Source of the DNA: Candidatus Xiphinematobacter sp. Idaho Grape
GTDB taxonomy: Bacteria > Verrucomicrobiota > Verrucomicrobiia > Chthoniobacterales > Xiphinematobacteraceae
Direction: 5' to 3'
Length of the DNA stretch: 64,000 nt
NCBI RefSeq assembly: GCF_001318295.1
Contig: NZ_CP012665.1
Coordinates: 372,001 to 436,000, forward strand
Shown here: piece by piece, positions 1 to 64,000 of the stretch
Numbering within the stretch: the stretch's first letter is position 1
How the letters are laid out: each line of letters starts with the position of its first letter
Translations under genes and position numbers: made by a program
The notes under the pieces: model-generated
The model's database searches: none
What the model was told of the DNA's origin: nothing
The model's input: only the letters and a program-made list of their open reading frames with translations

Positions 1-372
1 CTAGACGATAGCTATAACGCCAACCCAGATTCGGTGATGACCGCTCTTAACACTCTCTCTGAAATTCCATGTAAGGGACACCGTCTTGCCATCCTTGGAA
101 AAATGGATGAATTAGGAGCCTATGCAAAAAGGGGATATCAGAAGGTAGCCCAAGCGGCAGCAGTCTCCCTTGTAGATACCCTAGTAGCAGTTGGAGAAGA
201 AACTTTCCCACTTATCGAGGAGGCGACAAAAAGAGGGATGCGAAACGTCTATCATATTCCGGATACTCCTGCCGCAGCACAGCTTCTCAACAGCATAACA
301 AATCCTGGAGACTTGGTCCTGATCAAGGGCAGTAATTCAGCACGCATGAGTCGCGTCATTGAGCAATATTAA
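1..372 (+). CDS. murF: MurF C-terminal part (UDP-MurNAc-tripeptide--D-Ala-D-Ala ligase), cut by window start
   Basis: The frame is open from base 1, so only the last 123 codons are visible. It begins LDDSYNANPDS, the strongly conserved MurF motif at the start of the C-terminal domain, followed by LAILGKMDELG, and ends in GSNSARMSRVIEQY, which corresponds to the MurF terminal Gly-Ser-Arg-Met stretch. MurF adds D-Ala-D-Ala to UDP-MurNAc-tripeptide in the cytoplasm. The stop codon shares one base with the ATG of the following mraY, as expected inside a tightly packed dcw operon. The missing N-terminal half, with the P-loop, lies outside the window. Confidence 0.93.
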   Translation, partial: LDDSYNANPDSVMTALNTLSEIPCKGHRLAILGKMDELGAYAKRGYQKVAQAAAVSLVDTLVAVGEETFPLIEEATKRGMRNVYHIPDTPAAAQLLNSITNPGDLVLIKGSNSARMSRVIEQY

Positions 373-1514
373 TGCAGTCTATGCTCTACTATTTCTTTGA
401 AATGAGTGAGTGGGCGAAGATCCATGGGATCGAGTGGAGTCTTCTTAAGAAGCTTAACGTCTTTCAGGACATTACTTTTCGTGCTGTTGGTGCCTCCGTC
501 ACGGCTTTTCTCCTATCCCTGGTTTTCGGAAATCTTGTTGTTCGCCAACTTGTTTCCCTTGGGCTTGGTCAACCTATCCGTACCCGAGGGGAAACTCGCA
601 AGTTGTTTGAACTACACAGAGAAAAGAGAGGCACTCCTACAATGGGAGGACTTCTTCCACTAGGTACCACCATTATCTCCTCTTTACTATGGGCTCGTCT
701 TCCAAATCCCTTTGTGTGGTTAGCCATTCTTTCTATAGCTTATCTAGGTCTTTTAGGACTTGTGGACGATTATCTGAAGGTCGTCCGGTGCTCTTCTAGC
801 GGTATTAGCAGCCGTTTCAAGTTCGGACTACAATGTTTACTCGCCGCGGCTGTGGTCCTCTTTTTGTTTCTTAATCCTCAGTCAAATGCGCTTTTCCAAC
901 AGCTTTATATCCCCTTCTCTTCTGGGAGCCCAACTATCCTCCATCTTGGATGGTTTGCCTTTTGCATCTATCCACTAGTTATTGTAGGAGCTTCTAATGC
1001 CGTAAACCTTACAGATGGATTGGATGGGTTGGCTGCTGGCTGCACGGCCGTCGTGGCGGCCTCCTATGGGATTCTGTCCTACGTTGCTGGAGATTTCAAA
1101 ATTGCTTCCTACTTACAAGTTCCGTTTGTCCTTTATTCCAGAGAGTTAAGCGTGCTTTGCATGGCTTTGTTTGGCTCCTGCCTTGGATTTCTCTGGTGGA
1201 ACTGTCATCCTGCTCGCGTGTTTATGGGGGATACGGGCTCCCTCGCCATGGGAGGGTTTCTTGGAATAACTGCCATCTGCTGCAAGCAAGAGCTTCTTCT
1301 TACCATTATCGGCGGAACCTTTGTTATAGAGGCGTTGTCAGTCATTCTTCAGGTAGCAAGTTTTAGACTTACTGGAAGACGCCTCATTAAAATGTCTCCC
1401 CTACATCACCACTTTGAGCTCAGTGGCTGGAAGGAAAGTACTGTTATTGTCCGATTTTGGATAATGTCAGTCCTTTTTTCTCTACTCGGTCTGGCCACTT
1501 TAAGGTTGCGGTGA
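372..1514 (+). CDS. mraY: MraY, phospho-MurNAc-pentapeptide transferase
   Basis: MraY is a polytopic membrane enzyme that transfers phospho-MurNAc-pentapeptide to undecaprenyl phosphate, giving lipid I. The 380-residue product has about ten hydrophobic spans and the family signatures GLVDDYLK, NLTDGLDGLAAG, FMGDTGSLA and HHHFELSGW, which contain the catalytic Asp pair and the histidine motif. An internal ATG three codons downstream (position 381) gives MLYYFFE, which resembles the usual MraY N-terminus and may be the true start. It lies between murF and murD with one-base overlap upstream, so it is almost certainly cotranscribed with them. Confidence 0.96.
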   Translation: MQSMLYYFFEMSEWAKIHGIEWSLLKKLNVFQDITFRAVGASVTAFLLSLVFGNLVVRQLVSLGLGQPIRTRGETRKLFELHREKRGTPTMGGLLPLGTTIISSLLWARLPNPFVWLAILSIAYLGLLGLVDDYLKVVRCSSSGISSRFKFGLQCLLAAAVVLFLFLNPQSNALFQQLYIPFSSGSPTILHLGWFAFCIYPLVIVGASNAVNLTDGLDGLAAGCTAVVAASYGILSYVAGDFKIASYLQVPFVLYSRELSVLCMALFGSCLGFLWWNCHPARVFMGDTGSLAMGGFLGITAICCKQELLLTIIGGTFVIEALSVILQVASFRLTGRRLIKMSPLHHHFELSGWKESTVIVRFWIMSVLFSLLGLATLRLR

Positions 1515-1525
1515 CACCGCTTTTG

Positions 1526-2860
1526 ATGAGGAAAAAAGCGGCTATCTTGGGAATAGGATGCAGTGGAGAAGCGGCTGCAAGGCTTCTGCATACTCATGGC
1601 TGGTTAGTTACTAGCCTCGATAGCTCTGCTTGCACGTCGATACGTACCCGCATTCAGACACTCCCCAAAAAGGGAATGGCCTTTATTATCGGAGCAGAGG
1701 CAGACGTCGATCCTGCTTCCTACGACCTTTGTGTGCTTAGTCCAGGTATTAAGCTAGCAAGTCCGATTGCACAAAATATTCTACGTAAGCAAATTCCCAT
1801 TATCAGTGAGATTGAGTTAGCTTTTAGGAAATGCCAAGTTCCTGTCATTGCCGTTACTGGAACTAATGGGAAGAGTACTACCGCCAAGCTGATAGAAACC
1901 CTACTTAATCGCTGTGGGACCCACTCCCGCGCCTGTGGGAACATCGGACCCCCATTTTCTGAAATTGTCGCCCAACCGCGCTCTGATCTACACGCCGTAA
2001 TAGTAGAAGTGAGTTCCTTCCAACTAGAGACTATCCATAGTTTCCATCCTCACATTGCCGTATGGTTAAATCTCAGTCGGAACCATTTGGACCGGTACCA
2101 TAGTATGGAAGAATATCGTCAAGCTAAGCTTCGCATTTTTCTTAACCAAACTTCAGAGGATTTTGCTGTAGTAAACGCCAGGGATAGACTTCCTAATCTT
2201 GCAGCAAAGTCGATCACTTTCAGTGCAGAGGATCTCACAGCAGATTTCATTAAGAGAGAGTCTCAGATTCTCTTCCGAGGCACTCCCATACTAGATCAGG
2301 GTCATACCCCCCTCCGTGGTAGCCACAACACTGAAAATCTTATGGCTGCGCTAGCAACGGGCTATTGCCTTGGTCTCTCATTTGGAGATATGGCGCGTGC
2401 AGCTTGCCTGTACTCACCACTTGAACACCGTTGTGAGTTTGTTTGCCGACTGAATGGTACCTGCTGGATTAATGATTCCAAATCTACAAATTTGGCTGCT
2501 TTAGAAAGGGCCATCCAATCCCAAACTGCCCCCCTGGTCCTTATTGCAGGAGGAAAAGACAAAGGATTTGAGTTTGATTTCCTTGCTCCCTTGGTAAGGG
2601 AGAGAGTGAAAATAGCCATACTCATTGGAGAAATGCGCCACCGAATCGCAATTTCCTGGCAAGCCACGCCTTCTAAAATCTCAGAAACACTAGAAGATGC
2701 TGTCTGCTTAGCGGCAAGACTCTCTGCTCCAGGTGATATCGTTCTGTTTTCTCCTGGAACCTCCTCCACTGATATGTTCTCTAGCTATGAAGAACGCGGA
2801 AGACATTTCAAGAAGCTTGTTTACGCCCTACCAGGGCAACCAATTCGTTGTCACGTGTGA
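1526..2860 (+). CDS. murD: MurD, UDP-MurNAc-L-Ala--D-Glu ligase
   Basis: MurD adds D-glutamate to UDP-MurNAc-L-Ala in the cytoplasm. I start it at ATG 1526 (MRKKAAILGIGCSGEAAARLL), which gives the usual nucleotide-binding N-terminus; the open frame runs further upstream to a TTG inside mraY. The 444-residue product carries the Mur-ligase P-loop TGTNGKST, the VEVSSFQLE motif, NLSRNHLDRY and a C-terminal HRCEFV segment, in the normal order and length. The gene begins 11 bases after mraY and its stop overlaps the next start as TGATG. Confidence 0.95.
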   Translation: MRKKAAILGIGCSGEAAARLLHTHGWLVTSLDSSACTSIRTRIQTLPKKGMAFIIGAEADVDPASYDLCVLSPGIKLASPIAQNILRKQIPIISEIELAFRKCQVPVIAVTGTNGKSTTAKLIETLLNRCGTHSRACGNIGPPFSEIVAQPRSDLHAVIVEVSSFQLETIHSFHPHIAVWLNLSRNHLDRYHSMEEYRQAKLRIFLNQTSEDFAVVNARDRLPNLAAKSITFSAEDLTADFIKRESQILFRGTPILDQGHTPLRGSHNTENLMAALATGYCLGLSFGDMARAACLYSPLEHRCEFVCRLNGTCWINDSKSTNLAALERAIQSQTAPLVLIAGGKDKGFEFDFLAPLVRERVKIAILIGEMRHRIAISWQATPSKISETLEDAVCLAARLSAPGDIVLFSPGTSSTDMFSSYEERGRHFKKLVYALPGQPIRCHV

Positions 2861-3552
2861 TGAACCCGAGAGTACCCGTCCGTTTGCAGCCACGTCGCCC
2901 ATCTGCTCATTTTCTTAAAAAGAAAGCCAACTCCTTACGTCCAGCGACATCTGACTCAGATAAGAGAAGCTTGTACGGAACGGAAGAAAATAACTTAAGA
3001 CTTGCGCACATTTTTTTTGTCATACTTGTTCTTCACCTTATCCTGGTTATCGGGATTTGCCTCTTTAACTATTTTATGAGGGCTAAGAAAACACTAAAAC
3101 TCTCGGTAACCTCTCATGATGTGACCTTCTCATATCTTGCGCCTCCTGAAGGAGGCGCAAGGGGAACGTAGCCAAGAGCAATTGCAATCGATTTTACGCA
3201 TCCCGTTTTCCTATCCAGCAGAGGATGGAGATAGACGGAAAGCTAATCTTCCGGTCGATACTTTATCGACTTCCGCCAATGTCCTATTTCCTACTGCTGC
3301 TAGCAAGACACTAAACTCAATACACCACTGTAGATTACCGCTGCCCTTTCCAACATCTTCCCCAACGCTGAACACTTTCGGAATCCCACTAGGAGGACAG
3401 ATATGGAGGGACCAGCCAAAAAGCAAAGGGTTGCCTCTATCTTCACTTACTGCATACCCTCAAAAGAAGATTAGAGGCAGGGTTTTAGTTACTTAGACAT
3501 GCCAAGACCCTATAAACTCCAAGTTGGCACAAAACTAAAAGTGCCACCGTGA
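2860..3552 (+). pseudogene. decayed membrane protein gene between murD and ftsW, probably with a C-terminal LysM domain
   Basis: The ATG overlaps the murD stop and opens a 103-codon frame with a basic N-terminus and one membrane span at about residues 49-70 (AHIFFVILVLHLILVIG). The frame closes at 3171, just after a perfect hairpin. Frame 2 is then open to 3496 as a Ser/Thr/Pro-rich linker, and the original frame resumes with YKLQVGTKLKVPP before a stop at 3552. That last string looks like the end of a LysM peptidoglycan-binding repeat. I recall that verrucomicrobial dcw clusters often have a single-span LysM protein in this position, so I read this as a frame-shifted remnant. It is possible that the 103-residue N-terminal product is still made and useful. 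Confidence 0.5.
3136..3161. repeat. perfect 11-bp inverted repeat with TGAA loop
   Basis: Arms CTTGCGCCTCC and GGAGGCGCAAG flank TGAA. The hairpin sits at the end of the intact N-terminal frame of the murD-ftsW gene, where the reading frame breaks. There is no T-run after it, so a rho-independent terminator is unlikely. Confidence 0.8.
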
Positions 3553-3585
3553 AAAGAGTACTTAACGCCTCTCCTTGCTTCTGTC

Positions 3586-4734
3586 ATGAACTTCCTCTAC
3601 AAACGCGGTGCATACATCCTGCTTACTGCGGTTGCAGTGTTATTGGTGCTAGGGATCATTGTATTATTTAGCACCAGTGCCTTTGCCAAGGAGAGCCACG
3701 GAGATATGTACTATTTTGTTAAGCGGCAACTCCTATGGTTGGTGATTGGGATAGTACTTTGTGTAATAGCCTCTCTAATAGATTACCACTGGTGGGAAAA
3801 AACATGGTGGATCTGGCTAGTTGGAGGAACGCTCCTATTGGTACTATGTTTCGTCCCGCCGGTTGGGATAAAGATCAATGGCTCGTGGCGGTGGGTCAGC
3901 CTGCGGATTGTGACCTTCCAGCCTAGCGAAATCGGTAAATTAGCGGTAGCGATTTTTTTGGCCTGGTGGTTCTCCAAATTCAGGTGTCGTTCTGACGATT
4001 TACTTGTGGGTTTCCTTTTTCCAGTAGTCATTGCAGGCATTCCCACGGCACTGATTGCCAACGAGGTAGATTTGGGAACTACGGTACTTATTCTCGGTAC
4101 AGCGTTTCTCATCATGTTTGCGGCTGGGATTAGCCTTTACCGGTTGGTTCCACTCACTATCATCGGATTAGGAGTAGTTCTCTATGTCGCTGTTCATATC
4201 CACGAACGTGCAGGTCGTCTAACAGCGTTTTTGCATCCTGAACAATATCGCTTAGAGGAGGGGCTACAGCAGTGGCAGGCTCTAATTGCCTTTGGTTCTG
4301 GGGGAATTACAGGGTTAGGATTAGGAGAGGGTCGGCAAAAGTATTCTTATCTCCCATATGCTCACACAGATTTTATCTTCGCTATGATTGGGGAAGAGAT
4401 TGGCCTCATTGCAACACTTACAATTGTCCTTTGCTACCTCCTTATCTTCCTGTGCGGGGCGCTGATTTCTTTTAACGCTAGGGATTACTTTGGTATCCTT
4501 CTTGGGTTTGGACTAACTGTACTCATTACCCTTCAAGCAATGATCAACATAGGTGTTTCTATTTCCCTGTTGCCTAATAAGGGAATGCCCCTGCCGTTTA
4601 TTAGTTACGGCGGCTCAAATATGGCTATTTGTCTCTCTATGGTGGGCATTTTGCTGAATATCTACCGTATGGGCTACCCTCTTTCTTCCATGTCCCCGTG
4701 CCTTCTAGTTACTTCGCATGCCTGTAAAAACTAA
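3586..4734 (+). CDS. ftsW: FtsW, SEDS-family peptidoglycan glycosyltransferase of the divisome
   Basis: FtsW polymerises septal glycan strands with its partner class B PBP, which is not in this window. The 382-residue protein has about ten membrane spans and the SEDS motifs FQPSEIGKLA, NEVDLGTTVLI, the LGLGEGRQKYSYLPYAHTDF loop and GMPLPFISYGGSN, in order. The dcw position supports FtsW rather than RodA. About 30 bases separate it from the decayed murD-ftsW gene, and the next gene, murG, follows after 11 bases. Confidence 0.94.
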   Translation: MNFLYKRGAYILLTAVAVLLVLGIIVLFSTSAFAKESHGDMYYFVKRQLLWLVIGIVLCVIASLIDYHWWEKTWWIWLVGGTLLLVLCFVPPVGIKINGSWRWVSLRIVTFQPSEIGKLAVAIFLAWWFSKFRCRSDDLLVGFLFPVVIAGIPTALIANEVDLGTTVLILGTAFLIMFAAGISLYRLVPLTIIGLGVVLYVAVHIHERAGRLTAFLHPEQYRLEEGLQQWQALIAFGSGGITGLGLGEGRQKYSYLPYAHTDFIFAMIGEEIGLIATLTIVLCYLLIFLCGALISFNARDYFGILLGFGLTVLITLQAMINIGVSISLLPNKGMPLPFISYGGSNMAICLSMVGILLNIYRMGYPLSSMSPCLLVTSHACKN

Positions 4735-4745
4735 ATAGGTCCTTG

Positions 4746-5831
4746 ATGAAAATTGCGATTGCATGTGGAGGATCAGGTGGCCACCTATTTCCAGGCCTCG
4801 CTGTTGCCAAAGCTTTAAGTGAGCGTCATCATGAGATCCTTTTGCTAATTTCGGAGAAGGAAATCGATTCCGTTGCATTGCAGGCACATTCGGAATTTTC
4901 CTTTGAAAAACTACCTTCGATTAGTCTTCCTTCTACTCTTTCTCCAGCACTCATCCATTTTTTGCGGCTTACCTGGAAAGGTCTTGCGAAGTGCCGTAGG
5001 ATACTTAGCCGTTACCAGCCCAGAGTGGTTTTGAGCATGGGTGGGGGCACCTCTGCAACTTTGGTTATCGCTGCCAAAGCAGCTGGGATTCCGTCTTGTG
5101 TCCATGAGTCTAACTCCGTTCCTGGACGAGCCAATCGATTAGGTTCAAAACTTACTTCCCATGTACTATTAGGATTTTCAGAGTGTAGAGCCCACTTTCC
5201 AAGAGTGGAGTGCACGGTGACAGGTATCCCCATACGCACAGCTCTCACTAGACCTATCCCCAGAGAACAGGCTCTCACTAACCTCCAGCTGGACCCTTTA
5301 CGGAAAACACTCTTAGTAGTCGGTGGTAGCCAGGGAGCTTCTAGTATCAATCAACTTCTCTTTCATGCGGCTCCACTTTTGCGTAACATGCGCCTCCAGA
5401 TTATCCACTTTACTGGAAAGCGAGACGACTACCCAATTGCCTCCAACTACTTGCAGGAAAACATTCCAGCCTACGTGGCTGGCTTCCACCACAATATGGA
5501 ACAGGCCTTCTCCTGCGCCGATCTCGTTATTTCTAGGGCAGGTGCTTCCACCCTAAGCGAAATTTCCTACTTCGGCCTTGCCAGCATACTTATCCCTTAT
5601 CCCTTTGCGAGGGACAACCACCAAGAGGGTAATGCTGCCGTCTTCGTCCGTGCAACCGCTGCAGAAATGCTTCTAGAGTCGGATGCCACCCCAGAAACCC
5701 TTACTAGGCTCATCGTAAACCTACTGAACGATGAATACCGTAGACAGTGTATGGCCCAACACGCAAGAAAAGTATTTCCTCACAATTCTACTCAACGGAT
5801 TGTCGATACAATCGAAAAAATTGGGAAATGA
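4746..5831 (+). CDS. murG: MurG, lipid II-forming GlcNAc transferase
   Basis: MurG adds GlcNAc to lipid I at the inner face of the membrane. The 361-residue GT28 protein starts MKIAIACGGSGGHLFPGLAVA, which contains the glycine-rich acceptor loop, and has VVGGSQGASSIN and SRAGASTLSE in the UDP-GlcNAc-binding C-domain. An in-frame TTG lies just before the chosen ATG. The stop overlaps the start of murC as ATGA, indicating translational coupling. Confidence 0.96.
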   Translation: MKIAIACGGSGGHLFPGLAVAKALSERHHEILLLISEKEIDSVALQAHSEFSFEKLPSISLPSTLSPALIHFLRLTWKGLAKCRRILSRYQPRVVLSMGGGTSATLVIAAKAAGIPSCVHESNSVPGRANRLGSKLTSHVLLGFSECRAHFPRVECTVTGIPIRTALTRPIPREQALTNLQLDPLRKTLLVVGGSQGASSINQLLFHAAPLLRNMRLQIIHFTGKRDDYPIASNYLQENIPAYVAGFHHNMEQAFSCADLVISRAGASTLSEISYFGLASILIPYPFARDNHQEGNAAVFVRATAAEMLLESDATPETLTRLIVNLLNDEYRRQCMAQHARKVFPHNSTQRIVDTIEKIGK

Positions 5832-8128
5832 TTACCACAAGCTACTTAGCCTCTCTTCTCCTCGTGGATGTACCTCTTCGCATCCATCTTATCGGAGTCG
5901 CTGGGTCCGGCATGAGTGCGTTAGCAGTCCTGCTCCTGGCATTGGGCCACCGTGTCAGTGGATCTGATAAGGTGGACACACTCGAAATCCGACAGCTAAC
6001 TCAGTTGGGATTGGTATTTGAAACTCCTCACCGCGCAGAACATGTTCGTGGAGTAGACCTTGTAGCACAATCCTCTGCAGTCAAACCTGGCAACGTAGCA
6101 TTAGATGAAGCTATTCGTTTGGGCATTCCTATAGCAAGAAGGGCAGATATACTGGCAGCAATCATGACGTACAAGAGAGGCATTCTAGTTTGTGGTATGC
6201 ATGGGAAAACTACCACTACGGCCATGGCTGCACATGTCCTTCGCCTAGGTGGACTGAAACCTTGCCATTATGTGGGGGCAGACATCCCCATTCTTGGGGC
6301 AAACGCACGATGGGACTCTGAGAGTGAATATTTTGTTGTAGAGGGAGATGAAAGCGACGGCAGTCTTACTACCTACTTTCCAGAACACGCTCTTGTACTT
6401 AATGTCGAGCCAGAGCATCTTGACTTTTATCAAGATCAGGACGCTATTGACGACGTCTTTTCCCGTTTGATAGCCCAAACCTCCGGTTGGACATTCTATT
6501 GTGCAGATGACGCCGGCGCAAGGCGCGTCTGTACGTCTCACCCAAGAACTGTTTGTTATGGTACCAACGCCTCTTGTGACTACTGGATGGAGCTTTTTTC
6601 GAGCAGCAGAAATGGCGGGATCCTTACCCAACTTGCTATTTATCACCGTAAAAGCTTTCTTGGCAACATACAGCTAAATGTTCCTGGACGACATAACGCT
6701 CTCAACGCGCTTGCCGTAACTGCACTCGCCATGGAGTTAGGAGTGCCTTTCGATCTTATTGCAGCAGCCCTCCGATCCTTTCGCGGCGCAAAACGCCGCT
6801 TCGAAATTAAGTTTCAAGATAGCCTACAAATAATAGTAGATGACTATGGACATCATCCAACGGAGATCCAGGCTACACTTTCCACTGCCCGGTCATTCGG
6901 ATTTCAGAGGATAATCGTTATGTTTCAGCCACACCGTTACTCTCGTACACAGGCGTTATATAGACAGTTTGGCACAGCGTTTTATGGAGCTGACTATGTA
7001 CTGGTGACAGACATCTATCCTGCCGGGGAAGAGCCAATTCCTGGCATCTCCAGCCAAACCATTGTGGAGGCTCTACAGAAAGCAGGACATCCTCGTGTTC
7101 AATCCCATTCCTCCATAGCTACTATCCATCAGCAAGTAGGGAGAAATCTTCTGGAAAGAGATCTCGTTATAAGCCTTGGCGCTGGAGATATTTATGAAGC
7201 TAGTAATCGTTTAGCCAAAGATTTGACAATGCGTAAACGTTTGCTTACGGCCATGGGACCAGGTTCCATTCGTCTTTACGAACCTATGAGTAAACACACT
7301 ACTCTTCGTGTAGGAGGTCCCGCCCAATTCTGGGTAGAACCCCAGACAGAAGAGGGATTCATAGACCTCGTGCGGCTTTGCTCCACTGAGAATATCCCGC
7401 TTACGGTGATTGGGAGAGGTTCTAATCTCCTGGTGAGGGATGGGGGTATTCCCGGCGTGGTAGTCCATCTTGGACATGGGCAATTCCTCCAGAGTCAACC
7501 AAATGGCCACAGCATCGTAGCAGGTGCCGGAGTGCGTTTTAAGCAGATAAGCTGTATGGCCTATCGCTTTGGCATTGGGGGGTTTGAGTGGATGGAAGGT
7601 ATTCCTGGGAGTTTAGGAGGAGGACTTCGAATGAATGCAGGTGCCATGGAAGTACAGCTTTTTGACCAAGTCGTTTGCGTTAGATGCTGTGATCAAAAGG
7701 GGAACATCTTGATCAAGACCCCTCCAGAACTTAACGTCCACTACCGCAACACCCCCGACTTCGCTTGTCATTACGTTCTTTCTGCAACCCTACAAGGTTA
7801 TGCTTCTTCTCCAAAAGAGATTGATCACCGGCTGAGAGAGTCAAAAAGAAAGAGGCACCAATCTCAGCCCATTGCAGCTAGTGCTGGTTGTATCTTTAAG
7901 AATCCTAGAGAAGTACCTGCAGGGAAACTTATTGAGGAATTAGGACTTAAAAACTTTTCTATCGGCAAAGCACGCATTTCCGAAATCCATGGTAACTTTA
8001 TTGTCAATGATGGCTCTGCTTCTGCAGGAGAAATTCTGACCCTTATTAAGGAAATCCGTACTATCGCTAAGCGGGAAAGGGGAATTGAACTCCAGACAGA
8101 AGTCCAAATCGTTGGAGAAAACCTCTAG
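5828..8128 (+). CDS. murC-murB: MurC-MurB fusion: UDP-MurNAc--L-Ala ligase joined to UDP-GlcNAc-enolpyruvate reductase
   Basis: This is one 766-codon frame with two complete enzymes. Residues 1 to about 465 are MurC: the Rossmann motif GVAGSGMSALA, the P-loop GMHGKTTTTAM, the EGDESDGS motif and a C-domain with DDYGHHPTEI. The rest is MurB: the FAD-binding motifs LRVGGPAQFW and GRGSNLLVRDGG, then GIPGSLGGGLRMNAGA and AGCIFKNP. The proton-donor Ser of MurB (Gly-Ser-Phe-Phe in E. coli) is Cys here. Both enzymes act on UDP-activated precursors, reduction first and L-Ala addition second, so the fusion joins consecutive steps. The start ATG overlaps the murG stop; the longer upstream frame lies inside murG. 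Confidence 0.95.
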   Translation: MITTSYLASLLLVDVPLRIHLIGVAGSGMSALAVLLLALGHRVSGSDKVDTLEIRQLTQLGLVFETPHRAEHVRGVDLVAQSSAVKPGNVALDEAIRLGIPIARRADILAAIMTYKRGILVCGMHGKTTTTAMAAHVLRLGGLKPCHYVGADIPILGANARWDSESEYFVVEGDESDGSLTTYFPEHALVLNVEPEHLDFYQDQDAIDDVFSRLIAQTSGWTFYCADDAGARRVCTSHPRTVCYGTNASCDYWMELFSSSRNGGILTQLAIYHRKSFLGNIQLNVPGRHNALNALAVTALAMELGVPFDLIAAALRSFRGAKRRFEIKFQDSLQIIVDDYGHHPTEIQATLSTARSFGFQRIIVMFQPHRYSRTQALYRQFGTAFYGADYVLVTDIYPAGEEPIPGISSQTIVEALQKAGHPRVQSHSSIATIHQQVGRNLLERDLVISLGAGDIYEASNRLAKDLTMRKRLLTAMGPGSIRLYEPMSKHTTLRVGGPAQFWVEPQTEEGFIDLVRLCSTENIPLTVIGRGSNLLVRDGGIPGVVVHLGHGQFLQSQPNGHSIVAGAGVRFKQISCMAYRFGIGGFEWMEGIPGSLGGGLRMNAGAMEVQLFDQVVCVRCCDQKGNILIKTPPELNVHYRNTPDFACHYVLSATLQGYASSPKEIDHRLRESKRKRHQSQPIAASAGCIFKNPREVPAGKLIEELGLKNFSIGKARISEIHGNFIVNDGSASAGEILTLIKEIRTIAKRERGIELQTEVQIVGENL

Positions 8129-8134
8129 GTCCGC

Positions 8135-9073
8135 ATGAGAAATTACCAACGCCTTTTACAAGTAGACCGCTCTTCCCTGAAAGGGATGCATTTTGTTGTT
8201 CTCAAGGGCGGTCCTGGAAAAGAGCGGGCAATCTCTCTGCAATCGGGTGCCTCGGTAGCAGATGCTTTGCGCTCGCGACAGTACTATGTTACCGAGATCG
8301 ATGTCACCAAAGACCTAGACTTACCTAAGGGCACAGATCTTGTTTTTAATACGATTCATGGAACATTTGGGGAGGACGGTTGCTTACAGGATCTCCTTGA
8401 GGAAAGAGGAGTTCCGTTTACTGGAGATGGAGCTGCAGGCTGCCGGCTGGCATTCGACAAAATCCTTGCTAAAAGACGGTTTGTTAGAGCTGGAATCCCT
8501 ACGTCTCCCTTTGAGGTACTGTCTTCTGGAGAACAGCCTTCCTTTGCACCACCCTTTGTACTTAAGCCCCCCTGCCAAGGGTCTTCGATCGGCGTACATG
8601 TAGTGCATAACCGGCAACAAATACCCTTAGCTATGGAAAATGTCCTGAAATACGGCGACAAGGTCCTGCTAGAGTCCTTTTTTTTAGGTAGGGAGCTTAC
8701 TGTGAGCGTTGTTGCGAACACGGTGCTTCCAATAGTTGAGATTGTATCCACAAATGGAGTATACAGCTACGAAAACAAATATGTGTCTGGGAGATCTGAG
8801 TATTTCGCACCAGCACGCCTCAGCAGTGATCATACCGCAGCAACTATGGATACAGCTCTAGCAGCCCATCAAGCGCTTGGATTACAACTTTGCTCCCGTG
8901 TAGACATTCTTCTTAGCGAGGAAGGAAGATTGAATGTCTTGGAAGTCAACACTATCCCTGGCATGACACCCTTTAGCCTTATGCCACGGGCAGCCGCAGC
9001 AATTGGGATCGATTTATCCTTACTCTGTGAGATCATAGCTGTAATTTCCCTGCAAAAGTGGAAAAAAGCGTGA
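8135..9073 (+). CDS. ddl: D-alanine--D-alanine ligase
   Basis: Ddl makes the D-Ala-D-Ala dipeptide used by MurF. The 312-residue ATP-grasp protein shows IHGTFGEDGCLQ near the N-terminus, the PFVLKPPCQGSS ATP-binding loop, and LEVNTIPGMTP with the metal-binding residues at the C-terminus. It begins 6 bases after murCB and its 3' end overlaps the proposed GTG start of ftsQ by 16 bases. Confidence 0.95.
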   Translation: MRNYQRLLQVDRSSLKGMHFVVLKGGPGKERAISLQSGASVADALRSRQYYVTEIDVTKDLDLPKGTDLVFNTIHGTFGEDGCLQDLLEERGVPFTGDGAAGCRLAFDKILAKRRFVRAGIPTSPFEVLSSGEQPSFAPPFVLKPPCQGSSIGVHVVHNRQQIPLAMENVLKYGDKVLLESFFLGRELTVSVVANTVLPIVEIVSTNGVYSYENKYVSGRSEYFAPARLSSDHTAATMDTALAAHQALGLQLCSRVDILLSEEGRLNVLEVNTIPGMTPFSLMPRAAAAIGIDLSLLCEIIAVISLQKWKKA

Positions 9074-9984
9074 AGCCTCTGCTTTTTTCGTCTCCCTCCC
9101 GTGCGCGCCAGAGATCTACTCTATTGAAGGTACGGGTGTGCCGGGAGACCAGTCGCAGGCGTCGTGTAGCTTGGATTTTTAACACTATTTGGAAATTCCT
9201 CTTTTTCACGTCTTTGCTAATTGGGGGCTGGGCCGGGACTAGCAGACTGCTTACTAAATTTTTCTACACAAACCCCTGCTATAGTATTTGCCACGTCCAT
9301 GTTGATTCCGAGAATGTTTTCTCAGATGAGGAAATATTTGCTTCCACAGGGTTCCATTTTGGAGATAACATCTTCTCCGTCGACCTGGAAAGTGCGCGTA
9401 AGAAACTGCTTGCCATTGGGCAGATACGAAATGTAATTCTCAGACGTGTATTGCCGGACACGCTGCGGATTTCGATTCGGGTCAGGGAGCCTGTGGCATG
9501 GTTGGTTTCTGAGGTGGAAGATCAAAAGAGAATGCCTCGCCACGTCCCTGTCGGCTCACTTCTCTTAGAAGCAGCAGGCACTTTTTATGAGCCGACTCGT
9601 GTCCTTCCCAGATATCTTTCTCTGCCCATTATCCAGGGGGTAAACCAGGAACTTTTAGCTTCTGGGGACCCGTTAGTAGCGGAGGATTTGCTCCACGCCC
9701 TTGATTTGCTACGCCTGGCCGCGGCGCGGCGCAATCCTCCTATTTCGCTTCGCCTTTTAGATCTATCAGCGGGGTATTGCATCCGAGCACTGGGAGAATC
9801 TGATGAAGCCATTACTTTTTCAACTCAAGACTTCGAAGCACAATTAGATCGACTGCAAGAGCTCATGAAGGTCTGTGAACACTCTGGAAGGCGAATTGCA
9901 AGTGTTAACCTTTTTGTCCACCGGAATACCCCCGTACGATTTTTCGGAAAATCAGGCAAGTATCCTTTTTTTCCAACAGAATAG
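9058..9984 (+). CDS. ftsQ: FtsQ/DivIB-like divisome membrane protein
   Basis: The 308-residue product has a basic cytoplasmic N-terminus, one membrane span at about residues 40-60 (FNTIWKFLFFTSLLIGG), a POTRA-like region with IFASTGFHFGDNIFSVDLE and a following beta domain. FtsQ links early and late divisome proteins. The start is GTG at 9058 overlapping ddl; a second GTG at 9070 is also possible. Sequence conservation is low, as usual for FtsQ, and the call rests on topology plus its place between ddl and ftsA. Confidence 0.85.
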   Translation: MEKSVKPLLFSSPSRARQRSTLLKVRVCRETSRRRRVAWIFNTIWKFLFFTSLLIGGWAGTSRLLTKFFYTNPCYSICHVHVDSENVFSDEEIFASTGFHFGDNIFSVDLESARKKLLAIGQIRNVILRRVLPDTLRISIRVREPVAWLVSEVEDQKRMPRHVPVGSLLLEAAGTFYEPTRVLPRYLSLPIIQGVNQELLASGDPLVAEDLLHALDLLRLAAARRNPPISLRLLDLSAGYCIRALGESDEAITFSTQDFEAQLDRLQELMKVCEHSGRRIASVNLFVHRNTPVRFFGKSGKYPFFPTE

Positions 9985-10030
9985 AGAGAATAATCATGTT
10001 TTCCTCTTCTACTCGTTAGAACGAAACCAG

Positions 10031-11257
10031 ATGGGAAAAAACCAAGTTCTTGTTGGAATAGAAATCGGTACTAGTAAAGTATGCACCGTTGTTGCCGAGG
10101 GATGCGGGAACGATGGAGTGCGACTCCTCAGCGTGGGGAAAATACCATCCAAGGGTGTTCGCAAAGGAGAGATCGTGGATTTTCCCACAGCAGTCAGGTG
10201 TGTTCATGAGGCACTAGCAGATGCAGAAGAAAAAAGTGATGTAGAAATTGATAGTGTTTGGGCGGCAGTTACTGGGAGCCATATTGTTAGCTTTAACAGC
10301 CGTGGAGCTATTAGGATTCCAGAAAATAGGGCAGAAATCGATTTAGAGGACCTTTCCGACGTGGAGACGAATGCTAAGGAAATATGTTTACCTCCACAAC
10401 ATGATTTCCTTCACGCAATTATCCAGCACTACTATGTGGATGGGAAGGATGGCATTCTCGATCCCGTTGGCATGGTTGGAACGTGCCTAGAAGCTGATTT
10501 TCATATTGTTCACGGCGTTACTACTCGTTTGCAAAACACTGTCCGGTGTATCCGTGAAGCTGCCGTTGAGGTAGAGAACATTGTCCTGAGTGCCTTAGCA
10601 TCTGCCCAAACTGTTTTGGCTCCTCAGCAAAAAGAATTGGGAGCTCTTGTCGTAGATATAGGTGGTGGTGTGACGGACTATATCCTTTATGTTAATGGTG
10701 TTGTCCGCCACAGTGGGGTATTAGCTATTGGCGGCGACCATGTTACTAGTGATATTTCTATGGGACTCCATATTCCCATTCAGAAGGCAGAAGAGCTTAA
10801 GGTAGAGGTTGGTTCCACTTCCTTGGAAGCTGCCCTCCCTGGGGATACTGTACTCTTAAAAAGCAGCTCTGGGTTTCCTGGATGTGAGGTAGAACGGCAC
10901 GTACTAAATACCATTATCCATGTCCGTGTTAGAGAGCTTTTTGAAATTCTTAAAAAGAGAGTACAGAATGAATGCTCCCTCCATATGCTTGGCGCAGGTA
11001 TCATTCTCAGTGGGGGATGCAGCCTCCTGCAAGGGATAAAGAGTCTTGCTGAAGAAGTTTTTGAAATACCTGTATACCTTACCCATGCTAATACAGCAGA
11101 TCACGTCTCCGCTTTTGAAAATCCACGACTCTCGACAGTAATCGGCCTACTCAAGTATGTTCACACTATCCAAACTGGTCTTCCACAACCAACTTTGCTT
11201 CAAAGGCTTGGCCGCAGAGTAGGGATGCTTTTTGGGAAACGACGAACACTGGCCTAG
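10031..11257 (+). CDS. ftsA: FtsA, actin-like membrane tether for FtsZ
   Basis: FtsA anchors FtsZ filaments at the membrane. I start it at ATG 10031 (MGKNQVLVGIEIGTSKVC), giving 408 residues; an in-frame GTG upstream overlaps ftsQ. Visible motifs are the phosphate-1 loop GIEIGTSKV, the phosphate-2 loop VVDIGGGVTDYI and the adenosine motif LSGGCSLLQGI. The C-terminus (LLQRLGRRVGMLFGKRR) can form the basic amphipathic helix that binds membrane. FtsZ follows after 102 bases. Confidence 0.93.
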   Translation: MGKNQVLVGIEIGTSKVCTVVAEGCGNDGVRLLSVGKIPSKGVRKGEIVDFPTAVRCVHEALADAEEKSDVEIDSVWAAVTGSHIVSFNSRGAIRIPENRAEIDLEDLSDVETNAKEICLPPQHDFLHAIIQHYYVDGKDGILDPVGMVGTCLEADFHIVHGVTTRLQNTVRCIREAAVEVENIVLSALASAQTVLAPQQKELGALVVDIGGGVTDYILYVNGVVRHSGVLAIGGDHVTSDISMGLHIPIQKAEELKVEVGSTSLEAALPGDTVLLKSSSGFPGCEVERHVLNTIIHVRVRELFEILKKRVQNECSLHMLGAGIILSGGCSLLQGIKSLAEEVFEIPVYLTHANTADHVSAFENPRLSTVIGLLKYVHTIQTGLPQPTLLQRLGRRVGMLFGKRRTLA

Positions 11258-11359
11258 GAACAACCTGGCAGTCTTCGGTGGATCGTGTTAGGAACACTGT
11301 GGGTACCCTCCCCTTTAAAGGCTTGCTGAGCTCTTTTTTCTGCACGTAATTTTTGTTGC

Positions 11360-12700
11360 ATGTTGGAGATCCAAAAAGCTTCGGAAGCGTATAGCGGAGA
11401 GGGAATAAAAGTAAAGATCGTGGGGATAGGAAACGCTGGTATCGATCTTGTAGATCGATTTACTACTGGGCGTGCTGCCCAATGGGAGACTGTTGCGATC
11501 AACACTGATTTTCAATCATTGGCTTATTCAATGGCAGATTCCAAGATCCCTATTGGCACAAAGACAACCCACGGTTTGGGAACTGGTAGTAATCCAGAAT
11601 TGGGGAGGGAAGCAGCCATAGAATCACAAGCCGCCTTTCAAGCCGTTGGAGAGAGCACAACCATGATCATCGTATGCGCTGGGTTGGGAGGTGGAACTGG
11701 TTCGGGTGTAGTACCCGTTTTGTTGGAGACAGTACGCGCCCATGGCGCACTTACTGTGGCACTTCTCACCCTACCATTCGATTTTGAAGGCACAAGACGC
11801 ACGCGACAAGCAATGGATGCCCTTGAAAAAGTCCGCTCCTCTACTGATGCAATCCTGGTTTTTGAGAACAACCGTATGTCAGAGGTCACACAGTCGAGAG
11901 CAAATATCGGAGAAACATTCTCCCAATCCAGGGGCTTTCTTGTACAAGCCTGTACCACAATTGCAAGGCTCATTTTTGGCACAGGTCCTATGCAAACTAC
12001 CCTAGGAGATCTTGCAGTTGTTCTTCGCCCGAACAATGATAGTATCTCTCTCTTTGGTTTTGGAGCAGCCGAGGGAAGTAACCGGGCTCATGACGCCCTT
12101 TCCTACGCTTTGGAAAATCCCTTTATGGATCATGGGCGTCTCCTTACTGATGTAGAACGTCTTTTGGTCTACATTGATGGTCCTTCTAATCTTTTACTTT
12201 CTGAAGTACAAACTATCGTTCAAAAAGTTTCGAAATCCTGTAACGATTCTGCCCGTATTTTACTAGGAATACAGGCCGCAGGTCTATCCTCCGTTCCTGT
12301 TACGGTATCCTTGTTAGGAACGTGCCGTGGTACTCATTCTATACTTCTACCCAAAGGTAGACCCTTTCCTTCTGACACCGCTGTGCCACCAGTTACTCCC
12401 TTTATGTCTCAGGAGGTAGCCACTTTAAGTTGTACTACTCTGGCCACTACTTCGAAAGATACCTACCCAGAAGGAAAATTTTCCTCTACACAAACGCAGG
12501 CATTTTCCTCTTCCAAAGCTGGCACATTAGAATTCCGGCCAAACAAGGAAGCATGTAAACATTCAATGAAGTCAGGACGGAAACAGTTTCCGTTTAACTT
12601 AACAACTCATGGAAGGTTTGAGAAAACTGAGCCTACCCTAGTAGAGGGTGAAGACATTGACGTCCCCACTTTCTTGCGCATGAAAATTAGACTCAAGTAG
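11360..12700 (+). CDS. ftsZ: FtsZ, divergent tubulin-like division GTPase
   Basis: The 446-residue protein has the FtsZ tubulin signature in the form [14 protein letters not shown] (residues 108-121), the N-terminal VGIGNAG loop, and a C-terminal conserved peptide [11 protein letters not shown] that normally binds FtsA. Between the GTPase core and the tail is a Ser/Thr-rich linker of about 100 residues. The T7 synergy loop is unusual: where E. coli FtsZ has Asn-Val-Asp-Phe-Ala-Asp, this protein has QTTLGD (residues 212-217), so the Asn and the first catalytic Asp are lost. It follows ftsA and is the last division gene of the cluster. The family call is firm; its GTPase activity is uncertain. 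Confidence 0.9.
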
Positions 12701-12734
12701 CACATGTCACCCTGATAGCTTTCTCATAACCACT

Positions 12735-15302
12735 ATGCACCCAGACAAATACACCATTAAAATGCAAGAAGCCTTTAACAGCGCTCTTAGTATTGCTTCT
12801 ACGTTTGACCACCAGCAGCTTACTCCGGAACACCTCCTTCTTAGTCTTCTAAGACAAAAAAATGGGGTTGCTACTCTACTCCTAGAAAAATTGGGTGTTT
12901 ATCCCGGTAACCTTGAGCAACAACTGGAGAGGAAGCTTAAAACCCTGCCAAGTGTTTACGGTGGAGTTGGCCCACACATAGGTGATCAGCTGCGCAAGAC
13001 CATGCAAGTTGCTGAGGAGGAAATGGAAAAACTTCAGGACGCGTTCCTAAGCGCTGAGCACTTCATTCTCGCGCTGATTAATGGTGAATCACAAAGCGGG
13101 CACTTGCTGAGAGCAGAAGGTGTAGACCGCCAAAAGATAATGGGAGTGTTGGCAAGTACGCGTGGTTCCCAGAGAGTTATAGATCAAAGCCCAGAGGATA
13201 AATATCAGATCCTAGAAAAGTATGGGCGTGATCTTACTGCGCTCGCCAGTCGTGGTAGAATCGATCCCGTCATTGGACGAGACGAGGAAATTCGCCGTAC
13301 CATGCAGGTTCTTTCTCGCCGTACGAAGAACAACCCAGTTCTCATTGGAGAGCCCGGTGTGGGGAAAACCGCCATCGTGGAAGGTTTGGCACGGCGTATC
13401 GCCAGTGGAGATGTACCAGAAGCACTTAAGAACAAAAAAATCATTGCATTGGACTTGGGATCTATGATCGCTGGTGCCAAGTTTCGTGGAGAATTTGAGG
13501 ATCGTCTAAAAGCTTTTCTAAAAGAAGTGACCACTAGAGAAGGGGGAATGATTCTCTTTATTGATGAACTCCACACTATTGTCGGGGCTGGAGCTACAGA
13601 AGGTGCTGTGGATGCTTCTAATCTCCTTAAGCCTCAACTAGCTAGGGGGGAACTCCATACTATTGGCGCCACGACGCTAAACGAATATCGAAAATACATT
13701 GAAAAGGACGCTGCTCTGGAGAGGAGATTCCAGCCAGTTATAGTCGATGAGCCTAGTGTTGAGGATACCGTAGCTATTCTCCGGGGATTAAAAGAGAAGT
13801 ATGAGGTCCACCACGGGGTACGCATCCAGGATGCAGCTTTAATTGCAGCAGCTGTTCTTGCTCACCGTTACATTTCAGACCGTTTCCTCCCTGATAAAGC
13901 GGTCGATCTTGTTGATGAAGCAGCCTCTCGCCTCAAAATCGAGCTGGATTCCATGCCTACCGAAATTGATCAAGTTGAGCGGGAGATTATGCAGATGGAG
14001 ATGGAACAGCAAGCTTTGAAGAAAGAAACAGACATTGTTAGCCAGGAACGCCTCACAAAGCTGGAAAAGGAGCTTTCTAGAAAGAAAGATATAGCATTTC
14101 AGCTTAAATCCCGCTGGAAAAAGGAGAGAGAAGAGATTAGGAAGACTCAGGGATTGGCTGAAGAGATCGACAAGCTACGTGGGGAGCTTGAAGTTAGACA
14201 ACGTCAGAATAACCTCGAGCGTGCCAGTGAAATTCAGTATGGTCTCCTCCCGAAACTACAACGTCAACTTGGGGAGCTGACCGAGAAACAAGGTTCCTCC
14301 CCCACTCTTCTTAAGGAGGAAGTTACTGAAGATGATATAGCGGAAATTGTTGCTGCGTGGACAGGTATTCCGGTCTCCAGATTGCAGGAAACTGAAAAGC
14401 AAAAACTCCTTAAAATAGAAGAACGTCTTACACAGCGAATTGTTGGGCAAAAGACGGCCATTGTTGCAGTTTCCAATGCCATCCGGCGTGCGCGGGCAGG
14501 CTTACAAGATGAAAAGCGACCTGTTGGCTCTCTACTTTTCCTTGGACCAACCGGAGTTGGGAAGACCGAACTTAGCAAAGCTCTTGCTGAACTTTTATTT
14601 GACGATGAGAATACAATGGTGCGTCTAGACATGACTGAGTACATAGAAAAGCATAGTGTTTCCCGTCTTATTGGTGCCCCACCAGGATACGTAGGATACG
14701 AAGAAGGCGGACAGCTTAGTGAAGCTGTACGTCGAAGACCGTACTCCGTCGTTCTCTTTGATGAAATCGAGAAGGCTCATCGTGACGTATTCAGCATTCT
14801 TCTTCAAGTATTGGATGATGGTCGCATCACGGATGGGCAGGGCCATACTGTGGATTTCAAAAATGCCGTCATTATTATGACAAGCAACATCGGCAGCCAG
14901 TTTGTCATGGACGACCTACCAGAAGAAGAACGCAATCGCTGCATCATGGAAGCTTTATTCAAATATTTCCGTCCGGAATTCCTTAATCGAGTGGATGAAA
15001 TCATTATCTTTAATCGACTTTCCAACGCTGACATCGAGAGAATTGTAGACATTCAAATCGCTTGCCTCTCTAGGAGAATGGAGCAACAGAAAATTTCTTT
15101 AGATTTAACCCTTGCTGGGCGTGCTTTTCTCGCTCATGAAGGCTACAGCCCGCTCTACGGAGCAAGGCCTCTCAAGCGTGTCATCCAGCATAAGTTGCTT
15201 GATCCGTTGAGCCTCGAGATTTTGGATGGGAAAATTCGTGAGGGTGATAGGCTGGTTGCAGATGTCCGAGGCGGCTACTTCTTTTTTTTAAAGAAAAAGT
15301 AA
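12735..15302 (+). CDS. clpB: ClpB, Hsp100 disaggregase
   Basis: ClpB extracts polypeptides from aggregates together with DnaK. The 855-residue product has the double-Clp N-domain, a first AAA+ module with [15 protein letters not shown] and [14 protein letters not shown], a coiled-coil middle domain at about residues 410-520, and a second AAA+ module with [15 protein letters not shown] and a sensor-2 GARPLKR. No ClpP-binding IGL/F-type loop was noticed, as expected for ClpB. It starts 34 bases after ftsZ on the same strand. Confidence 0.96.
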
Positions 15303-15472
15303 CAACTACTTCCTTCTATGCTATTCGTTTAGCTTACTATAGAGTTGGCACTGTGGTTTGCCGGACAGCGTGCGGTTCCCTCCTCGGAGAAATTTCACAT
15401 GAATCGGCTTTTCCAGGAGTCTACAAATTGGCTTTGTGCTCCCAAGTTGGGCCTACCGGTTGCCTTTCTATT

Positions 15473-15557
15473 GCTCGGGTGGCGGAATTGGCAGACGCGC
15501 CAGACTTAGGATCTGGTGGAGTAACAATCCGTGTGGGTTCGAGTCCCTCCCCGAGCA
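15473..15557 (+). tRNA. tRNA-Leu (anticodon TAG)
   Basis: An 85-nt class II tRNA. The acceptor arms GCTCGGG and CCCGAGC pair perfectly, the anticodon loop is CTTAGGA with TAG, there is a long variable arm, and the T-loop is TTCGAGT. Discriminator A, with no encoded CCA. Confidence 0.95.
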
Positions 15558-15580
15558 TCAGAGTCTTACTCTTCAACTAT

Positions 15581-15663
15581 TGGGCAGGGCTGGATTCGAA
15601 CCAGCGAAGGCGTAAGCCAGCGGATTTACAGTCCGCCCCGTTTAACCACTTCGGTACCTACCC
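15581..15663 (-). tRNA. tRNA-Tyr (anticodon GTA)
   Basis: On the minus strand, the acceptor arms GGGTAGG and CCTGCCC pair with one G-T. The anticodon loop is CTGTAAA with GTA, followed by a long variable arm with a GCTTACGCCTTCGC core and a T-loop TTCGAAT. It lies 23 bases from tRNA-Leu and faces it (convergent). Confidence 0.94.
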
Positions 15664-15912
15664 AAATAGAAAAGCGCCCGAGGTGCTATTGACACAACCC
15701 AGCCCGCTTCTAACCTACCAGATTCTCTCCCATAATTTTCTATTTGCTGCGTCCGAGAACGCACCCCACCCTCCCGGACCATGTATGATGCTACAACAAG
15801 TAGCTAAGGAATGTCTCGTCCCTTTTTGTGAAGGGAGAACCAAAAGAAGCAGATCACTCTAGTGACGGCTATAAGATAAGAAAGAGTCATCCGAGAAAGT
15901 CAATACAGCCTT

Positions 15913-15934
15913 TAGTTCAGCTATAGTTCAGCTA
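15913..15934. repeat. two-copy 11-bp tandem repeat
   Basis: TAGTTCAGCTA occurs twice back to back and is followed by TAGG. It lies just beyond the 3' end of the decayed ygfZ-like gene. No function is apparent. Confidence 0.7.
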
Positions 15935-15938
15935 TAGG

Positions 15939-16838
15939 TTACCCAGAAAGGGAAACTCCTGCCTTCTCAGGGATACCCTCTGCATACTCCCCAAATGGGA
16001 AGCAAGAAGAAAGTCCGCTTTATCGGAAAAGAAGAGCGATCCCGCTTTTCAGATAACTCAATGCTACAACCATGCCTAACTCGAAATGAAGAGCAACGGG
16101 GGTTAAGGTAACCACACATTGATTGGAATTTGGATCAAGTATTTTTGAGCCAGGAGGCAAAACAGTCCCAAAACCTTCAGAGACAAAACCTACAAGAAGC
16201 TGGTTGACACGCCCTATGCTACGTCATGGAGATTACCCCCCTAACATAGCGCATCCCTTGAAAAAATCTATTGCAAACTGGGTCTAGGCCCGCCTCTGCA
16301 GGAAACGTTTATCAGAAATTTCACTTCCCTATACTGGTATTCCTTGTGCTAGAATGGCTCGGAGAGCTCTGTTGCGGTCTAGCCGGACTGCGTGAGACTC
16401 TAGTGGGAGACGCCGATTTGAGTTGAGGGGACCCACATTGGTCGGTCGATACCAGGGAAACCTAAACGAGAAGCCAAGACGTTACTCTGCCCATGGAAAG
16501 CATGAGAGGCGGATTTTCCAAAAATGTGAAAGAGCATGCCGGTATCGGAGATATCCATGATTTGCACATCATCTGATACGATATAACGCTCAAATCGCGC
16601 TTTGAGAGAAGACAGCAGACAGCACGCCAGGTCAGCTTATATAACCCATGACCGCTGTGGGCCCCCCTCTGCTTAAATACCCAAGTCAGCAAGGAGCACA
16701 TGTTTCCTTTAGGGGTCAACAGACAGCAAGGAATAGCCACACCAGCAATTAACCACCTTACGTAGATCATTGCTCAGCTGGGAATGAAGGCATCAGAGAC
16801 AATTCACCTACAAGCTGAAGCCTCGCCTTTGGAGAGGG
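15939..16838 (-). pseudogene. ygfZ: decayed ygfZ/gcvT-family folate-binding protein gene
   Basis: Reading the minus strand across frame changes recovers, in family order, QLSNDLRKV, LLTPKGNMC, LKARFERYIVSDDVQ with MDISDTGMLFHIFG, then EISDKRFL, FAIDFFKGC (the YgfZ Lys-Gly-Cys signature position), GRVNQLLVGFVSEGFGTVL with PPGSKI, and ALHFELGMVVALSYLK. At least four frameshifts and several stops interrupt it, including an in-frame TAA at 16020-16022 after which the frame continues to 15939. YgfZ proteins bind folate and assist Fe-S enzyme maturation and tRNA thiolation. Coding capacity is clearly lost. Boundaries are approximate, especially at the 5' end. Confidence 0.72.
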
Positions 16839-16920
16839 AGAAAGAAACCCACCAGACTGACGTAATTCTTTAAGAAGAGCTGCGTTTCAGCCTAGATCAG
16901 ATCTTTTTCTCTCCAGAAAA

Positions 16921-17190
16921 TCAAAGTAACCAAACTCTAAACAGGGGAGAACTTTCTGTGGCGGATACCCCAATTTCTAATGGAAAAACAGATTCAAACT
17001 GAAATCTCCTCTGGGCACAAAACACATCAGAAGAGTCCCTTCTAGGTGTAACGGGAATCCATTTGTAATCCTCTTTCCTAGCTGTTTTGTCAGCATCTAA
17101 AACTCCGGTCAGTTGTGAATCGTTTAGCAGCTCTTCCCAGAAGATTTCTAGTACCTCATGGAGTTTTGATGCTTTATGCCTAAAGCACAA
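16921..17190 (-). other. unidentified 89-codon open frame in a decayed region
   Basis: The minus-strand frame contains EVLEIFWEELLNDSQL and RKEDYKWIPVTPRRDSSD and looks more protein-like than a random frame, but I do not recognise it. It lies between the ygfZ remnant and another broken frame on the same strand and is most likely the tail of a further decayed gene. There is no convincing start or ribosome-binding site. Confidence 0.25.
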
Positions 17191-17236
17191 CTACCAGGAC
17201 TGCACCTTGGCTGTGTCTCTTTATAGGGATAAAGCT

Positions 17237-17590
17237 TCACAACTTACGGTAAGGCCTTTCGAAAAGCACCGTGAGAAACTCGAGAGATCCTGAAGAAATG
17301 CCATCCCCGCACGCCAATAACTTTGAAACTTTCAGAGATCTACTTCCATTCCACCCACGACATTGGAAGTATGCATCCAGAAGAATTATCCGATGTATTT
17401 TCCGATGGCAGACCTCCAGCAGTTCAGGTTCCTCTGAAAACTCATCGGCTGGTTCTAGCTTCCTAGTTAGCATTACACCCTTTATTGACAGGGTCTCTCC
17501 AGGCCGCCAACACCGTTCATTGAAGCTGTTTCAGCAAAATCTTTCAGGAAAGGGTCACCAGAAATTTTCTTGCCATCAAATTATCTTTTT
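17237..17590 (-). pseudogene. gene remnant, weakly resembling the C-terminus of aldehyde ferredoxin oxidoreductase
   Basis: Two minus-strand frames join across stops: KISGDPFLKDFAETASMNG with GGLERP, then TRKLEPADEFSEEPELLE and ILLDAYFQCRGWNGS. The order LER, TRK, EEP and LLDAYFQxRGW recalls the end of tungsten aldehyde ferredoxin oxidoreductases (LER, TRK, EEP, MLDEYYxLRGWD). No cysteine cluster is visible and the reading is tentative. Whatever it was, the gene is broken by at least two stops and a frameshift. Confidence 0.3.
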
Positions 17591-17836
17591 AGGAGACTCC
17601 CGGCGGGTTTTTGGGACGATGGAGGCCCTCCTCTTGGTCAGGTAAGCTTTCAGGAAAGGACGTCCCAGTTGCAAAGAGATGGCAGAAGATTGTGTACCTT
17701 AGTGTGTCTTTTTAAGAAAAGTTGGCAGAGCTTACAAAGCAGAAGGATAGCGGAAGCTTACCACTAATCTGCATTTATAAATAGATAAATAGCCGAGGGA
17801 ATAAACAGGATTGTCGCTGGAGTCGGGTTATACATT

Positions 17837-17918
17837 GCTCATGTGGCGGAATTGGCAGACGCGTACGGTTCAGGACCGTATGGGAAAACCCTTGGAGGTT
17901 CGAGTCCTCTCATGAGCA
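17837..17918 (+). tRNA. tRNA-Leu (anticodon CAG)
   Basis: An 82-nt class II tRNA. The acceptor arms GCTCATG and CATGAGC pair perfectly, the anticodon loop is TTCAGGA with CAG, there is a long variable arm, and the T-loop is TTCGAGT. Discriminator A, no encoded CCA. Confidence 0.95.
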
Positions 17919-18520
17919 GACATAAGTTGATAGGAGGTAATAGAATGGGAGAGTTGTCCCTAATTCTGGCTCAGGAGGAGGTTTGTCTAAACGGACCAAC
18001 TGCTGTAGGAAGTACGTACCAACCAGAGCAACAGAGCCTTACCTTTTACTCCCACAAATTGTTTCACCTAGATTTTTCCATCTATCTTGGCCTGGTTGGC
18101 TTCATATCCTGAAGGGAGAGATGAAGCTGTGTTGGATTTTCCGAACTTCTCACCTCGTTGAAAGAAAAGGATTGCCGCTAAGAAGGTACGCCACTTAGGC
18201 TGTCGTTGCATGTAACTTTCCCTTTCCCCTCCCGGAAATGTAGCGAGTGTGGTCTACTATGGTGTGGAAAAAAACTTGTAGGCGTACTGGCTTGGCAAAA
18301 ACGCTAGGGGGGCTAGCTAGTTCTCCTAGAGCGAGAAGGGTACGCGGAGAAACTGATGGTTATGGTGGTTATTTCATTTCCTTAGGAAAAGTGTGTGGAA
18401 CAGAAATTGGGTCGCTTGTAATTGCATTCCCAAGATAGACTGAAGGCCCGGCTTCTTGTTGCCTGTCTTTCGTTGACAGTTCGATTTCCTAGGCCCACAG
18501 TGGGCGGCATTCTTAGGTAT
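17919..18520. other. about 600 bases without a supported gene
   Basis: Only short frames are present; the best is a 63-codon frame at 18247-18438 with a tail GGYFISLGKVCGTEIGSLVI, which could be a remnant but has no recognisable family. The last part presumably holds the typA promoter; I see no clear hexamers. Confidence 0.4.
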
Positions 18521-20308
18521 ATGGAAGACATCCGGAACGTTGCGATTATTGCCCATGTCGATCACGGTAAGACCACTTTGATTGACCAGCTCCTTCTGCA
18601 ATCAGGTACCTTTCGTCCTAATCAGAAAATGGACAAACGGGTTATGGATTTTATGGAGATTGAAAGGGAGAAGGGGATCACAATTTGTTCCAAAAATGCT
18701 GCCCTTCGCTGGAAAAATTTCCTTATCAATATCGTGGATACTCCAGGCCATGCTGACTTCGGTGGAGAGGTAGAGCGTGTTATGCAAACAGTAGACGGTG
18801 TCCTTCTAGTAGTGGATGCCCACGATGGCCCACAGGCTCAGACAAGGTTCGTGCTTCGTAAGGCGCTTACCCACAACCTAAAGCCCATTGTCGTCATAAA
18901 CAAGGTTGACCGGGAAAATGCGCGTCCTCATAAGGTGTTAGATATGGTTTTCGAGTTGTTTTTGGAACTTGATGTAACTGACGAACAGCTGGATTTTCCT
19001 CACGTATATACGAGCGCCAAAATAGGATTTGCCAAAAGAGAATTAGACCACTCCTCCACTGATATGGGACCTCTCTTTGAGGCAATCGTTCGATATATCC
19101 CACCCCCTCATCCTTCAGCCAGAAGCTATTTCCAGTTCTTGGTTGCTAGTTTAGGTCACAGCGACTACCTAGGTAGGGTTGCTTACGGGCGTGTGGCTAG
19201 TGGTAAAATCCGTGTAGGGAAGCCCGTGTTTCGTCTTTGTCGGGATGGGCGCTGCCTACAAGGGAATGTCACTGCTCTCTTTGAATACAAAGGTCTGGAA
19301 AGAATGCAAATCCAGGAGGCTCTGGAGGGTCACATTGTAGGCCTTGCAGGTTTTGAAGATGTCCGTATTGGGGAAACTATTACTGAGTTAGAGGACGGCT
19401 GTGCTTTAGCTTTTGTAGATATTGACCCTCTTACCATCAGCATGCGAATCAGCGTTAACGATTCCCCTATGGCAGGTAGGGAAGGTAAATTTCTCACTGC
19501 CAGGCATATCCATGAGCGGCTCGTACGCGAAACTCGCGTAAATGTCTCCCTAAAAATGTTAGACACAGGGATGGCTGGACACTTTGAAATTCAGGCCAGA
19601 GGAGAGATGCAGGTTGCCGTGTTGGCTGAACAAATGCGTCGGGAGGGTTACGAGCTGATACTTTCAAGACCAGAAGCCGTCTACCAAAAGTCTGCGGACA
19701 ACCTACTCGAGCCATTTGAGACTGTCCATGTAGACATCCCCTTGGAAAGTCTTGGAGGTATTCTTAGATCTTTTTCTCGCCGGAAGGCCGAAGTTGTTAA
19801 AATGCAGCATCATCCCAATTCTGTTTGCATTGAAGCTGTACTCCCGACTCGGGGACTGATTGGCCTTAAAACAGAGCTCGTTTCCCTTACCAGAGGACGT
19901 GGCGTGATAACTCACCTTTTTAAGGAGTACAGCTCCCACAAGGGAGAGATCCCTATCCAAAGAAGCGGCGGGGCGCTCATCTCTATGGAAGCTGGGATCT
20001 CTACCGGCTACGCGCTTAGCAACATTCAAGAACGTGGAAGACTCTTTATTGGACCACAAGAGGACATTTACATTGGTATGATAGTAGGAGAGCACTCCAG
20101 ACCCGATGACATTACAGTCAACCCTTGTAAGGTAAAACACTTGACTAACATGCGAAGTCAAGGCGAAGGGAGAGGTCTCCGGCTTGATCCCCCAATAAAA
20201 ATGGACCTGGAACGGGCTCTCGAATTCATTGGTCCTGATGAATACGTGGAAGTAACCCCAAGATCTCTTCGCCTTCGTAAGAAATCCTTGGGTCTATCTC
20301 ATCCGTGA
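18521..20308 (+). CDS. typA: TypA/BipA, ribosome-associated translational GTPase
   Basis: The start at ATG 18521 ([20 protein letters not shown]) places the G1 P-loop at the usual distance; a longer frame to 18422 has no family support. The 595-residue protein shows [15 protein letters not shown] (G3), NKVDR (G4), EF-Tu-like domain II, EF-G-like domains and the TypA C-terminal domain with [17 protein letters not shown]. BipA assists 50S assembly, mainly under stress. It stands alone on the plus strand and converges with ispG. Confidence 0.96.
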
Positions 20309-20453
20309 TGAAGAGGGCGCGTTTTTCGTGTTGCTAGGTTGTGTCGTTTAACTCTTCTCTACGGTGTTTTCTTGTCTTGCACTTATCTTGCTCTTTCAAA
20401 AAAAGAGCTTCTCGCTCGAGATTACCCTCGCTCCAGTTCCTTGTTTTTTCCTA

Positions 20454-22202
20454 TTAAGAAGACGGTTCCACCCACTTACCATGTTTGCGAATTAAATCCA
20501 CGAGACAACTTACAGCCTCCTTCTCGGGGATGTTAAACTTAACTGGGGTCTTCCCAACGTAAAGGTTGACCTTACCAGGGGCACCACCTACATACCCGAA
20601 GTCTGCATCAGCCATTTCTCCGGGTCCGTTAACGATACACCCCATGATGGCAATCCGTACACCCTTAAGGTGTGAGGTTGCAGCCTTAACGTGCGATGTT
20701 ATCTGCTGGAGATTAAAAAGAGTGCGTCCGCAAGAAGGACAAGCTACATAGTCTGTCTTAAATACCCTTGCTCCGGATGCTTGAAGAATATTGTAGGCAA
20801 GCCGTACGGATTGTTCGGACTCTTGTTCTCCTTGAACAAGGATAGCATTGCCAATACCGTCACAAACCAGGGAACCTATATGTATAGATGCCTCCAAGAG
20901 GGAAGAGAGAGGATCACGCTTGACCAGAGCAGGAAAAAGTGTGTCCTTTAAAAGGATAGGATGATACGCCGGAATGCGTGCGGCAAGTAGACGAAAAGCC
21001 CTGATGGGAGATAGGTCGATGCCATCCGCAACGGTGACAAGTCTGGGGGCAGTTTCTTCACAAAGGGCCTCTATGGCACGCTGATCTCTTGGATCTACGC
21101 TCTTTATTATCCCGGAATTCCCAAGCACAATCTCTGGCTGGTATTCTCCCATCTGAGGGAGCCGTTCTCTAAGAACATTCCACTTCCCCTCACTGGTAAA
21201 AACTCGAATAGGCTCTTCTCCACCCACAGGAACGCCATGAACAAAGATACGGTGCGCGGCCCGCCTACAGTAAGAAAAGTAATCAAAGGATGGCGGAAAG
21301 TCTCCAAGAGAGGAGACCTCATCTTTCTTGGAAAGAAAAGGATTAACCAATGCTTTGGCAAAGTGGATCTCATGGACGCTATCCTCCGTCAGGGAAACAC
21401 GAACAGTATCTCCAATTCCATCGTAAAGGAGACTGCCAATGCCAATAGCACTTTTAATGCGCCCATCTTCTCCATCTCCAGCCTCTGTAACTCCTAAATG
21501 AAGGGGGTAATCCAGCCCCACTGCAGAAAGCCGTGTGACGAGGAGACGGTTGGCAGCGATCATCATTCTAGGACTGGACGCCTTCATAGAAAAGACAAAG
21601 TTGTGATAGCCAAGCCCCCGAGCAATGTTTGCAAACTCCATAGCACTCTCTACCATTCCAAGAGGAGTATCACCATAGCGGCTCATGATACGATCACTTA
21701 GTGATCCATGGTTAACGCCGATACGCATGGCAATCCCACGTGCTTTGCAGAATGCAACAAGAGGCTCAAACAGCTGCCCAACTCGCACCAACTCCATCCT
21801 ATACTCCTCGTTAGTGTATTCTCGAACAGAAAACTTCTTTGAATCTGCGTAGTTACCTGGATTAATGCGAACTTTTTCTACCCATTTAGCGGCCTCCAAG
21901 GCTGCTCCAGGTTTAAAGTGAATATCGGCTACTAGCGGGATGGTACATCCTCTAGTTAAGAGCTTGCTCTTAATTGATCTGAGGTTATGCGCCTCCCTGA
22001 CTGTAGGAGCTGTAATTCTCACTATCTGAGAACCAGCTGCAGCTAGTTCCATAGCTTCCCGCACAGAAGCCTCAGTATCCATGGTACCAGCCGTAATCAT
22101 AGACTGAATACAGAGAGGATACCCTCCCCCAATGGTCACTTGACCCACACTGACCTCTCGTGTGGGCCGTTTCTGGTAGTAGAAAGCGGGAAACGCCTTC
22201 AT
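20454..22202 (-). CDS. ispG: IspG, 4-hydroxy-3-methylbut-2-enyl diphosphate synthase, long form
   Basis: IspG is the [4Fe-4S] enzyme of the MEP isoprenoid pathway. The product is 582 residues against about 370 in E. coli, with an extra domain between the TIM barrel and the Fe-S domain, the architecture of Chlamydia, Verrucomicrobia and plant plastids. Cluster ligands are visible at Cys488 and Cys491 (CPSCGRTLF) and Cys522 (GCIVNGPGE). The barrel carries GGGYPLCIQSM, VADIHF and RINPGNY. It is the last gene of a minus-strand run after rseP, 27 bases upstream. Confidence 0.95.
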   Translation of the reverse strand: MKAFPAFYYQKRPTREVSVGQVTIGGGYPLCIQSMITAGTMDTEASVREAMELAAAGSQIVRITAPTVREAHNLRSIKSKLLTRGCTIPLVADIHFKPGAALEAAKWVEKVRINPGNYADSKKFSVREYTNEEYRMELVRVGQLFEPLVAFCKARGIAMRIGVNHGSLSDRIMSRYGDTPLGMVESAMEFANIARGLGYHNFVFSMKASSPRMMIAANRLLVTRLSAVGLDYPLHLGVTEAGDGEDGRIKSAIGIGSLLYDGIGDTVRVSLTEDSVHEIHFAKALVNPFLSKKDEVSSLGDFPPSFDYFSYCRRAAHRIFVHGVPVGGEEPIRVFTSEGKWNVLRERLPQMGEYQPEIVLGNSGIIKSVDPRDQRAIEALCEETAPRLVTVADGIDLSPIRAFRLLAARIPAYHPILLKDTLFPALVKRDPLSSLLEASIHIGSLVCDGIGNAILVQGEQESEQSVRLAYNILQASGARVFKTDYVACPSCGRTLFNLQQITSHVKAATSHLKGVRIAIMGCIVNGPGEMADADFGYVGGAPGKVNLYVGKTPVKFNIPEKEAVSCLVDLIRKHGKWVEPSS

Positions 22203-22229
22203 TGGTCTAGTAGGGGGAAGCGGGAAAAT

Positions 22230-23636
22230 TCATTTCTGAGAGGCATTGTGATTATGGACCTTCCATGGAAAGTCCTGAATATCGTAGAAAGTCAGGTAGA
22301 GCATAAACCCAATTAACAAGAGGGTAAATACAGCCTGCACCTTTTCCAGAGCACTTTTCTGAATAGGCCTGCGGCAGATCCCCTCAAACAAAGAAAGCAG
22401 AATATGCCCCCCATCCAGGGGGGGAATAGGAAGTAGATTGAGAATGGCTACGTTTACGTTAAGTGCCACACTGAACCATAGTGCCATCTTCCAACCCTCT
22501 GGGGCCACAAAACTCAGGTAGTACAGGTGCATAATACCGACAAATCCACTTAGATGTTGCATTTTAATTTCCGATTTTTTGGAAGTAATTGCTACTATAG
22601 TCTCCCAGATGGTTTGTGCCCCTGCAATCACTTGGTCAATAGGGGTGGGGTGGGATGTGTTCATCCTACCTCGGTTATCCCAAAGAATTCCAAGATATGG
22701 TGACTTTCTTCCTTGAAGTATACATGGGATAATGGCTATCCGAAGGGTGTGTTCGGAGCGCTGGACTGTTAATTCTATCGGTTGTATGCCGTGGCCCTTT
22801 ATAATCTCGGTAAGTTCCATAACACTGTAGACCGTCCGGTTGTCAGCGGCTACGATGGCGTCTCTTTTCCGTAAGCCTGCTAGCCAAGCAGGACTGTTCT
22901 CGAAAATATTGGCAATGATGGGAAGCTGAGCAGGGGCAATCCCGATCTGACGGAGAGCCTTTCTCTCCAGGCTATTTGTTCGAGGAACTATAGGCGTAAC
23001 TTCAAGAGAAATCCGCTCTCCACCACGGTCTAAAGAAATTTGAACAGCAGGCTTTTCGCTCCTCGCTACGTTCCACACTATGGTGTCACTAACTTGCCCT
23101 GCGCCAGCAAAACGGCTGACAGGGTGTCCATCCACAGCGAGAATTTTGTCCCCTACGCGGATGCCCGCGCTGGCGGCTGGTCCACCAGGATCCACATAAC
23201 CTATAACCGTCGTAGTCTCAGGTTCACTTACTGGCCTCCCTAATATCCAAACTAAAACTGCAAAGACAAGCGCCAATAGTAGACTGAAAAGAGGGCCAGA
23301 GAGCGCGACAAGGATTTTTCCCCATGGAGAAACTATTGGAAGAAAGTTACCTGGCTTTTCTCTGGTCGACTCCACGGAAGCCATTTGTGGAATGGAGACA
23401 AACCCGCCTGCAGGTATACAACCCACCCTATATTCCACACCAGCAATGGTCTTTTTCCATAAGGCAGGACCAAACCAGATAGAAAATTTATCTACTTTTA
23501 ACCCACATTGCCAGGCAGCAAAAAAGTGTCCCAGCTCATGGACGATGATGATAAAGTTGAAGATCAGTACAACTTCTAGAAGAATGAGGGCGGTCTTTCC
23601 AGCCTCAAAGACCATCTCCATGTTAGCCATCTTCAT
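22230..23636 (-). CDS. rseP: RseP-like site-2 intramembrane zinc metalloprotease
   Basis: This S2P-family protease cleaves membrane-anchored anti-sigma factors or leftover signal peptides within the membrane. The 468-residue protein has the zinc motif HELGH at residues 33-37 in the first span, two PDZ-like domains (GGPAASAGIRVGDKILAVDG and NSPAWLAGLRKRDAIVAADN) and the second zinc-site motif NLLPIPPLDGGHI near the C-terminus. Its neighbour ispG downstream matches the isoprenoid/envelope clustering often seen for this gene. The substrate here is unknown. Confidence 0.93.
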   Translation of the reverse strand: MKMANMEMVFEAGKTALILLEVVLIFNFIIIVHELGHFFAAWQCGLKVDKFSIWFGPALWKKTIAGVEYRVGCIPAGGFVSIPQMASVESTREKPGNFLPIVSPWGKILVALSGPLFSLLLALVFAVLVWILGRPVSEPETTTVIGYVDPGGPAASAGIRVGDKILAVDGHPVSRFAGAGQVSDTIVWNVARSEKPAVQISLDRGGERISLEVTPIVPRTNSLERKALRQIGIAPAQLPIIANIFENSPAWLAGLRKRDAIVAADNRTVYSVMELTEIIKGHGIQPIELTVQRSEHTLRIAIIPCILQGRKSPYLGILWDNRGRMNTSHPTPIDQVIAGAQTIWETIVAITSKKSEIKMQHLSGFVGIMHLYYLSFVAPEGWKMALWFSVALNVNVAILNLLPIPPLDGGHILLSLFEGICRRPIQKSALEKVQAVFTLLLIGFMLYLTFYDIQDFPWKVHNHNASQK

Positions 23637-23688
23637 GGGAACGCATCAGATTCATCCAACACCAAAACGAGATGGAAAGTAGCTAATT

Positions 23689-24765
23689 TTAGGGCACCAG
23701 GAGCAGTCTGGCAGGATTCTCCACACAGTCCTTAATGTGGACCAAAAAAGTTGCTGCTTCCTTCCCGTCAATTATACGGTGGTCGTAGCTGAGAGCAAGA
23801 TACATCATGGGACGAATCACTATCTGCCCTTGCATAACAGCCGTCCGCTCTTGAATCTTGTGCATCCCTAGAATACCACTTTGAGGAGGATTAAGGATCG
23901 GAGTGCTTAACAGGGAACCATACACTCCTCCGTTGGAAATGGTAAATATGCCGTCCTGTAAATCTTCAAGGGCCACTTTACCTGATCGCGCCTTCATCGC
24001 AAAACTTAACAGCTCCCGCTCAAGATCTGCAAAGGACCTTTGCTCACAGTCACGTAATACAGGGACAATTAGTCCGCGTTCAGTACCTACAGCGACGCCA
24101 ATATTGTAAAAGTGGTTTTGGATAAGTTCGTCGCCTTCTATGCGAGAATTAACAATAGGTACTGCTCGTAGTGCACTTACTGCAGCTTTAATAAAAAAAG
24201 ACATAAAACCTAGCTTCACCTTATGTTGCTTTTGAAATTCTCCTTGGAGGTGCTTGCGAATCCTGATAACCGCGCTCATGTCACACTCATTGAATGTAGT
24301 TAGAATAGCTGCAGATTGCTGTGAAGATACCAATTGGGCTGCGATTTTCTTGCGGAGTGGAGAAAGGCGTTTACGTGTAATTCGGGAATCCTCCTTTATC
24401 TCCACCTCTTTTGGAGGAAAACCATCCTCCTTCTTCTTTTCCCTCTCCTCCTCAGAACTGGCAAATGAGGCAGCCATAGGTGCCTTCTTAGGCTCTGCAA
24501 GGGAAGGGGAAGCAGGCACCATCCTAGCAGAGACAACCTCAATGGTTGCAACTACCTGGCCAATTCGCACTTCATCTCCTTCACTTACTAGTGTGCTTAC
24601 CACTCCAGATTCAGGTGCATTTACCTCGGTGGAAATCTTATCTGTTTCTAGAGAAAAAAGTGCCTCTCCTGCATGAGCCTGTTCCCCATTCTTCTTGTGC
24701 CAAACAGACAGAACGCCACTAGAAATCGATTCTCCAACTTCCGGAACTTGAACTTCAATACGCAC
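23689..24765 (-). CDS. sucB: 2-oxoglutarate dehydrogenase E2 (dihydrolipoyl succinyltransferase), without the subunit-binding domain
   Basis: The 358-residue protein starts at GTG 24765 with a lipoyl domain (lipoylated Lys in ETDKISTEV) and ends with a complete E2 catalytic domain: [45 protein letters not shown] and the active-site [11 protein letters not shown]. Family members of about 400 residues have a 35-residue peripheral subunit-binding domain between these, recognised by SPAVRR and GxGGRxT. Here residues 80-130 are only a charged Ala/Glu/Lys linker leading straight into [15 protein letters not shown]. It follows sucA after 21 bases, so both are cotranscribed. Confidence 0.93.
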
Positions 24766-24786
24766 AGAACTATGAACTTTAAAAGT

Positions 24787-27570
24787 TTAAAACCCAAACG
24801 CTGCCTTAACTAGTTCAGCCTGCTGCTTTTTATGGGTGAAACTAAACCCAGTAGCTGGACTTGCGCTGGCTGGCCGGCCGACATAGGAAATTTCACAGCC
24901 AAGCAACCTCCGAAGCTGTGGATAGATAAACGTCCACGCTCCCATGTTACTGGGTTCTTCCTGACACCAGATAACTTGCGCGGTAGAGGGATAACGTTGA
25001 AAAACCCTGACGACCTCCTCTTCATCCAGAGGATACAATTGTTCGACCCGAATAAGCACGACCAGCTCTCCTAGTTGGTGGGTCGCTCGGTATTGGAGTA
25101 GATCGTAGTAAACTTTTCCAGAACAAAAAACTACCCGCTGAATCTTCTCCGGTTGTTTGTGATCAAGGGGGTTACTTAGGATTTCGAAAAAGCGGGAATT
25201 AGTAAAATCTTGGGCTTTTGAGACGGATTGTTCATGACGTAAAAGGCTTTTAGGTGTCATAACGATCAGGGGTTTGCGATACTTCCCGTGGATCTGACGG
25301 CGCAAAACATGAAAGTACTGTGCCGGCGTACTTGGGTTACAAACCTGCATGTTTTCTTCTGCGCAGAGCTGTAGATAGCGTTCCAGCCTGGAGCTAGAGT
25401 GTTCCGGACCTTGGCCCTCGTAGCCATGGGGAAGTAACATTACGATGGAGCTCTGCCTATGCCATTTGGCCTCAGAAGAAGAGATAAATTGATCGATGAT
25501 AATCTGTGCACCATTAGCAAAATCTCCGAATTGGGCCTCCCAAAGACATAGTGCGGAAGGGCACTCCATAGAGTATCCGTAGTCAAACCCCAACACAGCA
25601 TATTCAGAGAGTGGGCTGTTATAGACGCAAAATTCGGCCTGAGAGGATGAGAGATGGTTTAGGGGAATGTAGCGCTCACAAGTTATCTCATCGTGGAGGA
25701 TACTATGGCGGTGACTAAAAGTACCTCGTTGGCTATCCTGACCTGAGAGTCTTACGGGTATCTTTTCCAACAGGAGTGAGCCAAAAGCAAGAGCCTCCGC
25801 AATCCCCCAATCATAGGGACCTCTGGCTTGCCAGATCTGCCGTCTGCGTTCCAGTAGCATGCGGCGGACCTTTGGCAGGACACGAAAATCCTCTGGGACA
25901 GTAGTTAGCGCCTGCATAATCTCGTCCAGCATCGCGGATCTAATAGCGGTCTGAACAGGTCTATGGGAGTAAGAAGAAGGCTGAATAGCGGCTGCAGCAG
26001 CAGGCCCATTATTAATCCCAGATTTTTCACTAGTGGCACGGCGGTCATCAGCCTTCAGCCTAGACTGGGTCAAGGCTGCTTCCAGCCTCTCTATCTCCTT
26101 GTCCTTCCAAATGACGGCTTGTCTGCTTTCAATAATTCCCAACTCTTCGGTCTTTTTCAGGAAAGTGTCACTTAGGAGGGGATGACCTTTAATCTTCTTA
26201 TAAAGACTAGGCTGAGTAAAAGTAGGTTCGTCTGCTTCGTTATGACCGTGACGACGGAAGCAGATGATGTCAATCACTACGTCTTTCCCAAAATTTTGCC
26301 GGAACTCTAAAGCAGTCCTTGTGATCGTATGGACTGCCAACGGATCATCCCCGTTGACATGAAAGATAGGGGCCTCGACCATTTTAGCTACATCTGTGCA
26401 GTATCTACTGGAACGAGCATCGGACGGAACTGTCGTAAAGCCGATTTGGTTATTTATGATAATGTGAACCGTCCCCTCTGTTTGGTAACCAGGTAACTGG
26501 GAAAGATTAAACGTCTCTGCCACCACTCCCTGAGCTGCAAACGCTGCATCTCCGTGGATTAAAATAGCAAGAACTCCCTTCCCATCCTGATTATCACCCG
26601 AGATATTCTGGAGGGCTCGCGTTCTACCTTGCACAATAGGGCTCACTGCTTCTAAATGGCTCGGGTTTGCGGCAAGATGGATCTGCACTTCGTGGCCTGT
26701 TTGACCTTTCCAGATCGTATGGTATCCGAGGTGATACTTAACATCACCACCGCTCCCCTCGGTTTTCGGCAGTACATTGTGATCGAATTCGTTGAAGATT
26801 GCCTCCAACGGCTTGTGGAGAAGATTGGCTAAAACATTCAAGCGTCCACGATGAGTCATTCCAAGAACAACTTGCCTGATGTCACGCTCCTCACATCCAT
26901 CTATGAGAGTCTGTAAGCTAACAAGGAGGGACTCAGCACCTTCCAAAGAAAAGCGTTTGTGTCCGACATAATTGGCGTGTAGGAAGTGCTCGAAAGTCTC
27001 CGCTTTGTAGAGAGTACGCAAAATACTGCCGCAGTGCGAAGCAACTGCGGCTTCTTCTTTTCCCTGTTCTGATTCCAGACGTTCCGATACCCAATTTCTC
27101 CGACACGCATCCTGAATATGCATAAATTCCGCGCCGAGGGAAGAACAGTAAATGCGTTCAAGTACTAGGATCAGTTCGCGGAGCTTAAATTTCTTATCTG
27201 CACGGAATAAATGAGAAGAAACTTCCCTCTCTAGATCAGACGCTTTAAAGCCGAGGCTCTCAAGAGCAAAAGCAGCCTGAGCTTGCTGCGGTGGAGGTTC
27301 AGAAAAGGGGTCAAGTTTTGCAATAGAATGCCCCAGCACGCGGTACATATGGATTATCCCGTCCACTTTGGTTTGCAACACCCTCTGTTCGTCGATGCCA
27401 GGTGGTGATGTGGGAGCTCCATTTTTTGCCGACTGGGTAGTACCAAGCTCAAAACCCTCAAAAAAAGCGGCCCAATCAGAGCCTACTGAGCAAGGGCTCC
27501 GCTGCCATTTCTGGTAATTTTCGTCCAATAAAGCCTCGTTCCAACGAGCCGTAAAAGAACAACTATTCAT
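24787..27570 (-). CDS. sucA: 2-oxoglutarate dehydrogenase E1
   Basis: The thiamine-diphosphate E1 component decarboxylates 2-oxoglutarate and passes succinyl to E2. The 927-residue product has the E1o layout: a short N-terminal E2-binding segment (WAAFFEGFELG), VVLGMTHRGRLNVLAN, the ThDP/Mg motif GDAAFAAQGVVAETFNLS with NNQIGFTT, CFRRHGHNEADEP, and a C-terminal transketolase-like domain ending with GRPASASPATGF. It is the upstream gene of a sucA-sucB pair. The E3 component is not in the window. Confidence 0.96.
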   Translation of the reverse strand: MNSCSFTARWNEALLDENYQKWQRSPCSVGSDWAAFFEGFELGTTQSAKNGAPTSPPGIDEQRVLQTKVDGIIHMYRVLGHSIAKLDPFSEPPPQQAQAAFALESLGFKASDLEREVSSHLFRADKKFKLRELILVLERIYCSSLGAEFMHIQDACRRNWVSERLESEQGKEEAAVASHCGSILRTLYKAETFEHFLHANYVGHKRFSLEGAESLLVSLQTLIDGCEERDIRQVVLGMTHRGRLNVLANLLHKPLEAIFNEFDHNVLPKTEGSGGDVKYHLGYHTIWKGQTGHEVQIHLAANPSHLEAVSPIVQGRTRALQNISGDNQDGKGVLAILIHGDAAFAAQGVVAETFNLSQLPGYQTEGTVHIIINNQIGFTTVPSDARSSRYCTDVAKMVEAPIFHVNGDDPLAVHTITRTALEFRQNFGKDVVIDIICFRRHGHNEADEPTFTQPSLYKKIKGHPLLSDTFLKKTEELGIIESRQAVIWKDKEIERLEAALTQSRLKADDRRATSEKSGINNGPAAAAAIQPSSYSHRPVQTAIRSAMLDEIMQALTTVPEDFRVLPKVRRMLLERRRQIWQARGPYDWGIAEALAFGSLLLEKIPVRLSGQDSQRGTFSHRHSILHDEITCERYIPLNHLSSSQAEFCVYNSPLSEYAVLGFDYGYSMECPSALCLWEAQFGDFANGAQIIIDQFISSSEAKWHRQSSIVMLLPHGYEGQGPEHSSSRLERYLQLCAEENMQVCNPSTPAQYFHVLRRQIHGKYRKPLIVMTPKSLLRHEQSVSKAQDFTNSRFFEILSNPLDHKQPEKIQRVVFCSGKVYYDLLQYRATHQLGELVVLIRVEQLYPLDEEEVVRVFQRYPSTAQVIWCQEEPSNMGAWTFIYPQLRRLLGCEISYVGRPASASPATGFSFTHKKQQAELVKAAFGF

Positions 27571-27752
27571 GGAAGATGTGGGGGCAGAATTGAAATTTGT
27601 ACAAGCTCCACCAACCCCTCATAAACAACGGGGTAACCCTTAGTACGCCTTGTAAGCAGCCGTTGCAATGTCATTTGTCTCCCCCATTGGGATTTTCTTT
27701 CGATTCTCGGAAAATAATTGTCTATCTACCTTCTCCCTTTGTGGAACATGAT

Positions 27753-29234
27753 CTAAGGAAGGAGCACGAAAAAGGCTCCAACAATGAGGGTAGGGGCTAT
27801 CGCTGCTGCAAAAAGATAGACAGGATGTATACCTTCTTCCCCAAAGAATTTTTGAAGGAGATTTTGACCGGCGGGATTAGGGGCATTAGCAATAACAGTT
27901 AATCCTCCTCCAGCTACTGCCCCAGCAACCACGGAAAACTTTAGGCAGTTATCTAGGTTGGGCACCAGTGAAGCCAGGTAGGTGATGGCTGCATTATCAT
28001 TAAAAGCAGTAAGCACAGTAGAGCCGACCATTAGTGGCCAATAACCCAATCCCCGTAGAACGGACTCTAACCACCATTGCTGAAAATCACCGTGAATTAC
28101 AAGGGCTATCAGAAAGAAGCCCACCAACAGAGGTCCTCGGAAAGGAATTGCTCTCTGGTACTTAGAGGTGAAAAAGACAAATACTAAGAAAAGAAATAAG
28201 CTAAGTACTACCACAGTTGGATGATGTGCTGTAAAAACCACCCAAGCGATCATTGTCATGTGGAATGCTGTGACCCAGATAGGGATATGGGTAAGGCGCC
28301 GCTCCTTTTCTTTGATTGGAGAGGGGAGAGCAAGCAATTGTCGTCGAAAAATTAGGAAGAAAAGCGTGTTGGAAATTAAAATGCTCAGCACTGCTTTCCA
28401 CCCAAACGAATAAAACATATGGCCCATCCCCCATCCCCATTTTGAGGCCACCATAACCACTGGTGGGGCTGCAAAGTGGGTTAATGTACCTCCCACAGAA
28501 ATATTCACGAATAGAAGACCAAGCGTAGCGTATCGTAAGTGGAAGGAAGGTTGGAGGCAAAAAAATCTCTCTGCCAACATCAGCGCACAGATCGTCATGG
28601 CAGCAGGCTCAGTAATGAAAGAGCCCAACAAGGGGCCAAGAGTAAGGATGGATAACCACCAAGCGGCTACTGATCCGCCTCCTAGTGAGGCTACGGTAGA
28701 CAGACATTTTTCTGTAAGGTACAGGATGGGGCTGGATGCCGCCATCATCATAATGACTACGACAAAAACTGGTTCTGCGAAACGAACTCCGCTTAGATAG
28801 GTAAAAAGTGTGGGACATCCCTTTGCTAGAGCAATGGCAGCTATGAGAGGCAATAGCCAAATACCGAAAATGACTTCTACCTCACCTAGGAAGTGGAATA
28901 CAATACTGCGGAGGCGCAGTGAGTTGCGTTCTCTCTTTGCACCGTCCACCTGTTTCAAACGACACATTTCTTCCCAGTAACGACGTGACACGAGCATAAG
29001 CCGTGGCGCTGCAAAGGTATGAAGGACTGCTAGAAGGAAAGTCAGCGTAAGGAGACCATTAAGCGGATCAGACCAAAGGCGCTGCCAGAGTTGCACCCCT
29101 AGTGCAAGCTTTGTATCAGAGTAACTAGAGAGGGGAAGCGGGAAGACCGCCGGTGGTTCTTGCACTGCAGCGCAGGGCAAGCAGTTGCCTACTATGAAAC
29201 ACTCCACCACAAGAAAACCGAGCAAGATACGCAT
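27753..29234 (-). CDS. putative Na+/H+ antiporter (NhaD/ArsB superfamily, Chlamydia/Verrucomicrobia type)
   Basis: The 493-residue protein has a cleavable-looking N-terminus and about twelve membrane spans. GGSVAAWWLSILTLGPLLG and FITEPAAMTI are typical of the putative Na+/H+ antiporter family of the ion-transporter superfamily, and TAFNDNAAITYLAS near the C-terminus supplies the charged and Asn residues found in the second half of these carriers. The likely role is sodium or pH homeostasis, but substrate is not provable from sequence. It precedes sucA by 182 bases on the same strand, so cotranscription is possible but not evident. Confidence 0.8.
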   Translation of the reverse strand: MRILLGFLVVECFIVGNCLPCAAVQEPPAVFPLPLSSYSDTKLALGVQLWQRLWSDPLNGLLTLTFLLAVLHTFAAPRLMLVSRRYWEEMCRLKQVDGAKRERNSLRLRSIVFHFLGEVEVIFGIWLLPLIAAIALAKGCPTLFTYLSGVRFAEPVFVVVIMMMAASSPILYLTEKCLSTVASLGGGSVAAWWLSILTLGPLLGSFITEPAAMTICALMLAERFFCLQPSFHLRYATLGLLFVNISVGGTLTHFAAPPVVMVASKWGWGMGHMFYSFGWKAVLSILISNTLFFLIFRRQLLALPSPIKEKERRLTHIPIWVTAFHMTMIAWVVFTAHHPTVVVLSLFLFLVFVFFTSKYQRAIPFRGPLLVGFFLIALVIHGDFQQWWLESVLRGLGYWPLMVGSTVLTAFNDNAAITYLASLVPNLDNCLKFSVVAGAVAGGGLTVIANAPNPAGQNLLQKFFGEEGIHPVYLFAAAIAPTLIVGAFFVLLP

Positions 29235-29401
29235 GGGAAATGACAGAAAACCCTATCTACCCTCCCTGCGTCAATAGTAGGTCTCTTCCTAGAAAAGATA
29301 TGAGCAATACCTCCTCCCCGAGAACCATTAGGATTTTAAGATTGCGAGAACTTTAAGATTGCAGCTACCGTGCCAAATTGTGTCAGACTTACGTGCGAAT
29401 T

Positions 29402-29672
29402 ATAGTTGAAGTGAATCCTTCCTTTACAGGGCTGTCCTGTATACTGCAGTTAAACTGCTCTATGAGCTGGTGAAGACCTCCTCCGACCCCCTTTCTCAGC
29501 AAAGCAGCGTTCCAATGGATGCCTCCTGGACCTCCAAGCTACAGCTTGGCTGGAGCGGCGAAGCAGTCTCGTAGCTCTTCGCCTTATGTTTCTTGCTGAA
29601 GCACGATATGAAGGGAAGCCTGATTTCCAGGAAGCTAGCATGGAAATGTTGGCTGCGGCCGCCACGGATTAG
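29402..29672 (+). pseudogene. unidentified gene remnant with one frameshift
   Basis: A plus-strand frame reading LYRAVLYTAVKLLYELVKTS and TSKLQLGWSGEAVS stops at 29572-29574. The frame shifted by one continues smoothly as ALRLMFLAEARYEGKPDFQE and MEMLAAAATD to a stop at 29670-29672. Composition and the smooth join suggest a real C-terminal protein segment broken by a single indel near 29550-29571. I do not recognise the family. The antisense 71-codon frame over it is a shadow. Confidence 0.4.
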
Positions 29673-29867
29673 AAGCGTGAGAGGAGAGTTTTAACGCTTT
29701 TGCCAGCGCGGAAGAAATCAAAAGAGAAACTAGGTTGGGACTATTATGCTGCTTTTCCACGAAGCAGGAACTCTCTCGGCGCCGTTAGCGTCTCGTCAGG
29801 GGACGTTATAAACAATAAACAAAACTGGAGGCTAGCTAGATTCGTGTCAGCACTTATCACAGCTGAA

Positions 29868-30479
29868 ATGGAACAAACGCTTTTTTTTCTCATCAACCAG
29901 ACTTGGACGAGTCCACAGGCAGATTGGGTTATGGCAACTATTACCAATTGGAATTTTTGGATGCCTTTCCTCCTTTGTATCTCTATCCTTCTTGGGATTT
30001 TCGGGAACTTCCACGCACGAGCAGCATTGGTCTGTGCAATAGCATGCGTGGGAATCGCAGACTCCATTGTAAATAGTCTCAAGCATTGTATAGGACGCCC
30101 ACGCCCTTACATGGTCCTTAAAGGAGTTCGAAAGGTAGAACTAGAGCGTGTTCACCCACAAATTTTAGCTCTGACAAGGCCCTTAAAGGTTTACTATTCA
30201 CAGTTCAACCCTGTCCGTTCGCATGGGCATTCCTTTCCTTCTGGACATGCAGCCAATAGTTTCGCTATAGCGACAACATTTGCTCTTTTTTTCCGCCGTT
30301 TGGGATGGGTATTTATGGCCTCTGCAGCCCTTGTAGCCTACTCTCGCGTTTACGTGGGGGCGCATTGGCCTTTAGATGTAGTTGCTGCTTCCTTAATTGG
30401 TGCAGGAACGGCGCTAATGCTAACTATGTGTGTGGAGATGTTCGGGACACGGTTGCGTCGCTTCTTCTCGCAGACGTAG
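29868..30479 (+). CDS. PAP2-family membrane phosphatase
   Basis: About 203 residues from ATG 29868 (MEQTLFFLINQTWTS), a normal start for this family; an upstream in-frame TTG at 29700 adds 56 unremarkable residues. The three PAP2 phosphatase motifs are complete: KHCIGRPRPY, FPSGHAANS and SRVYVGAHWPLDV, set between four to five membrane spans. Bacterial members dephosphorylate undecaprenyl diphosphate or other lipid phosphates at the outer face of the inner membrane. A role in recycling the cell-wall lipid carrier would fit this window but is inferred. Confidence 0.86.
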   Translation: MEQTLFFLINQTWTSPQADWVMATITNWNFWMPFLLCISILLGIFGNFHARAALVCAIACVGIADSIVNSLKHCIGRPRPYMVLKGVRKVELERVHPQILALTRPLKVYYSQFNPVRSHGHSFPSGHAANSFAIATTFALFFRRLGWVFMASAALVAYSRVYVGAHWPLDVVAASLIGAGTALMLTMCVEMFGTRLRRFFSQT

Positions 30480-30563
30480 GTGTTACCTCTACTGCAGAAG
30501 TGTTTTTTCAGAAAAGGGCGTTCATTTGCTCACTTAAGTTATTAGGCAAACGGCAATCCAAGT

Positions 30564-30996
30564 AAGAAGATTTACACAATTAAAGAGCTGAAGGAACAGA
30601 TGCGGCAGACGTGTCCTTATACTGAGATGCTATACAGGATAGGTGGAAGCACATAGACAGTTTTAAGGTAGCCATTCGATTCAAAAAAGACGCCGTGACC
30701 TTCTATGGCAAGTCGGCCGACGCACCAAACTCGCTTATACTAAGCGAAAATGTATCCGATTAAATTTACAGTGCAAAGAACCCATAGCTGTCATATGGAG
30801 AGGATATGAAATTAATCCTGATATTGGTACCAAACCAGGATGGGACTTCGGCCTTATGCATTGCATGCCCATGTACAAAAAAACCCTCCCTCAGTCCTAT
30901 GAGAAAAATCCAAAAGGAAACAAAGATTTTTGTGCCTTTTCCATAGTTAGTCGCAATAATATCGGTCAATTTCTTGCGCCAGTGCTGCTCCTATAG
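30564..30996 (+). pseudogene. unidentified gene remnant in three frames, ending opposite the murI stop
   Basis: Three successive plus-strand pieces look protein-like: YTIKELKEQMRQTCPYTEML (stop 30654), then SFKVAIRFKKDAVTFYGKSA (stop 30761), then a frame open from about 30666 to 30996 with EPIAVIWRGYEINPDIGTKP and NKDFCAFSIVSRNNIGQFL. The last is open for about 110 codons but has no early start codon. I read it as a broken gene of unknown family; its end overlaps the last codons of murI on the other strand. Confidence 0.35.
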
Positions 30997-31824
30997 ACCT
31001 AGCAGCTCTACCTCCCCAATTCTTAGTCCCAATGCTTGTTCTGCCACTCTTAAAAAGCCCTCTGCGGAATCCGTTAGGGCTACACGTAGTTCTCCTGTAT
31101 GTAATTCTCGTGCTATCCCAAAGCTTGTTAACATTTCCTTAACTGCTAAGGCACAGTTTTTCCCAGAATTAACCACAACTATCCTTGGCCCCACTGCCTG
31201 TTTAATCGCCTGATAAAGTAGTGGATAATGGGTACAGCCAAGAACTAATGTGTCAATGCTGCTACGCAGCAGGGGCTCTAAGTACCGTTGCAGAGCTAAA
31301 CGGGTGATTTCGTCTTCAAACATCCCTTCCTCTACTAGTGGAACTAAAAGTGGGCAGGCTCTACTGACTACGTGAGCTCCAATACAAATTTTCTGAATAG
31401 CTTGCTTATAGGCACCGCTAGAGATGGTTGCCTTTGTCCCAATGACTCCAATCCTTTTGCCATGGGAAGCGCGCACAGCCGCTATAGCACCCACTTCTAC
31501 CATACCAATTACCGGAACCGGAAGTAATTCTCTTAAGCGTGACAACGCTAATGCAGAAGAAGTACTGCAGGCCACGACAATTATCTTCGCATGTTCTGCC
31601 AGTAACAGCTTGCTGATCTCCACGCTATAGCGTTCAACAGTCTCCTGGCTCTTTCCGCCATAGGGGACCCTCGCTGTGTCTCCAAGGTAAAAAACATCCT
31701 CGTTGGGTAGCAAGTGACGCAGCGCTGCTACCACAGTCAGCCCACCGATTCCAGAATCGAACACCCCAATAGGTCCTAGAGAGGGAAGATCCGTTTCCTT
31801 TCCATATTGCGCTGGCAACTTCAT
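30991..31824 (-). CDS. murI: glutamate racemase
   Basis: MurI makes D-glutamate for MurD. The 277-residue protein has GVFDSGIGGLTV, the DTARVPYG motif and the two catalytic cysteines, Cys86 in VVACSTSSA and Cys197 in LGCTHYP. The residue after the first cysteine is Ser87 where most MurI proteins have Asn (CNT). A GGAG lies directly upstream of the ATG. It is divergent from valS, with the promoters presumably in the 87 bases between them. Confidence 0.94.
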   Translation of the reverse strand: MKLPAQYGKETDLPSLGPIGVFDSGIGGLTVVAALRHLLPNEDVFYLGDTARVPYGGKSQETVERYSVEISKLLLAEHAKIIVVACSTSSALALSRLRELLPVPVIGMVEVGAIAAVRASHGKRIGVIGTKATISSGAYKQAIQKICIGAHVVSRACPLLVPLVEEGMFEDEITRLALQRYLEPLLRSSIDTLVLGCTHYPLLYQAIKQAVGPRIVVVNSGKNCALAVKEMLTSFGIARELHTGELRVALTDSAEGFLRVAEQALGLRIGEVELLGL

Positions 31825-31911
31825 TTCTCCGAGATCTCACTCGCCCTTTTAGCTTAGCTTTCCTAGACCATCGGACTTCTAGCAAGTATTTTTGACGGAC
31901 CTCTTGAGAAA

Positions 31912-34545
31912 ATGCTACAGTTTCCGTGTTTCCTTATGTTCGAAATGCCAAAATCATACGAACCTACGGCAGTTGAGAAAAAATGGGGTGCCGTCTGGTT
32001 CCAGAGTAGCTGTTTTCAAGCTGACCCATATTCCTCTAAGCCTCCATTTTCCGTAGTTATTCCACCCCCTAACGTTACTGGAATCCTGCATCTTGGGCAT
32101 GTTTTGAACAACACCATGCAGGATGCCCTTTGCCGCCGCGCGCGCATGATGGGCCATGAAGTACTCTGGCTCCCAGGTACAGACCATGCTGGCATTGCTA
32201 CGCAAGCCGTGGTGGAAGGATTTTTACATAAAACGCAGGGCATCGAGCGCTGCAAGATGGGACGTGAAAAGTTTCTTGAAGCCGTCTGGGAGTGGAAAGA
32301 AAAGCACGGCAGCATCATCACCCAACAACTTAAGCGTCTCGGGTGCTCTTGTGATTGGTCGAGGGAGAGGTTTACCATGGATTCCGATTATTCTCGTACC
32401 GTCCTCCAAGCTTTTGTTGATCTCTACCGGGAGGGACTCATCTACCGAGGAAAGCGTATGGTAAACTGGTGCCCTGCTTCACTCACTGCACTCTCTGATG
32501 AAGAAGTAGTGATGAAGGCTAACAAGGGTTTCCTTTACACGGTCCGCTATGAGGTCCTACAGCAACCGGGTGCTTTCCTTGAAATTGCTACCACGCGCCC
32601 AGAAACTGTAATGGGTGACACTGCCGTGGCTGTCCACCCGGAAGATCCTCGCTACCAAGGCTTTATTGGTCTTTGCTGTCTGCGTCCCTTTCCCCGTGCT
32701 CCCATTCCCATTATTGCGGATACCTGCATTGATCGGTCCTTTGGCACCGGCGCACTTAAAGTTACTCCTGCACATGACAAGGCCGATTATGCAATCAGCC
32801 AACGTCATCGTCTGGAAATCATTAATGTCCTTCATCCAGACGGTAAGATCAATTGTCCGCAGCTGCCTCAATTAGACGGGCTTGATCGGTTCCAAGCCCG
32901 CGAAAAAGCAGTGAAGATGCTTAGAGCAATGGGGTTATTGGTAAAAGTAGAGCCCTACGAAAACCATCTCGGCTACAGCGAAAGAGCAAATGTTCCCATT
33001 GAATCTCGCCTTTCTAGGCAGTGGTTTCTGCGTTATCCTGCTGTCCGTGAAGCTTTGGAGGCTGTTCGCAGCGGTGCTGTCCGCTTCTTTCCTTCTCAGT
33101 GGGTAAAGGTCTATGAGCATTGGATGGAAAATATTCAAGATTGGTGCATTAGCCGGCAGTTATGGTGGGGACACCGCATTCCTGCATGGTATGGGGAGGA
33201 TGGAGAAGTTTATGTGGGTCTTGAGCCTCCTCCGACAGATTCAAGAAGTTGGCAGCAGGATCCAGACGTCCTAGACACTTGGTTCAGCTCTTGGCTATGG
33301 CCGTTCGCGACCATGGACACACCCACGCGAGCTAAATTTTTTCCCACTACCGTTCTAAGTACCGGGTTTGACATCCTCTTTTTCTGGGTTGCCCGTATGC
33401 TTATGGCTGGCTATCGGTTTATGGGGAAAAAGCCTTTCGCCAATGTTGTTATTCATGGCCTTATCCGTGACTCCAAGGGAAGAAAAATGTCTAAGACTCT
33501 CGGAAATTCGCCAGACTCTCTTGCCCTTCTGGAAAAATATGGAGTAGACGGAGTACGTTTTGGACTGCTACGTGCTGCGCCGATTGGTCAAGACATTCGC
33601 TTCGATGAAAAGCAGCTGGAAGAGGGCCGCAATTTTTCTAACAAACTGTGGAACGCAGCCCGTTTTCGCCAAATGCAAGGACCATTGAATTGCTCCCCTA
33701 TTTGTCAGAATGAACTTTTCTCTCCTCCTGATATCTGTGTCGCGATAGTGGCAAAGTTTGATCATGTGCATCAACACATCGCATCTGCATGGGAATCATT
33801 TCACTTCCAGGAAATCACCGATACTCTTTATGACTTCCTTTGGAGCAGCTACTGCGACGAATTTGTCGAGGCCGCAAAGCCCCACCTACAGAATGTAGAT
33901 AACCGTGATATGATCCTTCGTACCATGGATTATCTGCTTTCCAACGTCCTTCTTCTTATCCATCCCATTATGCCTTATATTACGGAAGAGCTCTGGAGTT
34001 TGCTCGGATTCAGCCGATCTTTAGGATCTTCTATTCTTCTTGCGGATCCCCAAAACTTTCCTCCACACCCTAGTAGGGGGGGGAAAGAGCGTTCTCTTGC
34101 AGCAGCAGCGCATCTCTACCAGAGCGCCCACATTGTGCGCGGTCTGCGTGCCGAGTTTAAGATCTCCTCTCGTAAACTAGTACGGCTGCTTATCCAACCC
34201 ACTGCTTTCTGGAGCTTTGCTGACCAGCTAGCTTTTGCTAGCCTAGTAAAGGCCGAAACCATAGAAACAGTCTCCTCTCCGCCAAAAGGAACGGCAGGAG
34301 TAATCACTTCTCTAGGCGAGTTCTTTATCCCACTACTAGGAGTAGACGTCGTTTCTGAACGTCGCAGGCTACTTAGCGAGATAAGCAGAGCAGAAATGGA
34401 AATTTCTAAAGCGAGATCCAAGCTAGAAAATGCTGGTTTTATTTCCCATGCTCCAGGTCACGTCGTGACCGAGTATCGTGTTCGAGAGGATAACTGGAAG
34501 AAGAAAAAAGAAATTTTGCATGGCTATCTCTCTTCCATGACATAA
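31912..34545 (+). CDS. valS: valyl-tRNA synthetase
   Basis: A class Ia synthetase of 877 residues that charges tRNA-Val. The HIGH motif is in PPPNVTGILHLGHVLN, the editing domain has TTRPETVMGDTAVAVHPED, and the KMSKS motif is GRKMSKTLGN. The C-terminal coiled coil (SEISRAEMEISKARSKLENA) is present. The ATG at 31912 gives a 12-residue leader before MPKSYEPTAVEKKW, which may be the real start (31948). manC begins 16 bases after its stop. Confidence 0.96.
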   Translation: MLQFPCFLMFEMPKSYEPTAVEKKWGAVWFQSSCFQADPYSSKPPFSVVIPPPNVTGILHLGHVLNNTMQDALCRRARMMGHEVLWLPGTDHAGIATQAVVEGFLHKTQGIERCKMGREKFLEAVWEWKEKHGSIITQQLKRLGCSCDWSRERFTMDSDYSRTVLQAFVDLYREGLIYRGKRMVNWCPASLTALSDEEVVMKANKGFLYTVRYEVLQQPGAFLEIATTRPETVMGDTAVAVHPEDPRYQGFIGLCCLRPFPRAPIPIIADTCIDRSFGTGALKVTPAHDKADYAISQRHRLEIINVLHPDGKINCPQLPQLDGLDRFQAREKAVKMLRAMGLLVKVEPYENHLGYSERANVPIESRLSRQWFLRYPAVREALEAVRSGAVRFFPSQWVKVYEHWMENIQDWCISRQLWWGHRIPAWYGEDGEVYVGLEPPPTDSRSWQQDPDVLDTWFSSWLWPFATMDTPTRAKFFPTTVLSTGFDILFFWVARMLMAGYRFMGKKPFANVVIHGLIRDSKGRKMSKTLGNSPDSLALLEKYGVDGVRFGLLRAAPIGQDIRFDEKQLEEGRNFSNKLWNAARFRQMQGPLNCSPICQNELFSPPDICVAIVAKFDHVHQHIASAWESFHFQEITDTLYDFLWSSYCDEFVEAAKPHLQNVDNRDMILRTMDYLLSNVLLLIHPIMPYITEELWSLLGFSRSLGSSILLADPQNFPPHPSRGGKERSLAAAAHLYQSAHIVRGLRAEFKISSRKLVRLLIQPTAFWSFADQLAFASLVKAETIETVSSPPKGTAGVITSLGEFFIPLLGVDVVSERRRLLSEISRAEMEISKARSKLENAGFISHAPGHVVTEYRVREDNWKKKKEILHGYLSSMT

Positions 34546-34561
34546 AGAGGTCACCTCCCCC

Positions 34562-35647
34562 ATGAAGATCCCAATGCAACACCTGGATTCTCTCTATATT
34601 TTTATCATGGCTGGAGGAGGAGGTGAGCGGTTTTGGCCGATGAGTCGGTGCCGACTGCCTAAGCATCTTCTCCGCCTTTTCGGGAAGTGCTCTCTCCTAG
34701 AAAGGACTGTTGCTCGCATACGAGGAATAATCCCTTCTGAACGGACCTTTATCTTGACTAGCCAGACTCAACTGGAAGCTGTCCGTAGTCAACTTCCTTC
34801 TTTCCGCTCCAGCCATGTCATCGCAGAGCCAGTCAAAAGGGATACAGCCCCAGCAGCAGCGCTTGCCACCGCTATCGCTCATTCCAAAAATCCCAATACC
34901 ATTGTTGCTCTTTTACCAGCAGATGCCATGATCCACAGCGTAGGTACGTTTAGGCGCCAGCTTATCGATGCTGTTACGGTTGCCGCCCGGCAGCCCTGTA
35001 TAGTAGTTTTTTCCGTTCTGCCTACCCACCCAGCAACTGGGCTTGGCTACCTAGAACTCGGTCCACAATTGCCGCACTCGACTCCCAATGGCTCGGCCGT
35101 CTATTGCGTCCAGCGCTTTATCGAAAAGCCTGATAGACAGACAGCCCAAGCCTACCTTAGACAAGGTAGTTTTGGCTGGAACGCCGGCATCTGCATCTGG
35201 AAATCCGAGTGTTTTCTCCAAGAATGCATGAAATCTTGCCAACCGCTTGCTGACTTTATTCTCCAATTTCCGGCAGGAAACCCAAATTCCTATATTTCTG
35301 AGTATTTCTCTCGTCTACCCAAGAATTCCTTGGACTATGCCATCTTGGAGCAAGCCTCTTCTGTCTTGGTGGCTATTCGCTCTCAATTCGACTGGGACGA
35401 CATGGGAACATGGACTTCCCTAACAAAGTACCTTGGCCGCGATACTCAAGAAAACTCTTTCCAGGGGCCCACCGCTCTCTTTAACTCTAGAGAAAACATT
35501 GTTATTGCCAGTCATCGCACCGTTGCTCTTTGTGGCATTCAAAACCTTATCGTCGTAGAAACTCCGGATGCCATCCTGATCTGTCATCGGGATTCTGTTC
35601 AGGACGTAAAAAAAGTTCTACCCCTCCTTTCGGACAGTCTCCGCTAG
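34562..35647 (+). CDS. manC: mannose-1-phosphate guanylyltransferase
   Basis: The 361-residue nucleotidyltransferase makes GDP-mannose from mannose-1-phosphate and GTP. The signature FIMAGGGGERFWPMSR with LPKHLL is present at the N-terminus, followed by FIEKPDRQTAQAYL, GSFGWNAGICIW and FDWDDMGTWTSL. It is the short, monofunctional form without the C-terminal isomerase domain. It follows valS closely. The phosphomutase at 55.5 kb could supply the sugar-1-phosphate, which is inference. Confidence 0.92.
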   Translation: MKIPMQHLDSLYIFIMAGGGGERFWPMSRCRLPKHLLRLFGKCSLLERTVARIRGIIPSERTFILTSQTQLEAVRSQLPSFRSSHVIAEPVKRDTAPAAALATAIAHSKNPNTIVALLPADAMIHSVGTFRRQLIDAVTVAARQPCIVVFSVLPTHPATGLGYLELGPQLPHSTPNGSAVYCVQRFIEKPDRQTAQAYLRQGSFGWNAGICIWKSECFLQECMKSCQPLADFILQFPAGNPNSYISEYFSRLPKNSLDYAILEQASSVLVAIRSQFDWDDMGTWTSLTKYLGRDTQENSFQGPTALFNSRENIVIASHRTVALCGIQNLIVVETPDAILICHRDSVQDVKKVLPLLSDSLR

Positions 35648-35672
35648 AAGCCCTAAACCAAACTAGCCCTGA

Positions 35673-35690
35673 AGGAGGATACTTCCTCCT
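35673..35690 (+). repeat. 7-bp hairpin after manC
   Basis: Arms AGGAGGA and TCCTCCT flank TACT, 26 bases beyond the manC stop. No T-run follows, so it is at best a weak terminator or an RNA-stabilising hairpin. Confidence 0.4.
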
Positions 35691-35800
35691 CCTGCAAGTA
35701 GATACTGAATACGAGAATAAGATTTTCAACCTATTTTTCGTCACTGACTTAAGCAGCAACTCTCCCCCTCGCTATATTCCTGTAAAGAGAACCACATAAG

Positions 35801-36811
35801 CTACAAACCTAGTACTACAGCAAAGATGAGAGGCGCTACTATGGAAGCATCCGACTCAACAAGGAATTTTGGAGTTTCAACGCCCAGTTTGCCCCAAGTA
35901 ATCTTTTCATTTGGAACTGCACCAGAATAACTCCCATAGCTTGTAGTGGAGTCGCTGATTTGGCAAAAATAACCCCAGAGTGGGACATTCTTTCGGCGCA
36001 AATCTTGGTGTAACATTGGCACTACACAGATCGGGAAGTCCCCGGCGATACCACCGCCGATTTGAAAAAAGCCGATGGAACCACAATTTTCCGCTCCAGA
36101 TAATTGCTGGGCCGTTTCAGAATACCAGGCCGCTAGCGCTTGCATGTACTCGATACCAGTGCGTACTGTAAAGACATTACGCACTGTCTTGTCCAGGCAG
36201 TGCCCTGCAAACATGTTACCCAATGTGGAATCCTCCCATCCCGGCACAAAGAGTGGCAGCTTTCTTTCTGCTGCAGCTAGCAGCCAGCTATGGGCTGGAT
36301 CGATCTGATACTGTAGTTTTCTACAGAGGAGAACACGATAGAGAAACTCATGGGGAAAATATCGTTCGCCCGCTCGGTCTGCAGCCATCCATTCTTTCAG
36401 AACAAACGACTCAACCCGACGCACGGCCTCTGTCTCTGGAATACAAGTATCCGTAACCCGGTTCATATTCCTTTTGAAAAGTGCTCTTTCTTCCTGTGGA
36501 GTCAGACTGCGGTAATGAGGAACGCGCTCATAAAAATCGTGTGCCACAAGATTGAAAATATCTTCCTCTAAATTAGCACCTGTGCAACAGATGGCATGCA
36601 CTTTTTGCTGACGGATCATCTCCGCGAGAGAAACCCCCAACTCTGCTGTGCTCATAGCACCTGCAATGGCTACCAGCATTTTCCCACCTTGCTGTATGTG
36701 TCGGCAGTAAGCGTTTGCAGCATCTTTCAATGCAGCAGCGTTGAAATGGCGAAAATGATGCGTTATGAAGCTACTCACCGTCCCACAGCGATGACTCTCA
36801 TCTATTTTCAT
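35801..36811 (-). CDS. deoxyhypusine synthase family protein
   Basis: The 336-residue protein matches the deoxyhypusine synthase fold: AIAGAMSTAELGVSLAEMIR and CTGANLEEDIFNL for NAD binding, PLFVPGWEDSTLGN, IGFFQIGGGIAGDFPI, and the C-terminal active-site segment NEKITWGKLG followed by VESDAS. Lys308 aligns with the catalytic Lys329 of the human enzyme, so it should be catalytically competent. In eukaryotes and archaea the substrate is eIF5A; bacteria lack it, and bacterial homologues are linked to polyamine metabolism such as homospermidine formation. No polyamine gene is nearby. It lies upstream of nothing obvious and is 415 bases from clpP. Confidence 0.88.
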   Translation of the reverse strand: MKIDESHRCGTVSSFITHHFRHFNAAALKDAANAYCRHIQQGGKMLVAIAGAMSTAELGVSLAEMIRQQKVHAICCTGANLEEDIFNLVAHDFYERVPHYRSLTPQEERALFKRNMNRVTDTCIPETEAVRRVESFVLKEWMAADRAGERYFPHEFLYRVLLCRKLQYQIDPAHSWLLAAAERKLPLFVPGWEDSTLGNMFAGHCLDKTVRNVFTVRTGIEYMQALAAWYSETAQQLSGAENCGSIGFFQIGGGIAGDFPICVVPMLHQDLRRKNVPLWGYFCQISDSTTSYGSYSGAVPNEKITWGKLGVETPKFLVESDASIVAPLIFAVVLGL

Positions 36812-37226
36812 GCACTTTATCCTGGCCAGACTGCCGTTGTTTTACACCACTTCCACCAACGCTAGCAGCTAAGTCTGAGCCGCCTCAAAGAACCCAAAAG
36901 CCCTCCGCGTGTAGTTAAGCTGTAAAGTTTTTCTTGCCTCTTAAATTTACTTACACAGGCCGTGCAAGGATATCTGCTAACGCTCTCCTAGGTCATGCCA
37001 ATCCGCAGAGTCACCAACCAAATTTTAGCTAAAATCAACTTACACAGTTCTGGGCGGCTAGAACACACTTTCCCTCCGTTGTTCCCTTCTGGAACTTCTG
37101 TTTATTTCTTTTGGCCTTTTATTAACTTAGCTATGGTGCCTGTCAATCTCCCCACAAGGCGACTGCCTAGGGATAAAAGTGGAAGAAGGTTCCTGAGAGA
37201 ACGGAATTTTTCTATGATTAGGGGAG
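36812..37226. other. 415 bases between the deoxyhypusine-synthase homologue and clpP, no gene supported
   Basis: One plus-strand frame (36995-37255) is open for 86 codons but has no family features and overlaps the 3' end of clpP antisense. I see no tRNA, repeat or clear terminator. Confidence 0.4.
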
Positions 37227-37868
37227 TCACTCAATTGCCTCTTTGGAGATGGTAGCCCTGGGCTCCTTAAGAGAAGGGATTACCTTATCTACCAGACCGT
37301 AATCTTTTGCTTCTTGTGCTGTCATATAGTAGTCCCTATCCACATCTCTCTCGACAACTTCTTCCGGCTTCCCTGTATGACAGGAAAGAATTCTGTTCAG
37401 ACGCTTCTTAAGCTTGAACATAAATTCTACCTGGCGTTCCACATCACTGGCCTGTCCATGCGCTCCACCTGAAACCTGGTGGATCATAATGTCCGAATTG
37501 GGTAGTGCATAGCGCTTACCATTAGCCCCCGCAGCTAATAGCACGGCTCCCATGCTAGCAGAAATTCCTATGCAATAGGTAGTTACATCACAAGTCACAA
37601 ACTGCATTGTATCATAGATAGCTAATCCTGCTGTTACAGATCCACCAGGAGAGTTAATATAGATGTTAATATCTTTCTTCCCATCCTCCATTTGCAAAAA
37701 TAGCATTTGGGCAATGACTAGGTTCGCAACATTATCATCAATCGGGGTTCCGATAAAAATGATACGGTCTTTTAACAAACGGGAATAAATGTCGTAGCTG
37801 CGTTCTCCTCGACCAGTTTGCTCGACGACAATAGGAACGAGGAGACTATTATGAGTGGATGAGTACAT
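37227..37868 (-). CDS. clpP: ClpP, proteolytic subunit of Clp protease
   Basis: The 213-residue serine protease forms the tetradecameric chamber served by ClpX or ClpA-type unfoldases. The catalytic triad is visible: Ser105 in [11 protein letters not shown], His130 in MIHQVSGG and Asp179 in [25 protein letters not shown] and [11 protein letters not shown] are the usual structural motifs. No clpX or tig is adjacent; the only unfoldase candidate with a ClpX fold in the window is at 47.7 kb. Confidence 0.96.
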
Positions 37869-37997
37869 AAGCGAAGCCTTGCAATTAATCTACTCTGTAA
37901 AACAAACTCTCTTTAGTGATCATCCTCATCTAAGAAAAATTTAGCTGGCCACTGCGGTACAGCAAGTGGCCGTAGCATAGCACTAGCTCCTGGGAAA

Positions 37998-38157
37998 TCA
38001 AGAGTTTGCGCGGCTAAAAGCTATTCTCTTCCCGTACTCGATGGAACCTAGAGAGGATTTACTTGCCGTGTGCCTGGCCCATCCTGCAAGGACGGTCTTT
38101 CCTGCAAATTTTCCAGATTCAATTCTGGCGTGTGCTTTCCCACTGAAGTGTCTGTGC
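37998..38157 (-). pseudogene. remnant of a zinc-type alcohol dehydrogenase / quinone oxidoreductase C-terminus
   Basis: The minus-strand frame reads FSGKAHARIESGKFAGKTVL before running on to a stop at 37998. The string AHxRIESGxxxGKxVL is the typical end of medium-chain dehydrogenases of the quinone oxidoreductase type. Nothing upstream of it shows the Rossmann motifs, and no start is available, so only the last stretch survives. Confidence 0.42.
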
Positions 38158-38248
38158 ACAAATGGGTGAAAGCATTTACTAACGATGTAAGGCCCCCATA
38201 GTTTACCAGCCCTACGGTCTGATCTAACCCATCCCTTGTCTATTATAC

Positions 38249-38269
38249 CCTGTGGTGGGCCACCACAGG
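38249..38269. repeat. perfect 10-bp palindrome
   Basis: Arms CCTGTGGTGG and CCACCACAGG are separated by a single G. This symmetry suits a dimeric DNA-binding protein better than an RNA hairpin. It lies 367 bases upstream of sufS. Confidence 0.6.
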
Positions 38270-38302
38270 CTCCACTGCATTCCTTCGCAACAAGAATATT
38301 AC

Positions 38303-38324
38303 CAGAGGGGTATAATCCCCTCTG
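38303..38324. promoter_or_regulatory. 8-bp inverted repeat enclosing a perfect TATAAT
   Basis: Arms CAGAGGGG and CCCCTCTG enclose TATAAT, an exact sigma70 -10 hexamer. It could be an operator placed on a promoter, or chance. No good -35 hexamer is seen at 16-18 bases upstream; TTCGCA lies about 21 bases away. sufS begins 312 bases downstream. Confidence 0.35.
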
Positions 38325-38635
38325 CCGTAGAGCTAGCTGGGCCTAGCTACTTGTCATAAGTCACAACATGTGTACCAAAGTTGATGATAATTCAGACAAA
38401 CGGAAAATTACGAATACACCCTGCTGTCTTTGCATAATGAAGACTTGCTTGGATGGAGGCTAGCACAACCCCTACTGTACAAAGTATAGAGAACGTGTGT
38501 ACTATCTGCACCATTGCCATCTTATTCCACTTGCTACCTTTTTACTAAACTAGGCAAAACTCCTGAGAGATCTCTCTGCAGGATCTGTCTAGATCTAACA
38601 AGGGAGGATTTGGGTCCATCCATTTTTATGAGAAC

Positions 38636-39865
38636 ATGCACCCCGCATTCGAGTCCTTAAGGGAGGAGTTTCCAGCTCTCAAGGAATCTGTAAAGGGCAG
38701 AAATGTGCAGGTTGCCTATCTGGATAATGCAGCAAGTACTCAAAAGCCGGAAGTAGTCATCCAAAGGATGGCGGAGTTTTCCCGCCACGAGTACGCAAAC
38801 GTGCACCGTGGAATGCATGAACTAAGCGAACGTGCTACAATCGCCTATGAAGCAGCGCGCTGCCGCGCTGCCCGTTACCTGGAGGCCAAGGAAGAATCTA
38901 TTATCTTCACATCCGGTACTACCTCAGCGCTCAATCTTTTGGCCAATACCTGGGGGGAATACAATGTCAAGGAGGGTGATACGTTACTCCTTACAGAACT
39001 GGAGCATCATAGTAATCTTGTTCCTTGGCTCCAGTTGGCTCAACGTAAGCGTGCCACAGTGGTTTACGCTCCACTTGATCCAGTGACGCAGGTGCTAGAC
39101 ATAGAGCGCCTCCATCGACTCCTTTGTCGAGGACCACGTCTTTTTACCTTTGCACATGTCTCTAATGTCTTAGGATCAATTCAATCTGCAGAGGCGTTTT
39201 GTACCCTTGCCAGGGAGCAAGGGGTCACTACAATAGTGGATGCAGCACAGTCTGCTGGACATATGCCACTGAGTACTGCCAAGATGGGTTGCGATTTTCT
39301 AGCCTGTTCTGGCCACAAAATGTGCGGTCCCACCGGTATTGGGATACTCTATGGACGTTACGAGCTTCTTCTTGAAATGCCTCCCTGGCAGTACGGGGGA
39401 GAGATGGTAGACAGCGTCGACTTTCACTGGGCAACCTTCCGTACCCCACCAGCACGGTTTGAAGCCGGCACTCCCCCTATTATTGAGGCAGTTGGTCTCC
39501 ATGCTGCTATGGATTTCCTGGATAGTATAGACCGTGAAAAAATCGCTCGTCATTCTGCTGCTTTGGCTGAAGAGGCTGCTGAGGGCCTACGCCAAATGAG
39601 GGGACTCCGCGTGTTTGGTCCTCCTTTGGGTCGTGCAGGTTTAGTAACTTTCTCTGTTGAGGGAGTACATGCTCACGATTTGGTTTTTTTTCTAAATTTG
39701 CGCGGCCTTGCTTTACGAGCAGGACATCATTGTGTGCAACCCCTGATGCGTAAGTTGGGTGTGCCATCCAGCAGCCGAGCTAGTTTTTATTTTTACAATA
39801 CCCGTCAGGAGGTCCACAGACTCCTGGAAGGGGTGCAGGAGGCTGTCGCTTTTTTTACCTCTTAA
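38636..39865 (+). CDS. sufS: SufS-type cysteine desulfurase
   Basis: This PLP enzyme takes sulfur from cysteine for Fe-S assembly. The 409-residue group II desulfurase has AYLDNAASTQKP at the N-terminus, the PLP-binding Lys228 in CSGHKMCGPTG, and the catalytic Cys366 in RAGHHCVQPLM. It stands directly before the sufU scaffold gene (3 bases), forming a two-gene operon. No sufBCD is in the window. Confidence 0.95.
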   Translation: MHPAFESLREEFPALKESVKGRNVQVAYLDNAASTQKPEVVIQRMAEFSRHEYANVHRGMHELSERATIAYEAARCRAARYLEAKEESIIFTSGTTSALNLLANTWGEYNVKEGDTLLLTELEHHSNLVPWLQLAQRKRATVVYAPLDPVTQVLDIERLHRLLCRGPRLFTFAHVSNVLGSIQSAEAFCTLAREQGVTTIVDAAQSAGHMPLSTAKMGCDFLACSGHKMCGPTGIGILYGRYELLLEMPPWQYGGEMVDSVDFHWATFRTPPARFEAGTPPIIEAVGLHAAMDFLDSIDREKIARHSAALAEEAAEGLRQMRGLRVFGPPLGRAGLVTFSVEGVHAHDLVFFLNLRGLALRAGHHCVQPLMRKLGVPSSSRASFYFYNTRQEVHRLLEGVQEAVAFFTS

Positions 39866-39868
39866 TTA

Positions 39869-40291
39869 ATGGATACCGAGATTTATCAGGAAATTATCTT
39901 CCAGCATTCCAGGCGCCCAAGGAATTTTGGCTGCTTGGAAACGGCTACTCATAGTGCGAGTGGGCAAAATGCCTCTTGCGGAGATGCAATCCAAGTTCAA
40001 TTAATTTTGGAAGATAACATAATCCGGGAAATAACATTTTATTCGAGTGCCTGTGCTATTTGTACAGCCTCGGCCTCCATTATGACTAGTGAGGTTAAGG
40101 GACTAGCCAAGGCGCAAGCCCTTGGAGTGGTTCTAGATTTTCGAAAAATGGTCGCAGACGGCATTTTGTCGGAGAAGTTTCCAGATCACCTTAAAGCGCT
40201 TAGGGGGATACATCAATTTCCTCAACGGGTCAAGTGTGCCACTCTTCCCTGGGAAACCCTAGCTGTTGCACTCCATTCCTCCCCGTCGTAA
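39869..40291 (+). CDS. sufU: SufU-type Fe-S assembly protein
   Basis: The 140-residue protein has the SufU/IscU fold: MDTEIYQEIIFQHSRRPRNFG, the first ligand Cys37 with Asp39 (NASCGD), Cys62 in SSACAICTASASIM, and Cys123 in VKCATLPWETL. Cys37, Asp39, Cys62 and Cys123 match the zinc or sulfur-accepting site of SufU, which receives sulfur from SufS. Cys65 is additional; Ser is usual there. It follows sufS by three bases. Confidence 0.92.
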   Translation: MDTEIYQEIIFQHSRRPRNFGCLETATHSASGQNASCGDAIQVQLILEDNIIREITFYSSACAICTASASIMTSEVKGLAKAQALGVVLDFRKMVADGILSEKFPDHLKALRGIHQFPQRVKCATLPWETLAVALHSSPS

Positions 40292-40293
40292 AA

Positions 40294-40316
40294 GACCATG
40301 CGTGGTCCCTCTTTTG
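40294..40316 (+). terminator. hairpin after sufU with a short T-run
   Basis: Arms GACCA and TGGTC around TGCG, 2 bases after the sufU stop, followed by CCTCTTTT. The stem is short, so termination efficiency is uncertain. It separates sufSU from the convergent metal-transport operon. Confidence 0.45.
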
Positions 40317-40589
40317 GCACCACCTCGCAAGCAGGCAAGGAAAGCTCTGGAGTACTTCCGTGCCTAGAGCTACCTCATGCCTTCGTCTCGAACTTATATT
40401 CTGGCGAATCGTCTCTAGTCGTGTCACTCGTGCCGCTTGCTTTCCTCTTATAAGGTTATCCAGAGCAATTTACTGACCTTGGTTTGGGCATGTTCACTCC
40501 CTTTTATCATTAACGCAACGTAATCTAGCTGCGGGCTTAGTACATAGTCACCCTTATCCCACTTTTCTCTCCCTCCCAGTTAGGAAGCC

Positions 40590-41408
40590 CTATCTTTGCA
40601 GAACAAGACGGCAGAGAGCTTCTGACATGAGATAAAGGATAAAAAGGATGGCAGTAATCCAGAAACTGGGTGGCCAGTTTGTCAAACAAGCCATCAGGAT
40701 ACCACACCAGACCGCACTGAGAGCAAAGCATATTCCTGCCAAATTGGCTGTCCAGAATCCATGAAATATCCTGGAAGCAATTCCGGCTGGCCCTACCATT
40801 AGGGCAAAGACGAGAAGAATTCCTACAATTTGACTAGCTAGAGTTACAGAGATTGCCAAGATTCCCATAAAGCTCACCGAAAGTGACAAAAGCGAGACGC
40901 CGCGCGCTTCGGCAAGATCGGGTCGAACACTGGCAAAAAGCAGTCTCCTGGAAAGGAAGCCTAGGACACAAAGTGCCACCCCAGCTAGGGTAACAATCTG
41001 AATAAGTTGCTGTCTAGAGACACCAAAAATATTTCCGAATAAGATTGCTGCGGCCTGTCCAGCAAAACCCTTGTAGAAGGCTAAAAAGAGAGTGCCTACG
41101 CCTAAGCAAACGGAAAGTACCATTCCAATAGCCTGTTCACTTTGCTGAATACGGCTACCCGAGATACCCATCCCAACACCTGCTAATAAAGAGACTATCA
41201 GCATACCATTAAGCGGATTAATTCCAAAAAGAGCCGCGCCCGTTGCTCCACTAAATCCAATGTGTGCCAGGGCATGTGCCGCGAAGCTGACATTGCGAAT
41301 TACGACAAAGTATCCTACCACTGCCCCCAGTACTCCTACTAGAGAGCCGGCAATAAGAGCATTGCGTACAAAATCGTACGAAAAATACTCTAGCAAGAGT
41401 TTAAGCAT
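40590..41408 (-). CDS. znuB: zinc/manganese-type ABC transporter permease
   Basis: The 272-residue ABC-3 family permease has about eight membrane spans and family motifs FAAHALAHIGFSGATGAALF and LLVFALMVGPAGIASRI. It forms the membrane channel for the ATPase at 41401-42192 and the binding protein at 42192. The start overlaps the ATPase gene by 8 bases, so the three genes are translationally linked. Zinc and manganese importers cannot be told apart from the permease alone. Confidence 0.9.
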   Translation of the reverse strand: MLKLLLEYFSYDFVRNALIAGSLVGVLGAVVGYFVVIRNVSFAAHALAHIGFSGATGAALFGINPLNGMLIVSLLAGVGMGISGSRIQQSEQAIGMVLSVCLGVGTLFLAFYKGFAGQAAAILFGNIFGVSRQQLIQIVTLAGVALCVLGFLSRRLLFASVRPDLAEARGVSLLSLSVSFMGILAISVTLASQIVGILLVFALMVGPAGIASRIFHGFWTANLAGICFALSAVWCGILMACLTNWPPSFWITAILFILYLMSEALCRLVLQR

Positions 41409-42192
41409 GACGAATAGTCTCTGTTACGTTTCCTTCTGCGCTAACAACGAAGATCCTTCCCTTTGCATGGATGACGTGAATTTTCGTACGGTAGAGAGCG
41501 CTTAGTACTTCGCTGGTAAACACCTTGCTAACGGGGCCCAGAGTAGCACTTCCTCCCGCTATGTAGAGAACCTGATCCATCACATCAAGTAGAGGATTAA
41601 CATCATGGGTAATAAAAAGCACAGTAGTTCCAGCAGATTTTCTAATCTTCTGGATACATTGAATGAGACGTATCTGGTTATGTGGATCAAGGTTTGCAAG
41701 GGGTTCGTCGAGAATAAGAAGCCTGGGTTTTCCCAACAGTGCTTGGGCAAGTGCAACGCACTGCTTTTCACCATTGGAAAGTATTGAAAAGGGGCGATGA
41801 GCATAATTAGCCGCGCCCACTAAATGGAGAGATTTAATTACCTCATTCTTGAGGGCCTTGTCATACCAAGGCAATCCCCAGCGGTTGCCATTTGTAATAG
41901 CAGCTACTACCGAGAAGGCACTCAGGGCTGTATTCTCTAAATTATTCTGAGATTGTGGCATGTAGCCAATGTGACGATTCTCCCGTCCAGGAGGACTGCC
42001 AAAAACAGAAATTCTTCCTGAAGATAGCGGCAGAAGTCCGAGGATACACTTTACTAAAGTAGACTTGCCAGCCCCATTGGGACCGAAGATTCCAACGAAT
42101 TCCCCAGCTTTGACTTCCGCGGTAACAGTACTTAGGATCTGGGTGCCTCCTAAACAAACGCTGGCTTCGTTCATTGATAAACTGTTGATCAC
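41401..42192 (-). CDS. znuC: zinc/manganese-type ABC transporter ATPase
   Basis: The 263-residue ATPase has a Walker A FGPNGAGKSTLVKC, the Q-loop GYMPQSQNNLE, the ABC signature LSNGEKQCVALAQALL and Walker B LLILDEPLANLD, followed by the switch His in FITHDVNP. It overlaps the binding-protein gene by one base and the permease gene by 8 bases. Confidence 0.92.
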   Translation of the reverse strand: MINSLSMNEASVCLGGTQILSTVTAEVKAGEFVGIFGPNGAGKSTLVKCILGLLPLSSGRISVFGSPPGRENRHIGYMPQSQNNLENTALSAFSVVAAITNGNRWGLPWYDKALKNEVIKSLHLVGAANYAHRPFSILSNGEKQCVALAQALLGKPRLLILDEPLANLDPHNQIRLIQCIQKIRKSAGTTVLFITHDVNPLLDVMDQVLYIAGGSATLGPVSKVFTSEVLSALYRTKIHVIHAKGRIFVVSAEGNVTETIRHA

Positions 42193-43028
42193 TACTTAAG
42201 ACCAAGAACCCTCTCAATCATTGATAATTCCCAAAGCATCCAATCTACGTAACTAGGGAAATGATGCGGTTGAGTCTCTGTAATCCCAACCACGGCTATC
42301 CCATGCCTTTTGGCAATAGATTGCATCCGTTTTGCGGAAGGGTTTTGTACCTGGCTGTTATAGAAGAGGACTTTCGCTTGGCCTTCAGTGAGGGCCTTTT
42401 CGAAGTTCACACTCTGTCGAAAACAAGGCTCCGCATTGTTCACAACTGTTTGTTGATAGTCGTAATTAAGCATTTTCCACCCCAGAGAGCAGGCCATATA
42501 CCCAAAAATGGATTCAGTAGCTGTTACTTGCAGGCCAAAAGTCTTCTCCCGAAGGGCGGAAATTTTTTCCCGCAACGGTTGCATAGATTTCTCAAAGGCC
42601 TCTACGGCTGCCGATTTATTCAGAATTTGAGCAAGTCGCGCTGCCAACACAGACATGGTTTCCGGATTGTACCAAATATGGGGATTTTTCCCCGTCTCAA
42701 CCCCAATGAGGTCTGCTACCTTAATAGTCACACAATGTGGCCTCCCGCTCACCCTCAGGAGCCTCTCTACCCAGTCATCGTACCCCAGGCCGTTATAAAT
42801 AAGAATATCTGCACTAGCAATCGCTTTCACAGTAGCGGCATCCGCCTGAAATTCATGAGGGTTTTGATTGGGATTTCTAAGTATACTAGCAACTGCTACG
42901 GAGGAACCTCCAATTTGCTTGGCAATTTTCCCATAGAAGTTTTCTACTGCTACGATCTGGACAGCTGCAAAGATACGGCTGATGGAAAAGAACAAGCTAA
43001 AGAGGGTGAGGAAACTTCTTATCATCAT
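42192..43028 (-). CDS. znuA: zinc/manganese-type ABC transporter binding protein
   Basis: The periplasmic metal-binding protein of the cluster. The start at 43028 (MMIRSFLTLFSLFFSISRIFA) gives a good signal peptide; the open frame reaches 43061. Metal-ligand histidines are visible in PNQNPHEFQAD and GKNPHIWYNPE. The third ligand region reads TATESIFGYMA, with Glu where ZnuA and many Mn-binding members have His, and the last region is GITETQPHH. It lacks the long His/Asp-rich loop of ZnuA, so the metal may be manganese rather than zinc. Confidence 0.85.
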   Translation of the reverse strand: MMIRSFLTLFSLFFSISRIFAAVQIVAVENFYGKIAKQIGGSSVAVASILRNPNQNPHEFQADAATVKAIASADILIYNGLGYDDWVERLLRVSGRPHCVTIKVADLIGVETGKNPHIWYNPETMSVLAARLAQILNKSAAVEAFEKSMQPLREKISALREKTFGLQVTATESIFGYMACSLGWKMLNYDYQQTVVNNAEPCFRQSVNFEKALTEGQAKVLFYNSQVQNPSAKRMQSIAKRHGIAVVGITETQPHHFPSYVDWMLWELSMIERVLGLK

Positions 43029-43732
43029 GTAGCGAATATTGAGACTCACGAAACGACACAAACCTTAGACCATGCTTGCTTCATCTCTTAAAAGGTCTAC
43101 TCACCTTTTACAACAGCAATGCAAAAGAGACGCAACTTATGCGATTCCCATGGCTCTTCCTAAGATTTCTGGGTAAGAGAAACCCGCGGGGCTTTTAGTA
43201 CATTGAACATCCCTTTTAGTAGAGAGAAAGATAGTAATGCCTAGTTAAAATCCTCATAGAACAAGAATATTGTGGCGTTCGCTCTAGAGGTTTCAATATA
43301 CTGGGACTGGCCTCGTTCTTAGCTGCCTAAGAACTTAGGGGCTGTTTTTAAACCTTAAACCTACAGGCAAACTGGTTCTTACATTAGGTCCTTGAGCCTC
43401 TCTAAGGGGATCCGTTCGCCTGCTCATTCAGCAAGTCGAACACACCAAGTCCGCAAGATCCACTAACCCCCCTATCAAGGCAGGGCGACGCGGCTAAGCT
43501 TAGTAAGTTAAAGAACAAACAGCCTGCGGGGAGCCCTTCTTGGATGTAAGCCCCTTTCCTTTACAAGGGTAGCGCTGCTCCTTCTCGTCCCATCATACAG
43601 AACGCGATATGGGAAAACTCTCGGTATGGAGAAACAATCCAGAAAGTGCTCCAATCGTAATATTCCCTTATCAGGGAATGGGAGAGCTCTTGTCTTGTGA
43701 TGTCTTCCATCCCTAGAAAGGAAATAAATTTT
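43029..43732. other. 704 bases between the metal transporter and ftsK, no gene supported
   Basis: Only short frames are found on both strands. It contains an 8-bp hairpin (43315-43334) and must hold the divergent promoters of the transporter and ftsK. No Zur- or MntR-like palindrome was recognised near 43030-43100. Confidence 0.4.
43315..43334. repeat. perfect 8-bp hairpin with CTGC loop
   Basis: Arms GTTCTTAG and CTAAGAAC flank CTGC. A T-rich GCTGTTTTTAAA follows about 8 bases later on the plus strand, so a terminator is conceivable, but no gene precedes it on that strand within 3 kb. Confidence 0.5.
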
Positions 43733-46144
43733 ATGAATCGTCAGCGTCGTGCTCGGCCATTTCATGAAATCGGCGGCTTCGCTCTGCTCGGTGCTGCAGC
43801 TTTGCTCTTTTTAGCCTTAATCTCTTATGATCCTAATGACGTTCCGTCCTATATCCCTCTCGTTTCGACAACTACTCCTTATAACCCTCTTACAAGAAAT
43901 TACGTTGGCTTAGTAGGAGCGGTGTGTGCCGGTTACGGTTATTTTCTTTTTGGATCGGGTGCCTATTTAATTTCTATACTCCTGGTCACATTCGGAATCA
44001 GCAAAGCCATCCAACCGCTTTTTTCCCTTAAAGAACGTGCAGGATGGGGCTTGGTCCTTTTACTGAGTTTCTGTGCTCTGGCTGAACGCCAGCCGTGGTT
44101 TCTGTACAACTGGAAGGAAGAGCTTGGAATCGAGGGTCCTGGAGGATGGTCCGGGCGCGCTCTTTCTCGGGCCTTTGTCCCACTGGGCACGGTCGGGGCA
44201 ACAGTAGTACTCTTGGTCCTTTATGCTACTAGCTTAATTTTTGCCACTGGGTTCCGCCCAGTCGACCTTCTCCGAAGAGCAGTCTCGGCCCTTACCTCCT
44301 TTTTTCAGAAAGTACGAGAAAAAAGCTTCCGGCAACTGGACGAATTATCTCGGATGGAAGTGCGTAAAAGGGCGCTTGAAAAGCAGGCCAGTAAGCTAGA
44401 AAAGAGGCTAAAAAGGCATATCACAAAGGCAACCTCTGTTTTGATCCCCTCAGGCCCCTCTCTTCGAGATCCGAGGGCTACCGACACCTCCGTTTTAATA
44501 CCCAAGCCAATTCCTTCTAGAGGAAAAAAATCTGATGGTAGCCCAGCCTGTTTAGAGTCAGAAGATTACGTATTGCCCCCTATAGATCTCCTTGATACTC
44601 CAAGCATGCGGGGAATCCCCACTGATCCTACAGAACTACTGGACACGCAAAGAATTATTCTTCAGGTGCTTAGGCAGTTCTCTGTTGAAGCAAGACCAGG
44701 TGAAATCACAAAAGGGCCTGTCATTACCCGATACGAAATTTATCCCGCCGAAGGTATCCGTGTGGACCGCATTCTCAGTCTAGAGAGGGACATTGCTCGT
44801 GCCACGTGCGCTGAAGACATCAACATCCTAGCCCCAATCCCAGGTAAAGATACCGTAGGTATTGAAATCGCTAATGCTGAAAAGATGAATGTCACCCTAC
44901 GTGAGCTTTTGGAAACACAAACCTGGCTTCAGTCCAAGGCAAATCTTCCCATTGCTCTCGGCAGGGATATCTACGGGAATACCCTGTTAGCTGATCTGGC
45001 AAAGATGCCACACCTTCTCTTAGCAGGTACCACAGGTAGTGGAAAAAGTGTCTGTATTAATGCGATGATAGCCAGCCTTATCTTTCGCCACCCCCCTGAA
45101 AATCTGCGCTTCATTATGGTTGATCCCAAAGTAGTCGAGCTGCAAAGTTTTAACTCACTTCCCCACCTAATCACACCTGTAATTACAAACCCCAAGTATG
45201 CTCTCACCGTACTTCGCTGGCTGGTTGGAGAGATGGAAAATCGATATCGAATTTTTGCTGCATGTGGGGTGCGCAACATCCAAGGGTTCAACTCACGCTC
45301 TAAGACTAGGTTACCAGAAAGATCAAGCCCCAAATTAGGTCGAACTTCAGATGGTGTGAGGACCATGAACACGTCTGGAAAAGCTCGTACTTTTCAGAAA
45401 AATGGGATGGAATTGCCGGAGCATTTAGGGTACATCGTGCTCATCATCGATGAGCTAGCTGATCTGATGCAAGCAGCACCCTCTGATATGGAGAGTATTA
45501 TTGTCCGCATCGCTCAAATGGCTCGTGCTGCTGGTATCCACTTAATTGTCGCCACCCAAACTCCACGAGTAGGGGTAGTAACTGGACTTATCAAGGCGAA
45601 TATTCCGTCCCGAATTGCATTTCAAGTGGCTTCGAAAATTGATAGCCGCGTGATTTTGGATGAAAACGGCGCAGAAAGGCTGCTAGGGCAAGGGGATATG
45701 CTCTATTTGCCCACAGGCTCCTCTAAATTGCTTCGTGCTCAAGGAGCGTTAGTTACCGATGAGGAGGCTCAGCGTTTGGTAGATTTTGTTTCTTCTCAAT
45801 TATCCCCCCACTACGATCGTTCCATTCAAGAAAAGTTAGAAGAGGAATCTGCCGGCCATGAGGAAGGCCTCATAGAAGAAGATAAAGCACTAGTCCAAAA
45901 GAGCATCTCAATCATCCGGCAAGAACGAAAGGTATCCATTTCCATGTTGCAGAGGCGGTTGCGGCTTGGCTATACGCGAGCTGCAAGAATAGTAGATTTC
46001 CTAGAAAGAAGTGGTATTCTCGGACCGAAGCATGGAGGAAGAGATAGGGAAATTCTTGTGGACCCTGGTGCTTTGCAAAAGAAACAGCAAGAGGTCAGTG
46101 TAAAACCATCCGACACAAGCTTTTTGGGAGAAAAAGGCTCCTAG
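43733..46144 (+). CDS. ftsK: FtsK, DNA translocase of the divisome
   Basis: FtsK pumps chromosome termini apart at the septum. The start at ATG 43733 is preceded by AAAGGA at a good distance; a GTG at 43697 adds twelve residues. About four membrane spans occupy residues 10-170, followed by a charged linker, the RecA-like motor with Walker A AGTTGSGKSVCINAM and Walker B IVLIIDELADLM, and a C-terminal gamma winged helix (SMLQRRLRLGYTRAARIVD) that reads KOPS sites. At 803 residues it is shorter than E. coli FtsK because the linker is short. Confidence 0.95.
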   Translation: MNRQRRARPFHEIGGFALLGAAALLFLALISYDPNDVPSYIPLVSTTTPYNPLTRNYVGLVGAVCAGYGYFLFGSGAYLISILLVTFGISKAIQPLFSLKERAGWGLVLLLSFCALAERQPWFLYNWKEELGIEGPGGWSGRALSRAFVPLGTVGATVVLLVLYATSLIFATGFRPVDLLRRAVSALTSFFQKVREKSFRQLDELSRMEVRKRALEKQASKLEKRLKRHITKATSVLIPSGPSLRDPRATDTSVLIPKPIPSRGKKSDGSPACLESEDYVLPPIDLLDTPSMRGIPTDPTELLDTQRIILQVLRQFSVEARPGEITKGPVITRYEIYPAEGIRVDRILSLERDIARATCAEDINILAPIPGKDTVGIEIANAEKMNVTLRELLETQTWLQSKANLPIALGRDIYGNTLLADLAKMPHLLLAGTTGSGKSVCINAMIASLIFRHPPENLRFIMVDPKVVELQSFNSLPHLITPVITNPKYALTVLRWLVGEMENRYRIFAACGVRNIQGFNSRSKTRLPERSSPKLGRTSDGVRTMNTSGKARTFQKNGMELPEHLGYIVLIIDELADLMQAAPSDMESIIVRIAQMARAAGIHLIVATQTPRVGVVTGLIKANIPSRIAFQVASKIDSRVILDENGAERLLGQGDMLYLPTGSSKLLRAQGALVTDEEAQRLVDFVSSQLSPHYDRSIQEKLEEESAGHEEGLIEEDKALVQKSISIIRQERKVSISMLQRRLRLGYTRAARIVDFLERSGILGPKHGGRDREILVDPGALQKKQQEVSVKPSDTSFLGEKGS

Positions 46145-46674
46145 TTAACCCACCTTTTCCATGAGGCCCACACAGCAGGACATCCATTGTTATTTGCTGG
46201 TGGTAAAATCCAGCAGAGAAAGTGAGGGGACGCTACTTTCTCTTAATCGAAAAGCCGTCTAATCTTCCATATCCAGCTCTATTGCCTTCCGTCTTGGATG
46301 CTCTATATCCCTCTCATAATTTTTAGGAGCCCTTTTTTGTTGTAGCCCCCAGCCTATGCTAGAACTGCGCTCCTGTGTGAGCTGGAGAACCGAGAATGCT
46401 GGAAAAAACTCTTTGTGAGCTTTTTAGCACGGTACGAGCCTAAAACGTAGGTAAGGTTTCCCTCGTTGCAAGTTTGGGAGCCCGTTGTCTGTCACACACT
46501 CTTTCACGCTGCTTTCGAAAAGCGCTTTGCTGACAAAGTGTCTAGAGCAAGTTATACGCTACGCCGGTGGACTCTCTTCTCATTTCTAGAAAATGGAATG
46601 CACGCCCACGCTTCATGCCTCGTCTTACGACTGTGTGTTCTGCCTGTTGCGCGAAGCGCTCTTCCGTGTGCACC
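46145..46674. other. 530 bases between ftsK and rluD, no gene supported
   Basis: The genes on either side converge. Apart from the hairpin at 46215-46243 only short frames are seen; a 131-codon plus-strand frame from 46466 mostly runs antisense to rluD and has no family features. Confidence 0.4.
46215..46243 (+). terminator. 9-bp hairpin 70 bases after ftsK
   Basis: Arms AGAGAAAGT and ACTTTCTCT enclose an 11-base loop, followed only by TTAATC. The stem is good but the T-run is poor, so this is a possible terminator for ftsK. Confidence 0.4.
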
Positions 46675-47634
46675 CTATAGTGGTCCAAATGCTTTAGACG
46701 GCGTAGTTTTTTGTAGCATCCAGAATTTTTGGAATGCGTCCAGTTGCATTTCGGTTGGAATTGGCGCGCAAAATTCCATAGAAACCCTTTTAGTAGGGTG
46801 GAAAAAGCTGAGTTTCCAGGCATGTAAAAGGTGGTGCGGAAAACTTCTGCGCTCCCCGTAGATTGCGTCTCCTAACACGGGGTGCCCTAAGTACTTTAAA
46901 TGGACTCGGATTTGGTGGGTGCGTCCAGTTTGTGGGAAACAAACCACTAGACTGGTTCCACGGGCACTGGAAAGGACCTGATAGTGGGTTACTGCGTCAC
47001 GCCCCTTAAGAAGGGGAGCGACGGACATTCTTTGGCGATGGATAGGGTGTCTGCAAATGGGGGCGCATATCGTTCCGTCTGTTCTTGTACAAACACCCTG
47101 AACAATAGCTAGATAGGTTTTCTTTACCTTGCGTAGGGCGAACTCTCGTGAGAGGCTACAGTGAGTGGCGTCGTTCTTTGCAACTACCAAGCATCCACTG
47201 GTTCCCTTGTCCAGCCGATGGACAATTCCTGGGCGCTCTGCTCCACTAACCTTAGAAAGGTTGCGACAACGAGCTAAAATGGCTCCAGCAAGAGTCCCCT
47301 TCCAATTTCCAGATCCCGGATGAACTACTACCCCAGCTTCTTTGTTAACTACGAGTAGATCTGTATCCTCGTACAAAACATGCAGTGGCATCGTAGGTTC
47401 TGGAACTAAACTCGTAGAAGCAACTGCTACTGGCCTACAAACGAATAAGATATCTCCAGTTCGGACCTTTTCGGAAGGCCTTGCTGTTCTCCCTCGAAGA
47501 CGAACACAGCCGGAGTGAATTAAAGACTGCACACAGGTACGGGAAAGGGAGGGAAGGATCGCTACTGCAAAACGGTCCAGCCGCCACCCAGCGTAGGGTG
47601 AACCTACAACGGTTGAAGTAGGAGGTATATTCAT
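46675..47634 (-). CDS. rluD: RluD-family 23S rRNA pseudouridine synthase
   Basis: The 319-residue protein has an S4 RNA-binding domain at residues 15-75 (RLDRFAVAIL, LIHSGCVRLRGR) and the RluA-family catalytic motif HRLDKGTSGCLVVAK, whose Asp is the nucleophile. HQIRVHLKYLGHPVLGDAIYG is the usual downstream motif. RluD modifies helix 69 of 23S rRNA; exact specificity within the RluA/C/D group cannot be fixed by eye, but the S4 domain excludes RluA. Confidence 0.92.
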   Translation of the reverse strand: MNIPPTSTVVGSPYAGWRLDRFAVAILPSLSRTCVQSLIHSGCVRLRGRTARPSEKVRTGDILFVCRPVAVASTSLVPEPTMPLHVLYEDTDLLVVNKEAGVVVHPGSGNWKGTLAGAILARCRNLSKVSGAERPGIVHRLDKGTSGCLVVAKNDATHCSLSREFALRKVKKTYLAIVQGVCTRTDGTICAPICRHPIHRQRMSVAPLLKGRDAVTHYQVLSSARGTSLVVCFPQTGRTHQIRVHLKYLGHPVLGDAIYGERRSFPHHLLHAWKLSFFHPTKRVSMEFCAPIPTEMQLDAFQKFWMLQKTTPSKAFGPL

Positions 47635-47684
47635 CTCTTACTTATACATAAAAATGCTTTAAATGAACTGCATATGGAGCGAGA

Positions 47685-49277
47685 ATGCCGCTGTTTGGCA
47701 TGAATGAACCCAAATTACCTTCTCCAGAAGAGATTCAGAAGAGATTGTCTGAGGTGTTGCAGGCTACCTTTGGAGGGAAGCAGTCGGTCGTATCTCAACC
47801 TTCCGGACAGAGTAAGTCCTCTTCTGGTGGCGGCAACAGGGGGCTACATCCTCTTCTTTCCAAGTTCCGTCATACGCCACGTGACATAAAGGAGTATCTG
47901 GACCGCTTTGTTATCCGGCAAGAGGAGGCAAAGAGAGTACTGAGTGTTGCTGTCTGTGACCATTATCATCATGCTAGAGAAGCCTTAAATGGTGAGAGTT
48001 TTCTGGAATACGCTAAACAAAATATCCTCTTGATTGGTCCGACAGGCGTGGGAAAAACTCATTTAATTAGGCACGTTGCCGACTTAGTCGGTGTGCCGTT
48101 TGTTAAAGCAGACGCTACCAAGTTCAGTGAAACAGGTTATGTGGGTGGGGATGTAGATGACCTTGTCCGCGAACTGGTAGAGCGCGCGAAGGGAGATATC
48201 TCACTAGCCGAAATTGGCATCGTTTTTCTCGACGAAATTGATAAAATTGCCACCTCTTCGAAGAATCCAGGCCGTGACGTAAGTGGGCGTGGTGTCCAAA
48301 CCGGGTTGCTTAAACTAATGGAGGAAACCGAAGTTTCCCTAAAAAATCCCTCAGACATCCAGTCACAGATTCAGTCTGTCATAGAGATGCAAACACAACG
48401 TGGCCGTGGCTCTATGCACAGAGAGACCATCAATACCAGACATATCCTCTTTATTGCGAGCGGTGCCTTTGAGGGATTGGACCGCATCATCCATCACAGA
48501 AGGAAACAGTTACGGGTTGGTTTTTGCACCAACACAACCGCCTGTGCTTTAGAAAGCAATGTTTTACAAACTGCTAATACTCAGGATTTCATAGAATATG
48601 GATTTGAATCTGAATTCATCGGCCGACTTCCAGTTCGCTCTGTCTGTCATCTTCTAGAGGTTGAAGATCTTTTTCGGATTATGAGGTATTCAGAGGATAG
48701 CATTATTCGTCAGTACGAACGCGCTTTCCGCCCTTATGGCATTAAGATACATTTCGAGGAGGAGGCTCTGAGAAAAATTGCCGCTTCGGCCTTCCAGGAA
48801 GGAACCGGAGCACGAGGCCTGCTTACCGTTTTGGAGAGACTCTTGCGGGACTTCAAGTATGAACTTCCGGACTCGGGTGTCACGTCGTTTACCGTGAACC
48901 CTGCCCTGGTAAAAGAACCCCGTACTTGTCTTACCTGTCTACTTAGGCATGGTTCTGCCGAAAAAGAACGTGCATTGATCATCGCAGCTAGGCAGTTTAT
49001 GCAGCAGTTTAGCGAACAACACAAGGTTCAAGTGGAGGCCTCTGAGGCTGCGCTTATACGACTTGCACAACAAGCGATTAGAGAAAGAATCACGATGCGT
49101 GAGCTTTGCGGGAAATTATTTAAGGACTACCAATTTGGCCTGCATCTTATCCAGGAGGGCAAATTAGAAACCACTAAGCTGGTACTTCCAGAGGAAGCCA
49201 TCGATAATCCAGAAGAATACTTGAGTAAGTTAGTAGCCCAGTCTTACCATGACGGGGAGGGTCTGCAGAAAGGTTGA
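47685..49277 (+). CDS. clpX: ClpX-like AAA+ unfoldase without zinc-binding domain
   Basis: The 530-residue AAA+ protein has Walker [12 protein letters not shown] (residues 118-128), the ClpX pore-loop region with SETGYVGGDVDDLVREL, Walker B VFLDEIDKIA and the sensor-2 motif GTGARGLLTVLERLL. It differs from ordinary ClpX (about 420 residues): the N-terminal C4 zinc domain is replaced by a Ser/Gly-rich stretch, the IGF ClpP-docking loop reads RVGF (278-280), and about 130 residues follow the ClpX core, in a helical region with EQHKVQVEASEAALIRLAQQ. It could dock on ClpP (37.2 kb). HslU is unlikely as no I-domain or hslV is seen. Confidence 0.82.
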   Translation: MPLFGMNEPKLPSPEEIQKRLSEVLQATFGGKQSVVSQPSGQSKSSSGGGNRGLHPLLSKFRHTPRDIKEYLDRFVIRQEEAKRVLSVAVCDHYHHAREALNGESFLEYAKQNILLIGPTGVGKTHLIRHVADLVGVPFVKADATKFSETGYVGGDVDDLVRELVERAKGDISLAEIGIVFLDEIDKIATSSKNPGRDVSGRGVQTGLLKLMEETEVSLKNPSDIQSQIQSVIEMQTQRGRGSMHRETINTRHILFIASGAFEGLDRIIHHRRKQLRVGFCTNTTACALESNVLQTANTQDFIEYGFESEFIGRLPVRSVCHLLEVEDLFRIMRYSEDSIIRQYERAFRPYGIKIHFEEEALRKIAASAFQEGTGARGLLTVLERLLRDFKYELPDSGVTSFTVNPALVKEPRTCLTCLLRHGSAEKERALIIAARQFMQQFSEQHKVQVEASEAALIRLAQQAIRERITMRELCGKLFKDYQFGLHLIQEGKLETTKLVLPEEAIDNPEEYLSKLVAQSYHDGEGLQKG

Positions 49278-49371
49278 TGGCCCTGTTCGTTAAAGTGGAT
49301 GCCTTATAAGCTCCCTTAAACCTGATTGTCTTTAGTGGCTTTACCTGCCTTCCTCCCACTTACCCTTTGTC

Positions 49372-49986
49372 GTGAGTAAAGTTTATTACCCTGCACCGTA
49401 TTTGCTTCTTACAGACGAGTTACAGCGTTTACCTGGGATTGGTCCTCGTAGTGCGGAGCGTATTGCCCTCTGGCTGCTCCAATCTCGTGGTGCCAACCCT
49501 ACTCGACTTGCCAATGCTATCCAAGAGGCCTCGCAATGTCTAAGGACTTGCAAGCTGTGCGGTTTCTTCACGACGGAAGATCTCTGCCGAATCTGTAGTG
49601 CTCCGGAGCGCCGTGTTCATCCTATTTGCGTAGTGGAAACTGCCATCGATATCATCGCCATTGAACGCGCCAGTGTTTTTTTAGGTCGTTACCATGCTTT
49701 GGGGGGGAAATTTTCTCCGCTGAATGGCATTGGTCCTGAACAACTGCGAGTCACATCCCTTTTGGCGAGGGTGAAGTCCGAGCGTCCGCAAGAGATTATT
49801 TTTGCACTAAGTGCTGATGTGGAAGGAGAAGCAACTACGCACTATCTGGCTCGTCTCTTTTCTGAACAAGGAGTCCTAGTGAGTCGCATTGCCCATGGAC
49901 TTCCAGTTGGGGGAGGGTTAGAATATGCCGACGCAGGTACACTCTCTTGTGCCATTTCTGGTCGAAGCAGAATCTCACTAGAGTAA
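49372..49986 (+). CDS. recR: RecR, recombination mediator
   Basis: RecR works with RecO (and RecF) to load RecA on gapped DNA. The 204-residue protein starts at GTG 49372 and shows the helix-hairpin-helix LPGIGPRSAERIALWLL, a C4 zinc finger CKLCGFFTTEDLCRIC, and a Toprim domain ending with the Walker-like GLPVGGGLEYADAGTL. Length is typical. It lies in a plus-strand run with the ClpX-like gene and lipA. Confidence 0.95.
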   Translation: MSKVYYPAPYLLLTDELQRLPGIGPRSAERIALWLLQSRGANPTRLANAIQEASQCLRTCKLCGFFTTEDLCRICSAPERRVHPICVVETAIDIIAIERASVFLGRYHALGGKFSPLNGIGPEQLRVTSLLARVKSERPQEIIFALSADVEGEATTHYLARLFSEQGVLVSRIAHGLPVGGGLEYADAGTLSCAISGRSRISLE

Positions 49987-50080
49987 GTTGGTTTGCGGTG
50001 GGCTAAGCCGCAGGGCATAAGTCCCGAGGGCTCTGAAAAAAAACCCTTGCCTTGAATTGAACTCTACATTCTCCAAAATA

Positions 50081-50998
50081 ATGCCTCCAAGGATTAGTAA
50101 CTCTACATTGCACCAAACTCGGAAGCCAACCTGGATCAAAGTTCGCCTTCCTTCTAACCCCGTGTTCTTCTCCACTAAGGGGCTAATTGCTGATCTGAAA
50201 CTTCATACAGTCTGTGAGAGTGCCCAGTGCCCGAATCGCTGGGAATGCTGGAGTCGAGGAACTGCTACCTTTATGATTGCCGGGGATCGTTGTACCCGAG
50301 CTTGCCGATTCTGCGCTGTGTCTACCGCTAAACCCCTGCCTTTAGAAGAGGATGAGCCAAGGCGCATCGCTGAGGCCGTTCGGCGTATGAATCTCAAACA
50401 TGTTGTCATTACAGCTGTTGCTCGCGACGACTTAAAAGATGGCGGTGCCAGCCATTTTGCTCACGTCATTCGGGCGGTCCGTGCAATCGATCCTTCTCTT
50501 GTTGTTGAGGTTCTCACGCCCGACTTCAATGGAAAGGAGTGGGCCCTACAAATCGTACTAGATGCCAAGCCTCACGTCTTTAACCATAACTTGGAAACTG
50601 TAGAGCGACTAACTCCACTTGTGAGGTCTCGAGCCAAATATCGCCTCTCTCTGGAAGTGCTTGCCATGGCTAAACGTCTTCGGGCTAACCTTGTTGCTAA
50701 AAGCGGTTTAATGCTGGGGCTAGGAGAAACTGAATCTGAGCTCCTCCAGGCCATGGATGACTTACGTGAGACAGGCGTCCAAGTACTCACTTTAGGCCAG
50801 TATCTTCGTCCAAGCCCTCAACATTTTCCGGTAGTGGAATACATCCTTCCGGCCATCTTTGATTACTATAAGGACGTCGCCCTTTCCAAGGGTTTTGAGT
50901 TTGTGGCTAGTGGGCCATTGGTACGCAGCTCTTACCACGCTGCTGACTTCAGCCCTTTAACTTTCCCCAACTTTTCAAAAAACACTAACCCAGGCTGA
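50081..50998 (+). CDS. lipA: lipoyl synthase
   Basis: A radical-SAM enzyme that inserts two sulfurs into octanoyl groups to form lipoate, needed by the SucB lipoyl domain in this window. The auxiliary cluster motif is CESAQCPNRWEC, the radical-SAM motif CTRACRFC, and the third signature RSSYHA is near the C-terminus. I start it at ATG 50081; a TTG at 50057 is in frame. The product has 305 residues, normal for LipA. No lipB is adjacent. Confidence 0.95.
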   Translation: MPPRISNSTLHQTRKPTWIKVRLPSNPVFFSTKGLIADLKLHTVCESAQCPNRWECWSRGTATFMIAGDRCTRACRFCAVSTAKPLPLEEDEPRRIAEAVRRMNLKHVVITAVARDDLKDGGASHFAHVIRAVRAIDPSLVVEVLTPDFNGKEWALQIVLDAKPHVFNHNLETVERLTPLVRSRAKYRLSLEVLAMAKRLRANLVAKSGLMLGLGETESELLQAMDDLRETGVQVLTLGQYLRPSPQHFPVVEYILPAIFDYYKDVALSKGFEFVASGPLVRSSYHAADFSPLTFPNFSKNTNPG

Positions 50999-51033
50999 GT
51001 TATTCGTTCCTAACAAAGCCCGCTTCCACTTTC

Positions 51034-51816
51034 TTACTCTCTCCAGTTCGAAAGATACAGGAAAAGCCGATCTAGCAAGCCTCGTATATTCCTGGGTGGC
51101 TGGCGTACACCGATGCGTGGCAAAGTGAATGGATCCATGATATTGGTGCAGATGCCGGGGTTAGTTGTTACGCCGGTTTTATATCCAGCCTCTTCCACTA
51201 AATCTCGCACCCACACCTTCCAACTGCCATAAGGATAGCAGAAATGTTGAACAGCTATCCCAAACATATCCTCCAGCTTTTTCTTACTAGAGGTAATTTC
51301 TTCTCTGGCTCGCCGTCGACCTAAATGCGTTAGATGCGGGTGCGTTAAAGTATGGGCGCCGATCTCATGGCCAGCAGATAGCCAAGTGCGTACTTGGCTC
51401 TCGTCCATGAGGGGATCCTCCGCTTCGCCAAGTAAAGTGTCCCACTCATTTCTTCCGCCGATATGCCCTGCAACTAGATACTGGATTGCAGTAAAGCCTA
51501 ACTTTTGGAGTGGGACCATGGCATGTTGAAAAACGGTCCTGCTTCCATCATCAAAAGCGATTACCAAACGTCTGTTATTTGGCTGAGTAAAATCTTTATG
51601 CCCTTGCAACTGGGTGGTATGGAACCCCTCCTTCCAGAGTTCTTCTACTTGCCTTCTAAACAGATTTAGTTGGACATAGAGGTCTTTCTTACGTACCCCT
51701 TGGGGGGGTGTTCCTAGCTTGTGGTAGGTTAGGATGGGTACTCCTTCCTGAAAAATGCGGTTGTATGTGGCGAGCCTTGAATAGTACACTAGCCTACCCT
51801 GGAAGATATGGTGCAT
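51034..51816 (-). CDS. polysaccharide deacetylase (NodB homology, CE4 family)
   Basis: The NodB fold is visible: TYHKL, catalytic base in LVIAFDDGSRT, the metal-binding GAHTLTHPHLTHLG (HxxxH type), HFCYPYGSW and a C-terminal GVTTNPG. Residues downstream of the ATG at 51816 (MHHIFQGRLVYYS) give about 260 residues; a TTG at 51879 extends it by 21. There is no evident signal peptide. Substrate may be peptidoglycan or an envelope glycan; not determinable here. Confidence 0.85.
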   Translation of the reverse strand: MHHIFQGRLVYYSRLATYNRIFQEGVPILTYHKLGTPPQGVRKKDLYVQLNLFRRQVEELWKEGFHTTQLQGHKDFTQPNNRRLVIAFDDGSRTVFQHAMVPLQKLGFTAIQYLVAGHIGGRNEWDTLLGEAEDPLMDESQVRTWLSAGHEIGAHTLTHPHLTHLGRRRAREEITSSKKKLEDMFGIAVQHFCYPYGSWKVWVRDLVEEAGYKTGVTTNPGICTNIMDPFTLPRIGVRQPPRNIRGLLDRLFLYLSNWRE

Positions 51817-52172
51817 AAAGGCTTCTGGATCAAGAGGGATGAAAGGCGCCTTAGCGACAGGGCACTTTGCCAAAGGCAAAAGTTTGGTTGGGACAGTGTT
51901 TCACCAGCTAAGAAAGTAAGAACAACGGTCTCCCCCTAAACATGGTTAGGGGGTTGTGGCGACCTACCATTGTAAAATGTTTTGCTTCTCCTATGAGACA
52001 GGGAGATGGGATGCATTTCTCTTTGCACGGCGGAAGGTTTCCGGATCGCTCGAGAGGTTGCCGGAATTTTTTAGATCTAGGAAATGACATAGAGGTGTCC
52101 AAGCATCTCATGATAGAAAGTGCGCTGGGAGATCCCTGGCAGTTCAATAAGGCAAAACGGCGTATTTTTGTA

Positions 52173-52244
52173 GCTCCCGTAGTTCAACGGATAGAACGGA
52201 GGTTTCCTAAACCTTAAATCTGGGTTCGACTCCCAGCGAGAGCA
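52173..52244 (+). tRNA. tRNA-Arg (anticodon CCT)
   Basis: A 72-nt cloverleaf. The anticodon loop is TTCCTAA with CCT, stem GAGGT/ACCTT; the T-arm CTGGG/CCCAG has loop TTCGACT. The acceptor stem GCTCCCG/CGAGAGC has a C-A mismatch at pair 5:68. Discriminator A, no encoded CCA. Confidence 0.93.
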
Positions 52245-52249
52245 GTTTT

Positions 52250-52548
52250 TCTAAAAAATCTCAATACCACGACAGCACCGGAGACTACGAGCTAGGTGGT
52301 TTGCCCTATCAAATTGACGAGAGAATGCTTCAGCATTGCTCCTTTGCTTGCAGCCCTACCTTTCAAGGGTCGTCTCTGTTCAATGGAAAGGGTGAAGATT
52401 TCACTTATAAATTCAATTCTGTGCCATAAATGACAATGACATAGAGATTCAAGACTTTGCATGGAACCAGCAGGACATAATCATAATTACAACTACAATC
52501 GGATCTAACAGAAGACATGGCGCGGAAGGGTTGGGAATACTTGTTTGA
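52250..52548 (+). pseudogene. unidentified gene remnant with one frameshift, after tRNA-Arg
   Basis: A plus-strand frame without start codon reads YHDSTGDYELGGLPYQIDER, then GSSLFNGKGEDFTYKFNSVP, and stops at 52427-52429. The adjacent frame continues NDNDIEIQDFAWNQQD and IIIITTTIGSNRRHGAEGLG to a stop at 52546-52548. The two halves join smoothly, suggesting one indel near 52425. The family is unknown to me; the beta-rich composition could suit a surface or periplasmic protein. Confidence 0.42.
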
Positions 52549-52796
52549 ATTTGTTCCTCCCTAACTACATAGGCCTAGAAACCCTCAGGGGGCTCGAAGC
52601 TTCTCCCTGGAAAGAGGAAAAGGGTGCGTTTCTTCCGAGTGGTTCCGTCTGTGTACCCTCATAAGTTATCATGATGCCCGAGAAACTTGGATCTTGATTA
52701 TTCTCCAAACCCACGCGAGCTCCTGTGCAAGGTGAACATGAAACGTGTCTCCCCTAGCCTACTTGCAGGAGGTAACTCCAGACAAGGTTTTCAATT

Positions 52797-54971
52797 ATGA
52801 AAAGCTCCCATCTTACATGGAAGACTATTGCTGTATTCTGTAGCTACCTGTTACTCACATTCCAGGGTACAGAAGTAGCATTAGCATCCCTCCAGAGCCG
52901 AGATCCTAAACGAGTTGTACAAGCTCTTTTGGTTGCAAATTCTTCAACTGTAGTCCCCGGGAAAACCTTGCAGGTCGGACTACTTCTCCGAATACTGCCA
53001 GGATGGCATACCTTCTGGAAAAATCCAGGTAACATAGGTATTCCCATAGCCATTGACTGGAAGCTACCTGATGGATTTAAAGCTTCGGCTCTTCGATGGC
53101 CCATTCCAGAACACATTATCTTAGAAGATGGCGTCGTGGACTATGGATACAGAGGAGAAATTCTTCTCATTGCCACGATCCAACCGCCAGACCAACTAGA
53201 TGCGAAAGAGGTCACCATAAATGGGCACGTCACTTGGCTGGCATGCGCTGATAGCAGCTGCGCCCCAGGTGGGGCAGATCTGTCCCTTACTTTTCCGGTA
53301 TCCACTCACGTGGCGTCAAAAAATGACCCACTTTTCAAGCAATTCGAGCAACTTTTACCCTTCCCTGGTAATCCTCCATTCCCTATAGTCCTCTCCGGAT
53401 ATGCCAGCGGGATAGAAATCCGTGCCCAACCCGGTGATAATGTCAAGAGACTCTTATTTTTCCCTCTTCCAGCCCCTCATCAGTTAATTGGCAAAATCAA
53501 GACCTACCACCCCTCCCCAGATAAAAAGGAGTGGGTTATTCGCGTTCCAGTTAATGGACATCTGAGCGGAATCCTAGTCACAGAGGATGTGAACAGCATC
53601 CGCAGAGGATACGAGTTCGACAACATTTCCCCAGGTTCCACCCTTTTCCAAGCCATTCCGGTCGGGCGTGCTCAGGCTTCATCTATCCTACTTCAAGCAA
53701 TTTTTTACGGATTCCTAGGCGGACTCGTCTTAAATCTAATGCCCTGTATCCTCCCAGTCATTTCGCTGAAAATCTTCAGCTTCATCCAACAAGCAGGAGA
53801 AAACCGTAGAAGAATTGCCTACCACGGGCTGGCTTTCACGGCCGGAATCTTTTTCTGGTTTTCCTTATTAGCAAGTCTTGTCTTAGCTTTGAAGTACAGT
53901 GGAGATATTTCCAATTGGACAGCATTCCAATTTCAAAGTCCTGTTTTTAATTTGGTTGTCATTGTAGTGACGTTTATCCTTGCCCTGAATATGTTTGGAG
54001 TCTTTGAAATCTCTATCCCTAGTACAGCAGCAACCGGGCTCGCCCATCTTGCAGAGAGGAAGGGCGGGCTATGGGGAGCTTTTTTCCAAGGAGCCTTCAC
54101 CACACTATTGGCAACACCATGTACCTCTCCATTTTTGGGTACAGCCTTTAGTCTTTCCTTAGGTCAAAGTAACGTGACAGCATTTGCAGTATTTATGGCT
54201 GCAGCATCAGGACTGGCCTTCCCATATTTAATTCTTTCTATCCAAACAAGCTGGATCCGGTTTATTCCTAAACCCGGATTATGGACGGAGTTGATAAAGC
54301 AGCTGATGGGTTTTCCTCTGCTTGCTACGACGATCTGGCTTCTAGCTGTGCTAGGCAACCAGCTAGGAGTATCAGCGATAGTTGCCACACTCGCATTTCT
54401 CTTATGTCTAGCTATCTGTTGCTGGTCATTAGGAATCTTTAAAAACGATGGAAGAAACTTCCGACAGCACAGTTCATCGCCACCCTGGTGGCTACTTTTA
54501 GCCTGCCTAGCTATAGCAGTTTCCGCCACTTATTACTTGGCATGGCCATACGTTGTGAAACCCTACGCTACTAGAGCGCAAGCCAGCAAATATTCAAAAA
54601 TTCCCTGGATCCCCTACTCTGAGTCCGTCCTACATAGAGCGCATACTGTTGGCTATCACGTTTTTGTAAACTTTACTGCAGACTGGTGCCTTTCCTGCAA
54701 ATTTAATGAAAAAACCGTTTTGGATCGCCCAGCTATCGTCGCCGCATTTCAATCCAAGGGGATTGTGCCACTTAAGGCAGATTGGACCAACTGGGACCCC
54801 ATAATTTGTGCTGCTCTACACTCCTTTGGTCGTGTTAGCGTTCCTCTATATGTCCTCTATTTAGCTAAGAAATCTGAGGCTCCTATTATCTTGCCGGAGT
54901 TTCTTACAGAAGCTGAGGTTCTTGACGCTTTGGAGGGGATACAAACGGTAGAAAAAGCTCTACCGTTTTGA
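52797..54971 (+). CDS. dsbD: DsbD/ScsB-like thiol:disulfide transporter
   Basis: The 724-residue protein has a signal peptide, an N-terminal periplasmic domain of the ScsB type (PGWHTFWKNPGNIGIPIAI and a cysteine pair in WLACADSSCAPG), a central CcdA-like membrane domain with LMPCILPVISLK and FTTLLATPCTSPFLG carrying the redox cysteines, and a C-terminal thioredoxin domain with FTADWCLSCK at about residues 626-635. It carries electrons from cytoplasmic thioredoxin to periplasmic acceptors. A terminator-like hairpin overlaps its last codons. Confidence 0.9.
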   Translation: MKSSHLTWKTIAVFCSYLLLTFQGTEVALASLQSRDPKRVVQALLVANSSTVVPGKTLQVGLLLRILPGWHTFWKNPGNIGIPIAIDWKLPDGFKASALRWPIPEHIILEDGVVDYGYRGEILLIATIQPPDQLDAKEVTINGHVTWLACADSSCAPGGADLSLTFPVSTHVASKNDPLFKQFEQLLPFPGNPPFPIVLSGYASGIEIRAQPGDNVKRLLFFPLPAPHQLIGKIKTYHPSPDKKEWVIRVPVNGHLSGILVTEDVNSIRRGYEFDNISPGSTLFQAIPVGRAQASSILLQAIFYGFLGGLVLNLMPCILPVISLKIFSFIQQAGENRRRIAYHGLAFTAGIFFWFSLLASLVLALKYSGDISNWTAFQFQSPVFNLVVIVVTFILALNMFGVFEISIPSTAATGLAHLAERKGGLWGAFFQGAFTTLLATPCTSPFLGTAFSLSLGQSNVTAFAVFMAAASGLAFPYLILSIQTSWIRFIPKPGLWTELIKQLMGFPLLATTIWLLAVLGNQLGVSAIVATLAFLLCLAICCWSLGIFKNDGRNFRQHSSSPPWWLLLACLAIAVSATYYLAWPYVVKPYATRAQASKYSKIPWIPYSESVLHRAHTVGYHVFVNFTADWCLSCKFNEKTVLDRPAIVAAFQSKGIVPLKADWTNWDPIICAALHSFGRVSVPLYVLYLAKKSEAPIILPEFLTEAEVLDALEGIQTVEKALPF
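54943..54969 (+). terminator. rho-independent terminator overlapping the dsbD stop
   Basis: Perfect 10-bp arms AAACGGTAGA and TCTACCGTTT enclose AAAAGC; the T-run TTTT is part of the last sense codons and the TGA at 54969-54971. The stop codon thus lies at the foot of the hairpin. Confidence 0.7.
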
Positions 54972-54974
54972 ATC

Positions 54975-55420
54975 TCACTTTGGAGAAAGTAACTCAAAAC
55001 CTTCTCTATCTATCACACATCTTAAGGAGGAGCGGTCCTGACGTAAGAGAGGTAGCAATACCGTATTTGGGGGGATTACGAACACCATCAAGAGATCGGG
55101 GGATATTCCATCTAGATGGGTGGGATTGCTGTGACCTTCTGCATCCACCGGAGTATGTAAAAACATGGAGACGGGGGGAAGGCCGCACATTTCAAAACCG
55201 TCATGAAATAGCTTGACTCCTGACTTAGTGCTGGGCAGTGCAAGTCGACTCATTACAGTATTTTTTTGCTCCGACTTTAGCTAGAAAGTGGGATAAATCT
55301 TCCTATAACACCACTTGCTGCTTACCAACATGTCTTCGTTTTGCTAGGCACTGGGATTTGTTTGAGCATCCAGTAAGGACGGCTATTTTCCTAGCGCCGG
55401 TCCGGAATGACCCATACAGT
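54975..55420 (-). pseudogene. unidentified gene remnant
   Basis: On the minus strand a frame from about 55420 reads ALGKIAVLTGCSNKSQCLAK, then after an in-frame TAG EDLSHFLAKVGAKKYCNEST. A second frame, 55253-54975, is open for 92 codons and includes GFEMCGLPPVSMFLHTPVDA. I recognise neither. They may belong to one decayed gene facing dsbD, or to chance frames; I favour decay because both have a protein-like composition. Confidence 0.27.
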
Positions 55421-55522
55421 CGCTGCACATTACGTAACCCCCCCTAGTCACAGAAACCTCCTTTCTGCCTTTTCAGCCTGAATCTATCCTAGTATAGAGT
55501 CTACCAGTAAGGATGTTGGATT

Positions 55523-57481
55523 ATGAAGTTGCTCCTTTCTCATATTAGTAGAGCGGCATCGGAGGGTTATCTTCTAGCCTCTACGGTAGAAAATATCCGC
55601 CTCTTGCTAGAGGAAGATAGTACTTCCCTTACCAGTGAATCTGTCGCGGAACTTGTAAAAAGGCACCAATGGAAAGAATTAAACGACAGATTCTTTTGCA
55701 TGCTTCATTTTGGCACCGGTGGATTGCGCGGAAACACAATTCGCTCCATTATCACTCACAGTGAGCAAGGCGCCTCTTTGAGAGGGGAATGTCCCCAGTT
55801 CCCCAGTGTAGGGACCAATATGATGAACGATTTTAATATTACGAAAGCTGCAAAAGGACTCGCTGACTATGTGAAGGAAGTTTTTGGTAAGGAAAGACAG
55901 GAGGAACGCCCTAAGATTTGTATCGCATACGACACGAGATATTTCTCACGCCGATTTGCAGAGCTTTGCGCGCGCACCTGTGCGGAAAAAGGCTGTGATG
56001 CTTTAGTGTTTTCTTCTCCTAGATCTTCCCCGGAGCTTTCCTTTGCTGTACGTTATTTGCATGCGGCAGCTGGGGTAAGTATCACTGCCAGTCACAATCC
56101 CCCAGAGTATAATGGACTCAAGGTTTACTGGACAGATGGAGGTCAGGTCATGGAGCCTCATGCTAGCCGAATTATTCAAAAAGTTCGTCAGGTGCTGCCA
56201 TGGGACACTCCTTCCCTCTATGATGAGGGAGAAGTAATTACGTTGGGTGCGGAAATTGATTTGGCTTACCTTGAGCGCCTTCAGACATTGATCTTGGATC
56301 AAGAACTAGTAGCTCGTCAGGCGGCTGCAACGAAGATTGTGTATACTCCCCTCTATGGAACAGGAATCGCAATCATCCCCCATTTACTACGTAAGTTCGG
56401 TTTTTCCGTTGCGATTGTGGAGGCTCAAAAAAGTTCAGATGGACAATTTCCAACTGTGACGTCACCCAATCCAGAGGAACCAGCAGCTCTCAACTTAGCA
56501 ATAGAAGATGCAAACCGGTTGGGTGCCGAGGTGGCAATTGGCACTGATCCAGATGGGGATCGAATGGGAGTGGCAGCTAGGGATGAGGCTGGAAAAATGC
56601 GCTTACTGACGGGCAACCAGATTGGAGCCCTTCTGCTTTGGTATCGAATTACCAAGCTTTTTGAGCTGGGAGTATTAAATGCCAACAATCTTACACGCAC
56701 TGTATGTCTTAAGAGCTTTGTTACCAGTGACTTACAGAAATCCATCTGTAAGCGTTTTGGGATCCGGTGTGTTGAGACCCTGACTGGATTTAAATACATT
56801 GGGGCGAAACTGCACAAGTATGAGGAACAGATTCCTGCAGACAAGCGGATAGGCTATACGGAGCTTAGCGAGCAGGAAACACGTGTGCTGCGGTTATCTG
56901 AGTCTACTTACTACATTTTTGGTGGGGAAGAAAGTTACGGCTACAGCGCATCCGACTTTGTACGCGATAAGGATGCCAACGGTTCTGCTCTCCTTTTTGC
57001 AGAGCTAGCATCGTATGCCAGAGAAAGATCTATCACTGTGCACGAGATATTAGATGAGATTTTTAGAACCTACGGGCTTTACCTAGAACAAACCGTGTCG
57101 ATGCTATTTGAAGGTGCAGAGGGTGCTTCTAAAATCCAAAGCTTGGTTTCCTCTTATGCATCTTCTCCACCCACGGCCATTGCTGGATCCTTGGTAACCC
57201 ATGTTTGCGATTTTTCTAAAGAGACAATTACTGATGTCGAGGGGGATGTAATACCGAAGACGGCGATGATGGCGTTTGAGACAGCAAACCATTCCAGGGT
57301 CATAGTGCGCCCTTCTGGGACAGAACCAAAAATTAAGTTTTATCTATCCGTAGCGTGTCCTTCCAGTTTGCCTGCTTCCACAGAGACTAGTGAGCTCTCC
57401 ACTAAAAAGGCGGAGTTAAAGGCACACCTAGACGCCATCTGGAAATTCCTTAACATCGATGCCAAGAGGCGTTTACTCTAA
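55523..57481 (+). CDS. phosphoglucomutase/phosphomannomutase, long form
   Basis: An alpha-D-phosphohexomutase of 652 residues. All four active-site loops are visible: the phosphoserine loop SITASHNPPEYNGLK, the metal loop GTDPDGDRMG, the sugar-binding loop GGEESYGY and the phosphate-binding loop RPSGTEPKIKFY. Length and motifs fit the Pgm2/PgcA-like branch rather than GlmM or short ManB. It interconverts hexose 1- and 6-phosphates; with ManC it could feed GDP-mannose, but glucose-1-phosphate is equally possible. It stands alone with about 550 non-coding bases upstream. Confidence 0.92.
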   Translation: MKLLLSHISRAASEGYLLASTVENIRLLLEEDSTSLTSESVAELVKRHQWKELNDRFFCMLHFGTGGLRGNTIRSIITHSEQGASLRGECPQFPSVGTNMMNDFNITKAAKGLADYVKEVFGKERQEERPKICIAYDTRYFSRRFAELCARTCAEKGCDALVFSSPRSSPELSFAVRYLHAAAGVSITASHNPPEYNGLKVYWTDGGQVMEPHASRIIQKVRQVLPWDTPSLYDEGEVITLGAEIDLAYLERLQTLILDQELVARQAAATKIVYTPLYGTGIAIIPHLLRKFGFSVAIVEAQKSSDGQFPTVTSPNPEEPAALNLAIEDANRLGAEVAIGTDPDGDRMGVAARDEAGKMRLLTGNQIGALLLWYRITKLFELGVLNANNLTRTVCLKSFVTSDLQKSICKRFGIRCVETLTGFKYIGAKLHKYEEQIPADKRIGYTELSEQETRVLRLSESTYYIFGGEESYGYSASDFVRDKDANGSALLFAELASYARERSITVHEILDEIFRTYGLYLEQTVSMLFEGAEGASKIQSLVSSYASSPPTAIAGSLVTHVCDFSKETITDVEGDVIPKTAMMAFETANHSRVIVRPSGTEPKIKFYLSVACPSSLPASTETSELSTKKAELKAHLDAIWKFLNIDAKRRLL

Positions 57482-57774
57482 GCAACAGCAGTAATGAGCA
57501 AGCAATTCCAGGCACCACTCCCCCCAACAAAATCCCACCATTCCCCCTTCCAATAGAGCGAGGAACGTGCACAAATCCCCCTTTCCATCAAAAAACCCCC
57601 TCCGCGTTATTGGTTACTCTGAATTCACCCTTTTGCAGGCCTTCACTGCAATCAAGTACAGAGCCACTCATATGTAAAGGAAGCACTTTTTGAATCGACC
57701 GCCACTCGGATCCCGTGAGAATCCACAAGAATATCTCCTTCCACTGGACCATCTGCTTTTTCTATTTTTTCTTT

Positions 57775-58359
57775 ATGAGACTTGTCGTTGCAGCAACAGC
57801 TACCAGTGGAGCCATTTATCTCCAGCGGTTACTCGATTACCTGGATACGCTCCCAAGCGATATACCTCACGAAATTCACCTCATCTTTAGTTCTTTTGCT
57901 CATCAGGTCATTCATGAAGAAATCAATGAACTACAACTCCCAAAGAGTACAATAATTCGACACTCTAATAGGAATATGAATGCACCGTTTGCTAGTGGTT
58001 CCACACGATTTGATGCAATGATCATTATACCGTGCTCCATGGGAACTCTTGGGCGCATTGTAGCAGGCACAAGTGAATCCCTCATTTTGCGCTCTGCAGA
58101 TGTCTTTCTTAAAGAAAGACGCAAGTTAATTCTCGTAGTAAGGGAAACTCCCTGGAATCTAATCCATGCAAAAAACGTAACAGCAGCGATAGAAGCCGGT
58201 GCCATATTTTTGCCAGCGATGCCTTCCTTCTACAGCAAACCGAACACTATTAGGGAAGTAGCAGATACGGTAGTATGGCGCGTTTTGGACCAACTAGGGT
58301 TACCTGCCTTAGATGCCTACCGATGGAAAGAAACGCCTCATGCCCTTCCATCCAGATGA
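57775..58359 (+). CDS. ubiX: UbiX, flavin prenyltransferase
   Basis: UbiX makes prenylated FMN for UbiD-type decarboxylases. The start at ATG 57775 (MRLVVAATATSGAIYLQRLL) places the FMN-binding TSGA loop correctly; the longer frame from 57715 adds a hydrophobic run not typical of the family. Other motifs are PCSMGTLGRIVAGTSESLI, LVVRETPWNLIHAKNV and AIFLPAMPSFYSKPNTI. It has 194 residues. A ubiD partner is not in the window. Confidence 0.94.
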   Translation: MRLVVAATATSGAIYLQRLLDYLDTLPSDIPHEIHLIFSSFAHQVIHEEINELQLPKSTIIRHSNRNMNAPFASGSTRFDAMIIIPCSMGTLGRIVAGTSESLILRSADVFLKERRKLILVVRETPWNLIHAKNVTAAIEAGAIFLPAMPSFYSKPNTIREVADTVVWRVLDQLGLPALDAYRWKETPHALPSR

Positions 58360-58438
58360 CTGCCTTCCTCCAAGAGACGGCTTTGTGTAAGGAAGAAAGG
58401 AAAGAAGGGATTCCGGAGGGGAAGCCACAAGTGAGGCC

Positions 58439-58876
58439 CTAAGGCATTGCAGACAGCGTATACTCAAAAATCTCTTCCTTCCGGAAGAAGTGTTTGAGTT
58501 CACTTTCAGCCTGTTCTGATGAGTCTGATGTGTGAATGACATTGATCATAACATTTTTTCCGAAGTCCCCGCGAATAGTTCCTTTCATTGCTTTTAGCGA
58601 GTCGGTGGGACCAGCTAACTCCCGTACGCAGGCAACCACGCTCTCGCCTGCTAAGGCTAAAGCAATAACAGGTGTGGATTCCATAAAGGCCTGTACCTCT
58701 CGGAAAAACGGTTTATCGGCAATATGCGCGTAGTGTTTGTAAAGAATCCCAGCGTTGAGCTGCAGCATTTTGATCCCACAGATGCGAAAGCCACTCTCCT
58801 CAAAACGAGAAAGGACGGCTCCAACATGTCGATTTAAAAGACAATCCGGCTTGAGCAAAACTAGCGTCATCTCCAT
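58439..58876 (-). CDS. ndk: nucleoside diphosphate kinase
   Basis: Ndk equilibrates nucleoside di- and triphosphates. The 145-residue protein starts MEMTLVLLKPDC, with the phosphate-binding Lys, and carries the catalytic His115 in MINVIHTSDSSEQA with GTIRGDFG upstream. It converges with ubiX and lies 150 bases from rpsP on the same strand. Confidence 0.95.
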   Translation of the reverse strand: MEMTLVLLKPDCLLNRHVGAVLSRFEESGFRICGIKMLQLNAGILYKHYAHIADKPFFREVQAFMESTPVIALALAGESVVACVRELAGPTDSLKAMKGTIRGDFGKNVMINVIHTSDSSEQAESELKHFFRKEEIFEYTLSAMP

Positions 58877-59026
58877 GTCTACTTATAGCTACTTACAGCA
58901 GAGGATCTTCACCCTTCCAGCAAGCCGGCACACCATCCCAAGTCTAGACGACAACACCAACACCCGGCGAGACCTTAGAAATCTGACAAGGGAGAAGGCC
59001 GCGTCGGCATATCGACAAGAAGACAG

Positions 59027-59296
59027 CTATGCGACAGAAGAAACCTGATCCTGCTGCCTTCCTCGCGCTTTCTTAATCAAGTCACGCACCGTTTGAGAAG
59101 GCTGAGCGCCCACCCCCAGCCAGTACTCCACCCTGCTAAGCTCAACGGAGAAATCACTTTCTCGACTCCTGGGGTTGTATCTGCCGACAATCTCGATAAA
59201 CCTGCCATCTCTCGGATGACGCCGGTCAGTCACCACGACCCTGTAGAAGGGGCAGTTGCGGGTCCCTTCGCGTTTCAATCGAATTCTTACTGCCAT
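59027..59296 (-). CDS. rpsP: 30S ribosomal protein S16
   Basis: The 89-residue protein begins MAVRIRLKREGTRNCPFYRV and has VVTDRRHPRDGRFIEIVGRY, both diagnostic for S16. The usual ffh/rimM/trmD neighbours are missing: ndk is downstream and about 490 bases of non-coding sequence are upstream, so the canonical operon has been broken up. Confidence 0.96.
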   Translation of the reverse strand: MAVRIRLKREGTRNCPFYRVVVTDRRHPRDGRFIEIVGRYNPRSRESDFSVELSRVEYWLGVGAQPSQTVRDLIKKARGRQQDQVSSVA

Positions 59297-59782
59297 AGCA
59301 TCTGTTCTCTCTTCTTCCGCACCTCAGCCAACACATTTTGTGATAAGGCCTAATGCTCTGCTCCTACGAAACACCACATGTGCCCAACTGTCTGCCTTTT
59401 AGACTAAACCCTGTTAGCCTCCGCCCCCACACACTCTTCCTCCCACCGCTCCAGCTTGCCAAGCGACCCCGTTGTGAGGGTAGGTCATTTCTGGGTAGAA
59501 TCCAAGAAGATTTTTTAAAGAGCCACTGGATCCTTATATGAAAAGCCGTAGTGACGGACTGAGAACTTACAGTAGAAATATATCTCCCCCAACATAGCAA
59601 GTCCTGGGGCTGTAATTCATCTTGAAAATCCTGAGCCGCTGACTGAGACAGGTTCGTTCTCACCAAGTATTTCCTCTTTTGCAGAAACTTCGGCCAGTGG
59701 ACGCATCCGAGGAGACAGATGCGTGGATGGAAAAACACGCTTGACCGTAAAGTCTCCCTACCTAGGATGAAGCTTAATCCAC
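59297..59782. other. 486 bases between rpsP and tRNA-Met, no gene supported
   Basis: A minus-strand frame (59364-59738, 124 codons) reaches the rpsP region but has no family features. A piece reading RPLAEVSAKEEILGENEPVS in another frame hints at a further remnant. The rpsP and rpsT promoters should lie here; hexamers are not clear. Confidence 0.35.
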
Positions 59783-59854
59783 GCCAGGATAGCTCAGCGG
59801 TAGAGCAGGGGACTCATAAGCCCTTGGCCGGGAGTTCGATTCTCCCTCCTGGCA
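59783..59854 (+). tRNA. tRNA with CAT anticodon, probably elongator tRNA-Met
   Basis: The acceptor stem GCCAGGA/TCCTGGC is perfect, D-stem GCTC/GAGC, anticodon loop CTCATAA with CAT, and T-arm GGGAG/CTCCC. The anticodon stem GGGGA/GCCCT has a G-T pair and an A-G mismatch at 31:39. Absence of the initiator's 1:72 mismatch and of three G-C pairs at the loop end argues against tRNA-fMet. A lysidine-modified tRNA-Ile cannot be excluded. Confidence 0.88.
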
Positions 59855-59882
59855 AAAAGGTACATATCTAGATCCAATTTTC

Positions 59883-60137
59883 ATGGCTAATACTAAATCT
59901 GCTGCTAAGCGAGCGCGCCAGAGCGTTCGTAACGCCTCCCGCAATGCAAGCGTCCTGAGCACTCTTAGGACTCAACAAAAGAAGCTTCTCTTGGTTGCTA
60001 CGGAGGGAAATAAAGCAACCATCCATAAGGCCTCTATGGCCTTATCTTCCTTGCTTGATAAGGCTGTCAAGCAAGGCGTTATCCATAGGAACCTGGCTAA
60101 CCGCAGGAAGTCGCTCGCCTCTAGTAAGAACTCCTAA
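59883..60137 (+). CDS. rpsT: 30S ribosomal protein S20
   Basis: The 84-residue basic protein begins MANTKSAAKRARQSVRNASR and ends NLANRRKSLASSKNS, the typical helical-bundle S20. It lies 28 bases after the CAT tRNA and converges with plsC. No Shine-Dalgarno-like sequence is visible before the ATG. Confidence 0.96.
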   Translation: MANTKSAAKRARQSVRNASRNASVLSTLRTQQKKLLLVATEGNKATIHKASMALSSLLDKAVKQGVIHRNLANRRKSLASSKNS

Positions 60138-60196
60138 CTGAGGAGACTGCCCGTCAGTGACGTTGGCATATTATTTATACTGCATGTAGCATGAGC

Positions 60197-60820
60197 TCAT
60201 CCTTCTTGTGATAGGTGGATACCATTGATAGCGTCCATCACTCGCTGACCAATCCGCTTATAAGTCTCTCTATTAGCGGGCTGTACATCTCCAGGTAAGA
60301 AGTGAATTGCTTCTCCAACTACAGTGGTAATTTTCGTAGGGTACAGTACTTTCCCTCCTAATGGGAATGCCCTGTTAGCACCAAAAATCCGCAATGGAAG
60401 GACGGGACAAAGCGTCTTTGCAACGATAAGGCCTATGCCAGGTCGTGCCAGCTGCAGGGTGCCGTCTCTAGAGCGCGTGCCCTCGGGAAAAAGTACTACT
60501 GCATTTCCTCTGCGGATCTTTTGGATAACAACCCTTAGAGCCATTCCAGCTACCCCATCTCGATCTACTGGGATAGTATTCATACTCGGAAATAAAGGAC
60601 CTAGAATGGGCCATTCTAAGAGCGTCTTTCGAGCAAGAAAATATACATCTCGGCGTGAGCAGATACCGACAAGAGGAGGGTCAAGATAGCTTGTGTGATT
60701 AACTGCCAAAACTACCCCACCTTTCTCAACCATTCGTTCTGGATGCACCACCCGGTAACGAAATAGGATTGCCGCAGTTAACCTACAGAGCCAATAGCCG
60801 GCCCTATAAATGAGTGTCAT
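60197..60820 (-). CDS. plsC: 1-acyl-sn-glycerol-3-phosphate acyltransferase
   Basis: PlsC acylates lysophosphatidate to phosphatidate at the membrane. The 207-residue protein has the HX4D motif in NHTSYLDPPL, the substrate motif FPEGTRSRDG, and an N-terminal hydrophobic segment. It is the last gene of the tyrA-aroA-cmk-plsC run, overlapping cmk by four bases (ATGA type). Confidence 0.94.
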   Translation of the reverse strand: MTLIYRAGYWLCRLTAAILFRYRVVHPERMVEKGGVVLAVNHTSYLDPPLVGICSRRDVYFLARKTLLEWPILGPLFPSMNTIPVDRDGVAGMALRVVIQKIRRGNAVVLFPEGTRSRDGTLQLARPGIGLIVAKTLCPVLPLRIFGANRAFPLGGKVLYPTKITTVVGEAIHFLPGDVQPANRETYKRIGQRVMDAINGIHLSQEG

Positions 60821-61485
60821 AGCGAGAAATGGAAGCCTTGTATTTTAAGCAACCGCAAAATTTGCTGTACTACCTCTTCTCGTGTTAGGTGAGTAGTGTC
60901 AACGAGCCACGCTCCTACTGGGACAATCAGCGGTGCTATTTCTCGAGTGGAATCCAGTTGGTCACGCTCTCTAATCACCTCTATAATCCCTTGCATTTCT
61001 CGACGGTGCTGGCGTTCTTTCTCAGAAGCATCCAAGTAGAACTTATAAGGAGTTTCTGGGAAGACAACTGAACCAATATCGCGACCCTCCATTACTAGAG
61101 GAAGGCGTCTACCCAAATCCCGAAGCGGCTCAAGCAAGACCCGACGAAATTCAGGAACCCTAGAAAATCGGGAGATGTACTGTCGAACAAGCGTATCACT
61201 CAGGTGCACGGCACAGTCTACACCATTAACAAGGAAAATAGCCTTTCCAAAGAGGAATTTACTCGAAATTCGGAGCTGAAAAAGAAACTTGCTAAGCATT
61301 TCTTTCGACTCTGCGGATATGCCTGATTCTAATGCCGTCCAAGTGACTGCTCTGTAAAGTTCGCCAGAGCTGACAAACATAAATCCCAGGTGTCGCGCTA
61401 CTGCTCGCGAAACAGTGCTCTTCCCCACCGCCGCTGGGCCATCAATAGAAACGACTGGGTGATTATCCATACACACAAAACCCAT
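60817..61485 (-). CDS. cmk: cytidylate kinase
   Basis: Cmk phosphorylates CMP and dCMP. The 222-residue protein has the P-loop SIDGPAAVGKSTVSRAVA, the CMP-binding VMEGRDIGSVVFP and the C-terminal LIVPVGAWLVDTTHL. An internal ATG five codons in (MDNHPVVSIDG, 61470) may be the real start. Position between aroA and plsC is a classical arrangement. Confidence 0.95.
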   Translation of the reverse strand: MGFVCMDNHPVVSIDGPAAVGKSTVSRAVARHLGFMFVSSGELYRAVTWTALESGISAESKEMLSKFLFQLRISSKFLFGKAIFLVNGVDCAVHLSDTLVRQYISRFSRVPEFRRVLLEPLRDLGRRLPLVMEGRDIGSVVFPETPYKFYLDASEKERQHRREMQGIIEVIRERDQLDSTREIAPLIVPVGAWLVDTTHLTREEVVQQILRLLKIQGFHFSL

Positions 61486-61519
61486 AGCAAGTTTTTACTC
61501 CATCAGTCTTAACTTAGGA

Positions 61520-62818
61520 CTAACAGATTACTATGCCTTTTGAAAACCGCTGTAAGGTCTTCTCAAAACCCGGATAGGAAGTTGCAATACAACTTGTGTC
61601 TTCAATAACAGTTTCTCCTGTAGCAAATAAGCCAGCTATAGAGAATGCCATTGCAATCCGATGGTCGCCAAAGCTCTTTACATGCGTCCCTATAAGGGAA
61701 TCTCTGCCTTGAATTTCCATGCCATCCTCATGCTCTATAATCCCCACACCCATAGCTCGTAAATTAGCCGTTAAGGCAGTAATGCGATCAGTTTCTTTTA
61801 CTCTTAGCTCCTGTGCGTTACGGATAACAGTCTTCCCTTGAGCGAGTGCTCCAGCTACTGCAATAATAGGTATTTCATCAATTGCGTTGGAGATTTCCTC
61901 ACCCTGGATAGTGGTTGCACGCAGTTGCGTTCCAGTAATTTCAAGAGAACCAGATGGTTCTCCAATCTCTACTTGCCCTATTGACGTTTCCCGAATGCAC
62001 GCTCCCATTCGGGATAAAATATCCAGGACAGCTCTACGAGATGGATTTAACCCCACATTCTCAATGAGGAGATTCGCTCCAGGTTGAGCTGCTACGGCCA
62101 CTGTCCAAAACGATGCGCTCGAAATATCCCCAGGGATGCAAAAGTTGCGAGCCTGTGGAACAGACGGCCCTTTTAATGAAATCTCTCTCCCATGTCTTTG
62201 GATAGCAACTGCGAAGTCCTGCAACATGCGCTCTGTATGGTCACGGCTTCGTGCGTATTCAATTACAGTGCTTTTTCCTTGGGCAAATAGTCCAGCTAGA
62301 AGGATGGCACTCTTAACCTGTGCGCTAGCCACTGGCATTTGGTAAGTGATAGGCTGCAGTGGCTTCCCTTCAACCAAGAGGGGTGGAAAATTGTTCCCTT
62401 CTGCTGACAATTTTGCCCCCATAAGCGACAGGGGTTCTATGATACGCTTCATTGGGCGTCTTGAAAGGGAAGGATCCCCAACGAGTCGAGAACAGAATGG
62501 TTGAGCGGCCAGGATGCCAGCAAGTAACCGCATAGTGGTGCCAGAGTTGCCACAATGAATATCTCCTTTTGGAGCACGAAGTTTCCCACTACATCCATGG
62601 ACCACAGCGGAACAGTGCTCAGGGAACAGTTCAATGGAAACCCCTAGCCCGCGTAGAGCCTCCACCGTGTGGAGGCAGTCCTCCCCACAAAGCAGATTCG
62701 TAATCTCACAAGCCCCGTCAGAGAGAGCAGTAAGCATTAACACTCGATGAGAGATACTTTTGTCCCCGGGTACCGTGATTGTATTATGGGTGGGCGCACC
62801 ACGTTTAATTTTCAGCAT
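61520..62818 (-). CDS. aroA: EPSP synthase (3-phosphoshikimate 1-carboxyvinyltransferase)
   Basis: AroA catalyses the sixth step of the shikimate pathway. The 432-residue protein has VPGDKSISHRVLML, GNSGTTMRLLAGILAA, the EYARSRDHTERML loop, and RVKETDRI with GDHRIAMAFSIAG, all in the normal order. It starts four bases after the tyrA stop, so the genes are cotranscribed. Confidence 0.96.
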   Translation of the reverse strand: MLKIKRGAPTHNTITVPGDKSISHRVLMLTALSDGACEITNLLCGEDCLHTVEALRGLGVSIELFPEHCSAVVHGCSGKLRAPKGDIHCGNSGTTMRLLAGILAAQPFCSRLVGDPSLSRRPMKRIIEPLSLMGAKLSAEGNNFPPLLVEGKPLQPITYQMPVASAQVKSAILLAGLFAQGKSTVIEYARSRDHTERMLQDFAVAIQRHGREISLKGPSVPQARNFCIPGDISSASFWTVAVAAQPGANLLIENVGLNPSRRAVLDILSRMGACIRETSIGQVEIGEPSGSLEITGTQLRATTIQGEEISNAIDEIPIIAVAGALAQGKTVIRNAQELRVKETDRITALTANLRAMGVGIIEHEDGMEIQGRDSLIGTHVKSFGDHRIAMAFSIAGLFATGETVIEDTSCIATSYPGFEKTLQRFSKGIVIC

Positions 62819-62822
62819 GGCT

Positions 62823-63704
62823 TCAATTCTTGAGTAGAGACCTAGCTACGCTCGCTTTCTCAAGAAAATTGTACAGGCCGTCTGTATCTGACATTTTCAG
62901 GAGATGAGAAAGGGTTTGGAGCTGGTTATCGTAGTGGCAAAGGGCCGCCAAGATGGCCTCCCGATTTTCTAGTAGCACATCTAACCATAGATCCGCAGAC
63001 CCTTGTGCAACGCGCGTTGCATCTCGATATCCTCCGCCGGCGATTTCTTGCAGGGATAGAGGCTGAGAACAAACAGTGCTTACAAGAGCGACGGCGGCGA
63101 CATGCGGCAGATGACTAACAAACGCCACAGCTGTATCGTGCTGCTCCGGTGTCATTTCAAAAATTCGGGCTCCTGCGGAGGTCCATAAGTTACGTACCTT
63201 TTCTAGGTGTGAGACGACTGTAGGGTGATGGACAGGGCTCAACGGTGTTAAAATACACGGAGCTTGCAGGAAGAGATCCCATCGGGCTGCCTCTAAGCCA
63301 CTTTGCTCAGAACCAGCCATTGGATGCCCTCCCAAAAAACGATCTCCTAAAATGGGAACTAATTCACGCATGACAAAAACCTTGATACTCCCGACATCAG
63401 TGACCACTGCATCTACGTCAAGAAAGGGCTGGATTTTCCTAGCCAATCTCCCCATAGCAGAAACGGGGGAGCAGAGAACTATCACCTTGGCACCAGGAAT
63501 GACCTCCTCAAACTGTAAAGACGCCTTCAGCGGCTGAAGCAACATCTTTGCTTTTCGAAGAGATGTCTCTTCTCGAGCCCAAACGTGGATCTTCCACTCT
63601 CCCCCTCGGGCTAATGCCAAGGCCAGTGATCCTCCAATGAGTCCAGGAGCTAGAATAGCCACTGTCTTTAGGGGACGCGGAAAAGTTTGCCTGTATAAGG
63701 GCAT
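62823..63704 (-). CDS. tyrA: prephenate dehydrogenase
   Basis: TyrA oxidises prephenate to 4-hydroxyphenylpyruvate on the way to tyrosine. The 293-residue single-domain enzyme has the Rossmann motif LAPGLIGGSLALALA, VTDVGSIK, and the catalytic HPMAGSEQSG. No chorismate mutase or ACT domain is attached. Its first 37 bases overlap the end of the upstream gene in another frame. Confidence 0.95.
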   Translation of the reverse strand: MPLYRQTFPRPLKTVAILAPGLIGGSLALALARGGEWKIHVWAREETSLRKAKMLLQPLKASLQFEEVIPGAKVIVLCSPVSAMGRLARKIQPFLDVDAVVTDVGSIKVFVMRELVPILGDRFLGGHPMAGSEQSGLEAARWDLFLQAPCILTPLSPVHHPTVVSHLEKVRNLWTSAGARIFEMTPEQHDTAVAFVSHLPHVAAVALVSTVCSQPLSLQEIAGGGYRDATRVAQGSADLWLDVLLENREAILAALCHYDNQLQTLSHLLKMSDTDGLYNFLEKASVARSLLKN

Positions 63705-64000
63705 TTTACCTCCTGTCCAGGTGGATAACCACGAACATCTACATATCCTGCGTAAGGTGCATGTGGGCTGGTTACCAGACCCTTTTTGCCGGGTACTGGA
63801 GCTGCATAAGGAATCTCCTGCGACGCCCTTGTAGCACTAAGGAGGTTGGAGGGGAAGTGTGTAGCAGCCTGCTGACTGTTGCTGTCAGCAGTCTCGGAGG
63901 GTGGTCGGATCCTAGGAGGAGATTCTACCGAGCCTCCATTGCTTTGAGCATTGGGAGAAGATCTGCTCTCTATGAGCTGCCTATCCCGCTCGATAGCACT
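63668..64000 (-). CDS. partial protein of unknown function, C-terminal 110 residues
   Basis: On the minus strand a frame is open from the window edge to a TAA at 63668-63670. It lacks a start codon because the gene begins beyond 64000. The visible part is a long Ser/Pro/Asn/Arg-rich low-complexity stretch followed by a compact end: SPHAPYAGYVDVRGYPPGQE then VKCPYTGKLFRVP. The end looks conserved, with the pattern Tyr-Val-Asp-Val-Arg-Gly-(Tyr/Phe)-Pro-Pro-Gly-x-x-Val. I recall similar short C-termini in verrucomicrobial hypothetical, possibly secreted, proteins. It overlaps tyrA by 37 bases, so the two are translationally linked. Confidence 0.65.
   Translation of the reverse strand, partial: SAIERDRQLIESRSSPNAQSNGGSVESPPRIRPPSETADSNSQQAATHFPSNLLSATRASQEIPYAAPVPGKKGLVTSPHAPYAGYVDVRGYPPGQEVKCPYTGKLFRVP

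Follow-up and report, generated by a model that had tools for sequence, protein, structure and literature searches.

FtsZ with a one-carboxylate T7 loop in the nematode symbiont Candidatus Xiphinematobacter and changes of this loop across Verrucomicrobiota

The window, i.e. the whole stretch of 64,000 nucleotides that was analysed, corresponds to positions 372001-436000 of the genome of Candidatus Xiphinematobacter sp. Idaho Grape, which was present as a single contig of 915,884 bp. For this verrucomicrobial symbiont of dagger nematodes a genome of 0.916 Mb is published (PMC4607532). ftsZ was located in the dcw cluster, following ftsA (Table 1). The preliminary description of the window had stated that FtsA, FtsQ, FtsW and FtsK are kept. 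This could be shown for FtsA and FtsW, both above their NCBIfam cut-offs, and a match was detected for FtsK, while FtsQ was matched weakly. For MinC (PF03775) and ZapA (PF05164) no match was found in the whole genome at E <= 0.001. Furthermore, a single reading frame comprises both murC and murB as a fusion (window 5747-8128); such a fusion is published for Verrucomicrobium spinosum (PMC12283558). Downstream of clpB, a tRNA-Leu (+) and a tRNA-Tyr (-) lie close together (window 15472-15664), and the reading frame 15353-15862 extending over them is probably no gene.

Table 1 Division genes of the window and features of its FtsZ (positions of the window)
Feature	Position	Strand	Basis
ftsW	3586..4734	+	TIGR02614, 347.9 bits (cut-off 337.5)
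ftsQ-like	9058..9984	+	weak profile match
ftsA, directly upstream of ftsZ	10031..11257	+	TIGR01174, 337.9 bits (cut-off 175.85)
ftsZ, 446 aa	11360..12700	+	PF00091 and TIGR00065 profile matches
Asp50 and Gln52 (E. coli D45, Q47; S. aureus D46, Q48), kept	11507..11515	+	alignment; roles PMC8936486
T4 GTP-binding loop GLGGGTGSG, residues 108-116, kept	11681..11707	+	
Arg147 (E. coli R142, S. aureus R143), finger-like arginine, kept	11798..11800	+	alignment; role PMC8936486
Helix H7, residues 183-206	11906..11977	+	AlphaFold2 model
T7 loop GTGPMQTT, residues 207-214; Gln212 for Asn207, Thr214 for Asp209	11978..12001	+	alignments, AlphaFold2 model
Asp217 (E. coli D212), sole T7/H8 carboxylate left of the three-residue motif	12008..12010	+	
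Extended C-terminal docking block, residues about 417-442, including FtsA-binding peptide	12608..12685	+	
FtsK motor domain match	about 44897..45568	+	PF01580, 231.3 bits

The assignment of the gene product to FtsZ was examined with family profiles and a structure model. It reached 119.3 bits with the tubulin/FtsZ GTPase domain PF00091 (cut-off 33) and 37.4 bits with the FtsZ C-terminal domain PF12327 (cut-off 27). The tubulin signature GGGTG[ST]G is contained in its GTP-binding loop. In the complete genome, ftsZ was the only PF00091 match and the only gene of the tubulin/FtsZ family found. Superposition of an AlphaFold2 model of the core (alignment of 68 sequences, mean pLDDT 91.6) with E. 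coli FtsZ covered 306 residues at an rmsd of 2.7 and a Z score of 39.8, i.e. the full FtsZ core fold is present. Residues 16..324 of the model cover 11..316 of the E. coli chain, with an offset of 5 at the start. In agreement with the preliminary description, the GTP-binding loop and the C-terminal FtsA-binding peptide are both present. This peptide belongs to a block of about 25 residues, GRFEKxEPTIVEGEDLDVPTFLRxK, which precedes and includes it and is conserved in the order. The block is looser in other parts of the phylum, and none of 22 outgroup proteins matched a loose pattern of it. Many FtsZ of Verrucomicrobiales carry an arginine where E. coli has Gln47; in E. coli, FtsZ with the exchange Q47K requires a suppressor (PMC5405962).

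The score for the curated equivalog TIGR00065 was 221.9 bits and thus below the cut-off of 295.2. This results from the divergence of the phylum, since a match over the cut-off was obtained in only 14 of 145 Verrucomicrobiota genomes. The FtsZ of this phylum, including that of V. spinosum, are counted among the most divergent of bacteria (PMC1845146, PMC9871819, PMC12283558). Accelerated evolution of ftsZ was described for Methylacidiphilum and Prosthecobacter, with ftsA unaffected in Methylacidiphilum (PMC2474590). The window, with FtsA well above and FtsZ below the family cut-off, agrees with this Methylacidiphilum pattern.

The residues of T7 are considered nearly universal and indispensable for hydrolysis and treadmilling of FtsZ. 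The codons 11993-12010 of the window encode Q212-T-T-L-G-D217. In an ungapped alignment with E. coli FtsZ (from NC_000913), Gln212, Thr214 and Asp217 take the places of Asn207, Asp209 and Asp212, exactly as claimed before, coordinates included. Instead of N-x-D-x-x-D the protein has Q-x-T-x-x-D, and the last Asp alone is kept. In the model, helix H8 follows at residues 215-221. A shifted alignment hiding an intact catalytic loop elsewhere was considered. No point in favour of such an artefact was found, and its probability is next to nil. HMMER placed residues 195-222 without gap on GLINVDFADVKAVM of M. jannaschii FtsZ. The offset to E. coli FtsZ at the T7 loop is 5, equal to that of the superposition, and N-x-[DE]-x-x-[DE] does not occur anywhere in the 446 residues. 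With the ungapped HMMER alignment, the motif scan and the superposition, misalignment was rejected. Chance or a sequencing error as source of the change was rejected too, because the stretch of 20 residues recurs unchanged in a second Xiphinematobacter genome.

The preliminary description had called the loop degraded, which did not hold: the loop type is common to all sampled relatives of the same order and clade, including genomes of free-living size, and stands under purifying selection. All 30 FtsZ of the order are without Asn207 and Asp209 and retain an acid at 212. In the second Xiphinematobacter genome the T7 loop is the same; among 25 codons of this region, 8 changes were synonymous and none was non-synonymous, and dN/dS of the FtsZ core between both genomes was 0.14. 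Thus, FtsZ including its T7 loop is under purifying selection and the loop is kept as it is. Q-x-T-x-x-D was also detected in members of the genus with genomes of 1.9 and 2.5 Mb, from which we conclude that the change probably preceded genome reduction. A drift of the loop in an endosymbiont that tolerates weak division control would fit the small genome (PMC4607532) and the score below the family cut-off. It is very improbable nevertheless, as the loop type is the same in these larger genomes and in the whole clade, and no non-synonymous change occurred in T7 although synonymous sites diverged. Decay in the endosymbiont was therefore rejected, based on the loops of the relatives and on dN/dS. 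The state of the loop is an old peculiarity that is actively maintained in the phylum, and not the decay of a single symbiont.

FtsZ of the phylum were collected by family search, protein search and a scan of genome contigs. Searching the contigs with the window protein alone yielded nothing; with the alignment of the order, 80 loci were found. Among 190 distinct verrucomicrobial FtsZ with resolved T7 loop, a sample unbalanced by lineage and with unsure placement of the loop in the most divergent families (e.g. Methylacidiphilum-like), the full N-x-D-x-x-D was present in only 12. In contrast, it was present in all 21 FtsZ of other phyla, which came from the same contig scan and were found by patterns outside T7. 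Of the three residues, Asp212 alone was retained in 75 of the 190 proteins and Glu212 alone in 19, Asn207 and Asp209 without an acid at 212 in 33, and Asp209 alone in 25. Exactly one catalytic acid was counted for 159 proteins and neither for 5.

The type of loop differs between the lineages. Gly, Ser, Ala or Thr was detected at 209 in Chthoniobacterales, Spartobacteria and Verrucomicrobiales, and His in a Limisphaerales-like group. Opitutae have NLDFAT, keeping Asn207 and Asp209 and losing Asp212; at 212, individual loci of this type carry Thr, Ala, Ser or Gly instead. In a genome taken as that of Akkermansia muciniphila the loop is Arg-x-Gly-x-x-Asp. A further search, started from a Verrucomicrobiales FtsZ, gave its 30 closest relatives, all of which showed Gly209 together with Asp or Glu at 212. 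Many relatives have an extra Asp at 211 (GFDDL, GLDDL), and several have Arg, Lys or His at 207. A published primer for ftsZ of V. spinosum had no match among 384 genomes of the class; judged from its relatives, the FtsZ of this species probably is without Asp209 as well. Two distant FtsZ matches were obtained in viral contigs, one of them with the canonical loop. In three Methylacidiphilum-like FtsZ from genomes of the class of about 2.2-2.5 Mb, neither a T7 loop nor a C-terminal domain could be recognised, and GLGGAMGS or GLGGGMGS stands instead of the GTP loop, with C-terminal NLDLPAFLRKG or NLDLPTFIRKG still kept. A few genomes of the phylum contain a second FtsZ-family match, which is partial or divergent.

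A tree of 123 rows was calculated under LG+C20 with the T7 columns left out. The window FtsZ fell into a 40-row clade with an SH-aLRT of 99. Throughout this clade 209 is non-acidic, save for two very long-branched rows with Asp aligned. With a non-acidic residue at 209 and Asp at 212, the window protein belongs to this one-carboxylate group. Loss of Asp212 maps to an Opitutae-like clade (support 98). On a larger tree the fewest changes were 14 for 209, 13 for 212 and 14 for 207. The loss of Asp209 in the clade follows from alignment and tree, its direction being suggested by the outgroups. Asp209 would have been lost once, close to the root of the clade comprising Chthoniobacterales, Verrucomicrobiales and Akkermansia. 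Asn207 changed repeatedly, and the Xiphinematobacter lineage has Thr at 209.

Position 212 was Asp or Glu in 101 of 106 proteins with non-acidic 209 and in 26 of 84 with acidic 209. A Pagel-type test of correlated evolution between both positions gave likelihood ratios of 13.5-15.4 (nominal p 0.004-0.009). As control, 30 random column pairs were tested on the same tree, one of which reached 16.0. Independent pairs, with contrasts too few, gave a median p of 0.25. Because of these two results, a rule to keep one acid, with the two acids substituting for each other, is regarded as suggestive only.

The function of this loop can be discussed with structures of S. aureus FtsZ filaments (PMC8936486). 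In E. coli numbering, the equivalent of Asp209 swings and places the attacking water, and that of Asp212 stays as part of the surroundings of this water. The equivalent of Asn207 holds K+, that of Gln47 locks it, and that of Arg142 acts like an arginine finger. The S. aureus variants N208L, D210N and D213N were impaired in assembly (PMC8936486). E. coli D209A formed aggregates instead of filaments in yeast (PMC3684127), and for E. coli cells to divide with D212G, a suppressor mutation at another site of the genome is required (PMC5405962). By analogy with the S. aureus mutants (PMC8936486), it is plausible that hydrolysis is slowed or lost by the T7 change of the window protein.

We consider the window FtsZ to be an ordinary working division protein with an ancestral one-carboxylate T7 loop (probability about 0.6). 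The GTP-binding side of the filament interface is complete with Asp50, Gln52, the GTP loop and Arg147, and Asp217 is kept in addition. Most likely, the protein forms GTP-dependent filaments on the membrane via FtsA, and Asp217 with bridging waters would carry out hydrolysis at reduced rate. Turnover would then be slower than that of E. coli FtsZ, the enzyme not being dead. In the related V. spinosum, ftsZ is an essential gene (PMC12283558), hence a working FtsZ is the safer assumption. Against this explanation stands that a canonical FtsZ with the loop of the window would be expected to fail, since S. aureus D210N and N208L and E. coli D209A are defective.

Weighed as an alternative was a static FtsZ, which would bind GTP, form filaments and bring in FtsA and the wall machinery with almost no hydrolysis and no treadmilling driven by it. 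The absence of both the water-positioning Asp and the K+-binding Asn (PMC8936486), the division of E. coli D212G with a suppressor (PMC5405962) and the lack of detectable MinC or ZapA in the genome are in line with it. A mere scaffold, however, need not keep Arg147, Asp50 and Gln52, and the position of Asp217 is Asp or Glu in 95% of the proteins without Asp209. We regard the static protein as less likely than the working enzyme. Rather improbable is a full compensation, in which another residue or an altered geometry of the loop restores the normal GTPase rate; a residue replacing the Asp had been named as a possibility in the preliminary description. The extra Asp at 211 of many relatives could provide this, and Arg, Lys or His at 207 could replace the bound cation. 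The window FtsZ, however, has Gly at 211 and Gln at 207, and no further acid in its T7 loop.

In the available parts of four publications on verrucomicrobial FtsZ (PMC1845146, PMC9871819, PMC12283558, PMC2474590) a loss of catalytic T7 residues is not described. No description of lost T7 residues in Verrucomicrobiota FtsZ was found in the open-access literature. An earlier partial notice is possible, either in PMC1845146, where a figure highlights eight unusual positions of the V. spinosum protein, or e.g. by Pilhofer and colleagues in 2007 and 2008. The divergence of these proteins was thus known, and the loss in the catalytic loop would be new within the open-access literature searched. It is conceivable, though doubtful, that the active site of FtsZ was rewired across the phylum, one carboxylate being enough and the classes having kept different ones, as an intermediate toward the division without FtsZ of Planctomycetota and Chlamydiota. 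With most of the phylum missing at least one T7 residue and ftsZ being essential in its studied member, natural variants are at hand for asking which carboxylate FtsZ needs and how general hydrolysis-driven treadmilling is. The finding also raises the question how FtsZ works in Verrucomicrobiota, and concerns the loss of FtsZ in related phyla as well as the human gut bacterium A. muciniphila.

In comparison with the canonical FtsZ of E. coli, S. aureus, B. subtilis and M. jannaschii, the window protein is similar in core fold, GTP loop, T2-H2 Asp and Gln, finger-like Arg, C-terminal FtsA-binding peptide and the location behind ftsA in the dcw cluster. It differs in T7, where Gln and Thr replace Asn and the first Asp, and in the score under the TIGR00065 cut-off. 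Within the phylum, Verrucomicrobiales have Gly at 209, whereas Xiphinematobacter has Thr. The FtsZ of Candidatus Thiosymbion oneisti, also from a nematode symbiont, was measured to have low GTPase activity (PMC8953583). There, in contrast to the window FtsZ, T7 loop and catalytic residues are conserved and the low rate comes from elsewhere. Nitrosopumilus maritimus FtsZ is missing the NVDFAD T7 loop, too (PMC3684127). That protein is also without GTP-binding motif and fails to polymerise, and division of the cell is ascribed to Cdv proteins. Unlike in N. maritimus, the FtsZ of the window has kept its GTP loop and its division partners, and a second FtsZ was not found.
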